This document shows positions 1 through 64,000 of a stretch of DNA of 64,000 nucleotides, in pieces. Source of the stretch: Candidatus Saccharimonadota bacterium (GTDB taxonomy: Bacteria; Patescibacteriota; Saccharimonadia; Saccharimonadales; Saccharimonadaceae); assembly GCA_017506895.1 (NCBI GenBank), contig JAFWBV010000001.1, positions 1-64,000 of the forward strand, written 5' to 3'. Position 1 is the stretch's first letter. Each line of letters opens with the position of its first letter. The notes under the pieces were generated by a model. The model saw nothing but the letters and a program-made list of their open reading frames with translations, had not been told where the DNA came from and made no database searches. The position numbers and the translations under genes were made by a program.

Positions 1-267
1 ATTTGTCTCTTGTCCAACCGTTGCGTTTAAAGTATAGCCAGTCGAAGAGTTCGTAGATACACCAACCCTTATTATATTACTATCAGCCACATTACCAGGA
101 GCTAAATTCGGGATTATCAGCTCAGGAGAAGATAAATTCAAGCTAATCATCGAATTAAAAGTAAAACTAACTCTTTTTTCAGTAGAAAAAGACAAAGCAG
201 ATGTTTTCCCTACCAATAGTAAACCCAATACCAAGACAGGCAACAAAACATAAAATGCTCTCTTCAT
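1..267 (-). CDS. Secreted surface protein, N-terminal part (cut by window edge)
   Basis: Only the first 89 residues are in the window; the frame stays open to the left edge. The protein begins MKRAFYVLLPVLVLGLLL, a typical signal peptide with a plausible cleavage site after the TSA at residues 22-24. What follows is Ser/Thr/Asn-rich and looks beta-rich, with a TGYTLNATVG segment reminiscent of GGYAIYAIGYS in the surface protein at 20725-22593, so the two may share an N-terminal domain. The start is set by a TGTTATAAT box (TATAAT at 274-279) only 6 nt upstream of the ATG. It is divergent from the gene at 333. The function of the missing part cannot be judged. Confidence 0.8.
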   Translation of the reverse strand, partial: MKRAFYVLLPVLVLGLLLVGKTSALSFSTEKRVSFTFNSMISLNLSSPELIIPNLAPGNVADSNIIRVGVSTNSSTGYTLNATVGQETN

Positions 268-332
268 AAACCCATTATAACATAACATTTATGTTAAACA
301 ACAAAAATTAGAAAATATGGTAAAATAGTGAC

Positions 333-764
333 ATGGCAATTTTTCGTGCAGACAAAAGATTTAAAAGATTTGAAGACGTCACGCCTGATATTCTAAAAAA
401 AGAAGGCGTCAAATTACTTTTGTGCGATTTAGATAATACCCTTAGACTTCATTCCGAAAAGGAGCCAGCAGACGAACTTCAAGATTGGGTAGAAGATTGC
501 AAGAATGCTGGCGTTAAAATTATTATCATATCAAATAATGGTCGCAAAAAAATGATGCAAAAGTTCTGCGAGCCAATCGGTGTCGACTGTGTGTGGTGGG
601 CCAAAAAACCCATGAGTACCAAATTGACAGAAGCCATGAGCGAATATGGTTTTTCGCAAAAAGAGACCGTCATGCTTGGCGACAAATGGTCTACAGATGT
701 ACTAGCGGCTAAATTTGCCAAAATCCGTGCTTGGCAAGTAGAACACAGGAGAGACATAGTATGA
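333..764 (+). CDS. yqeG: YqeG-family HAD phosphatase, probable phosphatidylglycerophosphatase
   Basis: This 143-residue HAD-superfamily protein carries the nucleophile motif DLDNT at residues 32-36, a second motif SNN near 67-69, a KKP lysine near 91-93 and the acidic motif GDKWSTD at 116-122, matching the compact YqeG/GEP4 (HAD IIIA) class. Fungal GEP4 and plant relatives dephosphorylate phosphatidylglycerophosphate. The stop overlaps the start of pgsA by 4 bp (ATGA), so the pair is translationally coupled and could carry out the last two steps to phosphatidylglycerol. That role is inferred from context. A TGGTAAAAT box (TAAAAT 321-326) lies 6 nt before the ATG. Confidence 0.88.
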   Translation: MAIFRADKRFKRFEDVTPDILKKEGVKLLLCDLDNTLRLHSEKEPADELQDWVEDCKNAGVKIIIISNNGRKKMMQKFCEPIGVDCVWWAKKPMSTKLTEAMSEYGFSQKETVMLGDKWSTDVLAAKFAKIRAWQVEHRRDIV

Positions 765-1309
765 CAAAAAAACTCACCGGCCCTACATGCCTTACTATTT
801 TAAGAATGCTTTTGTCGGTTGCGTTTATGGTGTTTGCAACTTTGCCAGACACCTGGGCAAAAATTACGGCTTTAGTAATTTTCATTGTAGCCTCAATCAC
901 TGACAAAATCGACGGCATCTGGGCACGAAAATCTAAGCAAGTTACAGATTTAGGTGCATTCCTCGATCCACTGGCTGACAAAATGCTAGTGAATCTTGCT
1001 TTTCTCGTACTAGCGTATCTTGGCATCGTCCCCCTTTGGCTTTTTGCGGTTATCTTGATTCGTGATTTCGCCGTAGATGGTATGCGCATGATGGCTGCTC
1101 GTAAAAATGTTACCATAGCTGCATCATTTTACGGCAAACTCAAAACCACCGTCCAGATGACGGCGCTAATCATCTTGTTGCTGAACAATATCGTAAATAT
1201 AGAATTCTTCGGTATACTCGGGAATATAGCTTTATATCTCGCACTAGCTCTAACAGTATTTTCTGGTTTCGATTACCTGTATCACGGCTACAAAAAGTTT
1301 ATTAAATAA
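761..1309 (+). CDS. pgsA: CDP-diacylglycerol--glycerol-3-phosphate phosphatidyltransferase
   Basis: Membrane enzyme transferring a phosphatidyl group from CDP-diacylglycerol to glycerol-3-phosphate. The CDP-alcohol phosphotransferase signature is complete: D48-x2-D51-G-x2-A-R-x8-G65-x3-D69-x3-D73 (DKIDGIWAR, then GAFLDPLADK). About five hydrophobic segments make up the 182-residue protein. I chose ATG 761 rather than the in-frame TTG at 731 because AGGAGA lies at a good distance upstream and because 761 gives a 4-bp overlap with the phosphatase gene before it. It closes a two-gene operon; cdsA, which supplies its substrate, converges on it from the other side. Confidence 0.93.
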   Translation: MTKKLTGPTCLTILRMLLSVAFMVFATLPDTWAKITALVIFIVASITDKIDGIWARKSKQVTDLGAFLDPLADKMLVNLAFLVLAYLGIVPLWLFAVILIRDFAVDGMRMMAARKNVTIAASFYGKLKTTVQMTALIILLLNNIVNIEFFGILGNIALYLALALTVFSGFDYLYHGYKKFIK

Positions 1310-1328
1310 TTATAATTGTTTCTTTGGG

Positions 1329-1406
1329 GGATTTCGGAGTGCGACAGCGCGAGAATTAGCGTGCGAACCCTGTGGCGACGGGCGCGAGCAATGCGACTCC
1401 AAAGGA
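1329..1406. repeat. Structured intergenic element A (shared with 16771-16850)
   Basis: A GC-rich block between the convergent pgsA and cdsA ends. On the plus strand it reads ATTTCGGAG, nine bases, GCGAGAATTAGCGTG, four bases, CCCTGTGGCGAC; the copy at 16772 has the same words with the same nine-base spacing. The flanks can pair (GGAGT with ACTCC) around an inner hairpin (CCC/GGG). No run of T follows, so it is not an ordinary intrinsic terminator. An overlapping plus-strand reading frame here has no coding character. Confidence 0.6.
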
Positions 1407-1419
1407 ATTATTATGGCTA

Positions 1420-2103
1420 TTACAATAAAGATATTATAAGTAATACAGTACACGCAAAAGCCGAAGAATCAATTCTATCTAGAAAACCACCATGCCCTTC
1501 TGAGCCACCCACTGCAGTTTCGATAATTGCAAAGAATTTGTTTTTTATTAAGATTTCATTTGAGTCTTTAACGTTAAACGCACGTTTCAAATGACTTTCG
1601 AATAAATCGCCACAAAGCGCCAATGGGCCGCATAGAAGATACATCCAATCAGTTGCAAAAGCGCCTGCAGCTGCCATTTTAATAATTACAAGGCTAATAG
1701 CAAACAGCAGTCCAAGAATTGTACCTTCCCAAGTTTTGTTTTTGGAAATATGTGGGAATGGTCGCGATTTTTTGAAAACTTTCCCACCAAATAATTTGCC
1801 GCTAAGATATGCAAACACGTCATATCCAGGGACACCTAGAATAATATACCAAAAATGGTCAACATTGATTCTTGCAACAAAAATCGTGCCGAGAATTAAG
1901 AAGGCCAACTCTAATATCGTTAACAATATATTATATAATGTAGATTTTCTTTTAAAGAAGCTCAAAAGCTCAATTGCAGATAAAAATGCAAAAACGCCAA
2001 ACAATATTTTAAACGGTATACTGTCAAAAGTATAAAGTGCCAGTAGCGCTACAACGAATATTCCTAGTCCCACTATTACCCGCACTTTGAAATTCTTATC
2101 CAT
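1420..2103 (-). CDS. cdsA: Phosphatidate cytidylyltransferase (CDP-diglyceride synthase)
   Basis: Integral membrane enzyme making CDP-diacylglycerol from phosphatidate and CTP. The C-terminal CDS signature is recognisable: SHLKRAFNVKD, then EGHGGFLDRIDS. Between the KD and HGG parts there are about 16 additional residues (NKFFAIIETAVGGS region) that the usual signature does not have. Several hydrophobic spans fill the N-terminal half. The start is ATG 2103: a TGCTATAAT box (TATAAT 2110-2115) lies 6 nt upstream, so longer frames that begin upstream of it would not be transcribed from this promoter. The gene supplies CDP-diacylglycerol to pgsA, which ends 110 bp away on the other strand. Confidence 0.9.
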   Translation of the reverse strand: MDKNFKVRVIVGLGIFVVALLALYTFDSIPFKILFGVFAFLSAIELLSFFKRKSTLYNILLTILELAFLILGTIFVARINVDHFWYIILGVPGYDVFAYLSGKLFGGKVFKKSRPFPHISKNKTWEGTILGLLFAISLVIIKMAAAGAFATDWMYLLCGPLALCGDLFESHLKRAFNVKDSNEILIKNKFFAIIETAVGGSEGHGGFLDRIDSSAFACTVLLIISLL

Positions 2104-2132
2104 GAACTTATTATAGCACAATACTATTTTGG

Positions 2133-2300
2133 CAATCGTTAATAATTCGATTAAATTCGGTAAGACTTGGCCTAGCGGCCCGGAGTACTAACTCGGGTGA
2201 AAAATTGCTTAAGTAATGATTAATAATTCGATTCGAGTTAGTAAGACTTGGCCTAGCGGCCCGGAGCGCTAACTCGAATGAATTATTAATCATTACACAG
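2133..2300. repeat. Tandem 81-bp repeat with a 28-bp palindrome
   Basis: Two units sit side by side between divergent promoters of cdsA and the acyl-AMP ligase. A 26-nt core (GTAAGACTTGGCCTAGCGGC followed by CCGGAG) is identical at 2160-2185 and 2241-2266. In the second unit the flanks 2213-2241 and 2269-2296 are complementary over 28 bp with a single bulged G, leaving a 27-nt loop that itself contains GGCC-TAGC-GGCC. The first unit has lost most of the outer stem. No reading frame or known insertion-sequence gene is associated with it. Confidence 0.9.
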
Positions 2301-2335
2301 AAGAGCAAATCTCAAGATTGTGGTATAATAGCTCT

Positions 2336-4069
2336 ATGCCTTTAGAATATATTTACAAAAAACTTAAAAACACTTTACGCAAGCTCGACATGAAACTTGA
2401 GCGCGCTAAATACTCATACATCGACAAAATGCCAAAAGATATCGAATACTTCGAAGGTGGTCTATATGACGTAGTGTACGAATCATCTTGCAAATGGCCA
2501 CATAATACTGCCCTGCAGTATTTCGACAATGAGATTACTTACAAAGAAATGATTAAAAAGATTAACAAAGTTGCCGCCGCCCTAAAATCACTCGGCGCCG
2601 AAAAAGGTGATCGTATTACTGTTTGTATGCCTAATACACCGGAAGCCATCTATATGTTTTATGCTATCAATGAAATTGGCGCCGTGGCTAATATGGTACA
2701 TCCATTATCATCCGAAAAAGAAATCGAAGACTATGTTAATCAATCCCACTCTAGCATTATCCTTTGTATTGATATCTCTTATCCAAAGGTCGAAGCTATT
2801 ATTAAAAACACCGAACTTGAACACGTCATCGTAGTTTCCCCTACTCGTTCGATGGCATCTATTGTTCGCGTGATATATAAATTAACCAAAGGCCGCAAGA
2901 ACCACATCAAAAAATCGCAACAAGTCATCACTTGGGACAAGTTTCTCTTAAAAGCCAACAAATACATTGGTAATCCGCACGCACGCGTCAATGCAAAAGA
3001 TGACGCAGTAATCATGTATTCTGGTGGCACGACCGGTAAGCCAAAAGGCATCATGCTTTCAAATCTTAATTTTAACGCTCAAGCACTTGGTGCTAAGTAT
3101 TTAGTCCCAGAATTATTTAAGCCGGAGTTTTCTTTTATGGCATTCTTGCCAAATTTCCACGCCTTTGGACTAGGTTGCTGTATCCATATGCCACTATATA
3201 ATGGCGCTCGTTCGTTCCTAATCCCACAATTTAATCCCAAAAAGTTTAAAAGCTATATCACTAAATATAAAGTTAATGTCCTAGTTGGCGTGCCGACGGT
3301 GTTTGATTATCTTACCAAAATAAAATTCAAAAAAGACGAACTAAAAACGGTCAAATACGTTGTGTCAGGTGGAGATATGATTAGCATGAGTAACAAAGAA
3401 AAAATCAATGAATTTTTGCACGCTCACGGTTCCAAGGCTTTAATCGAAAATGGCTATGGACTATCCGAGGCGTCTGGCGGATTTATCTTTTCACCAATGT
3501 CGGTTGCCGAAGACCCTGACGGTATTGGCTATCCATTGCCAGATAACGAAGTTGTCATTATGGACCTAAATACCAAAAAGCCTGCACCACTAGGTAAAGA
3601 CGGTGAAATTCTCGTACGAGGTCTCTGTGTAATGAAAGGATACATCAATAAGCCCAAAGAAACCGAAGAAGCCTTTATTAAAATTGGTGGCAAAAAATAC
3701 TTACGCACTGGTGATATTGGCTATGCCGACGAACGTGGCGTAATCCATTTCCGTTCTCGTCTCAAAAGAATGATTATCACCAATGGCTACAATGTCTACC
3801 CAGCCAATATTGAAGACGTGACACTGACATGCAAAAAAGTCGCAGCCTGCGCCGCTGTCGGTCGAGAAGACAAACTACGCGGTGAAAAGGTAGTCATCTT
3901 CATTGTCCCTGCCGAAAAAGCGTCAGAGCGTGCCATCAAGAAAGAATTAAACACCATCTACAAAAAACATTTAGCAAAATATGAAATCCCACGCGAAATG
4001 CGATTCATCCCAGAGCTTCCAAAGACCAAAATGGCCAAAGTTGACTTCAAAGCATTAGAAAGATTATAA
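2336..4069 (+). CDS. Long-chain acyl-CoA/acyl-AMP ligase (FadD-like)
   Basis: Adenylate-forming enzyme that activates a carboxylate, most likely a fatty acid, with ATP. ANL-family motifs appear in order over 577 residues: the phosphate loop YSGGTTGKPKGI, the ATP-binding GYGLSEASGG, the hinge YLRTGDIGY and the late NGYNVYPANIED motif that precedes the mobile C-terminal domain. Whether CoA or another thiol is the acceptor cannot be told. The start ATG 2336 follows a TGGTATAAT box (2324-2329) by 6 nt; an in-frame upstream start at 2318 lies within or above this promoter. Its last bases overlap the convergent recR. Next to the phospholipid genes, it may activate scavenged fatty acids. Confidence 0.88.
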   Translation: MPLEYIYKKLKNTLRKLDMKLERAKYSYIDKMPKDIEYFEGGLYDVVYESSCKWPHNTALQYFDNEITYKEMIKKINKVAAALKSLGAEKGDRITVCMPNTPEAIYMFYAINEIGAVANMVHPLSSEKEIEDYVNQSHSSIILCIDISYPKVEAIIKNTELEHVIVVSPTRSMASIVRVIYKLTKGRKNHIKKSQQVITWDKFLLKANKYIGNPHARVNAKDDAVIMYSGGTTGKPKGIMLSNLNFNAQALGAKYLVPELFKPEFSFMAFLPNFHAFGLGCCIHMPLYNGARSFLIPQFNPKKFKSYITKYKVNVLVGVPTVFDYLTKIKFKKDELKTVKYVVSGGDMISMSNKEKINEFLHAHGSKALIENGYGLSEASGGFIFSPMSVAEDPDGIGYPLPDNEVVIMDLNTKKPAPLGKDGEILVRGLCVMKGYINKPKETEEAFIKIGGKKYLRTGDIGYADERGVIHFRSRLKRMIITNGYNVYPANIEDVTLTCKKVAACAAVGREDKLRGEKVVIFIVPAEKASERAIKKELNTIYKKHLAKYEIPREMRFIPELPKTKMAKVDFKALERL

Positions 4070-4669
4070 ATTAGTTCTATTTTCTAAAGCCGCACTTAAA
4101 GTGATTTGGTCTGCATAGGAAAGATCTACACCAAGCGGTAATCCGCGCGCCAATCGAGTCAACTTGAGATTTGGGTTTTGTTCATGTAGGATTTTTTCTA
4201 AATATAATGCAGTTGATTCCCCTTCCACAGATGGATTAGTTGCAATAATAATTTCTTTTACATTATCGTTATTTGCACGCTTTACTAATTCACCGATATG
4301 CAGCTGTTCCGGCGTAACGCCATCAATCGGCGAAATAGCACCACCTAGTACGTGATAAGTTCCGTGGTATGAATGAGTAGACTCAATAGCATAAATATCC
4401 AGCGGCTCTTCTACTACCATTACAGTGCTTTTATCGCGCTTCGGGTCAGCATAAAGTGGCGAAACATCATCTTCAGCATTCATCAAAGCAAAAGTAACCG
4501 GGCAAGATTTAACATCGTCGTGAAGTGCTTCTAATGCTTCAGCGATATTGTCTGAAATCTGTGAATCAGACTTAAAAAGATAATAGGCGTATCGCTCTGC
4601 TGTTCTGGGACCCACTCCAGGAAGTCTCGATAAAGCATCGATAGCACGTGTTAGCGCCTGGGGTAGCAT
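4064..4669 (-). CDS. recR: Recombination protein RecR
   Basis: RecFOR-pathway protein that clamps DNA at gaps. The N-terminal helix-hairpin-helix (SRLPGVGPRTAERYAYYL) and the TOPRIM acidic motif (VMVVEEPLDIYAIE) followed by YHVLGGAISP and GEST-like VEGESTALYL are clear over 201 residues. The zinc finger that normally has four cysteines is degenerate: only one cysteine remains (SCPV), and the second pair is replaced around DVSPLYAD. The start at 4669 is one base after the ybaB stop, so translation is coupled. The order dnaX...ybaB-recR is the common bacterial arrangement. Confidence 0.95.
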   Translation of the reverse strand: MLPQALTRAIDALSRLPGVGPRTAERYAYYLFKSDSQISDNIAEALEALHDDVKSCPVTFALMNAEDDVSPLYADPKRDKSTVMVVEEPLDIYAIESTHSYHGTYHVLGGAISPIDGVTPEQLHIGELVKRANNDNVKEIIIATNPSVEGESTALYLEKILHEQNPNLKLTRLARGLPLGVDLSYADQITLSAALENRTNL

Positions 4670-4670
4670 A

Positions 4671-4973
4671 TTACATCCCGAGACCGAGATTACCAAGTCC
4701 ACCCATTAGTGGCTTCATCTTGTCAGTAGCAATTTCCTGTGCTTTTGCAAAGCCATCGCGCATACAATTTTCAATCCAGCGTTCAAGCTCGTGAATATCA
4801 TCTAAATCGATTTTTTCTGGATCAAGTTTTACCTTTTTGACCTTTAGTTCGCCGTTAATTTGCACTACTACTGCGCCATCACCAGCTTCAACTTCAACAA
4901 TTTCATTTTTAAGTTCTTTTTGAGCTTTACGTAGCTGGTTCAACAACTTCATCTGATCTAACTTTTGTCCCAT
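4671..4973 (-). CDS. ybaB: YbaB/EbfC nucleoid-associated protein
   Basis: A 100-residue DNA-binding protein of the YbaB/EbfC family. The N-terminal helix (LDQMKLLNQLRKAQKELK), the strand region GAVVVQINGELKVKKVKLD and the C-terminal helix with glycine-rich tail GGLGNLGLGM match the family. The gene is wedged between a membrane transferase and recR; its Shine-Dalgarno AAGGAGAG lies in the last codons of the upstream gene. It is almost always found beside dnaX and recR in bacteria. Confidence 0.93.
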   Translation of the reverse strand: MGQKLDQMKLLNQLRKAQKELKNEIVEVEAGDGAVVVQINGELKVKKVKLDPEKIDLDDIHELERWIENCMRDGFAKAQEIATDKMKPLMGGLGNLGLGM

Positions 4974-4974
4974 T

Positions 4975-6423
4975 TTACTCTCCTTCTTTTTGAGTTACAG
5001 TATATAAATATATTATATCAGAGTTATCTCTTTTTGGCGAGACAACGATTCGTTCGAGTGTATACCCAGCCGGTTTTTCTTGCCCACTGCCTAATATGGC
5101 AAGTCGGCCAACTCTTTCACCACCGAGCTCATTAATAACTTTAATATTGGATCTAGTCTCAAGTATTTTATAAAATTCATAATTATCTTTTACTAGTAGT
5201 GTTTCATCAGTCAAATTATCTTTTATAATTCTAACATTATTATTGAATAGGTCGGCAATTATTGGATTATATCTATAACCATATATATAATGAAGAAGTC
5301 CTGGCACGATAATAAGTGCGAAAAGTATTGTCAAAGGCACTAAGGCAGAGATTCTAGCATATGGATTCTCTGGGAAAAGACCATACCACTTCTCTAGCAA
5401 ATATTTGACACCATGTGCAATCAGAATCGAAAATGGCAAGATAAAGAAGACGACTGCGTCAGGATTAAAGCCAGTTATAATTACGCAAAACACAATCAAA
5501 ATTGAAGCAATCGAATTACGCGAAGCAAAGAAACCCTTGGTCGTCGAGAATAAACCAATTAATGCCAGGGCAAAATTTGGCAAACTAATAAGTGGTGACA
5601 AAAGTACACTTTCTACCGTGCCATGCCAAGAAAAGAGCGGTGAAAAACCGGTAGAGATATTATTAAAGAAGTTTTGCATCTCAAAATTCCGAGCAAAGAG
5701 CAAAGCCATAATCGTGTCTGGGTGATGTATTATGCTAACACCTAGTACCACAAATCCTGCCACAATGGTCAGTATGACAATTGAAAGTGGTAGTTTAGGT
5801 AAATCTTTTACGATAAAACGCAAATGTGGTTGAATTAAAACAAATACCACGCAGAAAACTGCAAAATAAACCATATAAGGAGTAAAAATCGAAAGAAGTA
5901 GCGCGATTGCAAACATAAAACTATAAAGTGGCTTCGGACGTTTCTCGCCTTGGATTTTTGAGCCTAGCCACAGCAAAAGTGTTGGCCAGAAAACTAACAT
6001 GATAAGTGGCGTTCCCGAACCAGCCAAGAATAAGAAAGGAGTTGATAACACAATTAAACATGAAGAAAGTAGTGATACATTACTCTTAAACCAACGGTTG
6101 AGTAGTAAAATTAACAGAAAACCTAAAAGTAGTCCAATTATAATACTCGGTAGTTTAACGGAATAAGCCGAAAGCCCAAAAATCATGATAGAAAACTTTT
6201 GTAAAACTCGATAAGGCAAATCAACCAAGTCTCCGTTTAAAATACCATCCTTGCCTAAGAAATACGAACTAGCAGCCGAATCCATTTCCGCCTGCGAAAG
6301 CCCGTTTTGAGCAAAAAGTGGCAAAGTTAAAAGAAGTACAATAAATGCAAGACCGAGTATAACATAACCAATAATAAAACGGTAACGATATAAAAAAAGT
6401 TTAGAAATAGGTTTTTTCTTCAC
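4975..6423 (-). CDS. Multi-pass GT-C-type glycosyltransferase-like membrane protein
   Basis: A 482-residue polytopic protein with about ten to twelve hydrophobic segments and a soluble C-terminal tail from roughly residue 400. The first extracytoplasmic loop contains QAEMDSAASSYFLGKDG, resembling the acidic catalytic loop of GT39/ArnT-type transferases that use lipid-linked sugar donors. The actual sugar or acceptor is unknown. It starts with GTG at 6423, 6 nt after a TGCTATAAT box (TATAAT 6430-6435), so it has its own promoter inside the dnaX-recR cluster. The stop is 1 base before ybaB. Confidence 0.72.
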   Translation of the reverse strand: MKKKPISKLFLYRYRFIIGYVILGLAFIVLLLTLPLFAQNGLSQAEMDSAASSYFLGKDGILNGDLVDLPYRVLQKFSIMIFGLSAYSVKLPSIIIGLLLGFLLILLLNRWFKSNVSLLSSCLIVLSTPFLFLAGSGTPLIMLVFWPTLLLWLGSKIQGEKRPKPLYSFMFAIALLLSIFTPYMVYFAVFCVVFVLIQPHLRFIVKDLPKLPLSIVILTIVAGFVVLGVSIIHHPDTIMALLFARNFEMQNFFNNISTGFSPLFSWHGTVESVLLSPLISLPNFALALIGLFSTTKGFFASRNSIASILIVFCVIITGFNPDAVVFFILPFSILIAHGVKYLLEKWYGLFPENPYARISALVPLTILFALIIVPGLLHYIYGYRYNPIIADLFNNNVRIIKDNLTDETLLVKDNYEFYKILETRSNIKVINELGGERVGRLAILGSGQEKPAGYTLERIVVSPKRDNSDIIYLYTVTQKEGE

Positions 6424-6438
6424 ATAAGTATTATAGCA

Positions 6439-7803
6439 CTATTCATGCTCAGTATCAAGCGACATGAAACGTAGGAGCTCTGGGTGGAAGTATAGCTCGA
6501 TTTTGCCAACTGGACCATGTCTATGTTTTGAAATCAAAAGTTCCGTGATATGAGTTTCTTCATAGTTATCATCATTTTGACGATAATAATCAGGTCGATG
6601 CAAAAACATTACTAAATCGGCATCTTGCTCAATAGAACCAGACTCACGTAAATCTGACAATACTGGTCTCGGGTCGTCGCGTCCGGTCACATTACGTGAA
6701 AGCTGAGCCAGAGCAATAACTGGGATATTTAGTTCCCTAGCTAGAATTTTGAGACCACGCGAAATTTCAGTAACCTCTTGCACGCGGTTACCCTTATAAC
6801 GGTCAGAACCTTGCAAAAGTTGTAGATAATCAATAATAACAATCCCGATATCGTGATCGTGCATAGCACGTCTTGCTTTATTGCGGAGCTCTACAATTGT
6901 CATTGCGCTCGAATCGTCGATATAAATCGGCAGGTCGTCCATTTCATCCATAGCGTCACCAATTTTCTGGAATTCTTCGTCAGATAGATTGCCAGTACGC
7001 ATTTTCCAGTTGTCAACTCCAGACACATCCGAAATCATGCGGTCAATAATCTCATTTGCGCCCATTTCTAGTGAAAAGAATAAAACGCCTTTTTTATTAA
7101 TACTAGCAATATTATATGTCAAGTTTTGCGCGAAAGTCGTTTTACCCATGGCCGGGCGCGCGCCGACGATAATCAAATCGCCTTTTTGGAAGCCGGCCGT
7201 CTTTTTGTCTAAATCACGAAAACCAGTTTTAAGACCCCTTAAAGACCCTTTGTTCTTGTGTAAGTCATCAATACGGTCAAAGGCATCAGCCAGTAATTGA
7301 TCAATCGAAACGTAATCACTTTTAACGATTTTGTCAGAGACTTCAAATAACTCTTGTTCAGCAGAACCAATTAATTCATCCGGGTTTGCATCATCCTGAA
7401 ATGCTCTTTCGGCAATTTTGGTACCAGCATTGATTAGTCGCCTTCTGGTCGATGCTTTTTCAATGAGTTCAGCATATGCTTTAGCGTGTGAAGCAGCCGG
7501 GACAAAATTTGACAGTTCAGCGAGATAAGAAGCTTTGCCGATTTTATCTAATTGTTTTCTTGATTTTAGCTCCGAACTTAAGGTCAATAAATCCACTGGT
7601 TTATGGTTATCATACAGATTCAAAATCGCATCAAATATAATTTGATGTCTTTCGTCGTAAAAATCTCGTGGTTTGACAATTGTCAGTATCTCAGGCAATA
7701 CATCATTATTAATAATTAGCGCACCAAGAAGAGACTTCTCAGCCACATCATCATGTGGCGGGATACGTCCATCTTTACTTTTAGAACGGGCTTGTTCCTC
7801 CAT
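6439..7803 (-). CDS. dnaB: Replicative DNA helicase DnaB
   Basis: Hexameric replication-fork helicase. The N-terminal domain (DDVAEKSLLGALIINNDVLPEI) and the RecA-like C-terminal domain are both present over 454 residues: Walker A VGARPAMGKTTFAQ, Walker B IVIIDYLQLL, and the DLRESGSIEQDADLV arginine-finger region. The gene overlaps dnaX by 23 bp, so both are cotranscribed. The length is normal and no intein interrupts the Walker regions, which are frequent intein sites in DnaB. Confidence 0.96.
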   Translation of the reverse strand: MEEQARSKSKDGRIPPHDDVAEKSLLGALIINNDVLPEILTIVKPRDFYDERHQIIFDAILNLYDNHKPVDLLTLSSELKSRKQLDKIGKASYLAELSNFVPAASHAKAYAELIEKASTRRRLINAGTKIAERAFQDDANPDELIGSAEQELFEVSDKIVKSDYVSIDQLLADAFDRIDDLHKNKGSLRGLKTGFRDLDKKTAGFQKGDLIIVGARPAMGKTTFAQNLTYNIASINKKGVLFFSLEMGANEIIDRMISDVSGVDNWKMRTGNLSDEEFQKIGDAMDEMDDLPIYIDDSSAMTIVELRNKARRAMHDHDIGIVIIDYLQLLQGSDRYKGNRVQEVTEISRGLKILARELNIPVIALAQLSRNVTGRDDPRPVLSDLRESGSIEQDADLVMFLHRPDYYRQNDDNYEETHITELLISKHRHGPVGKIELYFHPELLRFMSLDTEHE

Positions 7804-9190
7804 CGCTTATTACCTCTCCACCCATTATATCAGATATTTTCGTAATCGTCTCATCGTTCGTTTGGCTTATCGGTGAGTCAGATATTTCGTGAATTGTAAT
7901 TTTTACATTGTTTTCGATTGCATTAAATAAAATCTTTTTGTTATTCTCGCGCGTTAGTATAGTCTTTACTATTCTCTTCATCGGATAAATATGTAGAGTA
8001 GTACCATCAAAGTTATGTTCGGTCTTAATCAGCTGGGAATACACGGCATCGCTAAGCGATTGGATTTTATCCAAATAACTCTGCCATTCAAATGATGCAG
8101 ATGGCGCTGTTTGCTCTATTGGTTTTGGAGCTTGGGCAGCTGGTACAGTTTTTTGGGAAACATCTTTTGTGGCCGAGTTAATTGGCTTAGATACGACTGG
8201 CTTATTTGATGGTAGATTAATTGGATTAATGGTAGGGTTTGCAACGTGGCTACTTATCGCCCTTGGTAAAGGTCGGATTAAAGCCACCAATATTTTAGCT
8301 TCCGCATAAGGAGCCTTAGCATCTGGCAAACTTGACAACAGGGGCATTAATTCTGGTTTTGGGTCATTTATAATCGTATTAATTAATTCTTCGGCAATCG
8401 TCTCAGCTTTTATTCCAGAGTTTAACAGGTTTTTTAAGTTTTCTCGTATTGAGTTTATGTCTTGTGTTAAATAGGCAAGCAGTAATTTGTCGATTAATTC
8501 GTCTTCCGGAAGTCCCAGTGCCTTTAAAATTAGTTCCTTAGTTATAGTTTCTTCCGATATGGATGATATTTGATCGAGTAAAGACAAAGTGTCTCTAAAA
8601 GAACCACCACCACGTTTTATAATTACGTCTACCGCATCATCGGCTATTTTGATTTTTTCTTTGGAAATAACTGATTTAAGAAAATCAAACATAGTTTTAT
8701 GATCCGCCAGCTTGAAAGTATAAGTTTGCGCCCTTGAAGTAATTGTGACAGGGACCTTATATGCATCAGTTGTAGCCATTATAAAGACTACATGTGCTGG
8801 GGGTTCTTCCAGTGTTTTTAAAAGTGCATTAAAGGCCTCTTTAGTCAGCATGTGCACTTCATCAATAATATAGACTTTGTATTTCCCACTCGTCGGCGCA
8901 ATGGCGGCTTTCTCTCTCAGTTCCCTAATATTATCGATACCACGGTTGCTTGCGCCATCTATTTCAATAATATCAATGTAATCATCTTCAATCTCATATT
9001 TAAATTCATTAATCTCGTGAGCTAGAATTCTAGCAACAGAAGTTTTACCGCAACCTCTAGGTCCAATAAATAAGTAAGCATGGCTAATCTTGTGTTGTTT
9101 TAAAGATTTAACCAAAGGCTCAGTCACTTGGGGTTGTCCAACCACGTCTGCCAATTTTGTTGGCCGATATCTACGGTACAAACTCTTCAT
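7781..9190 (-). CDS. dnaX: DNA polymerase III gamma/tau subunit
   Basis: Clamp-loader ATPase. Typical signatures are YRPTKLADVVGQ, Walker A GPRGCGKTS, the DEVHML Walker B and LLKTLEEPP with sensor ATTDAYKVP. The zinc module of four cysteines normally located between Walker A and EIDGAS is absent; that stretch (AHEINEFKYEIEDDY) has no cysteine. A Pro/Ala/Lys-rich linker at about residues 305-350 is followed by a short C-terminal domain. The 469-residue size suits a gamma-like protein with a reduced tau tail. TATAAT lies at 9201-9206, 10 nt before the ATG. Confidence 0.95.
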   Translation of the reverse strand: MKSLYRRYRPTKLADVVGQPQVTEPLVKSLKQHKISHAYLFIGPRGCGKTSVARILAHEINEFKYEIEDDYIDIIEIDGASNRGIDNIRELREKAAIAPTSGKYKVYIIDEVHMLTKEAFNALLKTLEEPPAHVVFIMATTDAYKVPVTITSRAQTYTFKLADHKTMFDFLKSVISKEKIKIADDAVDVIIKRGGGSFRDTLSLLDQISSISEETITKELILKALGLPEDELIDKLLLAYLTQDINSIRENLKNLLNSGIKAETIAEELINTIINDPKPELMPLLSSLPDAKAPYAEAKILVALIRPLPRAISSHVANPTINPINLPSNKPVVSKPINSATKDVSQKTVPAAQAPKPIEQTAPSASFEWQSYLDKIQSLSDAVYSQLIKTEHNFDGTTLHIYPMKRIVKTILTRENNKKILFNAIENNVKITIHEISDSPISQTNDETITKISDIMGGEVISDGGTSPF

Positions 9191-9249
9191 ATATATATAT
9201 ATTATATCTCAATAACTCAAAAAATTATCAAGGAATTTCAAAACAATAA

Positions 9250-9768
9250 TTATAACGCAGCTTCAACAGCGGCCCACGTGGCGTCATCGTTGTTAACTGG
9301 AATAATAATTGAAACCTGGGAACCTTCTTTGAGATGGAAATAAGTAACTGAAGCATAAAGAATCTGATATTCTTTACCTGCTACTTCGACATAGTATTTA
9401 TCATCATGACGGGTCAGGGTACCAATAACAGTCTTTCTTTCAACCGGACCAATCTGCTTATATAAGAATTTGCCATCTTCTGTAATAGTGAGTTTCATGA
9501 TATCACCTTCTACAAGTTTTGACTTTGAAGCGTAGTTGGCTGGAACTGGATAATTCTTGCCATCGGGACCAATCATAATTTGGCCATCAAAAATTCCTTC
9601 GATAATCTTCCCTTCCGGGCTAGAGACAACAGTTTCGCGTGGCGCAGAAATAGTCTCCCCGTCACCAAGAATTGAAACAAGCAATTCTTTCGCTGCGGAC
9701 AAACTAGTTTCCGCATCGCTTAAAAGACCACGTAGTCTCTTTATTTGTTTTTCTGGTATTTCAGACAT
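9250..9768 (-). CDS. Conserved hypothetical protein, coiled-coil plus beta domain
   Basis: 172 residues, no named family that I can assign. An N-terminal helix (about residues 5-40, with LRGLLSDAETSLSAAKELL) looks like a short coiled coil. The rest is beta-rich with a memorable segment GPDGKNYPVPANYASKSKLVEG followed by KLTITEDGKFLYKQIG, reminiscent of an OB-like or barrel domain. I recall similar proteins in CPR genomes but could not check. The start may be ATG 9768 or GTG 9771. A promoter lies upstream (9807-9833). The gene is in the same direction as dnaX and could be cotranscribed with it. Confidence 0.7.
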   Translation of the reverse strand: MSEIPEKQIKRLRGLLSDAETSLSAAKELLVSILGDGETISAPRETVVSSPEGKIIEGIFDGQIMIGPDGKNYPVPANYASKSKLVEGDIMKLTITEDGKFLYKQIGPVERKTVIGTLTRHDDKYYVEVAGKEYQILYASVTYFHLKEGSQVSIIIPVNNDDATWAAVEAAL

Positions 9769-9806
9769 CACCTCGCATTCCTGTCTAAATATAGTATTAA
9801 TATTAT

Positions 9807-9833
9807 ATTATACCCTGGCTAATTTAAAGTCAA
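9807..9833 (-). promoter_or_regulatory. Promoter for the conserved hypothetical gene
   Basis: On the minus strand TTGACT (9833-9828) is followed after 15 bp by TATAAT (9812-9807), with a second overlapping TATAAT at 9807-9802 that would give a spacing of 20 bp. It lies about 40 nt upstream of the start at 9768, so this transcript has a leader. Confidence 0.6.
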
Positions 9834-9901
9834 GTATTTTTTCTAAAAGTTTTCCACGTTAAAAACAGTGGTAGCTGTAAAAATGTTGTAAAAATTACAA
9901 T

Positions 9902-10954
9902 TTATTCAGATTTCCAAAGCCCAGTATGCTTTTTGCCATCAATAATCATCGTAGGTATGCCTTTGACTCTGAGTTGATTCTCAATAATATCCTTGTTATC
10001 AGACATTTTTTGTGTGATTTCAGGATAATTCACTATTTCACGAATCTCTTTAATACCAGTCTCGTCAATACCTTCCTGCGCCAACCAAGACTCAATTTTA
10101 TTAATCGCAGTTTCTAATGTATATTCATCATTAAACTTGTTTTGGTAAGAAATACCATCGCTACTTTTACCAGTAAAAATATGATCGATGATTGCAAGTG
10201 ATAAGCCCGAGCGAATCTGTTCTGCCGCAAACATATAACGTACGACTATCTCAGAGTTCTTAAATTTATAATTACCATCACCATCTTGTATGGCAAAAGG
10301 AACTAAACGCACATTATTACTATCAAAGAAACCAGAATTCTTTTGATTACGATATGAAATCATACAGACCGAACAACCGGGGTCAAAAATATCTACAACG
10401 GTAGGAAGATCATTAACTGTCGCGCCACTCATGTCAATATAATTAAAATTATAATCATCGGCATTATAAGTTTTAAACTTGTCAGGAATCGCCTCGAATA
10501 TTTCTCCCCATTCCGTGAACCAACGTCCGGTCGCTTCTATCGGATTTGTCGGTTCGGATTCATCAATTGAACAAACTTCAGCGCCGAGCGAACAGGCAGA
10601 CGGTTTTGTGACATTGCACGAACCTAGTGCCCACAACGCGAGCAATGATTTAATAGCAGTCAGAATAGCCCACACAGCAACAGCTACAATGACAATTGAT
10701 AATATCTCAATGATAATGGATAGTGGTTTAACCCAATTGGGGTGTTTTAGCATCACCCTAGAAAGTAAAGTATTTTTAACATCATCTTTGAATCCAGTTT
10801 CGCATTTTTGTAAGCGAACTTTTTTCCAAAGGCAACCCCAAGATTTTTTGAGCATTTTCAAATAGGCTCTTCCGACCTTAGGTTTAAAAATAGAAATACC
10901 CGCGACGAACACGCCGATTAATGCCAATATAATAAAAGCTGCTATACACACCAT
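9902..10954 (-). CDS. Membrane-anchored thioredoxin-fold thiol oxidoreductase
   Basis: Two hydrophobic segments (residues about 1-23 and 78-105) anchor a C-terminal thioredoxin-like domain in which DPGCSVCMISY supplies the CxxC redox pair and GIPTMII the cis-proline loop, as in DsbA/DsbC-type proteins. The roughly 60-residue inter-domain stretch contains further cysteines (CNVTKPSACSLGAEVC). The domain is expected to sit outside the membrane, where it would form or shuffle disulfides in secreted proteins. No VKOR domain is visible in the same chain. The precise direction of redox flow is unknown. Confidence 0.75.
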   Translation of the reverse strand: MVCIAAFIILALIGVFVAGISIFKPKVGRAYLKMLKKSWGCLWKKVRLQKCETGFKDDVKNTLLSRVMLKHPNWVKPLSIIIEILSIVIVAVAVWAILTAIKSLLALWALGSCNVTKPSACSLGAEVCSIDESEPTNPIEATGRWFTEWGEIFEAIPDKFKTYNADDYNFNYIDMSGATVNDLPTVVDIFDPGCSVCMISYRNQKNSGFFDSNNVRLVPFAIQDGDGNYKFKNSEIVVRYMFAAEQIRSGLSLAIIDHIFTGKSSDGISYQNKFNDEYTLETAINKIESWLAQEGIDETGIKEIREIVNYPEITQKMSDNKDIIENQLRVKGIPTMIIDGKKHTGLWKSE

Positions 10955-10975
10955 AATATTAATATATTAACACTG

Positions 10976-12136
10976 TTAGATTATTTTTTCCATAACTTTT
11001 TTGACTTTTTGAATGTCGCTTGGGCGATTATGGAGTCCAAGTGAGAAGCGTACTAGCGGCGGGAGATGTAGTACGTGATCTAGATAGTAATGCACACAGA
11101 AATAACCTGTCCGAGCCATAATATCTTCACGCGATAAGGCGTTGCCGAGTAGATGTGAATCAATTCCCTCGACATAAAATGACATTGTTGGATTTGCCTG
11201 CTTGTTAACCATATGTACCTTTGGAGATGAGTTCAAATAATCAAACAATTCATTGTAATTTGCTTCTAGATTATTCCAAGCGGATTTTGGTAGCTTCATC
11301 AACCATTTCAACGCCTCGCCTAATGCAACGATTTCACCCCAAGCCTGCAGTCCAGCTTCAAATCGAGTATAGCGGTGCTCTTTGTTCTCGGCCGATAAAA
11401 GATAATCATTTATGGTCACATCATCTACCATGCCACCACCGACAAACAAACGAGCCAGCTTATCCATCAACTCATCTCGCCATACAATTACTCCGAGAGA
11501 AGGAGCGTATAATTTGTGAGCGGAAAAACAAATCGCATCTGGTTCTACGCCGTTTAAGATGTCGACCGAATGAGCCATTGCTTGCGCGGCGTCAATAATC
11601 ACGATTCCCCCTTCTTTGTGAACTTTTTTGACTAGTTCCTTGATATTCAATAATTTACGACCATCAAAATTTGACGCACAGTTAAGAACGACGATTGCAT
11701 CAGTAAAATCATAAGAATCTAGATTAATTGATCCGTCTTCGCGACGTTCAATGACTTCTCTGGGTAGTCCAGTGCGCGCTGAAAAAGCCATACTGGAAAG
11801 AAAGGGCGAGTTGTGCTCAATTTCAGAAGTTACAATCTTTTTAAATTTTAAAGTATCAAGTTGGGAAAGTATTAGATTTATTCCATAAGTTGTATTTAGA
11901 GTGAAAGAAACGGTGTAGTTTTTGGCCTTGAGACCTAGATATTTTAAAACTAGCTTTCGGGTCTCTTCGACTTTTTCGTCTGTTTCTATACCCCATTTGT
12001 ATTTGACACGCTCACCACAAGAATTGTGCCTAGAATAGTATTTATTAATTGCGTCAATTACAGGACGCGGTCGCAAGCTCTGGCAAGCGGCATCGAGATA
12101 TACTTCACCTTCTCTTAAATAGTCAAAATCATCCAT
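10976..12136 (-). CDS. Class V aminotransferase, SufS-like cysteine desulfurase
   Basis: A PLP enzyme of 386 residues. The Schiff-base lysine lies in FSAHKLYAPS, preceded by the DAAQAMAH aspartate, and the C-terminal RTGYFCVHY segment has the cysteine position used for persulfide formation in SufS/CsdA enzymes. It therefore probably mobilises sulfur from cysteine, though related desulfurase-like lyases are possible. A separate IscS is encoded at 50543. I place the start at ATG 12136, not at 12145, because the TGTTATAAT box (12144-12149) overlaps the earlier ATG and leaves 7 nt before 12136. It follows the rplL terminator directly. Confidence 0.8.
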   Translation of the reverse strand: MDDFDYLREGEVYLDAACQSLRPRPVIDAINKYYSRHNSCGERVKYKWGIETDEKVEETRKLVLKYLGLKAKNYTVSFTLNTTYGINLILSQLDTLKFKKIVTSEIEHNSPFLSSMAFSARTGLPREVIERREDGSINLDSYDFTDAIVVLNCASNFDGRKLLNIKELVKKVHKEGGIVIIDAAQAMAHSVDILNGVEPDAICFSAHKLYAPSLGVIVWRDELMDKLARLFVGGGMVDDVTINDYLLSAENKEHRYTRFEAGLQAWGEIVALGEALKWLMKLPKSAWNNLEANYNELFDYLNSSPKVHMVNKQANPTMSFYVEGIDSHLLGNALSREDIMARTGYFCVHYYLDHVLHLPPLVRFSLGLHNRPSDIQKVKKVMEKII

Positions 12137-12151
12137 GTAAAACATTATAAC

Positions 12152-12171
12152 AAAAAACGCCCGAATGGGCG
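12152..12171 (-). terminator. Intrinsic terminator after rplL
   Basis: Minus strand GCCC-ATTC-GGGC followed by a run of six T. The T run is continuous with the TGTTATAAT promoter of the downstream aminotransferase gene. Confidence 0.85.
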
Positions 12172-12203
12172 AATTTTGTCAATTAGTCGAACAATTTTTA
12201 GAT

Positions 12204-12578
12204 TTAAGCAAGCTCTACAGTAGCACCAGCTTCTTCAAGAGCCTTCTTCATTGCTTCAGCATCAGCCTTTGCAACTTTTTCTTTGACGGTAGCAGGAGCG
12301 CCATCGACAATAGCCTTAGCTTCGCCAAGACCAAGTCCTGTAGCTTCCTTTACAGCCTTGATAACTGCAATCTTTTGTGCACCAGCATCTTTAAGTACGA
12401 CATCGTACTCAGATTTGCCTTCATCGGCACCAGCAGCATCGCCACCAGTAGCTACAGCTGCAACAGCTGCGACTGGTTCGATACCATATTCATCTTTAAG
12501 TAGGGTTTTTAATTCATTAACTTCAAGCACAGTCATATTGACAAGCTCTTCAGCTAACTTTTTAATATCAGTTGCCAT
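12204..12578 (-). CDS. rplL: 50S ribosomal protein L7/L12
   Basis: The 124-residue stalk protein has the N-terminal dimerisation helix region ([20 protein letters not shown]), the Ala/Gly hinge ([16 protein letters not shown]) and the C-terminal domain [20 protein letters not shown] that recruits translation GTPases. It follows rplJ by 22 bp with a GAAAGGAT ribosome site and ends at a strong terminator, forming the classical rplJL operon. Confidence 0.97.
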
Positions 12579-12600
12579 ATTTTATCCTTTCGGTTAATAA

Positions 12601-13101
12601 TTATTTGGTTGCTTCTTCAGCGTGTTTTTCAAGACCAGAGACGATACCATTGACACCAGACAACAAAGTATCCACAACTTGTGCAATAAGCTCGTTCTTG
12701 GTTGGAAGATTACCAAGTGTGGTAACTTCTTCCTTTGACATGTTTTTGCCATCTTTGTCAAAACCACCGACAAGTTCCATTTTGTCGTGAGTTTTAGCGA
12801 ATTTTGCCAACACTTTTGCTGCGTCGAAATCTTCATCAGAACCAAGCGCATAAAGAAGTTGTCCAGTAAGATCAGAAGTTTCAGTATTTTTAAAAGCACC
12901 AATTTCTTTCATTGCTACTTTTACTAATCTGTTTTTAACAACTTTGATCTTTACGCCAGCTTCTCGAGCCATTTTTCTTAATTCTTGGAGTTCAGAAACA
13001 GTAAGTCCTTGGTATTTCGCATAGACTACCATCTTAGAGTCATTAAGAAGCGATGTTAAATCAGCAACCAATGTGTTCTTTTTATCCTTTGAAATTGCCA
13101 T
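12601..13101 (-). CDS. rplJ: 50S ribosomal protein L10
   Basis: The 166-residue base of the ribosomal stalk. Family features include the N-terminal KKNTLVADLTSLLNDSKMVVYAKYQGL region, the RNA-contacting VVKNRLVKVAM segment and a C-terminal helix that binds L7/L12 dimers. AAAGGAAC precedes the ATG. The gene is expressed from a promoter about 130 nt upstream through a structured leader (13102-13228) that looks like an L10 autoregulatory site. Confidence 0.96.
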   Translation of the reverse strand: MAISKDKKNTLVADLTSLLNDSKMVVYAKYQGLTVSELQELRKMAREAGVKIKVVKNRLVKVAMKEIGAFKNTETSDLTGQLLYALGSDEDFDAAKVLAKFAKTHDKMELVGGFDKDGKNMSKEEVTTLGNLPTKNELIAQVVDTLLSGVNGIVSGLEKHAEEATK

Positions 13102-13228
13102 AAAAAGTTCCTTTGGTTTAAAATTAATATTTTGGCCGACTAATTGTAAAAATACGTCACCAAATATAATTATAAGAATATCCTAGGCGACATGATTAAG
13201 GTTATCCCCGTCGCTGTCTTTGGTAACT
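13102..13228 (-). ncRNA. L10-type ribosomal protein leader
   Basis: The rplJ 5' leader, read on the minus strand, contains GTTACCAAAGACAGCGACGG and can fold into an outer stem GTTACCAAA (13219-13227) with TTTGGTGAC (13156-13164) and an inner stem GCGAC (13210-13214) with GTCGC (13187-13191). The AAAGACAGC strand next to the stem resembles the conserved internal loop of bacterial L10 leaders, in which free L10-L12 complex binds and represses. The fold is from visual pairing, and the mechanism is family knowledge. Confidence 0.7.
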
Positions 13229-13234
13229 ACTTGA

Positions 13235-13263
13235 ATTATATCATGGAGAAGATTTTTTTGCAA
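13235..13263 (-). promoter_or_regulatory. Promoter of rplJL
   Basis: TTGCAA (13263-13258) and TATAAT (13240-13235) on the minus strand are separated by 17 bp, a standard housekeeping sigma promoter. The predicted start near 13228 gives a leader of about 127 nt. Confidence 0.85.
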
Positions 13264-13264
13264 G

Positions 13265-13292
13265 AAAAAAGCCCGCATTTCAAGCAGGCTTA
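13265..13292 (-). terminator. Intrinsic terminator of the gene at 13280
   Basis: Minus strand AAGCCTGC-TTGAAAT-GCGGGCTT followed by TTTTTTC. The left arm overlaps the last codons and the stop of the gene, and the T run lies next to the rplJL -35 box, so two transcription units abut with almost no spacer. Confidence 0.88.
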
Positions 13293-13909
13293 TTCATTTT
13301 TTCAACCAGCCTATAAAGCTGGTCAAACTTTTCCCGTATTGCGTCATCTGCGCTACTTTCGTTACAGATGATATCGTGATCATCTATCACTAATTCAAAA
13401 TCTGGTTTAAAATCATCAGCAGATTTTGAATCATTTGTGAACCATTGTCGACGACTTTTGAGCTCATCAGGTAGAGTATAGTCATGTTTCTCGGTCATTT
13501 TAGATATCAACCTTATGATACCCGGCCAAGTATTTTCATATACTTCAATCCGATTACTACAAAACATTAAGTGGTAATCAATGTAATAGAAGTATAGAAA
13601 ATACACTATAAAAGTAACAATGGCTAAAGAAACAGCCAAGATAATTGCTACAAACAGTTTCCATTCATTGTGCGCCGCCAACAAGAAAGAAGCGACCACA
13701 AAGATTATAGCAATCACCGATGGCAAAGAAAGACTCTTAAAGGAATATCTCGCCTCATAACTGCGAAGATGTTTTTCCATGAATTCAAAACACCCTAAGC
13801 AGTCATAATAAGCAGCCTTCCAGGAGTATCTCCTTATAGTTTGCGCATCTTCTAATAATGCCAGGCCATTTCTCAATTTATTATGAGACACTAACCAATA
13901 CAGCCCCAT
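13280..13909 (-). CDS. Hypothetical membrane protein with two TM helices
   Basis: 209 residues of no family I recognise. Two adjacent hydrophobic segments lie at about residues 62-82 and 84-108 (PSVIAIIFVVASFLLA and IILAVSLAIVTFIVYFLYFY), flanked by soluble N- and C-terminal parts. The start at ATG 13909 is favoured by AAAGGGGG seven bases upstream; the frame itself opens earlier at 13942. The gene sits between ribosomal operons and is closed by its own terminator. Its strong GGGGG ribosome site resembles that of the hypothetical gene at 15627. Confidence 0.72.
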   Translation of the reverse strand: MGLYWLVSHNKLRNGLALLEDAQTIRRYSWKAAYYDCLGCFEFMEKHLRSYEARYSFKSLSLPSVIAIIFVVASFLLAAHNEWKLFVAIILAVSLAIVTFIVYFLYFYYIDYHLMFCSNRIEVYENTWPGIIRLISKMTEKHDYTLPDELKSRRQWFTNDSKSADDFKPDFELVIDDHDIICNESSADDAIREKFDQLYRLVEKMNKPA

Positions 13910-13990
13910 ATGAAATCCCCCTTTCGTTAATTTGCAATACAAAAAAGTATATAAAACATATTATAACATAGGTATAAAATAATGTCAAAA

Positions 13991-14557
13991 CTATAATATA
14001 TGTTTGGTAGTAGTAAACTGGAAAAAACTACCAATGAGAGTTAAACCAGCAAGCACGGGCCAATAAAATACCTGCATATTGAATTGCGGTATTAAGGCAA
14101 AAATCACAAGAGTCAAAACATAAGCACCGGCGATGGATGTAGCAATAATCGTAGCTGGCTTCATCAATGTAACCGCAAAACCGGCTAGGATTACGCCGAT
14201 GATTGCGCCAATAGCCAAGACTTGAATTTCAGTACCGAAATATTGAGACGTGATAATCATCGTTAGTGCAAAACAAACCCCACCAAGGCATAACTTCTCA
14301 ATTGAGAAGCCCAGTAGCGCAAGTAGTAAGCCACCAGCAATCGGAAGCAGATTCTGCCAGAGTGGATCACCCACAAATTGTGGGACCAGATGATTTATGG
14401 TCGGCATCAACATCAAAATAAGATTAAAACCTAGAATAAACCATACGATAAAGAAAGCAATCTTTTTGATGCGATAACCAAATAGCAAAACAGTTAAACC
14501 AAGAATAATGAAAATTACCAATTGATAAGTTTCCATATTTACGATCATGTCGTTCAT
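13991..14557 (-). CDS. Hypothetical integral membrane protein
   Basis: 188 residues consisting mostly of hydrophobic segments, about six or seven TM helices with very short loops, ending in QFTTTKHIL. No conserved catalytic motif can be seen and I do not recognise the family; it resembles small DUF4203-like membrane proteins in general composition only. The start is ATG 14557, 6 nt after TGTTATACT; that promoter begins where the rplA terminator T run ends. Confidence 0.7.
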   Translation of the reverse strand: MNDMIVNMETYQLVIFIILGLTVLLFGYRIKKIAFFIVWFILGFNLILMLMPTINHLVPQFVGDPLWQNLLPIAGGLLLALLGFSIEKLCLGGVCFALTMIITSQYFGTEIQVLAIGAIIGVILAGFAVTLMKPATIIATSIAGAYVLTLVIFALIPQFNMQVFYWPVLAGLTLIGSFFQFTTTKHIL

Positions 14558-14572
14558 AATTAAAGTATAACA

Positions 14573-14601
14573 CAAAAAAGACCCTATGAAAGGGCCTTTT
14601 T
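14573..14601. terminator. Terminator after rplA (symmetric)
   Basis: GACCCT (14580-14585) pairs with AGGGCC (14591-14596) around ATGAA, flanked by A6 on one side and T5 on the other, so it can act on either strand. On the minus strand it ends rplA and its T run leads straight into the TGTTATACT promoter of the gene at 14557. Confidence 0.85.
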
Positions 14602-14611
14602 GCTTATGTTG

Positions 14612-15508
14612 TTAGTTGTAAAGGTTTTCTATCATGATAGAAGGACCCATCGTAGTAGTGACAAACACAGATTTTACATAAGAACCTTTAAGCGACGCAG
14701 GTTTTTGTGCCTTCAATGATTCAAAGAAGGCATTAGCGTTCTCGAGCAGTTTTTCAGGTCCGAAAGAAACCTTACCGACTCCGATATGAACGATAGATTG
14801 TTTATCAACACGGTATTCTACCTTACCAGCTTTTGATTCTTTCACGGCTTTTTCGACATCCATGGTGACAGTGCCGGCTTTTGGATTTGGCATCAAACCT
14901 TTAGGACCGAGCAAACGTGCATACTTACCAAGCTTAGGCATGTATTGTGGGGTAGAGATTAAAACGTCGAAATCTATGGTACCTTTTTCAAGTTTCTTTA
15001 AGAATTCCTCATCTTCGGCATAATCCGCGCCAGCAGCTTTTGCGGCTTTACATATATCAGCAGGAGCAAATACGGCGACACGAATACTCTTGCCATTCCC
15101 ATTTGGAAGCACTAAAGTAGTGCGGATGTTCTGGTCAGCTTGTCTTGGATCGACACCAAGACGAGTATGGATTTCTACGCTGGCGTCAAATTTTGCTGGA
15201 TTAGTCTTGATAGCTAATTCAATAGCATCTTTTAAGGTATAGGCCTTACCCCTTTCGACTAATTTAGCAGATTCTTGGTATTTTTTGCCACGACGTTCAA
15301 TTTTTGGACGAGTGATTGGCTTAGCGCCTTTAGGTTTTACAGTAGCTTCCTCGGCTTTACGTTCAAGTTTGCGGGCTTGGCGTTCTTCCTCAGCTTTTAC
15401 TTCTTCGATATGTTTTTTTGATTTTTTACCAGATTTTGCAAAAGATTCTGGTTCAGTAGCAGCTTCGTTTTCAAGCTGCTCATTGGTTTTGACTTCTTCT
15501 TCAGCCAT
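14612..15508 (-). CDS. rplA: 50S ribosomal protein L1 with long N-terminal extension
   Basis: The C-terminal 225 residues are a normal L1: YTLKDAIELAIKTNPAKFD, the RVAVFAPADICKAAKAAGAD segment and the signature LGKYARLLGPKGLMPNPKAGT. In front of this is a charged extension of about 75 residues, rich in E and K (EEVKTNEQLENEAATEPESF ... RKLERKAEEATVKPKG), which standard L1 (about 230 residues) lacks. ATG 15508 has AGGAAGGAAAAT upstream and is preferred over the ATG at 15529. A TGTTATAAT box near 15567-15572 gives a leader of around 60 nt. L1 binds 23S rRNA at the L1 stalk. Confidence 0.95.
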   Translation of the reverse strand: MAEEEVKTNEQLENEAATEPESFAKSGKKSKKHIEEVKAEEERQARKLERKAEEATVKPKGAKPITRPKIERRGKKYQESAKLVERGKAYTLKDAIELAIKTNPAKFDASVEIHTRLGVDPRQADQNIRTTLVLPNGNGKSIRVAVFAPADICKAAKAAGADYAEDEEFLKKLEKGTIDFDVLISTPQYMPKLGKYARLLGPKGLMPNPKAGTVTMDVEKAVKESKAGKVEYRVDKQSIVHIGVGKVSFGPEKLLENANAFFESLKAQKPASLKGSYVKSVFVTTTMGPSIMIENLYN

Positions 15509-15594
15509 ATTTTCCTTCCTGTGGTGCAAGCGAATAATTCTCCCACAATTAATTTAATATAATAATTATAACAGAACAGCAAAATTAGTCAAGT

Positions 15595-15619
15595 AAAAGG
15601 GGCTCTTTGGTAGAGCCCC
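15595..15619 (-). terminator. Intrinsic terminator of the gene at 15627
   Basis: Perfect GGGGCTCT/AGAGCCCC stem (15599-15606 with 15612-15619) followed on the minus strand by TTTTACTTG. Confidence 0.85.
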
Positions 15620-15626
15620 ATATGAA

Positions 15627-16166
15627 TCAGTAGTTGTAGTCATAGCTTGAAGAGCTAGAGCTTCTTGTCCTAATCTCCGTCTGCGGCGGAAGGCAGTCCA
15701 TTTTGTTCAAAAAAGATTTTCTTCCGCTCAGGTGTTTGTTGTCCCATTCGAAAACTTCCACACGAGTTTTGATCATGTGATAAGCCGTGTATGGGTCATC
15801 AAGAAGCCTTGCATACCCTATCTGGCAGAGAAGTTCACTTTCTGTAACAGATTTGGCGTATGCAATCACTTCGTCTAGATCGGACTGCTCGAGAAGTTCG
15901 AGTTTCGGAAACAGGTCGAGCTCAGTTTTCAGCAACGCATTGACCGGCTTCCTTAGAGCCCTGTCGGCGATATTGATTTTTCTTTCAATCAGAGCCGACT
16001 CATACCTTGGGATCAGATTTACGTACTCGTCGTGCTTCTTCTCCCAGGCGTTAATGGCATGGATAACCAAGCCATCGTGGTTTTTGTACTTTAAGCAGCG
16101 TACGGCTTCAAGCACATCTTCTCGTCCTACACTAAATGATTCTAGTAAACTACAATTATTTGCCAT
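15627..16166 (-). CDS. Hypothetical helical protein between rplK and rplA
   Basis: 179 residues, no recognised family. The chain is strongly helical with several heptad-like Leu/Ile runs (LIERKINIADRALRKPVNAL, LDLFPKLELLEQSDLDEVIA) and ends in the low-complexity tail SSSSSSYDYNY. AAGGGGGTGCCGAT precedes the ATG and a perfect terminator follows, so it forms its own unit. It splits rplK from rplA, which are normally adjacent. Its codon use looks more GC-rich than that of neighbouring genes, which could point to acquisition. Confidence 0.65.
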   Translation of the reverse strand: MANNCSLLESFSVGREDVLEAVRCLKYKNHDGLVIHAINAWEKKHDEYVNLIPRYESALIERKINIADRALRKPVNALLKTELDLFPKLELLEQSDLDEVIAYAKSVTESELLCQIGYARLLDDPYTAYHMIKTRVEVFEWDNKHLSGRKSFLNKMDCLPPQTEIRTRSSSSSSYDYNY

Positions 16167-16257
16167 ATCGGCACCCCCTTAATAATTTATCTTATAATTA
16201 TACCACACCGCATCAAAAAAGTCAAGCTTAAAGCCTGACTTTTTATCTATAGAGAAA

Positions 16258-16686
16258 TTATTCTACAACTTCTACGCCCATTGAACGAGCCGTACCGGCA
16301 ACTACCTTGATAGCGCCTTCGATATCAACTGCGTTTAATTGGTCCATCTTTTTTTCAGCGATTTCTTTGAGCTGGGCTTTGGTAATTTTACCAACCTTAT
16401 CAACATTTGGTTTTCCAGAGCCCTTGTCAATCTTGATAGTCTCGCGAATCAAATCATCAACTGGTTGCCCAAGACAAGTCCAATCAAAAGTTCTATCTTC
16501 AAATACACGGATATGGACAATTACATTCTTCCCCATCAAGTCTTTGGTTTTCTCATTAAACGGATTAATGAAATCCATCATATTAAGACCCCATTGACCG
16601 AGAGTAGAACCAACCGGTGGGCCTGCAGTAGCACGTCCCGCTGGGATACGTAATTTCAAATTTCCAATTACTTTCTTTTCTGCCAT
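16258..16686 (-). CDS. rplK: 50S ribosomal protein L11
   Basis: 142 residues, normal length. The N-terminal domain starts KKVIGNLKLRIPAGRATAGPPVGSTLGQ with the Pro-rich switch helix, and the C-terminal RNA-binding domain ends GTARSMGVEV. It belongs to the GTPase-associated centre of the ribosome. It follows nusG by 175 bp, with structured element B between them. Confidence 0.97.
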   Translation of the reverse strand: MAEKKVIGNLKLRIPAGRATAGPPVGSTLGQWGLNMMDFINPFNEKTKDLMGKNVIVHIRVFEDRTFDWTCLGQPVDDLIRETIKIDKGSGKPNVDKVGKITKAQLKEIAEKKMDQLNAVDIEGAIKVVAGTARSMGVEVVE

Positions 16687-16770
16687 GATATATAAATACC
16701 TTTCTAGTGCGTAACTACGTTATTATACCAAGAAATCAATAAAATAGCAACTAAAAAAACATTTTAAGGA

Positions 16771-16850
16771 CATTTCGGAGCCTGGCAAGGCGAGAATTAG
16801 CGTGTTTTCCCCTGTGGCGACAGGGGAAAACGACGCGTGTCCGTAAATGC
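16771..16850. repeat. Structured intergenic element B (shared with 1329-1406)
   Basis: Located between nusG and rplK. It repeats the words of element A in order: ATTTCGGAG, nine bases, GCGAGAATTAGCGTG, then CCCTGTGGCGAC. A perfect 10-bp inner hairpin TTTTCCCCTG/CAGGGGAAAA (16805-16814 with 16821-16830) encloses the loop TGGCGA, and an outer stem CATTTCGGA (16771-16779) can pair with TCCGTAAATG (16840-16849) with one bulge. In both copies the element follows the 3' end of a minus-strand gene. Confidence 0.7.
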
Positions 16851-16860
16851 TTTTTAGCTG

Positions 16861-17409
16861 CTAATTCAATTGTTTTACTTGTAAAGCATCAAGTTCGACT
16901 GGAGTCTCACGTCCAAACATCGATACCATTACCTTTAATTTGCCTTTATCGGCATCAATTTCAGAAATTGAGCCATCAAAGCCCTTGAATGGACCATCGG
17001 TGATAGAAACGACTTCGCCAACTTCGTATTTGACCGAGAACTTAGGATCTTCAACGCCCATACGTTTCTTGATTTTGGCAATCTCTTTGTCAGATACTGG
17101 AGTAGGCTGGGTACCATTGCCGATGAAGCCGGTAACGCCTGGGGTATTACGGATGATATACCAAGTTTCATCCGAGAGTTTCATATCGACAAGCACATAG
17201 CCTTGTAGAATCTTGCGATCTACGATCTTGCGCTTGCCATTGCGGATTTCGATTTGTTTTTCTTTTGGCACAATTGCCTCAAAAATCTTATCCGCCATCT
17301 CCACGGTGTTTACACGCTGATTAATTGAATCAGCGACTTTATCTTCGTAGCCAGAGTAGGTCGAAATTGCGTACCAAGCTCTAGTGTCATCATATCTATT
17401 TACTGCCAT
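16861..17409 (-). CDS. nusG: Transcription termination/antitermination factor NusG
   Basis: 182 residues with the NGN domain (WYAISTYSGYEDKVADSINQ ... LVDMKLSDETWYIIRNTPGVTGFIG) and a C-terminal KOW motif (VSITDGPFKGFDGSISEID). It travels with RNA polymerase and links it to the ribosome. It follows secE by 12 bp, the standard secE-nusG pairing, with AAAGGGTTAT before the ATG. Confidence 0.97.
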   Translation of the reverse strand: MAVNRYDDTRAWYAISTYSGYEDKVADSINQRVNTVEMADKIFEAIVPKEKQIEIRNGKRKIVDRKILQGYVLVDMKLSDETWYIIRNTPGVTGFIGNGTQPTPVSDKEIAKIKKRMGVEDPKFSVKYEVGEVVSITDGPFKGFDGSISEIDADKGKLKVMVSMFGRETPVELDALQVKQLN

Positions 17410-17421
17410 ATAACCCTTTCT

Positions 17422-17808
17422 TTATTTACTTAATAATAGACTAAATAGCCATGAGAAGAATAAATCAAGTAGAGTGATTAATAGCACAAATAGTGCCGTA
17501 TAAATAATCACTGCAAGCACTAGTTTCCACGAGGCCTTACGGTTTGGCCAGCGGACTTGTCTAAGTTCGTGCCAAGAATCGCGCAAATATCTACCTAGAT
17601 ATACAAATGGTCTGAATAGTATAAATGGCTTTTTGCCATCAGATTTAGCCTTTTTGGCTAGTTTTGCTGCTTTTTTTGCTTCTTTACGATTGGTTTTTTC
17701 GAGTTTTTTGTCTTTAACGACAACCTTCTTACGAGTAATCGTCGGCTCAGCCTGCTCTTCCTTTTTGGAAGGCTTATCGTTAGCCTTGATTCTGGTTATT
17801 TTAGCCAT
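17422..17808 (-). CDS. secE: Preprotein translocase subunit SecE
   Basis: Membrane subunit of the SecYEG channel. The conserved core is at the end: YLRDSWHELRQVRWPNRKASW followed by a single TM helix and the short tail SWLFSLLLSK. It is preceded by a highly basic N-terminal region of about 65 residues (KKAAKLAKKAKSDGKK) that is longer than in many SecE proteins. AAAGGAGTAAG precedes the ATG. Confidence 0.93.
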   Translation of the reverse strand: MAKITRIKANDKPSKKEEQAEPTITRKKVVVKDKKLEKTNRKEAKKAAKLAKKAKSDGKKPFILFRPFVYLGRYLRDSWHELRQVRWPNRKASWKLVLAVIIYTALFVLLITLLDLFFSWLFSLLLSK

Positions 17809-17828
17809 CTTACTCCTTTATATGTATC

Positions 17829-17850
17829 AAAAAAGTCTGATACCAGACTT
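17829..17850 (-). terminator. Terminator after the alpha-glucan phosphorylase gene
   Basis: AAGTCTG/CAGACTT stem (17833-17839 with 17844-17850) followed on the minus strand by TTTTTTG. It lies directly upstream of secE. Confidence 0.82.
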
Positions 17851-17862
17851 GTCAATAGTATA

Positions 17863-19605
17863 CTACTTCGGGAATAAATAGTCAAGATAATCATGCATCA
17901 TTCTGGCGCCTGAGACAATCGGTAAAAATGCTTTTAATTGTCGATTCATTACATATTCCAAATCAAAATCATTTTCCCAAACTGAGATCGTATCTTCCAT
18001 CTGTTGATAAAGCATATCAAGTTCATCCTCTTCGCTAGAGCCATTAACATTAAAGTAATCGTCCATATGCGCATCAGCAACACCGCCATCGTGTGTTGAT
18101 ATTAATAAATTAAGATTAGCAACATCCTTCATCCAGCTAGTGCCACATGCTTCAAGCCCAACGATTGGCACATTAATAGCAACATTACTCCCGCACGATA
18201 AGCCGAAGGCCAAACTCTCATCATAGTCTGCAATATAATGAACGTGAGTTTTTAAATATTCGTCTTGGGAAACGAGATCTAAAATATGTTTTAGTTTAGC
18301 CGTCATTGCGGCATCGCCTGTATGGATACGCCCAGCCAAAACATAGTGTGCGCCGATTGGCTCAAGAATATTTCTAAGACGAGTTGTGTCACGAAAAACT
18401 AAATCAGGTCTTTTGTAGTCCACAAAACGTCGTTTAAAATCAAAAATGAAATCATTATTGCTAAAATGTAGAATATTGCCATTTTGGTCGGGTCGATTTT
18501 TTAGGCACTTATTTAAAACATCTCTTCCATTCGTCTTAAAAGCTCGGATTTTGTCAGCTGTAAGAGAGTTCAGGTGCTCAGTATAGTTTTCGTTCAATTC
18601 ATTGATATTATTAAAAATATTATTTTCATGATAAAACGTCAAAAGATCTGGCATGACCCACTTGTCGATATCAATACCGTTAGTAATGGCTTTAAATTTC
18701 ACTTTGTTACCAGAAATGTCGTGATAATTAGCAACTCTGGCATGGAGTTTTGATACGCCACTCTTAAGTTCGGCAATTTCAATTGAAGCAGAAGATAGCT
18801 TAATGCGACCATGCTCAAATTTATCGGCTAACCATTTCTTGACCGCGGCCGATTTTAGATTTGGAAAAACATAGCGTTCAAATTGTTCGATGCTAAACTC
18901 AGCCTCGGCGGCTTGTACGAGAGTATGGTTGGTATAGAGCGTATGTTTACGGGTATAAACTACCGCTTCGTAAAAATCCATACCATTGCTCGCAAGCTCA
19001 TCTAGCCTAGCCAAAGCTCCAAAAAAGGTCGCTACTTCATTTAATTGCATAATGGCAGGTTTAAGCCCAAGAAGTTTTAGCGCAGCATAACCGCCAAATC
19101 CTAGCGAGACTTCTTGATATAACCGATGGTCAGAACCACTAGTGCCAGAATACAACTCGCCAAAATTAGGTTCAGTGATACCGATGATGCGAGTCGATTT
19201 GAATTTCTTTTCTACCACATCAATTTTACATAAATTGTTGCAACATTTAATATAAACACTATCTATATATTTGTAACCAAATTTATGGTAATCAACGTCG
19301 ATATGTTCATCTTCAACTAATTCGCCTTTTAAGACTTGGCGTGTTTCAGATGGATAAAACGGGGTCAAAAGCACAAATGGAATATTCATTTTTTCAGCAA
19401 TTCGACGTGTATCGGCCGCCAGTACACCGAGACCGCCACCACCACGAATTCCGTTATCTTGGTCGTATAACTCAATAGTCCAGTAAGTGTAGGGCCTTTC
19501 TTGAGAAAGCGATTTTGTAAGATGCGTTCTCTCCACCGCATCATAAAATTCATCGATATCTTCGATATTTTCTAACGGATGATAAAAATACTCTTCATCG
19601 TTCAT
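17863..19605 (-). CDS. Alpha-glucan phosphorylase (GT35-like)
   Basis: 580 residues related to glycogen/maltodextrin phosphorylases of the short type. Recognisable parts are GIRGGGGLGVLAADT near the N-terminus, the FKRRFVDYKRPDLVF strand, LAGRIHTGD, and the C-terminal DYDESLAFGLSCGSNVAINV with GLEACGTSWMKDVAN, where the lysine corresponds to the PLP lysine of GTSGMK. It would release glucose-1-phosphate from storage glucan, complementing GT4 and GH57 at 43168-45594. A TGTTACAAT box lies 10 nt upstream of the ATG. Confidence 0.83.
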   Translation of the reverse strand: MNDEEYFYHPLENIEDIDEFYDAVERTHLTKSLSQERPYTYWTIELYDQDNGIRGGGGLGVLAADTRRIAEKMNIPFVLLTPFYPSETRQVLKGELVEDEHIDVDYHKFGYKYIDSVYIKCCNNLCKIDVVEKKFKSTRIIGITEPNFGELYSGTSGSDHRLYQEVSLGFGGYAALKLLGLKPAIMQLNEVATFFGALARLDELASNGMDFYEAVVYTRKHTLYTNHTLVQAAEAEFSIEQFERYVFPNLKSAAVKKWLADKFEHGRIKLSSASIEIAELKSGVSKLHARVANYHDISGNKVKFKAITNGIDIDKWVMPDLLTFYHENNIFNNINELNENYTEHLNSLTADKIRAFKTNGRDVLNKCLKNRPDQNGNILHFSNNDFIFDFKRRFVDYKRPDLVFRDTTRLRNILEPIGAHYVLAGRIHTGDAAMTAKLKHILDLVSQDEYLKTHVHYIADYDESLAFGLSCGSNVAINVPIVGLEACGTSWMKDVANLNLLISTHDGGVADAHMDDYFNVNGSSEEDELDMLYQQMEDTISVWENDFDLEYVMNRQLKAFLPIVSGARMMHDYLDYLFPK

Positions 19606-19650
19606 GCTTATGTCTATTGTAACACAAAAAACGCGCTTACGGCCAAAAGC

Positions 19651-20613
19651 CTAATACCAAAACTCTTTTGGCAACTTATCCGCTATTCTCTGATGGAAAT
19701 CATAGTCAAAGCCGTCAAGGCGTTTTGGATTCTTCTCTTTAAAGTATTTTTTGCGAATTTCCGTAGCAGTCATAATTTCGCCCGGAATCAAACGGTATTT
19801 TTTTCGGAAGTTTAGACCGCGCTTGTATCCTTTAGGTGGCAATACTGCCATTGGCAAAAAATCACAATTCATCTCTGGGTCCGAATACAACTTTACGGCT
19901 AACATCGACATAGTAGGAATAATTTCTTCTTCTTTATTGTAAACATCTTCGTTTTTAAAAACTGTAGCTTGTCTAGTAGCTGAAGGGGCAACAAAAACTA
20001 CACCGCCGTTTTTTAGGCCATCATGGGAAATCTTAGTGTATATATCACGAAATTCTCTTTTAATACGGGAACCTTCTTCAAAAAGCAGGGTCCCTTCTTT
20101 TAGCCCCATCTTTTTCCAAGTAGCTGGAGTGATAGTCGGAGTAATAATAATACCAAGACGCTTTATACGATCATAGTTTGGCGCCAACGATTCATACCAG
20201 GGCAAATTAACTGGGAAATACATCGGTTTTTCACCCATAATATCAATCTTCATCGTCAATATTCGTGCAATTTCGCCGAGTGAAGGATGATTAAAACCAA
20301 CCACTAACCCATTTTTACTGTCTTTTGGCATACCAACATAGGAACCCGGAGTGATTTTAGATAGAATTTTAACTAACTTTTTGCGGGCAGCTTGGTTATG
20401 TTTGATTTTGTCGTGTTTAGGCCCCGTAGTTCTAAAGAAATAGTTAATAGCTGTATTGCAAGCTTTACCGACCGGCACCATTTCCTTGCGTAGATTCTCG
20501 GCGCCAAGGGTAGCTAAAAGCGAATAATTCTCATGCTGGAGCTTGTCGATAATCTCTTCCCCGCTGAGATTTTTTAATTCTTTTTTTGTAAATATTTTTT
20601 TCTTACCTGCCAT
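19651..20613 (-). CDS. PlsC-type acyltransferase-like protein
   Basis: 320 residues. The block VVGFNHPSLGEI corresponds to the HX4D/E catalytic motif of glycerolipid acyltransferases and FEEGSRIKRE to the FPEGTRS substrate-binding motif. No clear TM helix is visible, so it may be peripheral. It could acylate a glycerol-phosphate or lysophospholipid using fatty acid activated by the ligase at 2336. TGTTATAAT (20622-20627) lies 8 nt upstream of the ATG. Confidence 0.68.
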   Translation of the reverse strand: MAGKKKIFTKKELKNLSGEEIIDKLQHENYSLLATLGAENLRKEMVPVGKACNTAINYFFRTTGPKHDKIKHNQAARKKLVKILSKITPGSYVGMPKDSKNGLVVGFNHPSLGEIARILTMKIDIMGEKPMYFPVNLPWYESLAPNYDRIKRLGIIITPTITPATWKKMGLKEGTLLFEEGSRIKREFRDIYTKISHDGLKNGGVVFVAPSATRQATVFKNEDVYNKEEEIIPTMSMLAVKLYSDPEMNCDFLPMAVLPPKGYKRGLNFRKKYRLIPGEIMTATEIRKKYFKEKNPKRLDGFDYDFHQRIADKLPKEFWY

Positions 20614-20724
20614 AATATAAAATTATAACACAAAATGACCAGCATTTCCGACAAAAACTGCACTAATAAAGATGTAATGGACAGTTATTTATACTTGCAA
20701 AAAACACAGAAAAAACGAGCTACA

Positions 20725-22593
20725 TTACGAACTTGCTATGCAGCGGACTGGTCTTCCGGTGGACTTGCTGAAGTTATTCGTGCTTGGGGTGACGCGAGAG
20801 GAGTCGAAGCTCAAGCTGTAGGCGTTGGCACCAGTGCTCGCCGCAGACGACCAAAGGTAGCCGCTACTGCCTCGATTGCTGAGAGAAGCGCCGGTAACGT
20901 AGCCCGAGTAAAGCAGATTATTGGGGAAATGGCGAAGTCTCTGTAGCATTATAGTAGCTGTAGGGGAAGTAGAGCTGGCCATTGTCTGTGCTTCATTTCT
21001 ACTATTTTTACGACCACCTAGGCTATTACTTAATAAACCGAATTCATCAGAGCCAGTACCACCAGTGGGTAGATGCCAGCCAGTAGGACATAAATCTCCT
21101 GGGGTAGTATAACCAGAGTCATTAGCAAATTTCCCATTACCAGCAGTAGCAGAGTACCAGTTGTAATAGTTACCATAAGTATAGAGATTGGCTGCATGGG
21201 ATGTCATATTTGTAGTGGTTGTGTAGGTTGCTCTATTCGCAGTATTATCTGTACGGATTCTAGATTGGTCGTAACAGGCGACGGAGTTAGTATTACACCA
21301 TCCTTCCGGAGCAGTATTTGCATTGTAAGCTACATTTGAAGTAGGGGACAAATGATTAGAAGTAGTGCTAGAATCATATATATTCGTAAGTGGGAGAGAA
21401 GGATTATTGGTGTTAGCACTAGATAGTATTACATCATTATTATTACTATCTTTATCTGCTAGCCTTAAGTTTTCTATCATCCAACATCTACCATCAGTGA
21501 GTTTAGCAATAGCATAAGTATCATCATCTCTAGTGTCAGTTAATGCAGTAATGTTGCTTAAACTAGCTGTAATAGACCAGGTAGATTCATCTGAATCACC
21601 TTCGTTATTATAGGTAGCAGCTTGCATAGAACCACAACCAGACCAGCCCTGCATAGTACCAGCTGATTTAACCCACACAGCATAGAGACTTAATCCATTA
21701 GCCGTAGTACCAGTCGGTACAGTGATTGTTTCATTTGGACCATAGAAGTGAGCATTAGCATTGGTAGCATAATCAAAAGCATCAGACCAACCAGCAAAAC
21801 CATAACCAGCCCTAGAAAAGTTAGAAGCAAATAATTGTACCGTATTGCCATCAGTGGCAGACTGTCTACCCATTGTGCCTTCTACATTGCCACCATTTGG
21901 ATAGTATCCAATATATCCAGGCGCGGTAGTCTGTGGTTGTAGTGGCACTTCCGTACTCGGATGCACTAAAGTATATTTAACTTTCCCAGTATAGGTCCCT
22001 GCACCTTGGGTAGCAGATATCCAGGCAGCATAAGTAGAAGTAAATCCAGAACCAGTCGCATTAACTCCAGTCGCTGGTAAATCAGTATTTGAAGGAAAAG
22101 ATACAACCTTAGTATAAGTACTAGGCACTATATGATAAGCACTAAAAGCCCCACTAGTATCAGAATGTATTGTCGGAGCATAAGTCCCAGCTACTGGGCT
22201 TAACTTCATAGACCAATCAGAAGTATTGCCAGAAGTATTAGTCCCTGTATTAAAATCTAAACTACTGTCAGTACTATGTTTCATTAAAGTATTACCATAT
22301 TCATCATTACTATAACCAATAGCATAAATAGCATAACCACCACTATCATTACAATATGTTTTGAATGTAGTAGTTCCAATTTCACTATAGTATTGATTAT
22401 TTTGTACTGTTTTAGTATGTTCTCCTCCACTAGCAATAATACCTTCTACAGAACAAGACTGTGGTACCGTAATATTAATTAAATCTACAACTGAATTATC
22501 ATCATCCGCAAATACCACATTAGAAGAAAACAAGAACAAAAGTACAAAAAGACACATAGAGCCTAACAAACTCATAGAAATCTTTTTTGTCAT
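20725..22593 (-). CDS. Secreted FISUMP-domain surface protein with InlB-type repeat
   Basis: 622 residues. A signal peptide (MTKKISMSLLGSMCLFVLLF, cleavage after VFA near residue 29) is followed by a Ser/Thr-rich beta domain up to about 215, then an InlB/Listeria-Bacteroides repeat (GYYPNGG ... FSRAGYGFAGWSDAF ... LSLYAVW, about 230-310). The rest is a Fibrobacter succinogenes major paralogous domain: KLTDGRCWMIENLRL, GWHLPTGG, YLWSSAAS, SFDSSRV and terminal RPVRCIASS. Such proteins are exported and probably adhesive. AGGAGGAC precedes the ATG. No sorting signal or C-terminal anchor is visible. Confidence 0.88.
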   Translation of the reverse strand: MTKKISMSLLGSMCLFVLLFLFSSNVVFADDDNSVVDLINITVPQSCSVEGIIASGGEHTKTVQNNQYYSEIGTTTFKTYCNDSGGYAIYAIGYSNDEYGNTLMKHSTDSSLDFNTGTNTSGNTSDWSMKLSPVAGTYAPTIHSDTSGAFSAYHIVPSTYTKVVSFPSNTDLPATGVNATGSGFTSTYAAWISATQGAGTYTGKVKYTLVHPSTEVPLQPQTTAPGYIGYYPNGGNVEGTMGRQSATDGNTVQLFASNFSRAGYGFAGWSDAFDYATNANAHFYGPNETITVPTGTTANGLSLYAVWVKSAGTMQGWSGCGSMQAATYNNEGDSDESTWSITASLSNITALTDTRDDDTYAIAKLTDGRCWMIENLRLADKDSNNNDVILSSANTNNPSLPLTNIYDSSTTSNHLSPTSNVAYNANTAPEGWCNTNSVACYDQSRIRTDNTANRATYTTTTNMTSHAANLYTYGNYYNWYSATAGNGKFANDSGYTTPGDLCPTGWHLPTGGTGSDEFGLLSNSLGGRKNSRNEAQTMASSTSPTATIMLQRLRHFPNNLLYSGYVTGASLSNRGSSGYLWSSAASTGANAYSLSFDSSRVTPSTNNFSKSTGRPVRCIASS

Positions 22594-22649
22594 GTCCTCC
22601 TTTTGCTTATGCTAAATTAATTATAACATATTTTTAAAAAACAATAGCA

Positions 22650-22690
22650 AAATAAAATCCCCCAACCATAACGGTTAGGGGATAAGTTTT
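22650..22690. terminator. Terminator between hppA and the surface protein gene
   Basis: ATCCCCCAACC (22657-22667) pairs with GGTTAGGGGAT (22673-22683); A/T runs on both sides. It ends hppA on the minus strand. Confidence 0.85.
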
Positions 22691-24857
22691 AGAAAAGGTG
22701 GAACGACTTAAACAAAGACGCCAAAGTATTAGAAACTGTTGACATTGTCTTGATAAAAATATCGAGCGCAACGCCCACCACGTCCTTTCTCGTATCGCCC
22801 ACGGTGTCGCCAGTTACAGCAGCTTTATGTGCTAGGGCTAGTTTTACATCATTTGGATTTGCAGCGCGCTTGATTTCGATTGCTTTTTTAGCATTGTCAA
22901 AAGCACCACCCGAATTACCATTATAGATGGCAAGACTAACCGCGACTGCAGTCGCGCCAATCAGTAGTCCAAGCACAAAATTTGGTCCAAAGGAGAAACC
23001 GAATAAAATAGGAGCCACTAGCGCCATCACGGATGGCACAAGCATATGTTTCAATGCATTGTTCGCGGCTAGCTCGATTACGCTGTTGTAGTCCGGTTTT
23101 ACGGTTCCTTCAATAACTCCAGGAATTTTTAGCTGCTCTTCACCGGCGTCGGCTAATTGTTTAGCTGCGACAATAGTGTTGTCGGTTAGTAGTGCACTAA
23201 AATACATTACTAGCGCTCCGCCAATCACAATACCGACTACCAAATATACAATGACCGACATTAAGTCGATGCTTTCATGGGAATAGCTCCCAATGTAAGA
23301 CATGATAAGAGAAACGGTTGCAAAAGTGGCAGAACCAATTGCATTTCCCTTACCGATTGCTGCCGTAGTGTTGCCTACGGCATCAAGTTGGTCAGTGATT
23401 CTGCGTATTTCGGGATCCAAATGACAACTTTCAGCAATACCACCTGCGTTATCGGCAATCGGGCCAAAAGCATCAATAGAAACTGTGGTCCCGACAAAGC
23501 TAAGCATACCGAGTCCAGCAATGGCGATACCATAAACCCCGCATATCATGTGGGAAACAATCATGGACATGCCAATAGCAAGAATTGGCCACAGAGTTGA
23601 GCGGTAACCAATCGCGTCGCCTTCAGTGACTACAAAGGAATCACCTTCGTAAGCCATTGATTTAAGCTTGTGAACAGGTGTAAATTTCATACTAGTGTAG
23701 TATTCAGTCAGTTTGCCAACTGCGACTGAACTGATTACACCTAGTACCGCAGCTAGCCATGGCGAAAACCAGCCCAATTTGAAGCCAAACGCTTCAGGGT
23801 TTTCGAGACTGCCGAAAACCAAGAAAGCTCCAATTAGGCCAATAATAAACACCATACCAGCCGAAAGGTAAGTTGCTAAGTCTAATTCCAGTGAAGGATC
23901 GACATTGTCACGAGAAACTACAATTTGGCTGCCATTTTCGTCAGTTCTAACTTTTTTTCGATTCGCAAGAATAACCGAAGTCACACCAATCAAGCTGCTG
24001 AGAAGACCACCAGCAGATAACAAAAACGGAAATAAACAAGCTGCGATAAGCGCCGCCGGATTATCTTTAAAAATCTGCATGGCAATTAATATGCAAGCGG
24101 TTGGTGTAGCAACAAAACTCTCTGCAAGATCGGAAATATTGCCCGCGATGTCATTTACGCAATCACCGATAAAATCGGCTACCGTATTAGGCATTCTCGA
24201 ATCATCTTCAGGCATGTTATGAACATTTTTTCCGACAATGTCAGCCGAAATGTCGGCCGCTTTTGTATAGTTCCCACCAGCGACACGATTGAACATGCCG
24301 ACCAATGAGAAACCAAGTGAAAAGCAACCAAGTCTCATAGTTACAGGATTACAGCTGTTGAGCCCAAGCAGCCCATGTCCAACAACGTCAACATGGGCAG
24401 TTCCGGATAAGAGCCAAACAATTAAAAACCCAAACAGCCCAAACGCGGGCACAGCGAAGCCGCTAACGCTTCCACCCAGTAAAGCAATGCGCATTGTACG
24501 ACTCAAGGCCTTAGTTGTCCTTGCAGCATTTGTTGTTCGTACATTTCCATAAGTTCCAGCTCGCATACCAATTTCTACAGCAATCATATTTAATGTAGCA
24601 CCGAAAACCAATGCCACACCTGCAAATGATTCTGTAAAAAGGGAGTAAAGAACCCCAAAGAAGATAACGGTCGGGATAATGACACGATATTCTCTCTTCA
24701 TGAAAGTATTAGAGCCATCGCGAATAATTTTGGCTAAATCTTTCATCTCGGGAGTTCCTTCATCATGGTTCTTTAGGTCAATAAAGTTACGAATGATTAG
24801 GGCGAATGCAAGCAAAACAACAAGAAATGCTGAAGTGTAGACAATTACGCTGGTCAT
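22689..24857 (-). CDS. hppA: Membrane-bound ion-pumping pyrophosphatase
   Basis: 722 residues with about 16 TM helices that couple PPi hydrolysis to H+ or Na+ transport. The diphosphate-binding helices are recognisable: KAADISADIVGK, EDDSRMPNTVADFIGDCVND, DAFGPIADNAGGIAE and GDTVGDTRKD. The GNTTAAIGKG motif has Ala where K+-independent enzymes carry Lys, so by family knowledge this should be K+-dependent; whether it moves H+ or Na+ is undecided. The start is ATG 24857, with AGGAGGTGG upstream. A possible hairpin TGTAAAA/TTTTACA immediately precedes the ribosome site. Confidence 0.95.
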   Translation of the reverse strand: MTSVIVYTSAFLVVLLAFALIIRNFIDLKNHDEGTPEMKDLAKIIRDGSNTFMKREYRVIIPTVIFFGVLYSLFTESFAGVALVFGATLNMIAVEIGMRAGTYGNVRTTNAARTTKALSRTMRIALLGGSVSGFAVPAFGLFGFLIVWLLSGTAHVDVVGHGLLGLNSCNPVTMRLGCFSLGFSLVGMFNRVAGGNYTKAADISADIVGKNVHNMPEDDSRMPNTVADFIGDCVNDIAGNISDLAESFVATPTACILIAMQIFKDNPAALIAACLFPFLLSAGGLLSSLIGVTSVILANRKKVRTDENGSQIVVSRDNVDPSLELDLATYLSAGMVFIIGLIGAFLVFGSLENPEAFGFKLGWFSPWLAAVLGVISSVAVGKLTEYYTSMKFTPVHKLKSMAYEGDSFVVTEGDAIGYRSTLWPILAIGMSMIVSHMICGVYGIAIAGLGMLSFVGTTVSIDAFGPIADNAGGIAESCHLDPEIRRITDQLDAVGNTTAAIGKGNAIGSATFATVSLIMSYIGSYSHESIDLMSVIVYLVVGIVIGGALVMYFSALLTDNTIVAAKQLADAGEEQLKIPGVIEGTVKPDYNSVIELAANNALKHMLVPSVMALVAPILFGFSFGPNFVLGLLIGATAVAVSLAIYNGNSGGAFDNAKKAIEIKRAANPNDVKLALAHKAAVTGDTVGDTRKDVVGVALDIFIKTMSTVSNTLASLFKSFHLF

Positions 24858-25020
24858 TAGTTCCACCTCCTTGTAAAAGTACAATGGGATATGTTTTACA
24901 TTGCCATAACGAAATCAATTGTAGCATAATAATAAATACTAAGAAACGATAAACGGAATCTTGAGTTTATTAAATAAAACTTAGTGAATGCTCTGATATA
25001 GTACTACCCCTGTGACATAC

Positions 25021-25049
25021 TTGACAAAATAATAAGCATATGCTATAAT
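25021..25049 (+). promoter_or_regulatory. Consensus promoter of the helicase gene
   Basis: TTGACA (25021-25026), 17 bp, TATAAT (25044-25049) with an additional TG extension. This is the closest match to the sigma70 consensus in the window. Confidence 0.9.
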
Positions 25050-25052
25050 TAC

Positions 25053-25086
25053 ACAAGTGGTTAATTACAACTTGCCACTTGTAATT
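25053..25086 (+). promoter_or_regulatory. Overlapping inverted repeats in the helicase leader
   Basis: ACAAGTGG (25053-25060) can pair with CCACTTGT (25075-25082), while AATTACAA (25063-25070) can pair with TTGTAATT (25079-25086). The two stems share bases and exclude one another. The position around +4 to +37 would suit a repressor operator or a two-state RNA leader. Confidence 0.55.
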
Positions 25087-25121
25087 TAAAAATGCTTCTT
25101 GAACTATATGAAGGGGGTAAC

Positions 25122-27254
25122 ATGTTAAAGAAAGAAGATCTAAAGGATTATCAGATTGAAGCGCTAGCATCAATCAAAAAAGCAAGAATGCGCGGTGATA
25201 ATCGGGCATTAGTAGTGATGGCGACCGGTGTAGGTAAAACCGCTGTATGCGCATTTGACATCGAACACTTTCTTCGTGAAGAAGGAGGTAGATGTTTGTT
25301 ATTATGCCATAGCAACGAAATACTGAGACAGGATATGAATGAAATTCGAAGCATCTTGGGCAATAAATACAGATATGGTTTATTTAATTGCGAAACAAAG
25401 AAAATAAACTCTAGAATATTGTTTGCATCAATTAAATCTATCTATCTGCGCTTAGATTTGTTCAAAGCAGACGAGTTTGCCTACATCGTAGTAGATGAGG
25501 CACATCATGCTCCGGCTGGTATGTACCAGAAAGTACTAAACTATTTTCAGCCTAAGTTTTTATTGGGTATGACGGCAACGCCAAACCGTCTTGACGGAAT
25601 GAGCCTAAATTTGACATTTGGGCAAACAATCTATTCGCTGGAGCTTCCTGAGGCAATTCAGAAAGGTATATTGACTAGTATTAATTATCGACTAGTTTTA
25701 GACGAACTGATAAATCTTGAAAAAGATCCAGAGAACGGAGAAATATTCAATCCAAAAACAGACGAAGAAGTTGCTGCAATGGTGCTTGAAAAACGTCAAA
25801 ACAGTAGCATGTTAGTGTTCTGCACATCAATATCACATGCAAATAAAATGCATAGTTTATTACCGGGTTCCGGTATTATGCATTCAGGGTGTTCAAATGA
25901 GCAGAATGCAACAACTTTAAAATCATTTCGTAAAGGTGAGCTATCGACGATAGTGTCAGTAGACATGTTAAACGAAGGAGTTGACATTCCTCATGCAGAT
26001 ACGATAGTTTTCCTGCGTTCGACAATGTCACCAGTAGTCTATTATCAGCAACTTGGCAGAGGTCTACGTAGATGTCCAGGCAAAGACAGCGTAACAGTAT
26101 ATGATTTTGTCGGGAATGTAGACAGAATTAAGATAGTTAACGAGCTGGCACTCAGTATCAAAAAATGGAATAATTCTGAAACTGAGAAAAAAGGCGAGAA
26201 AAAATTCGAGTTGCATATCGAAGCAAAACAGTTCGGTAATCGCAATATTGAACTCGAATTTATTATTCAGAAAATCAACGAAATCTCTCGCAGGATATCC
26301 ATCAAAAAGGAGATGATAGAAGAAGTACGCCAATTCGCCGAGGATCTTGGTGGAAGACCACCGACAGAAGAAGAATACACTCATGATGTCTGGATTAATC
26401 ATAATCTCGAAACAGTATTAGCACAGTTTGAAAACTGGGATAAATTCCTAAAAATGGCAGGATTCGATATATATACACGTAAAATCACGAGAGCTGAAAT
26501 ATTGAAGGAATTTACAATACTGGGCCAAAGGGCGATGCAGACCAAGAAACTACCAAAAAGGAATGAACTCCTAAAGGATATTGGCGCTTCAAACTATGAA
26601 TATTGTTTAGGGAAATATGGTAGCTGGAAAGATATAATTAATTCCGTCCTTAAATCAGTTAATCTGATTACGCTATCTGAAGCTGAACGCTGCGCATGGA
26701 ATATGCATTATCAGCAAAATGGTAATTTATCGAAAGGAGATTTCGAGAAAATCGTTGGAGCTGATTATGTCGAATTGTACTTATCCTACTATGGTTCTTG
26801 GGATAGTTTTTGTAAAAATGTACTAATTGATATAGAAAGAATCGATCTACTTCGTGAAATAGTGTTACATTGTGGACGAGATTACAAAAAAGCCTATTGT
26901 CGAGTTCCAACATGTGGAGAATTAGCAAAAGTATTATCGACATACCATTGGGAAAAGTATAAAAGAATCTATGGGAATGATAGAAATACTTTTATGAAAC
27001 AGCTTATGCAGGCAACAGATAAGGAAAGAATATTTGAAGCACAACATTGGACGGAAAAATTCTATATTGGTAAGTACTATGATTTTCTCTATGAATTTAA
27101 AAGAGAACCGAACATGAATATTTTTCTCAAATATGTCAAAAAAAGAGGTAAAGAAAAGTATTCTGTAAAACGAATAACGTGCGAAATAAATAACTACTTT
27201 GGTTCTTGGAAAAGATTTGTAGATTGTACGCGTTTAGAGCAGGAAGAATATTAA
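25122..27254 (+). CDS. SF2 helicase fused to HNH-associated repeats
   Basis: 710 residues. The N-terminal two thirds form a UvrB/Type III-like DEAD/H helicase: Walker A MATGVGKTA, VVDEAHHAP, GMTATPNRLDG, VDMLNEGVDIPHADT and YYQQLGRGLRR. From about residue 390 the chain is built of four to five degenerate repeats of around 55 residues, each ending near GSW (YGSWKDI, YGSWDSF, FGSWKRF), resembling the repeats that accompany HNH/homing endonucleases. No nuclease catalytic centre is visible. ATG 25122 is preferred over 25092 because of GAAGGGGGT just upstream. It has its own consensus promoter and terminator, next to gene remnants and a tRNA, suggesting an accessory or defence-type role. Confidence 0.8.
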   Translation: MLKKEDLKDYQIEALASIKKARMRGDNRALVVMATGVGKTAVCAFDIEHFLREEGGRCLLLCHSNEILRQDMNEIRSILGNKYRYGLFNCETKKINSRILFASIKSIYLRLDLFKADEFAYIVVDEAHHAPAGMYQKVLNYFQPKFLLGMTATPNRLDGMSLNLTFGQTIYSLELPEAIQKGILTSINYRLVLDELINLEKDPENGEIFNPKTDEEVAAMVLEKRQNSSMLVFCTSISHANKMHSLLPGSGIMHSGCSNEQNATTLKSFRKGELSTIVSVDMLNEGVDIPHADTIVFLRSTMSPVVYYQQLGRGLRRCPGKDSVTVYDFVGNVDRIKIVNELALSIKKWNNSETEKKGEKKFELHIEAKQFGNRNIELEFIIQKINEISRRISIKKEMIEEVRQFAEDLGGRPPTEEEYTHDVWINHNLETVLAQFENWDKFLKMAGFDIYTRKITRAEILKEFTILGQRAMQTKKLPKRNELLKDIGASNYEYCLGKYGSWKDIINSVLKSVNLITLSEAERCAWNMHYQQNGNLSKGDFEKIVGADYVELYLSYYGSWDSFCKNVLIDIERIDLLREIVLHCGRDYKKAYCRVPTCGELAKVLSTYHWEKYKRIYGNDRNTFMKQLMQATDKERIFEAQHWTEKFYIGKYYDFLYEFKREPNMNIFLKYVKKRGKEKYSVKRITCEINNYFGSWKRFVDCTRLEQEEY

Positions 27255-27263
27255 AAAAATACT

Positions 27264-27290
27264 AAAGACCGTAGGAATACGGTCTTTTTT
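27264..27290 (+). terminator. Terminator after the helicase gene
   Basis: Perfect 10-bp stem AAAGACCGTA/TACGGTCTTT with GGAA loop, followed by T6. Confidence 0.9.
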
Positions 27291-27366
27291 AAACTAACAA
27301 GTAGTATGATGCAAAAGCATAGCTAAACCGCCCCGGAATATCATTAAAAATACTGGTATTAAATGC

Positions 27367-27525
27367 ATGAAAGCGTTTAGGAAAAACCTTGACCTTGGTA
27401 AGAACGGTATTGCGATTGGAGAAGATTTATATACCATAGAATTGACAGAAGAACAGATACGTCAGGAAGCGATAAACTTTTATGAAGAATACTTTAAACT
27501 GCACGACGTGTATTTAATAAGTTAA
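27367..27525 (+). CDS. Possible 52-residue small protein or gene remnant
   Basis: An open frame MKAFRKNLDLGKNGIAIGED continuing to EEYFKLHDVYLIS. The composition is protein-like (alternating charged and hydrophobic residues, likely two helices) but there is no good ribosome site and no family that I recognise. It may be the leftover N-terminal or internal part of a longer accessory gene; a second fragment follows at 27585 in another frame. Confidence 0.3.
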   Translation: MKAFRKNLDLGKNGIAIGEDLYTIELTEEQIRQEAINFYEEYFKLHDVYLIS

Positions 27526-27584
27526 GAAAGCGTAAAAAGTATCAGTTCTGATACTGAAATGATAATGGGGTACCAAATATAACG

Positions 27585-27671
27585 ATGAAGGTTGCCTATG
27601 CACATGAGCTAATGCATGCATTGCTCGAATCCAGACCTGGTTGTACTTCAGATTGTATTTTTATGCAATAA
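27585..27671 (+). pseudogene. HExxH metallopeptidase remnant
   Basis: A 28-residue frame reads MKVAYAHELMHALLESRPGC and then TSDCIFMQ. HELMH matches the zinc-binding HExxH motif, and the following cysteines and CIFM resemble the metzincin/archaemetzincin pattern, although the glycine is missing. In-frame sequence upstream stops after ten codons. It looks like the tail of a broken protease gene; an ImmA/IrrE-like origin is an alternative. Confidence 0.35.
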
Positions 27672-27695
27672 AAATGGCTGGGGTGGTAGGACTCG
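27670..27695. repeat. Duplicate of the tRNA-Gln 3' end (att-like repeat)
   Basis: Twenty-six bases (A5 then TGGCTGGGGTGGTAGGACTCG) are identical to 27737-27762, which covers the last 21 bases of tRNA-Gln and its flank. Such duplications are the mark left when an integrase inserts at the 3' end of a tRNA gene; no integrase gene is in the window. Confidence 0.75.
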
Positions 27696-27722
27696 CTCGT
27701 TTACGACCGAGTCCTGCTTTTT
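27688..27722 (+). terminator. Terminator built from the tRNA-derived repeat
   Basis: AGGACTCG (27688-27695) pairs with CGAGTCCT (27708-27715), extended inside by TCG/CGA, and is followed by GCTTTTTC. The left arm is the T-arm sequence of the duplicated tRNA end. Confidence 0.75.
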
Positions 27723-27741
27723 CAGTTTTTTTGTAAAAAAA

Positions 27742-27816
27742 TGGCTGGGGTGGTAGGACTCGAACCCACGAATGTCGGGACCAGAACCCGATGCCTTACC
27801 ACTTGGCGACACCCCA
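27742..27816 (-). tRNA. tRNA-Gln (CTG)
   Basis: A 75-nt cloverleaf: acceptor TGGGGTG/CACCCCA, D arm GCCAAGTGGTAAGGC, anticodon stem TCGGG/CCCGA with loop TTCTGGT (anticodon CTG), T arm GTGGG-TTCGAGT-CCTAC, discriminator G and encoded CCA. Confidence 0.95.
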
Positions 27817-27840
27817 GTGTGAAACAATTATACCACAAGT

Positions 27841-30800
27841 CTATTCGCTTCGCAACGCTTCAACCGGGTCCTTCTTTGATGCAGATTTGGCCGGAATTAA
27901 ACCGCCAAGTAGAGTCAATATAATAGAAAGACAGATTAAGAAAAGTGCCATTCTAATGTCTAAAGTAGCGGAAAGTGGTATGTCGCCAGTAAAATGATGC
28001 AAAACAAGATTAATCGGCGGTATTAGCATATATGAAATAACTACGCCAAATAATCCTGATAACAATCCGATAATAAAGGTTTCTGCATTAAAGATAGAAG
28101 AAATATTATGTTTGCTGGCACCGATAGCGCGCAGGATTCCTATCTCTTTGGTGCGCTCATAGACAGAAATATAAGTTATTACACCAATCATGATAGAAGA
28201 TACGACTAGGGAAATCGACACAAAAGCAATTAGAACGTAAGAAACTGCGTCAACAATAGTTTTGACAGAAGACATAAGAATACCAGTCGTATCCGAATAA
28301 TCAATTACTTTATCATCCATCTTTAATTCTCGCATATTTTCATTATAGTTATCCAAAAATTCCATAAAATGAGTTTTTCCATCGAAACTCCAAAAATAGA
28401 AAGAAATTTGAGTAGGTTCAGACAGATTTTGATAACCCAAAGTAGAAAGGTTTGTAGCTAACGACGTTTTCTTCTTAGTAAACATTGCAGTAACTACTCT
28501 TGATAACTCTTCTTCAGAAAAGTTCAGATGAAAAGCCCCAACCAGCGCATCTTTATCAACATTAAAAGCGGAAGCAAAACTATTTGTGAGATATGATGAT
28601 AATTCTCCAACTTTAGACAGTATTTCTTTCTTCATAGTAACTTCCGTAATGGCAATCGAAAAAGTATTGATTGCTGAGTCAACTTCCGTAGTATTTAAGA
28701 AAGCTTTAATAGTCGGCTCAAATATCAATTCGACAATCGGAATTGGCATATTATCTACATCAAAAGGGATTCCCTGTTTTTGCATGGCCAAATCAAACGC
28801 GACCGTATAAGCCGACATAGCGCCTTTGAGTAAGCCAGCATACATCGATTTGAAATTATCACTAGGAATTAAATATTTACTTTCTAAATCAGAAAAATCT
28901 TCATCAACAAGAAAGTCATCCACCAGTGAATCTATATGAGATTTTAGAAAAGTCCCTGTTCCGTCTAGACCGGCAATATTAAGCTTTAGCTTTTCAGCCA
29001 AAGAATTAAATCTTTCAGTGATTACAGTCTTAACTGGGCTAATATCGGCTGTTATATCATTGTTAATTTGTTGAATATACTCTGTTGTTTTTGTTGTAAT
29101 GGCATTTTGATCAATTTTAACGCCAAAAGCCTGAGAGAGCTTAGTCTCATCAACGGAAACTAAGTCTGAGAATTCAAAATAAAAGTCATTCCCTTCTTCG
29201 CCAAAACGTGTATTAGAAAATATATCGATTTCTGGATTAGCTAATTGTTTCTGAACAATTTCACTTTTTCCCGATTCATCTATGATATGAGTAATCAAAG
29301 ATGGAAGATATGCAATACCGCTGCCAGACGACATCATTTCGGTGTCAGATAGGGCCACGCCAACGATATGCAGTTTTTCGGCACCGTCAAAGACGCTACG
29401 CATATAATCTTTATCGTTAGACATATCTTCATAAACATCATATTTGGTGTTTAGTTTAAAAGTACTAGTCGCAGGTATAAGTCTAAGATCCACGCCCATC
29501 AAATCATCGTAAGTTAACTCGAGCGGTTTGTTATTAATACTGACTCTCTCGCCACTCATAATTTTCGTAATTATTTCATTTAGCTCCTGCGAATCATGAA
29601 AACCAAGCGAATAAGTAAGAAGTTCAGAGATTTGATTACGATTATTAAGAACTACGACCATTTCATTGTATTTTTCAGGGTACTTACCAGCTAGAAGTTC
29701 GGTATCATTTTTTAAATTGTCAATTTCAAATTGACGAAAAACTGACGTCATGGTTGAATAGTTTCTAAGTAGAGATGTCTCGCCAATCAAAGAAGAAAAC
29801 ATATTGCTTGGATTCATTTTCGCTATTTTACCAGTCGCGTCTTTTGTATAAATAACTGGGTCGACATTATATTCATATTCCATTAAACGAATGTCGTCTT
29901 TTAATTCATCTTGATGTAGTTTTAGATAGTTGGTAAAACTCAGTAAATCATTATTTGAAACTGTACCAAGCGTTGATGTTAAAACTTGGTTTTCTTTTAA
30001 AATGCCATCAGGCTGTTTGGTATTATCACCGCCAGATAAACTGAGCAATATCCCAGTTAAATCTGCGGTTTCCTTTTGAAGTGCTAAGGGGTATGAAGTT
30101 AAAGTATCTTCTTCGATTTTATCAATATAGTTTTGAAAACCAGTCGAGACGGCAGAAATTAAAGCAATACCGATAATACCAATTGAGCCGGCAATTGCCA
30201 CAAGAAAGGTTCTAGCTTTCTTTGTCAATAAATTGCGCATCGAAAGACCAAAGGCTGTCAAGAAAGACATTTTAGTTTTTTTAGATTTACGTTCGGATTC
30301 AATCAAATCTAAATCAGTTTTTACTTTTCCATCATAAGGATTTGAATCGGCGGTAATCTTGCCATCTTTTAAATTTATTATTCTCGTAGAATACAGTTTA
30401 GCAAGCTCTGGGTTATGAGTTACCATAATTACAAGTTTATCTTTGGATATTTTTTTCAAAATATCCATTACTTGGATTGAAGTCTCAGAATCAAGTGCAC
30501 CAGTAGGTTCGTCGGCAAGAACTATATCAGGGTCATTCACCAGAGCTCTCGCAATTGCGACTCGTTGCATCTGTCCACCAGATAGTTGAGCCGGAAGTTT
30601 ATGAATGTGATCACTTAAGCCTACGGCCTTTAAAGTATTTTTTGCGCGCCGAATTGATTCCCTTTTTGAAATACCCGAAAGGGTTAAAGCTAGTCTAACA
30701 TTTTGTAAAACAGTTTGGTGGGGGATTAGGTTGTAGGATTGGAAAACGAATCCAATTCTATGATTACGATACGCATCCCAATCTTTGTCACGAAATTTTT

Positions 30801-31008
30801 TTGTAGATATCTCGTTAATAACTAAATCTCCAGACGTGTAATCGTCTAAGCCGCCAATGATATTCAGTAGCGTAGTTTTACCAGAACCAGAAGGCCCAAG
30901 AATCGAAGCAAATTCACTTTCACGAAAATTAATAGACACATCATTAAGAACGGTCCGTTTTATCCCACCGGTCGAGTAGACCTTAGAAACACCACTAATC
31001 TCTAGCAT
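27841..31008 (-). CDS. MacB-like ABC transporter with fused ATPase and large extracellular domain
   Basis: 1055 residues in a single chain. The N-terminal ATPase (about 1-230) has Walker A GPSGSGKTT, signature LSGGQMQR, Walker B IVLADEPTGALD and the H-loop VTHNPE. A TM helix near 265 is followed by a very long extracytoplasmic part (about 290-900) and three C-terminal TM helices with an FtsX motif (ERTKEIGILRAIGASKHNI). It resembles MacB/LolCDE-class mechanotransmitters that move lipoproteins or peptides rather than small solutes. The start at ATG 31008 follows a TATAAT (31018-31023) by 9 nt. The substrate is unknown. Confidence 0.88.
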   Translation of the reverse strand: MLEISGVSKVYSTGGIKRTVLNDVSINFRESEFASILGPSGSGKTTLLNIIGGLDDYTSGDLVINEISTKKFRDKDWDAYRNHRIGFVFQSYNLIPHQTVLQNVRLALTLSGISKRESIRRAKNTLKAVGLSDHIHKLPAQLSGGQMQRVAIARALVNDPDIVLADEPTGALDSETSIQVMDILKKISKDKLVIMVTHNPELAKLYSTRIINLKDGKITADSNPYDGKVKTDLDLIESERKSKKTKMSFLTAFGLSMRNLLTKKARTFLVAIAGSIGIIGIALISAVSTGFQNYIDKIEEDTLTSYPLALQKETADLTGILLSLSGGDNTKQPDGILKENQVLTSTLGTVSNNDLLSFTNYLKLHQDELKDDIRLMEYEYNVDPVIYTKDATGKIAKMNPSNMFSSLIGETSLLRNYSTMTSVFRQFEIDNLKNDTELLAGKYPEKYNEMVVVLNNRNQISELLTYSLGFHDSQELNEIITKIMSGERVSINNKPLELTYDDLMGVDLRLIPATSTFKLNTKYDVYEDMSNDKDYMRSVFDGAEKLHIVGVALSDTEMMSSGSGIAYLPSLITHIIDESGKSEIVQKQLANPEIDIFSNTRFGEEGNDFYFEFSDLVSVDETKLSQAFGVKIDQNAITTKTTEYIQQINNDITADISPVKTVITERFNSLAEKLKLNIAGLDGTGTFLKSHIDSLVDDFLVDEDFSDLESKYLIPSDNFKSMYAGLLKGAMSAYTVAFDLAMQKQGIPFDVDNMPIPIVELIFEPTIKAFLNTTEVDSAINTFSIAITEVTMKKEILSKVGELSSYLTNSFASAFNVDKDALVGAFHLNFSEEELSRVVTAMFTKKKTSLATNLSTLGYQNLSEPTQISFYFWSFDGKTHFMEFLDNYNENMRELKMDDKVIDYSDTTGILMSSVKTIVDAVSYVLIAFVSISLVVSSIMIGVITYISVYERTKEIGILRAIGASKHNISSIFNAETFIIGLLSGLFGVVISYMLIPPINLVLHHFTGDIPLSATLDIRMALFLICLSIILTLLGGLIPAKSASKKDPVEALRSE

Positions 31009-31070
31009 GTAATATACATTATACAACAAATTTCAGATAAAATACAGTTTTAGATATATAATATATAGAT

Positions 31071-31796
31071 ATGGACGAGAAGGTGTTCAACAGAGTAGAA
31101 AAAAAATATCTCATTACGGCTTTAGAAAAAAAGGCATTACTTAGAGCTGTTAAGAAAAATATGAACAAAGATAAATATTATAAAACGGAGATATTTAATA
31201 TATATTTTGATAACGACAATATTGAGCTCATTAATCAATCAATTGATTGGACGGACTTTAAAGCAAAATTAAGAGCTAGAAGCTACAAAGGATATAATCG
31301 GGTTTTTATTGAAATCAAAACTAAAATTAGAAGTAAAGATAATAATTTAGGATATAAACGTCGAGTGATGATCACGAAAGAAGATTATAAAGAGCTCATC
31401 GACCAAAAAAGCAATCTAGTGAAATTGGCAAAAAAATCAATCGAAACCAAAAATGATATTCAAATTGCCAAAGAAGCGGAATATTTAATCAATCATTATA
31501 AACTATCGCCAAAGTATTTAATATCATATAATCGTACATCCTATAGGGGCGAAGCCAATTTAAGGGTAACATTTGATGAAAATTTAAAGGGCCGAACAGA
31601 AAAATTTGACTTTAGAAACAGAAAATGTGATAAAATATACTTTAAAGATGATCATAACATCATAATGGAAATCAAGGCTCAAGGAGCTATGCCTTTATGG
31701 TTGGCTAAAGAATTATCTAAATTAAAAATTTATCCGCAAAGATTTAGCAAAATTGGCAAGTTTTATCAGTCAATAAGAAAGGAACAAAATGTTTAA
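31071..31796 (+). CDS. VTC-domain polyphosphate polymerase-like protein
   Basis: 241 residues. The triphosphate-tunnel pattern of VTC domains is visible: an N-terminal RVEKKYLI, then FKAKLRARSY and VFIEIKTKI on alternating strands, KRRVMITKEDY, ISYNRTSYRG, LRVTFDENL and the C-terminal IIMEIKAQGAMPLWL. Yeast Vtc4 makes polyphosphate with this fold; the bacterial cytosolic relatives are often paired with DUF4956 proteins, as here (8-bp overlap). TATAAT at 31057-31062 lies 8 nt before the ATG. Confidence 0.85.
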   Translation: MDEKVFNRVEKKYLITALEKKALLRAVKKNMNKDKYYKTEIFNIYFDNDNIELINQSIDWTDFKAKLRARSYKGYNRVFIEIKTKIRSKDNNLGYKRRVMITKEDYKELIDQKSNLVKLAKKSIETKNDIQIAKEAEYLINHYKLSPKYLISYNRTSYRGEANLRVTFDENLKGRTEKFDFRNRKCDKIYFKDDHNIIMEIKAQGAMPLWLAKELSKLKIYPQRFSKIGKFYQSIRKEQNV

Positions 31797-32460
31797 TTCA
31801 ATTTTTGACACTGCGTCTATGGGTCTAGATATCACCACTGGACTAATTAGTGCCGGGGTGGCAATATTTCTAGGTTTACTAGTGGCAATTACTCACATGA
31901 AAACTTCCCAAACCACTAAGGGCTTTCTTGTGACTTTAGCGACGTTACCAGTATTAGTAATGGCTGTAATGATTATGATTAATGGTAACCTAGGTACATC
32001 AATTGCAATCCTCGGAGCATTTTCGCTCATTCGTTTTCGTTCAATCCAGGGTCAAGCTAAGGAATTGCTTAGCGTCTTTTTTGCTATGACTATAGGTCTT
32101 GCCTGTGGAATGGGGCATTTAATGTTTGCTGCCGTCATCACAGCAATTGCAATATTTGTCATCGTTCTATTTTCGTACACAAACTTTCTTGAGCCAAACA
32201 AAAACCAAAGAGTGCTAAAGATTGTAATTCCAGAGGATTTAGACTACGAAGCCGTATTTGACAAAATTTTTAAAAAATACACTACAAAGGCAGAATTGGT
32301 CAAAATGAAAACCATCAATATGGGAAGTTTATATAAACTGACATATAACATTAAGTTAAAAAACAAAATAAAAGAAAAGGCGTTTCTCGACGAAATACGT
32401 GTCAAAAACTGCAATCTCAAAGTATTACTTTCTCATCCATGCCTGGAAGAGGAAATCTAG
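31789..32460 (+). CDS. DUF4956 membrane protein
   Basis: 223 residues with four TM helices in the first 135 and a cytosolic C-terminal domain. The segment LGAFSLIRFRSIQGQAKELLSVFF is characteristic of the DUF4956 family. It overlaps the VTC gene by 8 bp and abuts the next gene, so the three form an operon. Function is unknown; co-occurrence with VTC domains suggests handling of polyphosphate or coupling to the surface protein. Confidence 0.85.
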   Translation: MFNSIFDTASMGLDITTGLISAGVAIFLGLLVAITHMKTSQTTKGFLVTLATLPVLVMAVMIMINGNLGTSIAILGAFSLIRFRSIQGQAKELLSVFFAMTIGLACGMGHLMFAAVITAIAIFVIVLFSYTNFLEPNKNQRVLKIVIPEDLDYEAVFDKIFKKYTTKAELVKMKTINMGSLYKLTYNIKLKNKIKEKAFLDEIRVKNCNLKVLLSHPCLEEEI

Positions 32461-33984
32461 ATGAAGTTTGAGTTTGATTCAAAATGGCTAGTATTGTTTG
32501 TAGTAATGGTAGCCGTCGTATTGACTACCGTCATGTTAAATCAAGAACACTATAATGAAACATCAAATAAAACTATTGGAACTGTAGATATCGATGACGG
32601 GGATTTAGATATTAATTGGAACAAGTACCCCAATTACGAAATAACGCTTTCAGAAAATCTTAATATCAATACCCAAGGGACATATCACGTAACTGGAAAA
32701 CTTGAAAACGGCCTGATTAATATAGAAGCAAAATCAAACGAAAATATTAGATTAATTCTTGATAATGCTTCAATAAAAAATAACGCTGGACCAGCGATTA
32801 TTTGTAAATCGGCGAATGATTTAGTTATTGAAACAATTGGCAATAACATATTAGAAGACGGGGTCAGCTATAGCGAAGAATTTGATAGTGATGTGACGGG
32901 AGTAATTTATAGTAAAAGTGACACTACGTTTGGCGGAGAAGGCAGCTTAACCATTATCGCAAATTATCAAGACGGCATAGTTAGTAAAGATGACTTAAAA
33001 GTTAAGAGCGGTTCTTTTGATATTACTTCGCAAGATGATGGGATTCGGGGAAAAGATTCGGTGTATATCTTAGACGGGAGTTTCATCATCAATGCAGGAG
33101 CAGATGGCATCAAATCGACAAATGAAGCCGAATTTAATAAAGGTTTTGTTTTAATTAAAGATGGTAGTTTTAATATTACAACACAAAACAAAGGAATTAA
33201 GGCATTTAAGAATGTATTATTGAATGGTGGATCATATTCAATCAATTCGATCGACGACGCGATTCATTCAGATAGTTTTATTGGAATTTCTGGGGGAATA
33301 TATAATATAAGTACATTTGATGATGCCATTCATGCCAATAAAGAAATAGTAATAGATGATGGCGATATAACCATTACAAAATCGCATGAAGGGATGGAAT
33401 CAGAATCAATTACGATGAACGGCGGTTTGATAGATATTACTTCTACGGATGACGGAATAAATATTGAAAGTGGCGTAAATACAAGTAGTGGCACACTCAC
33501 GATTAATAATGGTAAAGTAACAATAGACTCAGCAGGTGATGGTATTGATAGTAACGGTTGGGTATATATAAATGGCGGCGATATTGTTATAAATGGGCCA
33601 ACAAGTGACAACAACGGTGCTCTAGATGCAGATAGAGAAATCATAATAAATGGTGGACGAATAATAGCAATCGGTTCAAGTGGAATGGTAAAAGAACTAA
33701 GCAATAATTCAAAAGTACCAGGCATGAGCATTTATTTAGAAAAAGCGAAACCAGTTGGTACACTAATTGAGCTCAAAGACTCCAGTGGCAATATTGTGTT
33801 TGAGCATAAATCTATTAAGACATTTAGACATATTAATATTGCATCAGAAAGTATTAAACTTGGAGAGATTTATACGCTATATCTAAATGGCACAGAAACA
33901 AAAATAATAACACCAACAGAGATTATCACTAAAATTGGAAACCAAGTTAGACCAAATAATCCATCACAAAGAATTCTTCCATAA
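32461..33984 (+). CDS. Beta-helix carbohydrate-binding surface protein (DUF4353-like)
   Basis: 507 residues with an N-terminal membrane anchor (residues about 8-26) and a long right-handed beta-helix assembled from repeated GGxxxITSxDDGI-type coils: SFDITSQDDGIRGKD, INSIDDAIHSDS, ISTFDDAIHAN, DITSTDDGINIES and TIDSAGDGIDSNGW. This matches the Cthe_2159-like polygalacturonate/cellulose-binding family. The Asp pairs may bind calcium. Third gene of the VTC-DUF4956 operon, an association known in Firmicutes. No sorting motif is present. Confidence 0.85.
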   Translation: MKFEFDSKWLVLFVVMVAVVLTTVMLNQEHYNETSNKTIGTVDIDDGDLDINWNKYPNYEITLSENLNINTQGTYHVTGKLENGLINIEAKSNENIRLILDNASIKNNAGPAIICKSANDLVIETIGNNILEDGVSYSEEFDSDVTGVIYSKSDTTFGGEGSLTIIANYQDGIVSKDDLKVKSGSFDITSQDDGIRGKDSVYILDGSFIINAGADGIKSTNEAEFNKGFVLIKDGSFNITTQNKGIKAFKNVLLNGGSYSINSIDDAIHSDSFIGISGGIYNISTFDDAIHANKEIVIDDGDITITKSHEGMESESITMNGGLIDITSTDDGINIESGVNTSSGTLTINNGKVTIDSAGDGIDSNGWVYINGGDIVINGPTSDNNGALDADREIIINGGRIIAIGSSGMVKELSNNSKVPGMSIYLEKAKPVGTLIELKDSSGNIVFEHKSIKTFRHINIASESIKLGEIYTLYLNGTETKIITPTEIITKIGNQVRPNNPSQRILP

Positions 33985-34021
33985 CATAATTATTATGCTA
34001 TAATGTAGTAAAGGAGGAAAA

Positions 34022-34954
34022 GTGCAATTAATTGTCATCTTGTTGACAACAGTATCAGTGTTAACATTTCTATCAGGGGCCATCGTTTTCTTTGGCTCAT
34101 CAAAAAAGGATCGAGCAAGATCTGCGTGGTATTTTCTTGCTGCAATCTTTGCCACAGTTTGGATGGCATCAATTTCATTTTTCTTAATAGCTGCGCCTAA
34201 CCGAATCGATACAATAGGCTGGCATGTAAATTGGACATTTATCAGCGCTATTTTCCTAGATGCAGCGTTTTTGGGATACGGAGCATGGCAAAAAAAATAT
34301 GGCAAAATTACAACGTTATTATTCTTGATTTTTGGTCTAATTATTTCAGCATTGATCTTAATTCATCCAGACGAACTCTATTCAGCGGTAATTTTAGCGC
34401 CTACAGGAAATAGTGTAACGATGAAGATTGGACCTCTGTATTTCGCTTATATTGCCTTCTTCGCCACCATTGTCCCAGCTATTGTTGCAGTATTCTTCCA
34501 CCAATTCTTTAGAACAAGTTCAAAATTGAAACAAGGTGGCGATTTAATCACAATGCTTAGTTTCGGTGCCTCTAGTACATTGGTCTTAATATTTAATTTA
34601 ATTTTACCTTTATTTAATAACTGGAGCCTAATTTGGATTGGCCCACTCGCACTTGCAGTAACGATTCTGGCAGTATACTACACAATTCTTCGTTATAAGA
34701 TGCTAAATCTTGCATCAATTTGGCTCAGAATTTTTTCATACGTTGTCGTTGTTGCGTCAATAGCTATAGTTTATATGATTATTTTCTCAGTCATATTCGC
34801 AGCGTTATTCCGCGGCTCAACACCGTCTACTGAAGTAATTGTTTTGAATTTTATTATGATTATCATATTCTTAGCCTTGATGCCAGCCATGAATGGATTA
34901 ATGATGTTTATTCGTTCTCTGATTAGCGGAAGTAAAAAAGGTAGAGACGAGTAA
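34022..34954 (+). CDS. 7TM membrane protein, sensor-module-like
   Basis: 310 residues with eight or more hydrophobic segments and a short charged tail (SGSKKGRDE). The layout and sequences such as RSAWYFLAAIFATVWM and WIGPLALAVTILAVYYTILRYKML resemble the N-terminal 7TM region that precedes some histidine kinases, but no kinase domain follows. It starts with GTG and has a clear GGAGG ribosome site, with TATAAT at 33999-34004. The stop abuts the CAP gene, suggesting a joint function. Confidence 0.7.
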   Translation: MQLIVILLTTVSVLTFLSGAIVFFGSSKKDRARSAWYFLAAIFATVWMASISFFLIAAPNRIDTIGWHVNWTFISAIFLDAAFLGYGAWQKKYGKITTLLFLIFGLIISALILIHPDELYSAVILAPTGNSVTMKIGPLYFAYIAFFATIVPAIVAVFFHQFFRTSSKLKQGGDLITMLSFGASSTLVLIFNLILPLFNNWSLIWIGPLALAVTILAVYYTILRYKMLNLASIWLRIFSYVVVVASIAIVYMIIFSVIFAALFRGSTPSTEVIVLNFIMIIIFLALMPAMNGLMMFIRSLISGSKKGRDE

Positions 34955-35917
34955 ATGGATTCCGCAAAACCAAATAATAAAAAAATATCAATCCTTCTAT
35001 CAATTAATGCGGCGGCCGTATTAATAGCTGGTGTGTTAATTGCTAGCGCAATCTGGCTAAACGGCGGTATCACTTTCCGTGCCGTCGGTGAGCGTTCCGA
35101 TATAGTCGAAGATTCGGTAGGCGAAATTATTCTTTTGGATTCAGTATCGGATTCCGACACAGATGTTAAATCATATGTTGACACCATTGGCAATGATGAT
35201 TATGTTTCTACATCGAGCCACGAGTTTGACAATACCCAAGTAGAGCCAGGAGAACTCTGGAATGAAAAGGCCATTACAATTTATGCCACTCCAGATACAG
35301 ATATATGTGTAGGCGGCAGTCTAGCAGATTTAGGCGAAATGTACTGGCAGACATCCGAACCAAGTGTTATTTCTGGTTTTTACAATACAGCACGCACTTG
35401 GCTAGGCTTTAATAATGAAACGTGTAGGTATCCAGTGATTAATGGTATTGGAGCTACGACCATCACAGCTGGTACATATGATGGTAAACGCAAAGATTCA
35501 ATTATCGTAAATGTAGTAGCTCCGCCTATAGAGCAATGGGAACACGAAGTTTTGACGCTAGTCAATAAAATTAGAATCAAAAATAATTTAAATCAACTCG
35601 CATGGGGCTATTCGTGCGAAGGCGCTGCAGAACTAAGAGCCAAAGAAACAATGACTTTATATGCTCACACTCGTCCAGATGGCTCGTCTTGGTCAACCGC
35701 TTGTCCAGCTCCAAATAATAACGGCATTAGCGGAGAAAATCTAGCAATTGGAAATGCCGCTGTATCGCCAGCTACAACAGTAGCATTGTGGATGGGTTCA
35801 GAAACGCATAGAGCCAATATTCTTAATCCAGATTACACGAATCTGGCAGTCGGATTTGTGTTTGATCCAGAATCAACCTACAAAACTCATTGGTCCCAAT
35901 TCTTTAGTACTTATTGA
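34955..35917 (+). CDS. Membrane-anchored CAP-domain protein
   Basis: 320 residues: an N-terminal TM/signal anchor (ILLSINAAAVLIAGVLIASAI), a linker region of about 150 residues, and a C-terminal CAP/SCP domain. CAP hallmarks are the first His in LYAHTRPDG, GENLAIGN, the HRANILNPDY motif and the closing HWSQFF. It starts at the base after the 7TM gene stop and overlaps the convergent serine hydrolase by 7 bp. CAP proteins are secreted and variously bind lipid or act as proteases; its own role is unknown. Confidence 0.85.
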   Translation: MDSAKPNNKKISILLSINAAAVLIAGVLIASAIWLNGGITFRAVGERSDIVEDSVGEIILLDSVSDSDTDVKSYVDTIGNDDYVSTSSHEFDNTQVEPGELWNEKAITIYATPDTDICVGGSLADLGEMYWQTSEPSVISGFYNTARTWLGFNNETCRYPVINGIGATTITAGTYDGKRKDSIIVNVVAPPIEQWEHEVLTLVNKIRIKNNLNQLAWGYSCEGAAELRAKETMTLYAHTRPDGSSWSTACPAPNNNGISGENLAIGNAAVSPATTVALWMGSETHRANILNPDYTNLAVGFVFDPESTYKTHWSQFFSTY

Positions 35918-36861
35918 TTATAAAAATGAGTTTCAAGCATAGAACCAAGATCTCGAATTTTTTGATATGGAACATAATTTGACATCACAATCATCACAAA
36001 ATGTCTATTAGCATCAGGATATTCTACAATTGCGGCATCATGATAAATGTTCCAAATCTTTTTGTCAGGATTATAATCCCAACCAACCTTATTATAAATA
36101 TTAGCTTTACTAAAGCCACTCGGGAAGCCTTGGCGCCAATTATATGTAGTGACTGGTTGATTTAGAAAAGAATCTTTAATTAAACCAATTAAACTTTCAT
36201 CCGTAATACCGTCATGGTGATAATATATTTTCATTATTTTGAGAATATCATTTGGATTGGATATCAAGCTATTAATATTTGAATCGGTTATCCCAAATTG
36301 CGAAACAATAATGTTTTGTAAGTTATCTCTTCCTATCATGGACCAGAGCGACTCTGCACAAACTGAATTTGATTCGCGAATAGCTAAATCAAGACATTGA
36401 ATTATAGAATATCCAGTTCTACCAGCAGGATCGTCTCTATTCCATTCGCCAGAATTTATTTTTAAGTATCCAACGTAGACTACAAACAGTTTATATAATG
36501 AAGCAGTGTTATAGTTTTCGGAAGGGTTATAAGAGCCAACAATTTCGTCTCGTTCCAAATCGTATATCAACACACTTTTGTTGCCAGAAGTATTATTAAC
36601 CCACCCATCAACGACGGATTGAAAATTGACAGGAGTAATTATTTCTTTCTCATCAGGCTCGATTTCATCTACAGGTTCATCTTCTACAATTTGTGATGCT
36701 TGCGAACCAGCATCGCTCGAGTCTGTGTTATTTGAAAACGGGACAAGACAAATAACAATAATCGCAATGAAGGCAAAAATAAACACCGCAAATAAAGATA
36801 TAGATATTAAATACGATTCTTTAGTTAAGGTCTTGCGCTCATGAGTCTTTGCAAAATCCAT
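35911..36861 (-). CDS. Class A beta-lactamase-like serine hydrolase
   Basis: 316 residues with a short cytoplasmic N-terminus, one TM helix (about 16-40) and an extracellular penicillin-recognising domain. The SxxK motif is SLYK, a second motif lies in RESNSVCAES, and the usual KTG is KVG (NKVGWDYN). It may act on peptidoglycan or on other peptides or esters; resistance cannot be inferred. GAGGAGA precedes the ATG. The start lies inside the preceding CapA-like gene, a 37-bp overlap. Confidence 0.75.
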   Translation of the reverse strand: MDFAKTHERKTLTKESYLISISLFAVFIFAFIAIIVICLVPFSNNTDSSDAGSQASQIVEDEPVDEIEPDEKEIITPVNFQSVVDGWVNNTSGNKSVLIYDLERDEIVGSYNPSENYNTASLYKLFVVYVGYLKINSGEWNRDDPAGRTGYSIIQCLDLAIRESNSVCAESLWSMIGRDNLQNIIVSQFGITDSNINSLISNPNDILKIMKIYYHHDGITDESLIGLIKDSFLNQPVTTYNWRQGFPSGFSKANIYNKVGWDYNPDKKIWNIYHDAAIVEYPDANRHFVMIVMSNYVPYQKIRDLGSMLETHFYNQ

Positions 36862-38321
36862 TTTGATTTCTCCTCATCTAACAATCTGGTTTGTAGTCCA
36901 CCATCATAAACGGTAGGGACAATTTTAGTTTGTAGTAGCTTATCATTATAGAAATAGTGTGCAAGGATTAAACTCCGCGTAGTACCTGGCCACCAACTTT
37001 GATCGAAAAAGAGATTTCCTAGCCCATAATATATTACACCGTCTCCATATAATTCAAAAGATTGTGGTTGATGGGCTGAAGTCCCAACAACCATATTCGC
37101 ACCAAGATCAATCAAATGACGGAAGAAACCGATTTCATCTCCAGGTGTATTGTGTGGATAATCACAGGTAGCATCTTCATACTCAGAAGCATATGCATTG
37201 CATTCATAGTATTGTATATCGACAATTATATAATCACCTCGCTCTTTAGCAGCGTTAATTTCGCTAACGGCATTTTCTTCATAATATTGGTTCGCGCCCG
37301 GATAATTTCCGCGAGTTGCTCCACCAGTTGAAAGATTATAAGCAAGAAAAGTAATATTAGAACCTTTCTCGTCAATCTCTAAAGGTATAGCCGCAGAGTT
37401 AGCGTCTTGGCCACCACCAACGGTCTTGATTCCCTTTTCTTTGTATAGATTAATTGTATCAATAGCAGAACTAGCACCACAATCCAAATTATGATTTCCG
37501 GTTAATTCGACAATATCAAGACCAATATCAGTAAGAGTAGTAATAAATCTAGGGTCTGAACAAATATTACTGGAACTTGCATAGTCCGTGAAAGAAGATT
37601 CATTAGATGTATGAGTTAAATCAAAACTTGATAAATAGTCCCTTATACCTTCTGAAAAATAAGAAGCATCACCAACCTTATATAGTTTTGCATTCATACC
37701 GCGCGATAAAGCCGTGACTCCCGTCTGGGCGAAAGTCAGAACATTTTCTTTATTTGGAAAATCTTTTTTAAATGCATCGCCAATAATCGGCACAATTTCA
37801 TCATCATATTTTTCAGAAGAAAAACTTATTACATGAAACACTGCACCTTTATCGAAATTATCTAAATAATAGTAATTATTCAAGCTTAGTAATTTTTTAG
37901 AAAAATCTAATTTATCAATTTCAATCATATTATAGTTGACATCAGAAACAAGTGGATCCGCAAAAGCCAAATCGGGGTCACTAAGAGTAAGATTGGCATC
38001 AACGCTGTAAAAATCAGTAACCGGTACATAGATATTTGTCAAAAATTCGCCATCGCTGAGCAATGGTTTTTCAAAATAATTTTTTGCAGAGATTTTTACA
38101 TCCTTATCTAAATCAATCTCATCAGTAAAGTATTTATTTAATAGTTCGATTTCGGTTTCACTTAGTGAGTCATCATAGTAGACGATTCCAGGGATTCGAA
38201 AAATCCCAGTTTTTGTAATAAACTGGATACCAAGAAAAAATATAACAAAGATGGCAAGAAAGACAAGCGGCCCAACTATAATATATCTAATCGGTTTCCC
38301 ACGCCTAGTCTTAATCTTCAT
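36825..38321 (-). CDS. CapA-like metallophosphatase-fold membrane protein
   Basis: 498 residues. One N-terminal TM helix (about 11-35) anchors a long extracellular chain. The C-terminal half is the PGA_cap domain: LTGNHNLDCG, GTSAHQPQSFELYGDGVIYYG (split around LYGDG) and LGNLFFDQ. The preceding N-terminal 230 residues have no assigned domain. CapA takes part in poly-gamma-glutamate export or anchoring, and many bacterial members have unknown functions. TGCTATAAT (38329-38334) lies 7 nt before the ATG. It forms an operon with the serine hydrolase. Confidence 0.8.
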   Translation of the reverse strand: MKIKTRRGKPIRYIIVGPLVFLAIFVIFFLGIQFITKTGIFRIPGIVYYDDSLSETEIELLNKYFTDEIDLDKDVKISAKNYFEKPLLSDGEFLTNIYVPVTDFYSVDANLTLSDPDLAFADPLVSDVNYNMIEIDKLDFSKKLLSLNNYYYLDNFDKGAVFHVISFSSEKYDDEIVPIIGDAFKKDFPNKENVLTFAQTGVTALSRGMNAKLYKVGDASYFSEGIRDYLSSFDLTHTSNESSFTDYASSSNICSDPRFITTLTDIGLDIVELTGNHNLDCGASSAIDTINLYKEKGIKTVGGGQDANSAAIPLEIDEKGSNITFLAYNLSTGGATRGNYPGANQYYEENAVSEINAAKERGDYIIVDIQYYECNAYASEYEDATCDYPHNTPGDEIGFFRHLIDLGANMVVGTSAHQPQSFELYGDGVIYYGLGNLFFDQSWWPGTTRSLILAHYFYNDKLLQTKIVPTVYDGGLQTRLLDEEKSKWILQRLMSARP

Positions 38322-38376
38322 ATTTTAAATTATAGCATATAAAGAGAAACAATATAAATAGTGTTATAATCAAATT

Positions 38377-40341
38377 ATGCTGAAGTGGGCAAACTTATTT
38401 ATAAAGAAGAAAAGCGAAAAAGATATTTTATCTCCTGATAAACAAATATGCTTTCATTTTGTTCTAAAAAATGGCAAAATGACCTACTCGGTAGAAAAAA
38501 ATCAAAAACCAATCGTTTTTAGTTCTGGGCTAGGCATTTCGATTTGTGGAGAAAAACCATTTCTTGATTCATTAACAATGGTTAGATGCCAAGATAAAAA
38601 ACACAACGAAACAATTGAAATGCAATGGGGGGAAGATAAGTATATTAATAATACTTATAATGAATCAACATTCTATTTATCTGAAGCAGAAGCGCCAAGC
38701 AGAATAATAACTATTCGAGTCAGAGTATTTGACAATGCGGTCGCATTTAGATACGAAATACCGCCTCAACCAAAGTTTAATCAAATAACCATCAAAGAAG
38801 AATTGACTGAATTTAATATAGATTTAAACTCTACCGCGTGGAAGATACCAGCTTATCAACCCGATCGTTATGAATATAATTATGAAAAGAAAAATGTTGG
38901 CGAGCTGACTAGCTCAGTCCACACGCCACTCACGATAAAAACGCCAAACGGCCAGTATATATCTCTGCACGAAGCTGCATTATATAACTATGGTTCAGCC
39001 ACAATTAAGTTGAATGATAATCGTAAGCTATCAACAGATATTACACCTTTATCGGATGGTACAAAGGCACACGTTTCCCTTCCATTCCAAACGCCATGGA
39101 GATTAATCATGATAGCCGATTCTGCCATCGAACTAACCACGAACCGAACTATGTTTGCATTAAACGATGCTCCGTCACAAGATTTTGATTGGGTCGAAAC
39201 ATTAAAATTCATCGGCATCTGGTGGGCGATGTATGTTGGTGAATGGACCTGGGCTCAAGGTGAAAGACATGGAGCGACAACAGCTCATGCCAAAGAATAC
39301 ATAGATGCAGCTGTTAGATTAGGTATCAATGGATTGCTAATTGAAGGCTGGAATGAAGGGTGGGAAGGTGATTGGTTAGAAAACGGTATTAATAACCAAT
39401 TCACCAAGCCAACGCCAGATTTTGACCTAGAAGAAGTAGCCAGATATGCCAAGAAAAATAATATAGAAATTGTCGGACACCACGAGACCGTCGGCTTTAT
39501 CGACAATTACGAAAAACAATTAGAAACTGCGTATAATTATTATTCTGTAAATGGAATACATTATATTAAATCTGGCTATGCTGGCTCGATGATGCAAATC
39601 AATGGTCGCAAAGAATATCACCATTCTCAACTAGGAGTCAATCATTATCAAAAGACTGTAGAACTGGCAGCGAGAAAGCATATTTGTTTAGATATCCATG
39701 AGCCAATTAAAGGAACCGGGACCGAAAGAACTTGGCCGAATTTGTTGTCGCGCGAAGGGGCTAGAGGGCAAGAATACGAAGGCGGAGCTTTATCACCATC
39801 TCACGCCTGCTATCTTCCATACACAAGATTATTATCGGGCGGCATGGATTACACAAGTGGTATATTTGATCTAGCGAACAATGTAAAACGTATCGCGACG
39901 ACATTGGCCAGGCAACTTGCATATTTTGTGACAATCTATTCTGGAATGCAAATGGCCGCAGATCGCCCCTTTATGTATGAAGAAAGATTCAAGGAAGAGT
40001 TTGAATTTATCAAAAATGTGCCTACAAATTTTGAAAAAACAATCCCATTAGCTGGTGAAATTGGCGAATATTACGTCGTAGCAAGAAAAGATCGAAATAG
40101 TAAAAACTGGTATATTGGCGGCATTACAGATGAAAATAGCAGAATGGTACACCTACAATTATCATTTCTTGGACCCGGATCATATCGAGCGAAAATTTAT
40201 TCAGACGCCGATAATGCTCACTATCGTGACGAACAATTATCGATCGAGAAGAAAACATTGCACGTTGGGAATAACGACACCCTAGACATTTATATGGCGC
40301 CAGGCGGTGGTTTTGCAATTGAACTAGTATATAACAATTAG
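38377..40341 (+). CDS. Glycoside hydrolase family 97 (alpha-glucosidase-like)
   Basis: 654 residues with the GH97 three-part layout: N-terminal beta-supersandwich, central TIM barrel and C-terminal beta domain. Barrel motifs are IEGWNEGWEGDW, EIVGHHETVGF, CLDIHEPIKGTG, RTWPNLLSREGARGQEYE and ALSPSHACYLPYTRLL. The Glu in HHE, HEP and GQE match positions used by inverting SusB-type enzymes. No signal peptide is seen (MLKWANLFIKKKSEKD), so it is probably cytosolic, unlike Bacteroides homologues. TGTTATAAT (38365-38370) lies 6 nt before the ATG. Confidence 0.88.
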   Translation: MLKWANLFIKKKSEKDILSPDKQICFHFVLKNGKMTYSVEKNQKPIVFSSGLGISICGEKPFLDSLTMVRCQDKKHNETIEMQWGEDKYINNTYNESTFYLSEAEAPSRIITIRVRVFDNAVAFRYEIPPQPKFNQITIKEELTEFNIDLNSTAWKIPAYQPDRYEYNYEKKNVGELTSSVHTPLTIKTPNGQYISLHEAALYNYGSATIKLNDNRKLSTDITPLSDGTKAHVSLPFQTPWRLIMIADSAIELTTNRTMFALNDAPSQDFDWVETLKFIGIWWAMYVGEWTWAQGERHGATTAHAKEYIDAAVRLGINGLLIEGWNEGWEGDWLENGINNQFTKPTPDFDLEEVARYAKKNNIEIVGHHETVGFIDNYEKQLETAYNYYSVNGIHYIKSGYAGSMMQINGRKEYHHSQLGVNHYQKTVELAARKHICLDIHEPIKGTGTERTWPNLLSREGARGQEYEGGALSPSHACYLPYTRLLSGGMDYTSGIFDLANNVKRIATTLARQLAYFVTIYSGMQMAADRPFMYEERFKEEFEFIKNVPTNFEKTIPLAGEIGEYYVVARKDRNSKNWYIGGITDENSRMVHLQLSFLGPGSYRAKIYSDADNAHYRDEQLSIEKKTLHVGNNDTLDIYMAPGGGFAIELVYNN

Positions 40342-40829
40342 TCTAAGACGGCAGAAACTATTAATCTATGAGAAGCGTCTCCGCCCTCATATAATTCGCC
40401 AGCGCAGGTCATAAGTATAATGGTTTTACGTGCAGAAGATTCAAGAATCTTACTCATATTGATTTCATTTTTTGGCATAATAGATTTAGAAGTGATAATA
40501 TAACTATTTTTATCATATAGAATTACATCTCCTATATTAGAATTATGGAGATTATCAAAAACAGTAGTAGAGTGGCCAATTAAAAGAGTCTTGCTGCTAG
40601 TAATCGAATAAGAGCCAATGATATCATCTGGAGTATCAAGCTTGCCATTCTGCATCGACAATGTAGTGACACCAGAAGAAAGATCAATTTTAGGGATTAT
40701 AAGATAACTATCAATTTTGTATTCGGATGCGACAGCTGGTCGAATGAAAATATAACAAAACAATACAAAGCAAACACAATAAAATAAAACAAACGTAGCT
40801 TTAAAATCTAACTTACGTCGAAGCTCCAC
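40338..40829 (-). CDS. Sortase family transpeptidase
   Basis: 163 residues with one N-terminal TM helix (about 11-33) and a small sortase domain. The catalytic His lies in LLIGHSTTVF, the Cys in LMTCAGELYEGG and the Arg in ASHRLIVSA. It would link surface proteins to the cell wall or to each other. It starts at GTG with GGAGGAGA upstream and has a TGCTATAAT promoter at 40849-40854. No classic LPxTG-TM-tail substrate is encoded in this window. Confidence 0.85.
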   Translation of the reverse strand: MELRRKLDFKATFVLFYCVCFVLFCYIFIRPAVASEYKIDSYLIIPKIDLSSGVTTLSMQNGKLDTPDDIIGSYSITSSKTLLIGHSTTVFDNLHNSNIGDVILYDKNSYIITSKSIMPKNEINMSKILESSARKTIILMTCAGELYEGGDASHRLIVSAVLD

Positions 40830-40883
40830 ACTCTCCTCCTTAAATATGATTATAGCATAAACAATTTAAAAACAATATATATT

Positions 40884-41429
40884 TTATAAACCCGGATTGA
40901 AGAATTTTAGTTTTTTTTCATGGACTTTATAGTTTTTGTCATGGCTACCAACTTCCTGCCAAAAAGCCCTAGAATGATCCATATGATTTAAATGCGCAAG
41001 CTCGTGTATAATTACATAATCACGTAAAACTTCAGGTAATTTCATTAAACCTATATTTAATGAAATAGTCTTGTTCGAAGAGCAACTCCCCCATCTTGTA
41101 TTTGCATGAGATAATCGACATTTGCTATAAGAATAGCCATATAGTTTCGCAAAATACTCGAGTCTATAAGGCAAATACTCTTTTGCTTTTTTCATTAACA
41201 TTTTCTTTTGATAATCACGCGCCCTTTGCTCAGTTGGATCTTTTATGGGAAGTTTATCACGGATAATATCACGATTAGAGTTTAAAAAACGTTTAGCTAA
41301 AAACTCAGATGTATAAGTCGGAACAGACATTGAGAGACGCCCAGAAGTGGAGACAGAAAATTTAATACTCCGCGAAAGAGAATTTTTTCGAACAATAACT
41401 TCACCAAACTCTTTATCCTGAATTATCAT
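40884..41429 (-). CDS. YgjP-like zinc metallopeptidase (DUF45)
   Basis: 181 residues with the family signature: CRLSHANTRWGSCSSNKTIS followed by LRDYVIIHELAHLNHMDHS and AFWQEVGSH. HELAH plus the downstream His form a zinc site like that of SprT/WSS1-type proteases. Its substrate is unknown. It follows the P-loop kinase gene by 7 bp. Confidence 0.88.
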   Translation of the reverse strand: MIIQDKEFGEVIVRKNSLSRSIKFSVSTSGRLSMSVPTYTSEFLAKRFLNSNRDIIRDKLPIKDPTEQRARDYQKKMLMKKAKEYLPYRLEYFAKLYGYSYSKCRLSHANTRWGSCSSNKTISLNIGLMKLPEVLRDYVIIHELAHLNHMDHSRAFWQEVGSHDKNYKVHEKKLKFFNPGL

Positions 41430-41436
41430 GTAAAGA

Positions 41437-41940
41437 CTATTTATCTTCTTGCTCAGCTAAACCTTTTACGACATGTTTAACTTGAGTTTCAAAAGTATGT
41501 TTACCAGAAAGAATGATAGGTTTTTCAACATCAGTAGGAGCTTCGAGAACCGCAACGGCGTCATCATAAGTTTTTTTGGCTTTGGAAACACTGCGGTATC
41601 TCATTTTTAAACGCAACTTAATTGTAGATAAATCTGTCTGGACCCAAATGAGCGAAGGCTCATAACCATTCTTTCTAAGTAGATTACGGAGCTCAGTTCT
41701 TTCTAACTCGCTATCAATCCCTCCTTCTATTAAGATGGATTGCTTAGTCTTAAGGATTAATTCTAGGACCAACATTAAATCTTCTCTCGTAAAACCATAA
41801 TCCTGTTCTATAGAGATTAAATTATAATAAGTTAATCCAAATCTATTTGCGAATTTCTCAGCAAAAGTAGTTTTTCCGCTACATGGTGCACCAAATACCA
41901 ACAATGCACGGGGTTTATTTTTACTCTTATTACCTTCCAT
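41437..41940 (-). CDS. P-loop kinase-like ATPase
   Basis: 167 residues of AAA_33/Zeta-toxin-like kinase type. The Walker A motif is VFGAPCSGKTTFAE; later features are ILIEGGIDSELERTELRNLL and a LRLKMRYRSVSKAKKTYDDA lid-like segment with basic residues. It may phosphorylate a small molecule or protein. I set the start at ATG 41940, 10 nt after a TGATATAAT box (41951-41956); the upstream in-frame start would lie above that promoter. Confidence 0.72.
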   Translation of the reverse strand: MEGNKSKNKPRALLVFGAPCSGKTTFAEKFANRFGLTYYNLISIEQDYGFTREDLMLVLELILKTKQSILIEGGIDSELERTELRNLLRKNGYEPSLIWVQTDLSTIKLRLKMRYRSVSKAKKTYDDAVAVLEAPTDVEKPIILSGKHTFETQVKHVVKGLAEQEDK

Positions 41941-41993
41941 AGTTGTATCTATTATATCACATAAGATTATAATATTTAACAATTTTAGACTAC

Positions 41994-43004
41994 TTAATTA
42001 TTTACACCATGGCGAGCAGAAAAAGATGTATTGTCTAATTTCGAAAAGATAAAACCGTGTTCAAGCGCATATTGTATGATTCTCTCAACCGCATCAACCG
42101 AATAACCCTTAATGTCATGTTGTAAGACGACGGAATCTCCGCCGACTTTAAGGCCATTTATGACATTTGAATAAACAGCATCAGATGTCGAAGCGGTGTC
42201 AGCGTCACCAGAATTAACATTCCAATCAAAATAATAATAGCCATGGCTTAGCACATCCTGTGTCAAAAAACTCATAATATGGCTTCTCCCGTCGTATCGA
42301 GTACTAACAGTGTTTGAACTTCCGCCTGGAAAACGAATTAAATTAGATGGCTGTCCAGTGATTCGAGTCACTCTATTCTGAATATTTGCAAGGTCTTCGT
42401 AATAATTAGCGACGCTAGAATAAATGTAACTATAATTATGAGTATAAGAATGTAACGCAATGGCATGGCCTTCATCAAATTCGCGTTTTATTAGACTATC
42501 ATCACCGGCTCCGGTAACAAAAAATGTAGCAGGGACATTGTATTTCTTTAAGATATCTAAAAGTGTATTAGTAAATGGACCTGGGCCATCGTCGAATGTA
42601 AGAAATATTGTACCAGTAGGTTGAACAACGCTCACTAAACGCGTGGCGGTGGAAGAATTACCATGCTCATCAGTTGCGGTATAAGTAATAGTATAATCAC
42701 CTATAGTATTAATATCAACGGTATTATTAGTTTCAACAATAGTTTCTGTACGATCGTCATACGCGTCCACTCCATCATCTGTATATTTAGTTCCCACAGC
42801 AACTGAAATTTTTTCTGGGCCTTTAATTCGAATCGTAGGAGCAGTTTCGTCAACTGGCAAAGGAATTAAAACTTTACTCAAGTAGAAATCCGTTTCCATA
42901 AACAAAGAAAAAAACATCAAGAATAGATTTAGAACAACTAAGAACAAAGAAACTATAATAAAGATAAATCTAGTATTATGTGACCTTCTCTTTTGTTCAG
43001 CCAT
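41994..43004 (-). CDS. Polysaccharide deacetylase with Ig-like domain
   Basis: 336 residues: an N-terminal TM anchor (about 15-38), a bacterial Ig-like domain of DUF5011 type (DETAPTIRIKGPEKISVAVG ... GDYTITYTATDEHGNSS) and a NodB domain. Catalytic features are TFDDGPGPFT, HSYTHNYSYI and FPGGSSNT. It would remove acetyl groups from peptidoglycan or another surface glycan outside the cell. ATG 43004 lies 6 nt after TGCTATAAT (43011-43016), which itself follows the T run that ends the tRNA-Trp transcript. Confidence 0.88.
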   Translation of the reverse strand: MAEQKRRSHNTRFIFIIVSLFLVVLNLFLMFFSLFMETDFYLSKVLIPLPVDETAPTIRIKGPEKISVAVGTKYTDDGVDAYDDRTETIVETNNTVDINTIGDYTITYTATDEHGNSSTATRLVSVVQPTGTIFLTFDDGPGPFTNTLLDILKKYNVPATFFVTGAGDDSLIKREFDEGHAIALHSYTHNYSYIYSSVANYYEDLANIQNRVTRITGQPSNLIRFPGGSSNTVSTRYDGRSHIMSFLTQDVLSHGYYYFDWNVNSGDADTASTSDAVYSNVINGLKVGGDSVVLQHDIKGYSVDAVERIIQYALEHGFIFSKLDNTSFSARHGVNN

Positions 43005-43026
43005 AATTAAATTATAGCACAAAAAA

Positions 43027-43102
43027 TGGCAGGGGCGGCAGGACTTGAACCCACGACACGCGGTTTTGGAGACCGCTGCTCTACCAACTGAGCTACACCC
43101 CT
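43027..43102 (-). tRNA. tRNA-Trp (CCA)
   Basis: A 76-nt cloverleaf with acceptor AGGGGTG/CGCCCCT, D arm GCTCAGTTGGTAGAGC, anticodon stem GCGGT/ACCGC with loop CTCCAAA (anticodon CCA), T arm GTGGG-TTCAAGT-CCTGC and encoded GCCA 3' end. TGATACAAT about 20 nt upstream (minus strand) can serve as promoter. Confidence 0.95.
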
Positions 43103-43167
43103 AACAGTAGCACATAGTATATTGTATCATATTTTTCTTTTTTACAAAAATTGTGCTAAAATAAAAT

Positions 43168-44382
43168 ATGATGAAAATACTTATGTTAGGATGGGAGCTC
43201 CCACCACATAATAGTGGAGGACTTGGAGTTGCTTGTTATAATCTAGCAAAAGCACTGTCTGGACAGGGTATTAATATCGATTTTGTAATACCATTTAAAT
43301 TTGAATTCGAGCGATTTAATAATGTAAATGTATTAGCTGCTACGAATATAAATATAAATGAAACATTGAAAAGCGGCGCATATGAATCACTAAACATAGA
43401 CGATAAAGTCTTTTATTCCGGAAACAATCATTTATCAATTCGAGATGTACAAAAAGAATATGCAGAATATGTTGACAAGTATTTAGCCAATAATCATCCA
43501 GACGTCGTACATGCACACGACTGGTTAACATATGAAGCGGGCATGATGGCCAAACAAAAATATCATATTCCACTTATTGCGCACGTACATGCCACAGAAT
43601 TTGATAGAGCTGGCATGCAAAATGGAAATCCATTAATCCATGAAATAGAGTACGAAGGCTTAATGATGGCGGATCGAATAATAGCGGTCTCGGAAACTAC
43701 AAAACGAATAATTCATGAAAAATACAAAATACCTTTATCAAAAATTGAAGTAGTCTATAATTCGCTCGACGAAAGCTATAACGAAAAATATGAGTTTTCT
43801 GATCAAACCTATCACTATATTGAACAACTAAAAGAACGTGGTTATACAATCATTGCCACAGTAGGACGTCTTACAATTCAAAAGGGATTATCTCACTTAC
43901 TTAGGGCGGTAAAAAATGTGATAGATAGAAATCCAAAAACAGTTTTACTGCTTGCGGGTGATGGCGAAGAAAGAAATCGGTTAATTCAGCTCTCGGCTGA
44001 TTTGGGAATATCAAAAAATATTATTTTTACGGGATTCATACGCGGTAAAAAACTACGGGATATTTACTCCATCTCAGATATTTTTATTATGAGTTCGGTA
44101 TCAGAGCCATTTGGGCTAACAGCATTAGAAGCCGCCCACCATGGTAATGCATTAATCCTAAGTCGGCAATCGGGTGTGTCAGAGATAATTTGGTCAGCAC
44201 TAAAATATAATTATTGGGACGAACAAAAATTAGCAGATGGCATAATCGCGCTTATAGATTACCCAGTTTTGCAAACTACTCTTAAATATAATGCCAAAGA
44301 AGAATATAGACGTATTACGTGGAACAAAATAGCGCAAAAATGCATAAACATCTATAATGGGCTAAGTCAAGGACAAAGATAA
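43168..44382 (+). CDS. GT4-family glycosyltransferase, glycogen-synthase-like
   Basis: 404 residues with a GT-B fold. The N-terminus MLGWELPPHNSGGLGVACYN contains the glycine-rich acceptor loop seen in starch/glycogen synthases; DVVHAHDWLTYEAGM, TVGRLTIQKGLSHLL and SSVSEPFGLTALEAAHHGN (with the E-x7-E pattern) define a retaining GT4. It abuts the GH57 gene, an arrangement seen in alpha-glucan clusters, so it probably extends alpha-1,4-glucan. TGCTAAAAT (43157-43162) lies 5 nt before the start. Confidence 0.87.
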   Translation: MMKILMLGWELPPHNSGGLGVACYNLAKALSGQGINIDFVIPFKFEFERFNNVNVLAATNININETLKSGAYESLNIDDKVFYSGNNHLSIRDVQKEYAEYVDKYLANNHPDVVHAHDWLTYEAGMMAKQKYHIPLIAHVHATEFDRAGMQNGNPLIHEIEYEGLMMADRIIAVSETTKRIIHEKYKIPLSKIEVVYNSLDESYNEKYEFSDQTYHYIEQLKERGYTIIATVGRLTIQKGLSHLLRAVKNVIDRNPKTVLLLAGDGEERNRLIQLSADLGISKNIIFTGFIRGKKLRDIYSISDIFIMSSVSEPFGLTALEAAHHGNALILSRQSGVSEIIWSALKYNYWDEQKLADGIIALIDYPVLQTTLKYNAKEEYRRITWNKIAQKCINIYNGLSQGQR

Positions 44383-45594
44383 ATGAGAGCAATTTGTTTA
44401 TATCTACATATCCACCAACCGACTAGATATCGACAATATTCGGCTTTTGATATTTCAAATAATTCGAACTATTATGTAGACGAATATGGAGGACGCCAGA
44501 GCAACGAACGAATATTTAAGAAAGTTGCAGAAAAAAGTTACTTTCCAATGCTGAGATTGTTGGAGAAAAATATGAAACAGTTCCCCGAATTCAAAGTGTC
44601 GTTATCTATCACCGGAACCTGGATAGAACAAGCCGAAAAATGGGCGCCAGAACTTATCGAACAAATAAAAAGAATGGTAAAGACTGGCCATGTCGAAATC
44701 CTAGGAGAAACTTACTATCATTCCCTATCCTTCTTCTATAACCTAGAAGAGTTCGAAGAGCAAGTTGAAATGCATCGTCGTATTATAAAAGACACTTTTG
44801 GGGTTATGCCAAAGGTTTTCCGTAATACGGAATTAGCATACAATGATGACCTAGCAAAATGGGCAGACAATAAAGGATATTCTGGCATATTAGCTGAGGG
44901 CTGGGGTAAAATCTTGGGGTGGCGAAGCCCAAACTATATATATAAGCCAGAAGGATGCAGCCAAATTAAACTATTGCTTAAAAATTATAGATTATCAGAT
45001 GATATTGCTTTTCGTTTTTCAAATCATGGATGGTCTGAATGGCCACTAACCACAGAAAAATATATCAAATGGATCAATATGGAATGCCTGCGAGGAAACT
45101 TGATCAATTTGTTTATGGATTTTGAAACGTTCGGTGAACATCAATGGAAAGATACGGGTATTTTTAGTTTTATGGATAAATTTATCCATGATTGGTTGAG
45201 CGAATATGACAACAAGTTTTTAACAGTCAGCGAAGCATGTAAAATATCAGAACCAGTTGGAGAAATATCGGTCCCAGATATATTAACTTGGGCAGATACC
45301 GAAAGAGATTTGTCGGCATGGGACTCTAATTCAATGCAGAAAAGTGCGATGAGTGACTTATACAGAATAAGAAACAATATTTTAGACACACAGGATAAAG
45401 AATTAATACGTGACTGGCGCTACCTAACAACGTCAGACCACGCCTATTCAATGTGCACAAAGTATTGGAACGATGGTGATGTTCATGCCTATTTCTCGGC
45501 ATACGCCAGTCCATATGAATCATTTATTTATTTTGAGAACATCTTAAAAGATTTAGATTACAGATTACACCACAAAAATAAATCCCCTTACTAA
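44383..45594 (+). CDS. Glycoside hydrolase family 57 (alpha-amylase-like)
   Basis: 403 residues. GH57 motifs appear in order: LYLHIHQPTR, GHVEILGETYYHSL, the catalytic Glu in VFRNTELAYNDD, the acid Asp in FMDFETFGEHQW and the late LTTSDHAYSMCTK. Members are amylases, 4-alpha-glucanotransferases or branching enzymes; which applies here is unclear. It starts directly after the GT4 stop. No signal peptide is present, so it works on cytosolic glucan. Confidence 0.9.
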   Translation: MRAICLYLHIHQPTRYRQYSAFDISNNSNYYVDEYGGRQSNERIFKKVAEKSYFPMLRLLEKNMKQFPEFKVSLSITGTWIEQAEKWAPELIEQIKRMVKTGHVEILGETYYHSLSFFYNLEEFEEQVEMHRRIIKDTFGVMPKVFRNTELAYNDDLAKWADNKGYSGILAEGWGKILGWRSPNYIYKPEGCSQIKLLLKNYRLSDDIAFRFSNHGWSEWPLTTEKYIKWINMECLRGNLINLFMDFETFGEHQWKDTGIFSFMDKFIHDWLSEYDNKFLTVSEACKISEPVGEISVPDILTWADTERDLSAWDSNSMQKSAMSDLYRIRNNILDTQDKELIRDWRYLTTSDHAYSMCTKYWNDGDVHAYFSAYASPYESFIYFENILKDLDYRLHHKNKSPY

Positions 45595-45606
45595 ACTTGG
45601 GATTTA
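45577..45606. terminator. Terminator between GH57 and rpmG
   Basis: AAATCCCC pairs with TTGGGATTT around a short loop. On the minus strand it is followed by ATTTTTG and serves rpmG; on the plus strand the T run is weak. Confidence 0.6.
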
Positions 45607-45617
45607 TAAAACAATAT

Positions 45618-45827
45618 TTAGCGCTTCTTTTCTTTTACTTCGTTGCGACCTAAGTTTTTCTTTGTCTCTACAAATAAAACATGCTTGCGAAGCACAGGGT
45701 CATATTTGCGCAACGAAAGCTTATCAGGAGTATTCATGGTATTCTTTTTGGTGTAATAAGCACGAACTCCAGATTCTTCCGAAACGAGCCCAAGTAGTTT
45801 TCTCTTAGTATTATTCTTCTTTGCCAT
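45618..45827 (-). CDS. rpmG: 50S ribosomal protein L33 (cysteine-free form)
   Basis: 69 residues. The core [20 protein letters not shown] followed by [17 protein letters not shown] is a typical L33, preceded by a basic N-terminus and followed by a charged tail. None of the four zinc-binding cysteines of C+ L33 is present. ATG 45827 is preferred to earlier in-frame codons because a TGATATAAT box lies just upstream of it. Confidence 0.92.
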
Positions 45828-45855
45828 AATTATATTAATTATATCACAGAGAAAG

Positions 45856-45881
45856 AAAAAAGGCAAGGATAAATCCTTGCC
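45856..45881 (-). terminator. Terminator after the small zinc-finger gene
   Basis: Perfect GGCAAGGA/TCCTTGCC stem (45862-45869 with 45874-45881) followed on the minus strand by T6. Confidence 0.9.
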
Positions 45882-45902
45882 ATAGGAGAACAGATATGAG
45901 AG

Positions 45903-46034
45903 TTATTTGCCACAGGATAAATAGTGGAGTTGCATCTGGACTTCCGTCAAGAAAGGTCTTCCACAACGCGGGCAACTGTAAGTAATACAGTGAATTCGTC
46001 TATATTTAAACGATTTTGCTCTCATCATTTTCAT
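45903..46034 (-). CDS. 43-residue zinc-finger protein
   Basis: A short open frame behind an excellent ribosome site (AAGGAGGTGGGAGC then ATG). The product is basic at the start (MKMMRAKSFKYRRIH) and then has CITYSCPRCGRPF and LHYLSCGK, so the CPRC pair plus later His/Cys residues could bind one zinc ion. A perfect terminator follows. It lies 57 bp downstream of the UvrD-like gene on the same strand and may be cotranscribed. The family is unknown to me; DNA or RNA binding is a guess. Confidence 0.72.
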   Translation of the reverse strand: MKMMRAKSFKYRRIHCITYSCPRCGRPFLTEVQMQLHYLSCGK

Positions 46035-46090
46035 GCTCCCACCTCCTTCCTAAAGGACATTGATCGAATCAACGTAATAATTATACCAGA

Positions 46091-49000
46091 CTAGGAATTT
46101 TTTGCAAGCAAAAGCGTAATGAATTGTTTAATATCTTTAATAGTGGCATTTTTATCAGAAGGTATAAAAACATCTTTATCATCAATAAATTCAAGAGAAC
46201 TTATGAGTTTATAGACTGAACTCATCAGATCTAAGAGATTATTTTCATCTTCTTGATCGAAATAATATGGTTTATCGTATACGAGACCGTCTTTTTTATC
46301 AGGGACAACAAATAGGATATGAGCAGTTGTGATTTTGTATTTTCGATAAGTATGAGAATTATTTAATAAAACTTTATAGAATAACAACTGCAACATATAC
46401 TTATAAAGAGTAGTATGCGATTGCCACTTCTCTTTATGGTAACCGGCAGTTTTATAATCATATATTTCAAGAGTTTTATTTTTCTCATCAACAATAATAT
46501 GGTCAATTTTTCCAGTTAAAGGAATACCATTTACAACTATCTTTTCCGGCCCAAGATTTACTTCTGCTTTTCCCTGCCTTAATATGTCCCCAAACGCTTT
46601 TAAAGAAACAGCCAAATCAGTTGGACCTCTTTCTTTCAAGTGTTGTTTAATGTCGGATTGAATACCACGTTCTTCTAGTTCAGACAAGAAGAAATCAATC
46701 GCCTCTTGGTCAGATATTTTTTCATTGGTCACCTTTTCAAAAGTTTTATGAATCAAATTTCCAAAAGCAAGAGATTCATCCTCTGGACCGCTCGGGACAT
46801 GCAGTATTTCTCGTTTAAAGAACTCTTGTGGACCAGCATATACAATATCAATAAAGGTGGTTAATGATGTTGCAGACATACGATAATGCGAAATTTGTTC
46901 ATTATAAATAGATCTAAGATCAGGAGAGTATTCTATAAAAGGAGATAGCCAATTTTTGAGATTCTTTTCAAAAACATCTAAAGATTTTTCTTCATAGTGA
47001 CAGATAACTTCCTTAGAAGGGAGATAAGGAGAGATGATGGTATCGTTCTCAAGATATTCATTTAGGTATTCAAGTCTTTCTGCACTTTTTCCGTTAAAAT
47101 CTGCTAAAGAGTTAGTAATATATATACTCTTTTTCGCACGAGTTAATGCTACATACAAAATACGAAGCTTTTCGCCGTCAGTAGTACCAGTGTGGCGAAT
47201 CTGCATAAGGTTTTTAGGTAAAGATAAAGTATTATTGTTGCCTTTACCTTTTCCCCAGGCAGAATGGTCAGCAGAAATGATAAATACATACTGAAATTCG
47301 AGCCCTTTGGCTTTGTGGGCGGTTAAAACTTGCACGGCTGAAGCTGATTCCTTATATGGAGATGTAGTGTTTAGTGGCATATCAGCAGATTCATAATCGT
47401 CAACCATCTCAATTAAATCATCTAAAACAATTTTTTTGTCGCCAAAATGTCTATAAAGCTTTCCGCGCAAGCTAGCTATATTCTCATAAAGCGAATAAGC
47501 TTTATAATCACTGCTACTTGTATAATATTTTAAAAATGGTGAGCAGTAACCATTAAGTTCAGAAACACCAATTAAATAATCGATAATAATCTCAAGCGGC
47601 TCAGTAAACGAACGTGCAACCAAATTTGAAAAGAATTGGGCAACTTCATGAATACGTTCATCATCATAAGAGCTCAAACAATCAAATATAGATTTCTTTT
47701 CTGCTCTAGCCGATTCAATGACTTTAAGGATACTAATCATAGGTAAATCAAAGAAAGGATAACCAAGCACCTCAAGCAATAAGGAACTGTCCACTTTATC
47801 GGTCTTTAATTGAAAAACCAATCTGCACATAGACAATATTTCATGTATATACTGATCTTCAAATAAATTATCTTGTCTCTCAAAAGCAATATTTATCTCA
47901 GGATGGGATTTAAGATAAGGCAAAAGTGGCATGAAATATTTCTTCATGTACGATATTACAGCGATTTCATTTTGCGGTACACCTTTGTTTATCAATTCAG
48001 CGATTTTATCAGCTACAAAACTATATTCCATGTCAGAAGACTTGAACTCGTGTCGAAAAATCTGAGATGTTTTAGGATTTTCTTGATGAGAGAACAACTC
48101 TTTGTCGGCAAATCGATCAGAAGCTTGGTTAATAATATTACGAGAAAAATCAAGGATCTCTTGAGTACTACGATAGTTTTCGACTAGAGGAATAACTTCT
48201 GCAGAATAATGATTTTGAAAATCTAATAAATTGGTTGACAAAGCACCCTGAAATTCATAAATAGCCTGGTCATCATCACCAACCGCCATGATGTTTGGTT
48301 TTTCATAATCAGTTAGCTGCTTAATTATCGAAAACTGCGACGGGTTGGTGTCCTGAAATTCATCCAACATAATAAACTGGTACCGTTCAGATAAGGTAAG
48401 CTTAAATCCATTGTCACTAGCTAGAACTTTAACCGCTTCCTGAATCATGTCATCAAAATCATATAGATTATTATCCAGTAGATAGTCATTATATTTTGCC
48501 ATCACGTTTGCAATACTAAGAAGTTTTTTGTTGGCAATTCTGTCTTTTAGACGATAATTGTTATTACCATCTTTTTCAAAATGATCATTTCGCCATTTTG
48601 TTAATGGAGCAATCTTCTCCAAAGCTTCTGCATCGACAATTGCCTCCTTTAATGAACGAGCTAATTCGCCTATAGAACGTTCTACGGAAGGCAGAATAGG
48701 CTCTACATTAACATATGATGATAATATTTCAAAAATCGGATGGTAAGCATTATCAAAAGATTCGCGAAATTTTTTTGGTACAACATTTTTTAGAAGCGGA
48801 GAAATAGCTTGAGAAAGAATTTTCGAATCTTCTATATTAGTCTCGGCGATTAGTTTTAAATTAGAAGCAGAAAGACCCGCAGATTTCGCAGAAGAAATAA
48901 CATCTATGATTCCCTTTATATTATCACCGCGCAAAATATCGGTACCAGGAAGTTGCTCCTGAATATTTTTAATAATTTTATATTGAGAGACTTCGTCTAT

Positions 49001-49324
49001 GGCAGAATCTAAATTGCGATCATAATTATCGCTATAATTTTTATACTGAGAAAGAATGTCGGTGCCAAAGGCATGATATGTACCGATATTGACTTTCATA
49101 GCATCTATTCCGATGATCGTTTTTAGACGTTCCCGCATATTAGACGCACCCGATTCTGTAAAAGTCAAACATAAAATATTTTCCGGATTTGTATCAGTAT
49201 TTTTAAGGATGTATGCAACTTTTTCCGAAAGCAATTGAGTTTTACCAGTACCAGGACCTGCAAGGACCAAAAGCGGGCCATCTAGGTATTCAACTGCTTT
49301 TTTTTGATTCTTATTTAGACCCAT
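46091..49324 (-). CDS. UvrD/PcrA-type helicase with C-terminal PD-(D/E)XK domain
   Basis: 1077 residues. SF1A motifs: LVLAGPGTGKTQLL, LTFTESGASNMRERL, FIMLDEFQDTNPSQF, AVGDDDQAIYEFQGA, LVENYRSTQEIL, LTAHKAKGLEFQYV and LYVALTRAKKSIYI. The last 250 residues contain a RecB-like nuclease pattern (GNLIHKTFEK, GKIDHIIVDEKNKTLEIYDYKT), as in AddB/AdnA-type repair helicase-nucleases. ATG 49324 with AAAGGTTGC overlaps the gpsA end by 14 bp. It probably processes DNA ends in recombination repair together with RecR. Confidence 0.9.
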   Translation of the reverse strand: MGLNKNQKKAVEYLDGPLLVLAGPGTGKTQLLSEKVAYILKNTDTNPENILCLTFTESGASNMRERLKTIIGIDAMKVNIGTYHAFGTDILSQYKNYSDNYDRNLDSAIDEVSQYKIIKNIQEQLPGTDILRGDNIKGIIDVISSAKSAGLSASNLKLIAETNIEDSKILSQAISPLLKNVVPKKFRESFDNAYHPIFEILSSYVNVEPILPSVERSIGELARSLKEAIVDAEALEKIAPLTKWRNDHFEKDGNNNYRLKDRIANKKLLSIANVMAKYNDYLLDNNLYDFDDMIQEAVKVLASDNGFKLTLSERYQFIMLDEFQDTNPSQFSIIKQLTDYEKPNIMAVGDDDQAIYEFQGALSTNLLDFQNHYSAEVIPLVENYRSTQEILDFSRNIINQASDRFADKELFSHQENPKTSQIFRHEFKSSDMEYSFVADKIAELINKGVPQNEIAVISYMKKYFMPLLPYLKSHPEINIAFERQDNLFEDQYIHEILSMCRLVFQLKTDKVDSSLLLEVLGYPFFDLPMISILKVIESARAEKKSIFDCLSSYDDERIHEVAQFFSNLVARSFTEPLEIIIDYLIGVSELNGYCSPFLKYYTSSSDYKAYSLYENIASLRGKLYRHFGDKKIVLDDLIEMVDDYESADMPLNTTSPYKESASAVQVLTAHKAKGLEFQYVFIISADHSAWGKGKGNNNTLSLPKNLMQIRHTGTTDGEKLRILYVALTRAKKSIYITNSLADFNGKSAERLEYLNEYLENDTIISPYLPSKEVICHYEEKSLDVFEKNLKNWLSPFIEYSPDLRSIYNEQISHYRMSATSLTTFIDIVYAGPQEFFKREILHVPSGPEDESLAFGNLIHKTFEKVTNEKISDQEAIDFFLSELEERGIQSDIKQHLKERGPTDLAVSLKAFGDILRQGKAEVNLGPEKIVVNGIPLTGKIDHIIVDEKNKTLEIYDYKTAGYHKEKWQSHTTLYKYMLQLLFYKVLLNNSHTYRKYKITTAHILFVVPDKKDGLVYDKPYYFDQEDENNLLDLMSSVYKLISSLEFIDDKDVFIPSDKNATIKDIKQFITLLLAKNS

Positions 49325-50117
49325 TTGCAACCTTTCGAAAATAATCATGAGAAAATGTTTTTAAAATAGAACTCAGAATAGATAGATTATTAGGTATTAA
49401 AATTTCATTATTTAAAAGCTTTTTTATAGCTGACAGCCCTTCAACAGTTTTTTCGGGCAAATAATCATTGTTTTGTCGAAATTTATCACCAAATTCATAA
49501 TTACGAGAAGGATAACCACAGGTAAGTTTTAAATCTCCAATTCCACAAACTAAATCAACAGTGTCTGGATTAGCATTATTAGCTTGCAAGATTGTCTTCA
49601 TTTCAAGTGAAACATCATTGATATAGTTGAGCCATTTTTTACTATCTCTTTTAAGCCCTAATACGCCCGACCAAATAGCATAAACATTTTTTAGAGAGCC
49701 GCACATCAGAACGCCGTTTTCATCATTGGTATAGTCAAAGTGGATATAATCAGCCTGAAATAGCTTTTTTAATCTATCATCTGTAACGGTCAAATAAGTA
49801 TCTTTATATGCCTTAATGTCATCTGCGAACCCAGGGCCAGAAAGCACCATGTAATCATCAAATTTTTGAAAAGTTTTTGAAGACAAAATACCTTTAGTCG
49901 CAACAATTAAAGGAATTGTATTTGGTAAATGTGGCAAAACATAAGGAACAGCTTTAGACGGGATGGCTAGCAAAATATACTTACATCCCTGTACTACATC
50001 GGACAATCTTTCGCCTGTCGTCTTAGAATCGTAATAATCAATATCATACCCATTGAAGGCAAGTATACCTCCAAGCGCAGTGCCAAAAGCACCCGCGCCA
50101 ATCACAGCAATTTTCAT
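49311..50117 (-). CDS. gpsA: Glycerol-3-phosphate dehydrogenase (short form)
   Basis: 268 residues, shorter than the usual 320-340. The Rossmann motif VIGAGAFGTALGG, LAIPSKAV, LSGPGFADD and the catalytic lysine in MCGSLKNVYAIWSG fit NAD(P)-dependent G3P dehydrogenase; C-terminal GIGDLKLTC and SRNYEFG agree. It would supply glycerol-3-phosphate for PgsA and acyl lipids. TGATATAAT (50124-50129) lies 6 nt before the ATG; iscU starts 34 bp away on the other strand. Confidence 0.88.
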   Translation of the reverse strand: MKIAVIGAGAFGTALGGILAFNGYDIDYYDSKTTGERLSDVVQGCKYILLAIPSKAVPYVLPHLPNTIPLIVATKGILSSKTFQKFDDYMVLSGPGFADDIKAYKDTYLTVTDDRLKKLFQADYIHFDYTNDENGVLMCGSLKNVYAIWSGVLGLKRDSKKWLNYINDVSLEMKTILQANNANPDTVDLVCGIGDLKLTCGYPSRNYEFGDKFRQNNDYLPEKTVEGLSAIKKLLNNEILIPNNLSILSSILKTFSHDYFRKVANGSK

Positions 50118-50151
50118 GTATCTATTATATCACCATGGTATAATATAATAT

Positions 50152-50556
50152 ATGCAAAAAGAAGGTGAAGATTGGGTATACTCTGAAATTGTTAAAGATC
50201 ATTTTTTAAATCCAAGAAATTTCTTGATGGGAGATGAGAAAAATTTTAAATATGACGCATGCGGAATTGTTGGAAATCCAATCTGCGGCGATCAGATGAA
50301 GATGTATATACGAATCAAAGATAATAAGATTATTGATATAAGATGGAAAACCTACGGTTGCGCATCAGCAATCGCATCAACATCAGCCTTATCAGAAATC
50401 GCAAAAGGTAAAACTCTAGATGAAGCACTCAAAATCACAGCAAAAGATGTTGATGACTATTTAGGAAAACTCCCAAAACATAAGTTCCACTGTTCAGTAT
50501 TAGGACACGACGCCCTAAAAGAAGCCATCAATGAATATAAAGCTAAGCATCAATAG
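50152..50556 (+). CDS. iscU: Fe-S cluster scaffold IscU/NifU N-terminal type
   Basis: 134 residues with three ligand cysteines in GNPICGDQM, TYGCASAIAST and HKFHCSVLG. The SufU-specific insert is short or missing, so it is closer to IscU/NifU. It assembles clusters with sulfur from the cysteine desulfurase encoded convergently (14-bp overlap). TGGTATAAT (50139-50144) lies 7 nt before the ATG. Confidence 0.92.
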   Translation: MQKEGEDWVYSEIVKDHFLNPRNFLMGDEKNFKYDACGIVGNPICGDQMKMYIRIKDNKIIDIRWKTYGCASAIASTSALSEIAKGKTLDEALKITAKDVDDYLGKLPKHKFHCSVLGHDALKEAINEYKAKHQ

Positions 50557-51673
50557 TACTAATGCCCTGTAACCTTTTGATAATACCAGGCAAAACGTCC
50601 ATCACGGCGTCGACATCCTTAATAGTATTATTTAAGCCAAAAGAAAATCGAATTGAAGAATGTGCAACTTCAGCATCGCCTGTTTTAGCCATAAGTACAT
50701 GAGATGGAGTAATACTACCAGAAGCACAAGCAGAACCAGTTGAAACTATAATACCAAATGAGTCTAAGTACAATTGAATTGATTCACCCTCGGCGGCCTT
50801 GAAAGAAACATTAAGAATATTGGGTAATGATTTATTTACAGCAATATCGGTATTTAGAGAACTACCAGGGATTTCAGAAAGAATACGTTTTGCTAATTTA
50901 TCGCGAAGTATACGGATATCTGAATCATATTTTTCAAAAGAATGGTGTTTAATATTTGCCTGTAGAGCAGCAGCAAAACCAATTATACCAACTGTATTAT
51001 AAGTTCCAGCTCTAAAGCCTTTTTCTTGGTGACCACCAACTAATAATGGCTTAAATGGTACACCTTCTCGAACATAAATGGCTCCAACGCCGGTCGGTCC
51101 ACCAATCTTATGCGAGCTAAAAGTAGCATAATCAATCCCGAGCTTATCGACGTTAATCGGGACCTTTCCCAAGGCTTGAGTTAAATCAGAATGAACATAT
51201 GCTGCCTTAGACTGATTCGTAAAAGGTCGAGAAAAATCTAATAAATCCGGATCGCTCGGAAAAGTTTCTTTTTGTGATTTTCTAACAATATCATTAATAT
51301 CTAGTAATTCACCGGTTTCATTATTAGCAAACATATAAGAATAAAGTATTGGATATTTATCACCACGGGCAAGTTTAGCAGATTCTAGAATAGAAGGATG
51401 CTCGATATCAGAAGTTTTAATGATATGTCCATCAAAAATATTAATTACAGTATTATTGCCTTCTGTAGAACCGGAATTAAAATATATTTCTGAAGGCTTT
51501 GCACCAATAAATTTAGCAATTTCATCGCGGCATCTTTCAATTTCGTTTAAGGCATTGTGACCTGAAGTATGCAGGGCGGAGGCATTACCATACAGTTGTC
51601 TTTGCGCACGAGACATAGCTTCAACAACATCGGGTAGAATTGGGGCAGTAGCAGCATAGTCTAAATAAATCAT
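50543..51673 (-). CDS. iscS: Cysteine desulfurase IscS/NifS
   Basis: 376 residues, fold-type I PLP enzyme. The N-terminus YLDYAATAPI, the PLP lysine in TFSSHKIGGPTGVGA and the persulfide cysteine in VSTGSACASGSITPSH define the IscS/NifS group. It would serve IscU and tRNA thiolation. TATAAT (51681-51686) lies 7 nt before the ATG. Confidence 0.94.
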   Translation of the reverse strand: MIYLDYAATAPILPDVVEAMSRAQRQLYGNASALHTSGHNALNEIERCRDEIAKFIGAKPSEIYFNSGSTEGNNTVINIFDGHIIKTSDIEHPSILESAKLARGDKYPILYSYMFANNETGELLDINDIVRKSQKETFPSDPDLLDFSRPFTNQSKAAYVHSDLTQALGKVPINVDKLGIDYATFSSHKIGGPTGVGAIYVREGVPFKPLLVGGHQEKGFRAGTYNTVGIIGFAAALQANIKHHSFEKYDSDIRILRDKLAKRILSEIPGSSLNTDIAVNKSLPNILNVSFKAAEGESIQLYLDSFGIIVSTGSACASGSITPSHVLMAKTGDAEVAHSSIRFSFGLNNTIKDVDAVMDVLPGIIKRLQGISTIDA

Positions 51674-51738
51674 ATCGTATATTATACGACAAAAGTAACT
51701 ACTTGCCTATTGATAAAAAAATTGTTAAGATATAAAGT

Positions 51739-52590
51739 ATGGAAAACACTTTTACTATAATGCCAATGAGCCATCAAGTTAACTTGGCACCAGGCAATAC
51801 ATACACCGGCAGCATCACGATCGTTAACCCGGTCGATGCCACAGAAGATTTTCATTACAAAATGGATATCTCGCCATATGGAGTTATTGGAGAAGATTAT
51901 GCTGCAGACTTAAAAACCGTAACTGGCAGGAATGAGATCGTAAATTGGATAAAAATCGAAGAGCCTACAGGCGTAGTGAAACCAAATGAATCCAAAAAAG
52001 TAAACTTTACTATCACGGCACCGGAAAATGCTCCTGCAGGCGGTCAATATGCTGCAATCACTGTCTCTAGCGACAATAGTACAGTTCAAGGAAACGGCGT
52101 AGCCGTAAATAATATTTTTGAAATGGCGAGCCTGATTTATGCAAATATTTCTGGAGACATAAAGAGAGAAACCAAAATAATAGAAAACAACATTCCGGGT
52201 TTTGTAGCAGTACCGCCAGTAGAAGTTTCAGCCATATTAGAAAACAACGGCAATATACATGAAACAGCAACCGTAGTCTTGAATGTAACAAACTTTTTTA
52301 CAGGAGAAGTTATTTATCCTACAGAAGAAGATAACAATGAGTTCAGTGAAATGGTAATGCCAGAGACAACCTATCACTCAACACGTAACATTTCAAATCT
52401 TCCATCCCTTGGCGTCGTTAAAGTAAAGCAGACCATTTATTTCCGTGGAGAACAATCAGCCGAAGAAAAAAATGTAATAATATGTCCAATATGGTTCATA
52501 TTGCTAGTAGCTGCCTGTATAGCTGGCATCATAGCACTTATTATCGCCAAAGTCAGGAAGCACAAGAAAAAGAAAAATCTATCGTTCTAA
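51739..52590 (+). CDS. DUF916-like surface protein with C-terminal TM anchor
   Basis: 283 residues. An Ig-like N-terminal domain (FTIMPMSHQVNLAPGNTYTG, SITIVNPVDA, VVKPNESKKVNFTITAPENA) resembles the DUF916/WxL-interacting family and is followed by a second beta domain, a TM helix (WFILLVAACIAGIIALIIA, about 252-270) and a basic tail KVRKHKKKK. Unusually, no N-terminal signal peptide is seen and an in-frame stop lies just upstream of the ATG. TGTTAAGAT lies 7 nt before the start. Confidence 0.75.
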   Translation: MENTFTIMPMSHQVNLAPGNTYTGSITIVNPVDATEDFHYKMDISPYGVIGEDYAADLKTVTGRNEIVNWIKIEEPTGVVKPNESKKVNFTITAPENAPAGGQYAAITVSSDNSTVQGNGVAVNNIFEMASLIYANISGDIKRETKIIENNIPGFVAVPPVEVSAILENNGNIHETATVVLNVTNFFTGEVIYPTEEDNNEFSEMVMPETTYHSTRNISNLPSLGVVKVKQTIYFRGEQSAEEKNVIICPIWFILLVAACIAGIIALIIAKVRKHKKKKNLSF

Positions 52591-52620
52591 AAATACCCCC
52601 ACTAAGTGGGGGATATTTTT
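52590..52620. terminator. Bidirectional terminator
   Basis: CCCCCAC (52596-52602) pairs with GTGGGGG (52606-52612) around TAA, with A/T runs on both sides; it separates the convergent DUF916-like gene and nrdG. Confidence 0.88.
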
Positions 52621-53170
52621 ATTCGACAGAAACAATCTCACCGGTTCCCTTTTTTAGATGCAATAGTCTCTGGTTACTAGAACCACGAAAACGTAAACTC
52701 AAATCGCGTTGTTTTAAGATAAAAGGACCATCAATAAGTGCGTTTAAAGACTTTAAGAATTCCCAAGGTTCTTTACCGTATTCTTTAATAATCTCATAAG
52801 TAAAACCGGAAAAACTCCAAACATCCCAACCAAATTCTTTCCGAACATAATCAGCAATATATTTACAAGCCTTAGATTGGACAAAAGGTTCACCACCGCA
52901 AAAAGTAAGACCAGTCTGACCTTTAAATTCAGAAAGTTGTTTCAAGATATCATCAATCGGCACTAAGATACCCTTACAATAATCCCAAGTTTCCGGATTT
53001 TGACAACCGATGCAATGGTTTGGACATCCCTGAGTCCAAAGAACAGCTCTAAGACCATCACCATTAACGATATTATCTCGTTCAAGGGGGCCAGAAAGAC
53101 GAATCATTCCTTCTGGCACCTCCTCTTGCTTGGCAAGTTTTTCTAGTGAAATTTTATGCCAATCAGCCAT
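52619..53170 (-). CDS. nrdG: Anaerobic ribonucleotide reductase activase NrdG
   Basis: 183 residues, radical-SAM protein. The cluster motif is TQGCPNHCIGCQNPETW (C-x3-C-x2-C) and GLTFCGGEPFVQ supplies the SAM-binding glycines. It generates the glycyl radical on NrdD. The start overlaps the nrdD stop in TAATG, so the two are translationally coupled. Confidence 0.94.
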   Translation of the reverse strand: MADWHKISLEKLAKQEEVPEGMIRLSGPLERDNIVNGDGLRAVLWTQGCPNHCIGCQNPETWDYCKGILVPIDDILKQLSEFKGQTGLTFCGGEPFVQSKACKYIADYVRKEFGWDVWSFSGFTYEIIKEYGKEPWEFLKSLNALIDGPFILKQRDLSLRFRGSSNQRLLHLKKGTGEIVSVE

Positions 53171-55365
53171 TATTGCCCCTTAGCGCAATTACAAACCTTC
53201 TCGAACGGCAAATCTCCTTCTAGCCTACCACAGTGCGGACAGCGGTCACCCGTTATAACTCCAGAGAAACCACACACCGGATCACGATCAACAGGATGGT
53301 TGACAGAACCATAGCCAATGCCAGAATCGTGCATTTTACGAATCACCGCTTCAAATGCAGCAATATTTTGAGATGGATCACCATCAAGCTCGATATAAGT
53401 AATATGACCAGCATTGCAAAGATTATGATATGGCGCTTCAATGTCTATTTTCTCAAAGGCTGAAATCGGGTAATAAACTGGAACGTGGAAAGAATTCGTA
53501 TAGAAATCTCTATCAGTTACACCAGGAATTTTGCCATACTCTTTTCGATCAAGCTTTGTGAAGCGACCAGCAATCCCTTCAGCAGGAGTCGCAAGCAGCG
53601 AAAAATTCAATTTATATTTCTTGCAATATTCATCACACTTTTCGCGCATATGAGTCACAATATCAAGACCTAAATCTCTAGCATCTTCATCTTCGCCATG
53701 ATGTTTACCGGTCATCGCTACCAAAGTTTCAGCGAGACCAATAAAACCAATCGAAAGTGTACCATGCTTAATTACATCTCTTAAAGTATCATTCGGTCCA
53801 AGTTTTTCACTGCCAAACCAGTTCCCTTGCCCCATCAAGAATGGAAAATTGCGCACGTGTTGATTAGCTTGGAAATCAAAACGTTCAAGCAGTTCATCTT
53901 TAACGAGATCCATCTTTTCATCAAGCTCGTGGTAAAAACCTTCCCAATCAGCTTCTTTCCTTTCACCAAGGCAAATTCCATGCTTTATGCCTAAACGCAC
54001 CAAGTTGATTGTGGTAAATGACAAATTACCTCTACCAGTTACGATACCATCTGATTCAGGAAAAACAGAAGCAAATACACGCGTACGACAACCCATCGTA
54101 GCTATCTCAGTACGGTAGTCACCTGGTTTATAATATTTTAAATTATACGGTGCGTCAATAAAACAGAAGTTCGGGAAAAGTCTCTTAGCAGATACTTCCA
54201 TAGATTTCTTAAACAAATCATAATTAGGATCACTTGGTTGGTAGTTTATGCCATCTTTAACTTTAAAAATAGAAATTGGGAAAATCGGCGTCTCACCTTT
54301 ACCAAGACCATTTTCAGTAGCAACTAATAAGTATTTGGAGACCAATCTTCCGGAAGGTGATGTATCAGTGCCAAAGTTAATAGAGGTAAACGGCACCTGA
54401 GCACCAGCACGAGAATGCATCGTATTTAGATTATGTACAAAGCCTTCCATAGCTTGCAAAGTTTCCCTATCAACATCATCATTCGATGCTTCGATGACTT
54501 CTTTTGGCCATTTTGCTTTCTTCAATTTATCATCATCGCCAAATTCATAATCATCTTTGACTTCAAGGTTAAGTTTTTTGCCAGTAAATTTATTATACTT
54601 CTCAAGATTCCGTTTTAAGGCTTTACGGAAGGATTTGTTAACACCAGGCGCCATAGCGTAATCAAAATTAGGAATTGATTGACCGCCATGTTGCTCATTT
54701 TGATTAGCTTGAAGCAAGATAGCAGCCAAAGCACAGTAACTACTTATTGAATTGGGGGTACGAAGGTGGCCATGCCCAGTATTAAATCCGCCATTTTCGA
54801 ACATTACAAAAGGATCACTTTGGCAACATGTCAAAGTACCAGTTGCATAGAAATCTAAATCATGAATATGAATATCGCCATTATCATGGGCAGCAGCGAT
54901 ATCAGGACGAAGAAGTAAAGATTTGGCAAACACCTTTGAGCCTTCTGCGCCGAATTGGAGCATCTTACCCATAGCTGAATTACCATCTACGTTAGCATTA
55001 GAACGTTTAACGTCGGAATCTTCGCTAGCGTCAGCATGCGAAATTGTCCGATAGATCATCATTAAATCTGATTTCGCCTCGCGACGACGAGAACGTTCTT
55101 GACGATATTGAATGTATTCGCGCGCCGTGCGTTTGAATGAAGATTCCATTAAGACTTCTTCTACAATATCTTGTATTTGCTCGACATTAGGCGTACGAGC
55201 AGTGATTTTCTCTTCGGCACGCTTAACAACTTTATCAGAAAGAGTTTTGGCTCTATCAAATTTAAACTCACCAGTAGCAAGACCAGCTTTGGCAATAGCA
55301 TCAGCAATCTTTTCTTGGTCAAATTTTACAATTTTACCATCTCTTTTTACAATTCTTTTGAACAT
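53170..55365 (-). CDS. nrdD: Anaerobic ribonucleoside-triphosphate reductase NrdD, atypical C-terminus
   Basis: 731 residues. An N-terminal ATP cone (FKRIVKRDGKIVKFDQEKIA) is followed by the typical class III core: NLNTMHSRAGAQVPFTSINF, GETPIFPISIFK, KRLFPNFCF and the catalytic loop MGCRTRVFAS. The C-terminus has the zinc site VCGFSG ... CPHCGR, but after LPFEKV the chain ends CNCAKGQ, whereas family members usually continue with RRxTGYL carrying the radical glycine. No other frame restores it. AAGGAGGT precedes ATG 55365. Two NrdR-type boxes lie in the promoter. Confidence 0.93.
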   Translation of the reverse strand: MFKRIVKRDGKIVKFDQEKIADAIAKAGLATGEFKFDRAKTLSDKVVKRAEEKITARTPNVEQIQDIVEEVLMESSFKRTAREYIQYRQERSRRREAKSDLMMIYRTISHADASEDSDVKRSNANVDGNSAMGKMLQFGAEGSKVFAKSLLLRPDIAAAHDNGDIHIHDLDFYATGTLTCCQSDPFVMFENGGFNTGHGHLRTPNSISSYCALAAILLQANQNEQHGGQSIPNFDYAMAPGVNKSFRKALKRNLEKYNKFTGKKLNLEVKDDYEFGDDDKLKKAKWPKEVIEASNDDVDRETLQAMEGFVHNLNTMHSRAGAQVPFTSINFGTDTSPSGRLVSKYLLVATENGLGKGETPIFPISIFKVKDGINYQPSDPNYDLFKKSMEVSAKRLFPNFCFIDAPYNLKYYKPGDYRTEIATMGCRTRVFASVFPESDGIVTGRGNLSFTTINLVRLGIKHGICLGERKEADWEGFYHELDEKMDLVKDELLERFDFQANQHVRNFPFLMGQGNWFGSEKLGPNDTLRDVIKHGTLSIGFIGLAETLVAMTGKHHGEDEDARDLGLDIVTHMREKCDEYCKKYKLNFSLLATPAEGIAGRFTKLDRKEYGKIPGVTDRDFYTNSFHVPVYYPISAFEKIDIEAPYHNLCNAGHITYIELDGDPSQNIAAFEAVIRKMHDSGIGYGSVNHPVDRDPVCGFSGVITGDRCPHCGRLEGDLPFEKVCNCAKGQ

Positions 55366-55454
55366 AAAATATACCTCCTTAAACGTATTCCTGTCCAATT
55401 TGTTATTTTTTTATGACCTTCTTCTAGGACGACTTCTATGGTAATGCTACTGTC

Positions 55455-55508
55455 ACCCTACATTTAGTGTCTCACTACTATAATACACCACTACATATGG
55501 TATTGCAA
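55455..55508 (-). promoter_or_regulatory. nrdDG promoter with two NrdR-type boxes
   Basis: TTGCAA (55508-55503) and TATTAT (55485-55480) on the minus strand have a 17-bp spacer. Box 1, ATACCATATGTAGTGG (55503-55488), fills the spacer and box 2, ACACTAAATGTAGGGT (55470-55455), lies just past the start site. Both resemble the NrdR consensus ACACTATATATAGTGT and are 33 bp apart, about three helical turns. NrdR itself is not in the window. Confidence 0.75.
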
Positions 55509-55644
55509 GACTTTTTATGCTTATTTTTTAATTATTTCAAAAAAACATGGCAAATCATTCAAATAGTAAAAATTTAAAAGGAAGATGTTCAGGAAAACTT
55601 AACATGCTATAATAGAAGCATGAGTATTTAAGAAAGGAAACTTA

Positions 55645-56457
55645 ATGGAGCAAAATGCAGATACTGGCGTACCAGTAGCGCCAATGGCAGAAAATAAACA
55701 AAAAAATGGAAAATGGTTAAAAATTGTTACTGCGATTGCATGTGTCGTGGCGGTTTGTGGCATTGGGTTTGGCATTTTTGGTATAATTCAAAATACTTCT
55801 AGTAATACAGAGATCGAGAATCTTAAGAATCAGATAGCTGAGCTAGAAAAGCGTACGGTAATTGAGCAAAACATTTCCAAACAAGATGATTTATCGGAAA
55901 AAACAATGGTTGATGATACGGCCAATGAGCAGGCATCATCTGCTCCAACCGGAAACTATTCTTTATTTATAAATAAGTTCAATGATGCAGAAAATCAGCG
56001 CTATGAATTGGTATATATTAGTGGTGGTATGAGGACGGCCTTTAATGATATTTCTTCCAAAGACGATAGTTATTATATTTTAGACACTCAGAAACTTGGT
56101 TCAGCTAATGACTTGAGACAATTTGATTTAGTCTCAGTAATGAAACCTTTGACCGATCAAAAAATTCAAAATGGAATGCCAGAAGTCGCTAAGTACAATG
56201 TCTATTCAAATGATGATAAAATGTATTTATCTCAATGCGAATCTTTCTCAGTAGAGTACATGAATGGGCATGATTATTTAGCTCAATCACTTGGCCTCGA
56301 TTTGAATACTGACATTCCTATTGCCGTAAATTATAGTTGCCATTTTAATAATGGTACGACTCAAAGATTATATCATAGAGCTATTTATAGTTTGAATGCG
56401 GAATCTGGAACCATTAAAGAGTTAGAACAATTTGCGACCTCTGACTTTACAAAATAA
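55645..56457 (+). CDS. Hypothetical membrane-anchored protein
   Basis: 270 residues of no recognised family. A cytosolic N-terminus is followed by one TM helix (about 26-48, IVTAIACVVAVCGIGFGIFG), a short coiled coil (IENLKNQIAELEKR), a linker and an extracellular domain of about 160 residues with YELVYISGG, QFDLVSVMKPL and NYSCHFNNGT. The architecture is like that of the HtrA N-terminus at 60530. A TGCTATAAT box near 55609 and AAAGGAAAC before the ATG support expression. Confidence 0.68.
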   Translation: MEQNADTGVPVAPMAENKQKNGKWLKIVTAIACVVAVCGIGFGIFGIIQNTSSNTEIENLKNQIAELEKRTVIEQNISKQDDLSEKTMVDDTANEQASSAPTGNYSLFINKFNDAENQRYELVYISGGMRTAFNDISSKDDSYYILDTQKLGSANDLRQFDLVSVMKPLTDQKIQNGMPEVAKYNVYSNDDKMYLSQCESFSVEYMNGHDYLAQSLGLDLNTDIPIAVNYSCHFNNGTTQRLYHRAIYSLNAESGTIKELEQFATSDFTK

Positions 56458-56463
56458 TAAATT

Positions 56464-56499
56464 AAAAAGCCTTGCAAAATTTGTATCTTGGGCTTTTTG
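56464..56499 (+). terminator. Likely terminator after the gene at 55645
   Basis: AAAAAGCC and GGCTTTTT form an 8-bp stem with a 19-nt loop that can itself pair CAAA/TTTG; T5 closes it. Confidence 0.6.
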
Positions 56500-56506
56500 A
56501 AGCCAA

Positions 56507-56660
56507 ATTGTTTAGGGTATTAACAGACATTTTAACGGGGGTAAAAACCATACTTTTGGCAGTTTTTTTATGTAAAAATGGTCCAAAATTGCACATTATT
56601 GTTGCAAAGTACTTAACAGAAATTTACTACTAAAAAATCGGCCAAAATGCCGAATTATAT
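56507..56660. repeat. Left direct repeat framing the nuclease gene
   Basis: About 150 bp starting ATTGTTTAGGGTATTAACAG that recur at 58416-58565 with mostly single-base changes and one 12-base gap. Inside are a possible CTTTTGG/CCAAAA hairpin and a minus-strand terminator TCGGC/GCCGA with T6 (56632-56653). The remaining 100 bp before the gene (to 56760) hold the GATAAT promoter (56749-56754) and nothing else that I can identify. Confidence 0.9.
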
Positions 56661-56760
56661 ATAATCTGGTGGGGCAGAATTGGACGGGCATTAACAATCT
56701 ATAAAAATATAAACAGGGAGTGCTACTTGAATATTATTAAAAATATGGGATAATATTTAT

Positions 56761-58401
56761 ATGAGAAAATGTACGCCCCGGTCTAATTTAGTTGGGCAAA
56801 GAGCGGGTACGCTCGTTGCTAAGAAATATATAGGAAATAGCCAATGGCGATGTATTTGTGATGTATGCGGAAATGAGGTAATTATAACTACAAACTGGTT
56901 TCATAAACTAGACAGGCTCGGAATGAATGGCTGTAAACATCAATTACCAGTCAATATCGGAGAAGTGTACGGTTTTCTTACCGTCATTAAGCGCGCAGAT
57001 GATTATGTTAAGCCAAAAACTGGTCGGCATGAAAAACAATGGCTTTGCCGATGTGTATGCGGACGAGAAAAAGTTATTTTACAGTCAAATCTAAAAGCCA
57101 ATAAAAGCATGACTTGTGGTTTATGCAGTACTCGGGTCTCTATTCCAGAAAAAGCAATTCTATTTTACTTAAAGAAAATATTTGATGATGTTAAGGAAAA
57201 CTATAGGCCAGTTTTTTTGGACGGCAAAGAAATAGATATCTTTATTCCAGAAATAAAACTAGGAGTTGAGTATGATGGGGGACGATGGCATTCAGAAGTA
57301 GCTAAAGACATCGAAAAAGATAGAAAATGCGAAGAGAATAATGTACGAATAATCAGAATTCGAGAGCCAGATTGCCCACTTCTTGATGGCTCGATTATTA
57401 CCCCTAAGGCTATCATGAACGGGAACCATATGACCGAGCCAATTAAGCAGCTCTTAGGGGTTATCGAGAACGATTATCATATCAAAACGAGTATTAACGT
57501 AAATTGCTGTAGGGACAACGCGGAAATCTGTAAGTTCCTCGTAGATGGCACGGATAGTAAATCTTTAGCAGAGTTATACCCTGACATTGCAAAAGAATGG
57601 GACTATGAGAAAAACTATCCGCTAACTCCGGATAGGGTGGCCGCTCATGCGGGCAAGAAAGCCTATTGGATTTGCCCTAAAGGGCATAGCTATCCAGCAG
57701 AAATTGCATCGAGAACAGGCAAACGTCCGTCTGGGTGCCCGTTTTGCGCAGATTTTGGACCAGGTCTTTTTAAAAATGGGGAATATATTGGCGAGCACTC
57801 CCTTGCAAAAGAGCGGCCAGATATAGCTGCGGAATTCATGGAAGAAAAGAATGGTATCTCAGCTGATAAAGTAGCGGTATCAAGTAATAAGCTAATGTGG
57901 TTCAAGTGTTCAAAATGCGGGCATGAATGGCCGTCAAAGGTAAATAATAGAACTTCATCAAATAATCAAGGTTGTCCAAAATGTGCAAGAGAAAAGCAAG
58001 TAATAACTCGCCTAAAAAGTGACGTCGCCAGCAAAGGAAGCTTATATGAAAAATATCCTGACATATGTAAATATTGGGATACAAAATCAAACGCACTAAC
58101 TCCTAAGGATGTCCATCCTGGATGTAAAATGATTATAAACTGGAAGTGCTCTACATGTGGTCATACTTGGAAGTCAAGCGTTCATAATATGGTTAGATCA
58201 AAGCGGAAGGGGTGCCCTAAATGTATTCGTATAATAGCTCCAAATGCACACGCTGTAATTAATATTGATACCGGAGAAGTGTTTAGTAGCATAGATAGCG
58301 CTGCCAAGTCATGTAATCTAGTGTGTGGCGAAAGGATAGGAAAAGTATGCAAGGGTCGAGCAGACACGGCTGGTGGGTATCATTGGAAATACAAGGATTA
58401 G
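56761..58401 (+). CDS. Homing-nuclease-like protein: Zn modules, PD-(D/E)XK, DUF4379 repeats, NUMOD
   Basis: 546 residues. Two N-terminal zinc modules (WRCICDVCGNEV ... NGCKH, then FLTVI ... WLCRCVCGREKV ... MTCGLC) resemble those of phage AP2/HNH proteins. Residues about 126-205 look like a PD-(D/E)XK nuclease of the Vsr/DUF559 kind: EIDIFIPEIKLGVEYDG, then RWHSE and KDRKC. Three DUF4379 zinc repeats follow (PDIAKEWD ... CPKGH ... GCPFC; PDIAAEF ... CSKCGHEW ... GCPKC; PDICKYWD ... CSTCGHTW ... GCPKC) and a C-terminal NUMOD1-type segment (VFSSIDSAAKSC ... GYHWKY). Framed by long direct repeats, it is likely a selfish or defence nuclease. The GATAAT box lies 6 nt upstream. Confidence 0.82.
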   Translation: MRKCTPRSNLVGQRAGTLVAKKYIGNSQWRCICDVCGNEVIITTNWFHKLDRLGMNGCKHQLPVNIGEVYGFLTVIKRADDYVKPKTGRHEKQWLCRCVCGREKVILQSNLKANKSMTCGLCSTRVSIPEKAILFYLKKIFDDVKENYRPVFLDGKEIDIFIPEIKLGVEYDGGRWHSEVAKDIEKDRKCEENNVRIIRIREPDCPLLDGSIITPKAIMNGNHMTEPIKQLLGVIENDYHIKTSINVNCCRDNAEICKFLVDGTDSKSLAELYPDIAKEWDYEKNYPLTPDRVAAHAGKKAYWICPKGHSYPAEIASRTGKRPSGCPFCADFGPGLFKNGEYIGEHSLAKERPDIAAEFMEEKNGISADKVAVSSNKLMWFKCSKCGHEWPSKVNNRTSSNNQGCPKCAREKQVITRLKSDVASKGSLYEKYPDICKYWDTKSNALTPKDVHPGCKMIINWKCSTCGHTWKSSVHNMVRSKRKGCPKCIRIIAPNAHAVINIDTGEVFSSIDSAAKSCNLVCGERIGKVCKGRADTAGGYHWKYKD

Positions 58402-58415
58402 TTTCCGGGAACCTG

Positions 58416-58565
58416 ATTGTTTAGGGTATTAACAGACATTTTAACGGGGTAAAAACCATATCTTTGGCAGTTTTTTGATGTAAAAATGGTCCAAAATTAC
58501 ATACTATTTTTGCGGGGTACTTAATCACTAAAAAATCGGCAAAAACGCCGAGTTAGACATAATTC
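58416..58565. repeat. Right direct repeat framing the nuclease gene
   Basis: Copy of 56507-56660, beginning 15 nt after the nuclease stop. Its minus-strand terminator (58530-58552: TCGGC/GCCGA with T6) would end the tRNA-Val transcript, so this copy may be the native one and the left copy the duplicate. Confidence 0.9.
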
Positions 58566-58578
58566 CCCATTTGAGAAT

Positions 58579-58663
58579 AAAAGCCGGCAGATTGGTGTTT
58601 TCTTCTTGCGAAGTGCGTCTTATGGACGAGCGAGCAAGAAAAAACGCCGAGATGCCGGCTTTT
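58579..58663. repeat. Long structured hairpin (element C) next to tRNA-Val
   Basis: An 11-bp outer stem AAAAGCCGGCA/TGCCGGCTTTT encloses a second stem GGTGTTTTCTTCTTGC with GCAAGAAAAAACGCC and an apical CGTC-TTATG-GACG hairpin flanked by GTG and AGCGAGC. The apical part resembles that of elements A and B. It lies 9 bp beyond the tRNA-Val 3' end and could be its processing or termination signal. Confidence 0.75.
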
Positions 58664-58671
58664 AAATCAAA

Positions 58672-58748
58672 TGGTGGACCCAGCAGGGCTTGAACCTGCG
58701 ACCTTACGAATGTGAATCGTACGCTCTAGCCAACTGAGCTATGGGTCC
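58672..58748 (-). tRNA. tRNA-Val (CAC)
   Basis: A 77-nt cloverleaf: acceptor GGACCCA/TGGGTCC, D arm GCTC...GAGC, anticodon stem TACGA/TCGTA with loop TTCACAT (anticodon CAC), T arm GCAGG-TTCAAGC-CCTGC, encoded ACCA end. Its promoter shares a palindrome with prfA. Confidence 0.95.
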
Positions 58749-58754
58749 AAAAAT

Positions 58755-58772
58755 ATGTTATAATTATAACAT
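58755..58772. promoter_or_regulatory. Palindromic two-way -10 box for prfA and tRNA-Val
   Basis: ATGTTATAATTATAACAT is a perfect 18-bp palindrome. On the plus strand TGTTATAAT (TATAAT 58759-58764) lies 6 nt before the prfA ATG; on the minus strand TGTTATAAT (58768-58763) lies about 14 nt before the tRNA 5' end. Confidence 0.75.
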
Positions 58773-59808
58773 GAATTTAGAGAATTATAAACAAGAACTC
58801 CAAGAGATAGAAAACTTTTTAGCCCAACCAGACGCTTTTTCATCTAAAGATTTTGCCGGAAAAGCCAAACGAGCAACTGTTTTAAGAGAAATCGTAGAGC
58901 TTAATAATCTCATTTCACAACAAGAAACTAACCTAAAGGAAGCCGAACAACTGCTTGATGACTCAGAACTCGGCGAAATAGCAAAGGAAGATGTTAATAA
59001 CCTCGAAGAGCAAATAAAGTTAAATCGTGAAAAATTAGAAGAATTGCTTATCCCCCACGACCCATCAGACGACAAACCAGCAATTATCGAAATCCGGGCC
59101 GGTGCAGGCGGTGACGAGGCGTCTTTATTCGCTGGAGAGCTTTATAGATTGTATCTTAAATACGCAGAAAAACATAATCTGAAAAGTGAGCTGATCAGCA
59201 AAAATGAAAACGAAGCCGGTGGAATGAAAGAAGTAATATTTAAAATAACAGGCGATAATGCATATGGCCAATTAAAATTTGAAGGTGGTGTCCACCGAGT
59301 ACAAAGAATTCCGGTTACCGAATCACAGGGGCGCATTCACACTTCCACTGCCACGGTAGCAGTTCTGCCAGAAGCAGCAGAGGAAGATTTAGAAATCAAA
59401 GCCGAAGATCTACGAATCGACATCTACCGCTCCGGCGGACACGGCGGCCAAGGCGTCAATACAACCGATTCTGCAGTTCGTATTACGCATTTGCCAACAG
59501 GACTCGTAGTGGCCATGCAAGATGAAAGATCGCAACAGCAAAATCGCATTAAGGCAATGAACATTTTACGCTCTAGATTATTGGAACGCAAAAAAGAAGA
59601 AGATTTAAAGAACGCATCTGAAGCGCGAAAGTCACTAATTGGTACCGGGGATCGTTCTGAAAAAATACGAACATACAATTTCCCGCAAGATCGCGTCACT
59701 GACCATCGTATTCACTACTCCCGTTCAAATATTCCAGCTGTAATGGATGGTGAAATTGATGATATTATCCATGAGCTAACAAAGCATGAACGAGAACTCC
59801 AAAATTAA
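58771..59808 (+). CDS. prfA: Peptide chain release factor 1
   Basis: 345 residues. The GGQ loop is [20 protein letters not shown], which triggers peptide release. The stop-codon-reading tripeptide region is [14 protein letters not shown], where PVT fits the P-x-T pattern of RF1 rather than SPF of RF2, so UAA/UAG are recognised. ATG 58771 is chosen because the -10 box lies just 6 nt upstream; the in-frame codon at 58741 is inside the tRNA-Val gene. prmC, which methylates the GGQ glutamine, overlaps its end. Confidence 0.95.
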
Positions 59809-60478
59809 TAAAAAAAGCCATTCACAGAAAAAACCTAAAGCGTACATAGAAGGTATCCAAGATTTCTATGGTCGAAACTTTATTGTGACGCCGGACGTAC
59901 TAATTCCCCGTCCGGAAACAGAACAAATCATAGACATGATACTTTCTTTGGTAGGAAAACCATATTTACCAGGTGTTAAACCGGAAAAACCCAAATTACC
60001 TAATAATCCAATAGTTCTCGATGTAGGTACAGGTTCAGGGTGTATTGCTATAACAATCAAAAAAGAATTACCAGAAAGTACAGTATACGCCAGCGATATT
60101 TCTAAAAAGGCTATAAGAATTGCACAAAAAAACGCCGCCAAACACAATGCGACTATACATACTATTATATCATACTTGCTCGAAAATGTCAATGTAAAAC
60201 CAGATATAATAGCGGCAAACTTACCATATGTGGACAAAAAATGGGATTGGCTAGATAAAACAGCTTTAAGCTTTGAACCTTCAATAGCATTATACGCTGA
60301 AGAAAATGGGCTAAAACTCATTAAAGAATTAATAGCTCAAGCCAATCAAATACATACAAGATACCTTCTTCTCGAATCCGATCCATGCCAGCACGAAGCA
60401 ATTAAGAAATATGCATCAAAATATGACTATAACTTAATAGAAAATAAAGGATATATACTAGCATTCGAACTTAAATAA
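59786..60478 (+). CDS. prmC: Release factor glutamine methyltransferase PrmC
   Basis: 230 residues, class I SAM methyltransferase. VLIPRPETE, the SAM loop [13 protein letters not shown] and the substrate motif NLPYVDKKW identify it, although the usual NPPY is NLPY here. The N-terminal helical domain present in E. coli PrmC is reduced to about 30 residues. It overlaps prfA by 23 bp, and the pair is functionally linked by methylation of the RF GGQ glutamine. Confidence 0.9.
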
Positions 60479-60529
60479 GCACACAAAATGCGAATTAATT
60501 ATTATAAATAGAGTCAATCTTAACTTGTA

Positions 60530-61735
60530 TTATTTTTTGTATGCGCCAAGTGTCACATTCACTGCAATTTCTTTCCCATCGCGAATTACAGTTAACTGGA
60601 CAGTATCACCAGGCTTATATTCCCCAATCAAATCAGACAACGTCCCTGCTGTGCCAATTTTAACACCATTCACAGCTGTAACGATATCTTTATCATGAAG
60701 TCCGGCCTTAGCAGCTGGTGAATCATTAATAATCGCAGAATATGAAGAAGGGCTATATAAGTACTCACCATTGGATACAGGAAGATTATAAGCTTTAGCA
60801 ATTTCAGGCGTAATCTGTACAGTGTAAACTCCTAAGTATGCTCTTTCGGCTTTTCCATTCTCAATTAACTGGTTTAGCATACCCTTAACAGAAGAAATCG
60901 GAATCGCAAAACCCATATTTTCTGCAGTCGAAGAAGTTGCAGTATTAATACCAATAACTTCACCAGCAGCATTGACGAGTGGACCACCAGAATTACCAGA
61001 ATTAATAGCTGCATCAGTCTGAATCATATCAGTTAAAGTTTCAACATTTTGACCAGAACCATCAGAAGCCGTTACGGAACGCCCAGTTCCAGAAATAATG
61101 CCTGCGGTAACAGTATTTTGATATTCGCCAAGGGCATTTCCAATCGCAATTACCTGCTGACCAACTTTAATGGTTTTTGAATCACCAAGCGTAACTGGCG
61201 TCAAATCAGAGACATCTTTAATTTTAAGATATGCTATATCATCAAGTGGATCAACAGCTACAACACTTACATCCTCATAAGACGTACCATCGTCAAGAAT
61301 AACGGTAACTTTATTTGCGCCATTAATTACGTGTTTATTAGTTAAAATGTAGCCATCTGCAGTTGTAATAATTCCGGTACCAGCTGCTGAAGACGAATAG
61401 TCTTGTCCAAAGAAGTTTTTGGTAGTAGTCGAAGTAACAATAGAGACAACACTCTTTGAAACTTTATCAGCAATATCCGCAATTGAGCCTTCAACAAAAT
61501 TCGCAGAATTGCCGTCAGAACCGTTATTTAAAAAAGTAATTGGAGTAGACGATTTTTCATAACCAAGAATTCCAAAAACCAAACCTGTAGCACCAAAAAC
61601 TAATGCAACACAAGCCAGAACAATAACAAGTTTATTAGTCTGGGAGCAAGAACAAGATTTATTCATTTTATCATGCCCATTTTTTTCGGATTCTGGCATT
61701 TTCACATCAACATTTTTACCCACTTCATTTTCCAT
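60530..61735 (-). CDS. htrA: HtrA/DegP-like membrane serine protease
   Basis: 401 residues. A cytosolic N-terminus and TM helix (about 35-58) lead to a trypsin-like domain with His in LTNKHVI, Asp in PLDDIAYLKI and Ser in GNSGGPLVN, and a C-terminal PDZ domain (about 300-395, SPAAKAGLHDKDIVTAVNG). It degrades or refolds misfolded exported proteins. AGAAAGGAT precedes the ATG. It follows the membrane gene at 61749 by 13 bp and is probably cotranscribed. Confidence 0.93.
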   Translation of the reverse strand: MENEVGKNVDVKMPESEKNGHDKMNKSCSCSQTNKLVIVLACVALVFGATGLVFGILGYEKSSTPITFLNNGSDGNSANFVEGSIADIADKVSKSVVSIVTSTTTKNFFGQDYSSSAAGTGIITTADGYILTNKHVINGANKVTVILDDGTSYEDVSVVAVDPLDDIAYLKIKDVSDLTPVTLGDSKTIKVGQQVIAIGNALGEYQNTVTAGIISGTGRSVTASDGSGQNVETLTDMIQTDAAINSGNSGGPLVNAAGEVIGINTATSSTAENMGFAIPISSVKGMLNQLIENGKAERAYLGVYTVQITPEIAKAYNLPVSNGEYLYSPSSYSAIINDSPAAKAGLHDKDIVTAVNGVKIGTAGTLSDLIGEYKPGDTVQLTVIRDGKEIAVNVTLGAYKK

Positions 61736-61748
61736 AATTATCCTTTCT

Positions 61749-62531
61749 TTAAATATTAAAAATAGGGTTACTAAATAATAACACGATTATGCTAATAATA
61801 ATAGCACCAAATAGGACCGGTGCAAGAATATGTTTAAACCTGAAATCATCCTGGTATTTAATTGTTGCGCCTCTGACGCGATCGTAAACAAAAGCAAAAA
61901 TAGTCAAAATTAAAGCAACTTGCGGAATACGAATACCAGTTGAGCCGAAAGTATAGATAATAGACCAAGAATTACAGAGCCAAGCAATTTCCGCAAACAC
62001 CAGGCCACAAACCAAAGTTGTTAAGGTGAAATCTTTTGTATCGCTTTGCGATAAAACATGCCTACTGCATGCATAACCGATTAAGAATTCTAATAAAACA
62101 AAAACAATCGAATCAAGACCAGCCGTCATGATGGAACAAGCCGAAGACCCAAGAAAGACGGCAATAAGGGATTGGACAATCGTAGCATTATCATTAGATA
62201 ATGGTTTTATGAACAAAAGCCAAACGCAATAAAATATAGCAAGCAAAATATGAATAGGCATAAAAGAACTACCTGCATAATATGAAAGCAAAACGACGCT
62301 AATACCCACAATTAGGTCAACTAGATTTGATTTTAGATTAACCCATAAATAACGAAATCTAACAGCGAAAATGCGCCATTTTGATAAAATAACAAGCAGC
62401 AAGCCGAAAACGGGACTATTAGACAAAACGGTAATTAGCACAGCCCCCACTCCTAAAAGTAAGTTCAAAAAGACGTGGACAAAGCTACTTGCGATATTTC
62501 TAGATTTTCTCGCCAAAATATAATCTGCCAT
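61749..62531 (-). CDS. Hypothetical polytopic membrane protein
   Basis: 260 residues with about eight TM helices and no soluble domain. Basic residues cluster in the N-terminus (ARKSRN) and near residue 220 (DRVRGATIKYQDDFRFK). I do not recognise the family. ATG 62531 lies 6 nt after TGATATAAT (62538-62543). It heads an operon with htrA. Confidence 0.72.
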   Translation of the reverse strand: MADYILARKSRNIASSFVHVFLNLLLGVGAVLITVLSNSPVFGLLLVILSKWRIFAVRFRYLWVNLKSNLVDLIVGISVVLLSYYAGSSFMPIHILLAIFYCVWLLFIKPLSNDNATIVQSLIAVFLGSSACSIMTAGLDSIVFVLLEFLIGYACSRHVLSQSDTKDFTLTTLVCGLVFAEIAWLCNSWSIIYTFGSTGIRIPQVALILTIFAFVYDRVRGATIKYQDDFRFKHILAPVLFGAIIISIIVLLFSNPIFNI

Positions 62532-62617
62532 ATGAACATTATATCAGATTTCTTTAAAATAAGCTTAATTCTTTCAGGATTCATAAAATAAAGAAAAGAC
62601 ATGCTATAATATTGCAT

Positions 62618-63286
62618 ATGGAACCAAAATTTTTTCAAAAACATCCCTTACTTAAAGATATATTAAGCTTAGGTTCTTTTATTGTTGCAATAATAATCGG
62701 TACAGTTATATTAAATACTTTCGTTTATCGTTCATATAACGTAGTGGGCGGAAGCATGGAAAACACTCTGCATCAAGATGACAGAGTAATAGTCAATCGC
62801 GCCGCAGTCTCTTGGTCACATTTTATCGGCCAGGAATACGTCCCAGAACGAGGACAGATAATCGTATTTCTAAATGAAGACGAAAAGAAGGTCGAAGAAT
62901 ACAAGGCAAAAGGTGTCAGTAACCCGATGACGTGTTCAGTACCATCCAACGTAACAGATCAATATATTATTAAACGCGTTATAGCTTTCCCAGGAGAAAG
63001 AGTAGTCGTGAAAGACGGAGTAATGACCATATATAACGAGGAGTATCCAGAAGGATTTGTTTACGACACCGAATGGCGAAAATCCGATACTGATGGCCCC
63101 AAAAAACACACATCGGGAGAAATCGACACCACAGTACCAGAAGGAGAACTATTCGTATCAGGTGATAATCGCGAAGGCTCAAATTCATGGGATTCCCGAA
63201 ACGGTTTAGGGACAATTCCTTACTGCCGAATTATTGGACCAGTAGTTTTAAGGCTTTTCCCATTTGATAAAATCAGAACTTTCTAA
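62618..63286 (+). CDS. lepB: Signal peptidase I
   Basis: 222 residues with an N-terminal TM helix (about 13-36). The catalytic Ser lies in VVGGSMENTLHQDDRVIVNR, the Lys in YIIKRVIAFPGERV, and box E is SGDNREGSNSWDSR. It removes signal peptides from exported proteins such as those at 1 and 20725. ATG 62618 is preferred over the TTG at 62612, because TGCTATAAT (62605-62610) ends just before. Confidence 0.94.
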   Translation: MEPKFFQKHPLLKDILSLGSFIVAIIIGTVILNTFVYRSYNVVGGSMENTLHQDDRVIVNRAAVSWSHFIGQEYVPERGQIIVFLNEDEKKVEEYKAKGVSNPMTCSVPSNVTDQYIIKRVIAFPGERVVVKDGVMTIYNEEYPEGFVYDTEWRKSDTDGPKKHTSGEIDTTVPEGELFVSGDNREGSNSWDSRNGLGTIPYCRIIGPVVLRLFPFDKIRTF

Positions 63287-63293
63287 CAATAAC

Positions 63294-64000
63294 TTATATT
63301 TCACCAATTAGTTTAATTGAATCTGCTTCCGGCAATTCTTCCACATCTTTTAATTTGCGCTCAATAGAACGAGATGTAGTCTTAGCCGAATCGATTTTAT
63401 TTGCAGATTCTTGCAATTTCTTTTGAACACCTTCAAGCAAATCGCTAAACTTACCAAATTGGGTTTTAACTGCCCCGAGAGTTTGCCAAACTTCAGCAGA
63501 GCGTTTTTCGATAGCTACAGTCTTAAATCCCATCAAAAGTCCGTTTAAGGCAACCGGCAAAGTAGACGGACTCATAATAGAAACATGGTATTTTTGTCGA
63601 ATCTCATCCGACAAACCCGAAATGCGCAATATTTCAGCATATAAGGATTCGGTCGGAACAAACATCATACCAAAATCCGTTGTGATTGGTGGGTCTAAAT
63701 ATTTTGTAGAAATCTTTTTTGCTTGCTCTTTGACATCAGATGCTAAAGCTTTTGAGTATTTATCTATATCGGTTTTATCACCATTTTCATAAGCAGTAAT
63801 TAGACGCGAATAATTTTCAACGGGAAATTTACTGTCTATTGGAAGATAAACTAAGTTTTCAGAATCCTTACCAGGCATCTTAATAGCAAATTCAACCCTA
63901 TCACTACTTCCCTTTTTAGTTATTACATTTTCTTCGTATTGAGATTTATTTAAAATATCTTCTATGATAGCACCTAACTGGACTTCACCATAAATACCAC
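63294..64000 (-). CDS. rmuC: DNA recombination protein RmuC, C-terminal part (cut by window edge)
   Basis: The frame is open to the right edge; the visible part is about 235 residues. GIYGEVQLGAIIEDIL, IDSKFPVENYSRL, TTDFGMMFVPTESLYAEIL and VSIMSPSTLPVALNGL are typical of the RmuC nuclease-like core, followed by a coiled-coil tail (about the last 60 residues). An ATG at 63878 is internal to the domain and is not the start. RmuC limits DNA inversions and rearrangements. Confidence 0.9.
   Translation of the reverse strand, partial: GIYGEVQLGAIIEDILNKSQYEENVITKKGSSDRVEFAIKMPGKDSENLVYLPIDSKFPVENYSRLITAYENGDKTDIDKYSKALASDVKEQAKKISTKYLDPPITTDFGMMFVPTESLYAEILRISGLSDEIRQKYHVSIMSPSTLPVALNGLLMGFKTVAIEKRSAEVWQTLGAVKTQFGKFSDLLEGVQKKLQESANKIDSAKTTSRSIERKLKDVEELPEADSIKLIGEI

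Follow-up and report, generated by a model that had tools for sequence, protein, structure and literature searches.

What are the direct repeats that frame the gene for a 546-aa nuclease in our window (the whole 64,000-nucleotide stretch of Candidatus Saccharimonadota DNA that was analysed), and does the nuclease account for them? The first-pass annotation of this DNA had described a unit that looks mobile, is bounded by repeats, was inserted behind a tRNA gene and is neither an intron nor an intein, and on these points our analysis bears it out: the repeats (56507–56665 and 58416–58565) are 82% identical over ~150 bp (E 1.8e-41), are visible in an ungapped comparison and contain the same core 26-mer, TTAGGGTATTAACAGACATTTTAACG, for which 100 shuffles gave 0 matches, and no gene is interrupted at the nuclease locus. 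Where we differ is in what the repeats belong to. We consider, with a probability of roughly 85%, that two recombinase-less gene cassettes form an array behind tRNA-Val at this locus, that a tyrosine recombinase moves such cassettes in trans, and that the nuclease is cargo.

The array lies behind tRNA-Val(CAC), located by ARAGORN at 58672–58748 on the minus strand, the 3′ end of which, TCCACCA, would be its attachment site (attB); the gene order prfA, tRNA-Val, nrdD is kept in relatives. The tRNA-proximal junction (58565–58671, minus strand) holds a native-looking terminator hairpin, tRNA-Val's own (58578–58664, with arms 58578–58601 and 58641–58664), and a decayed site (..ACACCA/ATCTG..); these ~107 bp keep the inner unit from joining the tRNA directly. 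We made profile models of the type I unit (R1), the type II unit (R2) and the P arm (R3). Cassette 1 (56667–58564, 1898 bp) is composed of a type I unit resembling a P′ arm (58411–58564, minus strand; unit profile positions 7–171, 129 bits) with a degenerate core-proximal end, the nuclease gene (56761–58401, plus strand), which reads toward tRNA-Val, and a closing P arm, GTTAATGCCCGTCCAATTCTGCCCCACCA (56667–56708, minus strand; P-arm profile 37.8 bits; R3 match E 1.2e-10). Cassette 2 opens with a full-length, likewise P′-like type I unit (56502–56672, minus strand; unit profile 168 bits; R1 match E 1.3e-23), which begins with CCACCA followed by GATTATATATAATTCGGC, and carries the gene for a 270-aa membrane-anchored “MEQNADTG” protein (55645–56457, plus strand) that matches 14 cassette-borne proteins (best E 8e-30). 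At the outer end of the array (55399–55600, no strand assigned), judged against the empty loci L145 and L163 and the occupied L134, the P arm is undetectable, apparently through decay, and the native nrdD leader follows.

On its sequence the window is, then, two cassettes in tandem behind tRNA-Val, first the nuclease and then the 270-aa membrane protein, and the array is an old, partly decayed example because its outer P arm is unrecognisable and its inner unit stands ~107 bp off the tRNA. The left repeat, previously taken for a possible duplicated target of the nuclease, is instead the entry end of the next cassette, and the terminator-like hairpin reported for the right repeat is indeed present there but also in the left one. 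Mini copies of 65–110 bp, made of a terminator, a T-arm-like hairpin and a tRNA 3′ end (..CCACCA), are found directly behind tRNA-Val in the window (58578–58671) and at L137, L144, L152, L155, L161, and L163; they could be tRNA ends that were displaced, sites without cargo, or decoys.

On the tRNA strand, the general layout runs from a tRNA ending in CCACCA through a ~160-bp unit and usually one gene of opposite orientation to a 44-bp P arm, again ending in CCACCA, behind which the next unit or the native flank begins. The unit combines a terminator hairpin with direct GTTAA-type arm motifs, which are present in both type I units (starting GATTWTATATAACTCGGC..GCCGATTTTTT) and type II units (starting AACGGGTTATAAAATA), and the P arm has the pattern ..TGTTAATRCCTG...AATT..GCCCCACCA. 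Type I units form two hairpins that fold better than shuffled sequences, one of them terminator-like, and an Rfam search gave nothing but tRNAs above the gathering score. Bar a few degenerate cases, every examined unit is preceded by the 3′ end of a tRNA, by a fragment resembling such an end or by a P arm. Usually CCACCA alone is common to tRNA and cassette, with ~12–20 nt of the tRNA 3′ end shared at L184, L185, and L218; since the first ~14 bp behind CCACCA differ between unit copies, the exact crossover point is not fixed.

At loci chosen for containing units or adjoining tRNA-Val we delimited 105 cassettes (median 1021 bp), 104 of them closed by a P arm, and because of this choice the counts describe cassettes rather than genome-wide occupancy. 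The genes face the tRNA: the longest open reading frame points toward it in 90 cases and away in 14, and for frames of at least 100 aa the ratio is 86 to 12 (p 6e-15). Both unit types are mixed within arrays, the longest of which hold nine cassettes (L248, behind tRNA-Ala) and six (L247). The sister-genus genome with both of these arrays (G377) has 21 P arms, and P-arm matches on its contig 13 (G377:C13:24608–34527) indicate a third array. The occupied tRNAs have nine anticodons (Val-cac, Val-tac, Met-cat, Phe-gaa, Ile-gat, Ile-tat, Leu-caa, Ala-cgc, and Ala-tgc), and 57/58 of them end in CCACCA, compared with 66/104 unoccupied tRNAs nearby (p 6e-8). Complete units stand to incomplete ones as 51:6 at the tRNA-adjacent position and 55:22 at distal positions (p 0.017), a hint that insertion of new cassettes takes place on the tRNA side.

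The genomes searched are drafts, mostly metagenome-assembled. Within the genus, type I units occur in 82/147 genomes and type II units in 63/147, at the 3′ ends of differing tRNA genes, and the sister genus also carries units. Among 295 genomes at the level of the order, 29 match the type I model and 34 match the P-arm model, nearly all of them in two sister genera of one family; since the two ends differ in sequence, their common distribution is independent support for the cassette. Among the further copies of the repeat in the host genome itself, one abuts the 3′ end of tRNA-Met (contig 9) and frames the gene for a 1141-aa protein that, read by eye, is of papain/LRR type. The host is probably a saccharibacterium, since the window matches a named Saccharibacteria contig at 27741–28377 with 79.5% identity over 640 bp. 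Scanning 2.9 million viral contigs by pattern returned 9 stretches, but these score at chance level with the full unit profile, and a viral origin of the units was rejected.

The same cassette can be found in several places. A Nudix cassette (97–99% protein identity) is located behind tRNA-Val, tRNA-Met, and tRNA-Phe in three species and is the last of four in an array of a fourth species, while HNH, deformylase, and hydroxyacid-dehydrogenase cassettes are 96–98% identical between the two genera (g1 and g32). With PrfA as a yardstick, most of these genomes are 69–84% identical to one another, compared with 96–99% for the cargo. Matching cassettes are 89–95% identical in DNA across the cassette, and the similarity mostly stops at the distal CCACCA; where alignments continue past the cassette end, the next element is similar as well, and in one pair (L204/L251) similarity is lost some 30–45 bp short of the end. 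In empty tRNA-Val sites (L145, L163) the nrdD leader comes directly behind the tRNA, and in the occupied L134 the same leader comes behind the closing CCACCA of the cassette; this comparison is clear at the tRNA-Val locus only, because intergenic DNA elsewhere is too diverged between species. Cassette structure, direct CCACCA joints, two unit families, and the same cassette at different tRNAs and in different species and genera are the part of our reading that the sequences themselves show.

The cargo is diverse, with 101 proteins in 70 families. Pfam matches include NUDIX, GNAT, methyltransferases, peptide deformylase, LysE exporter, LD-carboxypeptidase, HAD, serine hydrolase, HNH, AadA_C, and short-chain dehydrogenase, and many of the proteins have no Pfam match. 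The “MEQNADTG” membrane-anchored family is the commonest cargo. Its members share a conserved N-terminus and diverge in the C-terminal part, and cassettes bearing them are also present at L194, L195, L199, L206, L208, L209, L211, L256, L259, L261, and L263. The idea of defence cassettes was rejected, as PADLOC gave scattered single matches on the cargo and no defence system.

How, then, would such cassettes move? When the two ends of a cassette are joined, CCACCA lies in the center, and arm-type motifs that share a single orientation lie near −29, +48, and +140 to +144; the motif has 0 reversed copies at the joint and is rare within cassettes (11 in 93.6 kb). The attP of lambda-type tyrosine integrases carries arm sites, and by analogy the joined ends are laid out as such an attP and not as an integron attC. 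We propose that an excised circle would join P arm, CCACCA, and unit, creating an attP-like site in which a short core is flanked by direct arm-type motifs, and that a tyrosine recombinase acting in trans would recombine this site with a tRNA gene at its CCACCA end. Insertion would leave the tRNA intact and bring a new terminator, and repeated insertion at the same tRNA would push cassettes outward into a stack. The underlying chemistry is probably ordinary tyrosine recombination. For the arrival of the cassette DNA, natural transformation is a candidate: Saccharibacteria with natural competence have been documented (PMC11665869), and we infer that it could be the entry route.

The mover itself would be the conserved core Xer or the integrase of a helper element. 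No recombinase gene was found in the delimited cassettes, which usually have one non-recombinase open reading frame, and PF00589 genes lie elsewhere. Serine recombinases were rejected as the mover since they are absent in several unit-bearing genomes, and Cas1 (PF01867) was found in 1/20 unit-bearing genomes. With no recombinase found in cis, and with serine recombinases absent from a number of unit-bearing genomes and Cas1 from 19/20, the mover should act in trans, as core Xer or as helper integrase. An autonomous parent element was also rejected, because neither units nor P arms rise above background in the neighbourhoods of 20 extra tyrosine recombinases or at 21 core xer loci, the latter having no att-like sequence nearby.

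That the host's core Xer moves the cassettes, in the fashion of dif modules, is possible at a little under even odds. In its favor, it is the sole PF00589 protein in many cassette-rich, near-complete genomes: exactly one PF00589 gene, encoding a conserved ~316-aa protein of core Xer size, was found in each of G280, G276, G250, G140, G088, G085, and G105, and several genomes of this kind are near-complete and rich in cassettes. The absence of serine recombinases from several unit-bearing genomes points the same way. However, arm-type direct repeats are typical of lambda-like integrases rather than of Xer, dif-like symmetry is not demonstrated at the sites, and the protein is also present in relatives without cassettes. 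The assembled contigs of the window's genome (G000, 92% complete) gave no PF00589 match, and neither did G028, G006, and G141, though nearly all relatives have one core Xer; assembly gaps may be the reason.

The integrase of a transient helper, either a phage or a conjugative element, might instead move the cassettes as satellites, for which we would put the chances somewhat short of even. The attP-like arm sites and the sporadic extra tyrosine recombinases in relatives are consistent with such a helper, but the 20 neighbourhoods of those recombinases lack units and P arms above background, and the viral contigs yielded nothing beyond the 9 chance-level matches.

The other explanations fare much worse. 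The repeats might not be mobile at all, but tRNA terminators or REP-like repeats shuffled by homologous recombination between tRNA loci. The units do contain terminator-like hairpins, and their length would permit homologous exchange within arrays, but the same cassette stands behind tRNAs that share little besides CCACCA, across genera, and with similarity mostly ending at the boundary, and we regard this explanation as improbable. Less probable still is that a casposon-like element or a transposase inserts at tRNA ends and leaves CCACCA as its target-site duplication. Casposases insert at tRNA ends, and the cassettes do have an identical hexamer at both ends. Against this, the defining Cas1-type integrase is confined to the one genome in 20 mentioned above, terminal inverted repeats were not seen, and one tRNA of L202 ends in CTACCA while the distal end of its cassette reads CCACCA, so that the cassette must have brought its distal hexamer along (unless the tRNA mutated later).

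We find it very hard to credit the proposal that the nuclease itself drives a selfish element by duplicating its landing site or by cutting copies that lack the insert. The three DUF4379 stretches of the protein are there (DUF4379 E 7.9e-49), and in favor of the proposal it has a homing-endonuclease-like core and repeats on both sides. In the AlphaFold model (pLDDT 80), residues 127–240 are closest to the catalytic domain of I-Bth0305I (3r3p, Z 9.6, 94 residues, rmsd 2.7) and next to Vsr (Z 8.2). Furthermore, there is a weak VSR-type match (MTES_1575, E 0.027), the PHROG matches are phage HNH and homing endonucleases, and E170, D172, and H177 are nearly invariant. The window protein is thus predicted to have the catalytic-domain fold of EDxHD/Vsr-like nucleases, and it would be expected to cleave DNA. 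The NUMOD1 end claimed for it is more doubtful: residues 495–546 match an HNH PHROG (E 0.0056), but no Pfam NUMOD was found and the pLDDT there is <50.

The repeats, however, are not tied to this gene. The first-pass annotation had suggested searching for the repeat elsewhere and had named wide scatter without a link to the gene as evidence against its own idea; this is what we found, with further copies away from the nuclease in the host genome (714,826 bp, 12 contigs), where the nuclease is single-copy, and with copies in many genomes that have no link to a nuclease gene. The same repeats frame ~69 further cargo families, just one other cargo of the set is a DUF4379 nuclease (L134, 31% identical), and no such repeat was found near the closest relatives of the nuclease, in rumen Bacilli/Clostridia (52–61% identity). 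Since the repeats occur without the nuclease and relatives of the nuclease occur without the repeats, a nuclease-driven element is refuted, and the best reading is that the nuclease, with its VSR/I-Bth0305I-like core and DUF4379 repeats, is passenger cargo. It resembles I-Bth0305I/Vsr-like homing endonucleases with DUF4379, which are widespread in rumen bacteria, in its catalytic-domain fold; it differs from them in being one cassette cargo among others, with neither an intron nor an interrupted gene. The second DUF4379 nuclease (31–32% identical) is the cargo of a type II cassette at tRNA-Val in another species (L134, G079). VSR-like nucleases with DUF4379 are widespread in gut and rumen Clostridia, Bacilli, Bacteroidales, and Saccharibacteria metagenome-assembled genomes (loci L001–L080).

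A chromosomal integron or CALIN (attC array) merits next to no credence, in spite of the single-gene cassettes, fixed orientation, tandem arrays, and cassette-typical cargo (Nudix, GNAT, AadA-like proteins, hydrolases), as the arm motif has one orientation, no extra integrase was found in many hosts beyond the core Xer-size protein, and the junction is CCACCA at tRNAs. In an attC, two core sites lie antiparallel to each other and carry R″ and R′ boxes (PMC2727003); the paired inverted boxes are missing here, the GTTAA-type motif having zero reversed copies at the joint. The likeness to integron cassettes nevertheless extends to a mover outside the cassette and to the adaptive look of the cargo (Nudix, GNAT, AadA_C, hydrolases, methyltransferases). 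Unlike in integrons, no IntI was recognised, entry is at tRNA 3′ ends with at least nine anticodons rather than at one attI, and the genes face the entry point.

Among other known systems, dif modules have ~28-bp XerC/D sites of alternating orientation and are mainly plasmid-borne, in contrast to the asymmetric ends of ~160 bp and 44 bp at chromosomal tRNA genes described here. The dif/pdif modules of Acinetobacter plasmids are, however, also small, recombinase-free gene modules, whose movement in trans is attributed to the XerC/D of the host (PMC6449649, PMC12907356). With tRNA islands and satellites (PMC4383910) the cassettes share insertion at the tRNA 3′ end, an intact tRNA, a displaced end that marks the distal border, and attP-like arms; they differ in having no internal integrase, in being mostly <2 kb, and in that one unit family serves many tRNA genes with about CCACCA alone in common. 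Islander found 4 tandems of at least three in 2168 genomes (PMC4383910), compared with arrays of up to nine here. Tycheposons are likewise tRNA-bordered cargo elements tied to tyrosine recombinases, of 4–200 kb and with their own recombinase (PMC10872708), whereas the present cassettes are ~1 kb, recombinase-less, and stacked. Integrons, tRNA islands, dif modules, and casposons each fail, or stay undemonstrated, on at least one defining feature; the closest by behavior are integron cassettes and Acinetobacter dif modules, and the closest by target are tRNA islands.

No description of such tRNA-end cassette arrays was found in the literature searched, which took in few subscription papers or preprints, and as far as found the one-gene cassettes behind tRNA 3′ ends in Saccharibacteria-like bacteria are a previously undescribed family. 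As a system we regard it as new, although it could with good reason be grouped with trans-mobilised gene modules. More tentatively, at rather less than even confidence, it could represent an independent class of cassette capture besides integrons and dif modules, with docking at tRNA CCACCA ends, at least two end types, a chromosomal Xer acting in trans, and a shared gene pool.

The genomes of Saccharibacteria and other Patescibacteria are very small, and their gain of adaptive genes is poorly understood. A tRNA-docked cassette system would account for strain-variable genes, and its cassettes would catalogue an exchangeable gene pool of Nudix proteins, deformylase, exporters, nucleases, aminoglycoside-adenylyltransferase-like proteins, and many unknowns. 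Island finders that require an integrase or ≥2 kb would miss most of these cassettes, as would Islander, which drops candidates <2 kb or without an integrase (PMC4383910). The tRNA docking site would also be a natural entry point for genetic tools. If the more tentative reading is true, these reduced genomes share a horizontally exchanged gene pool by means of interchangeable single-gene cassettes.
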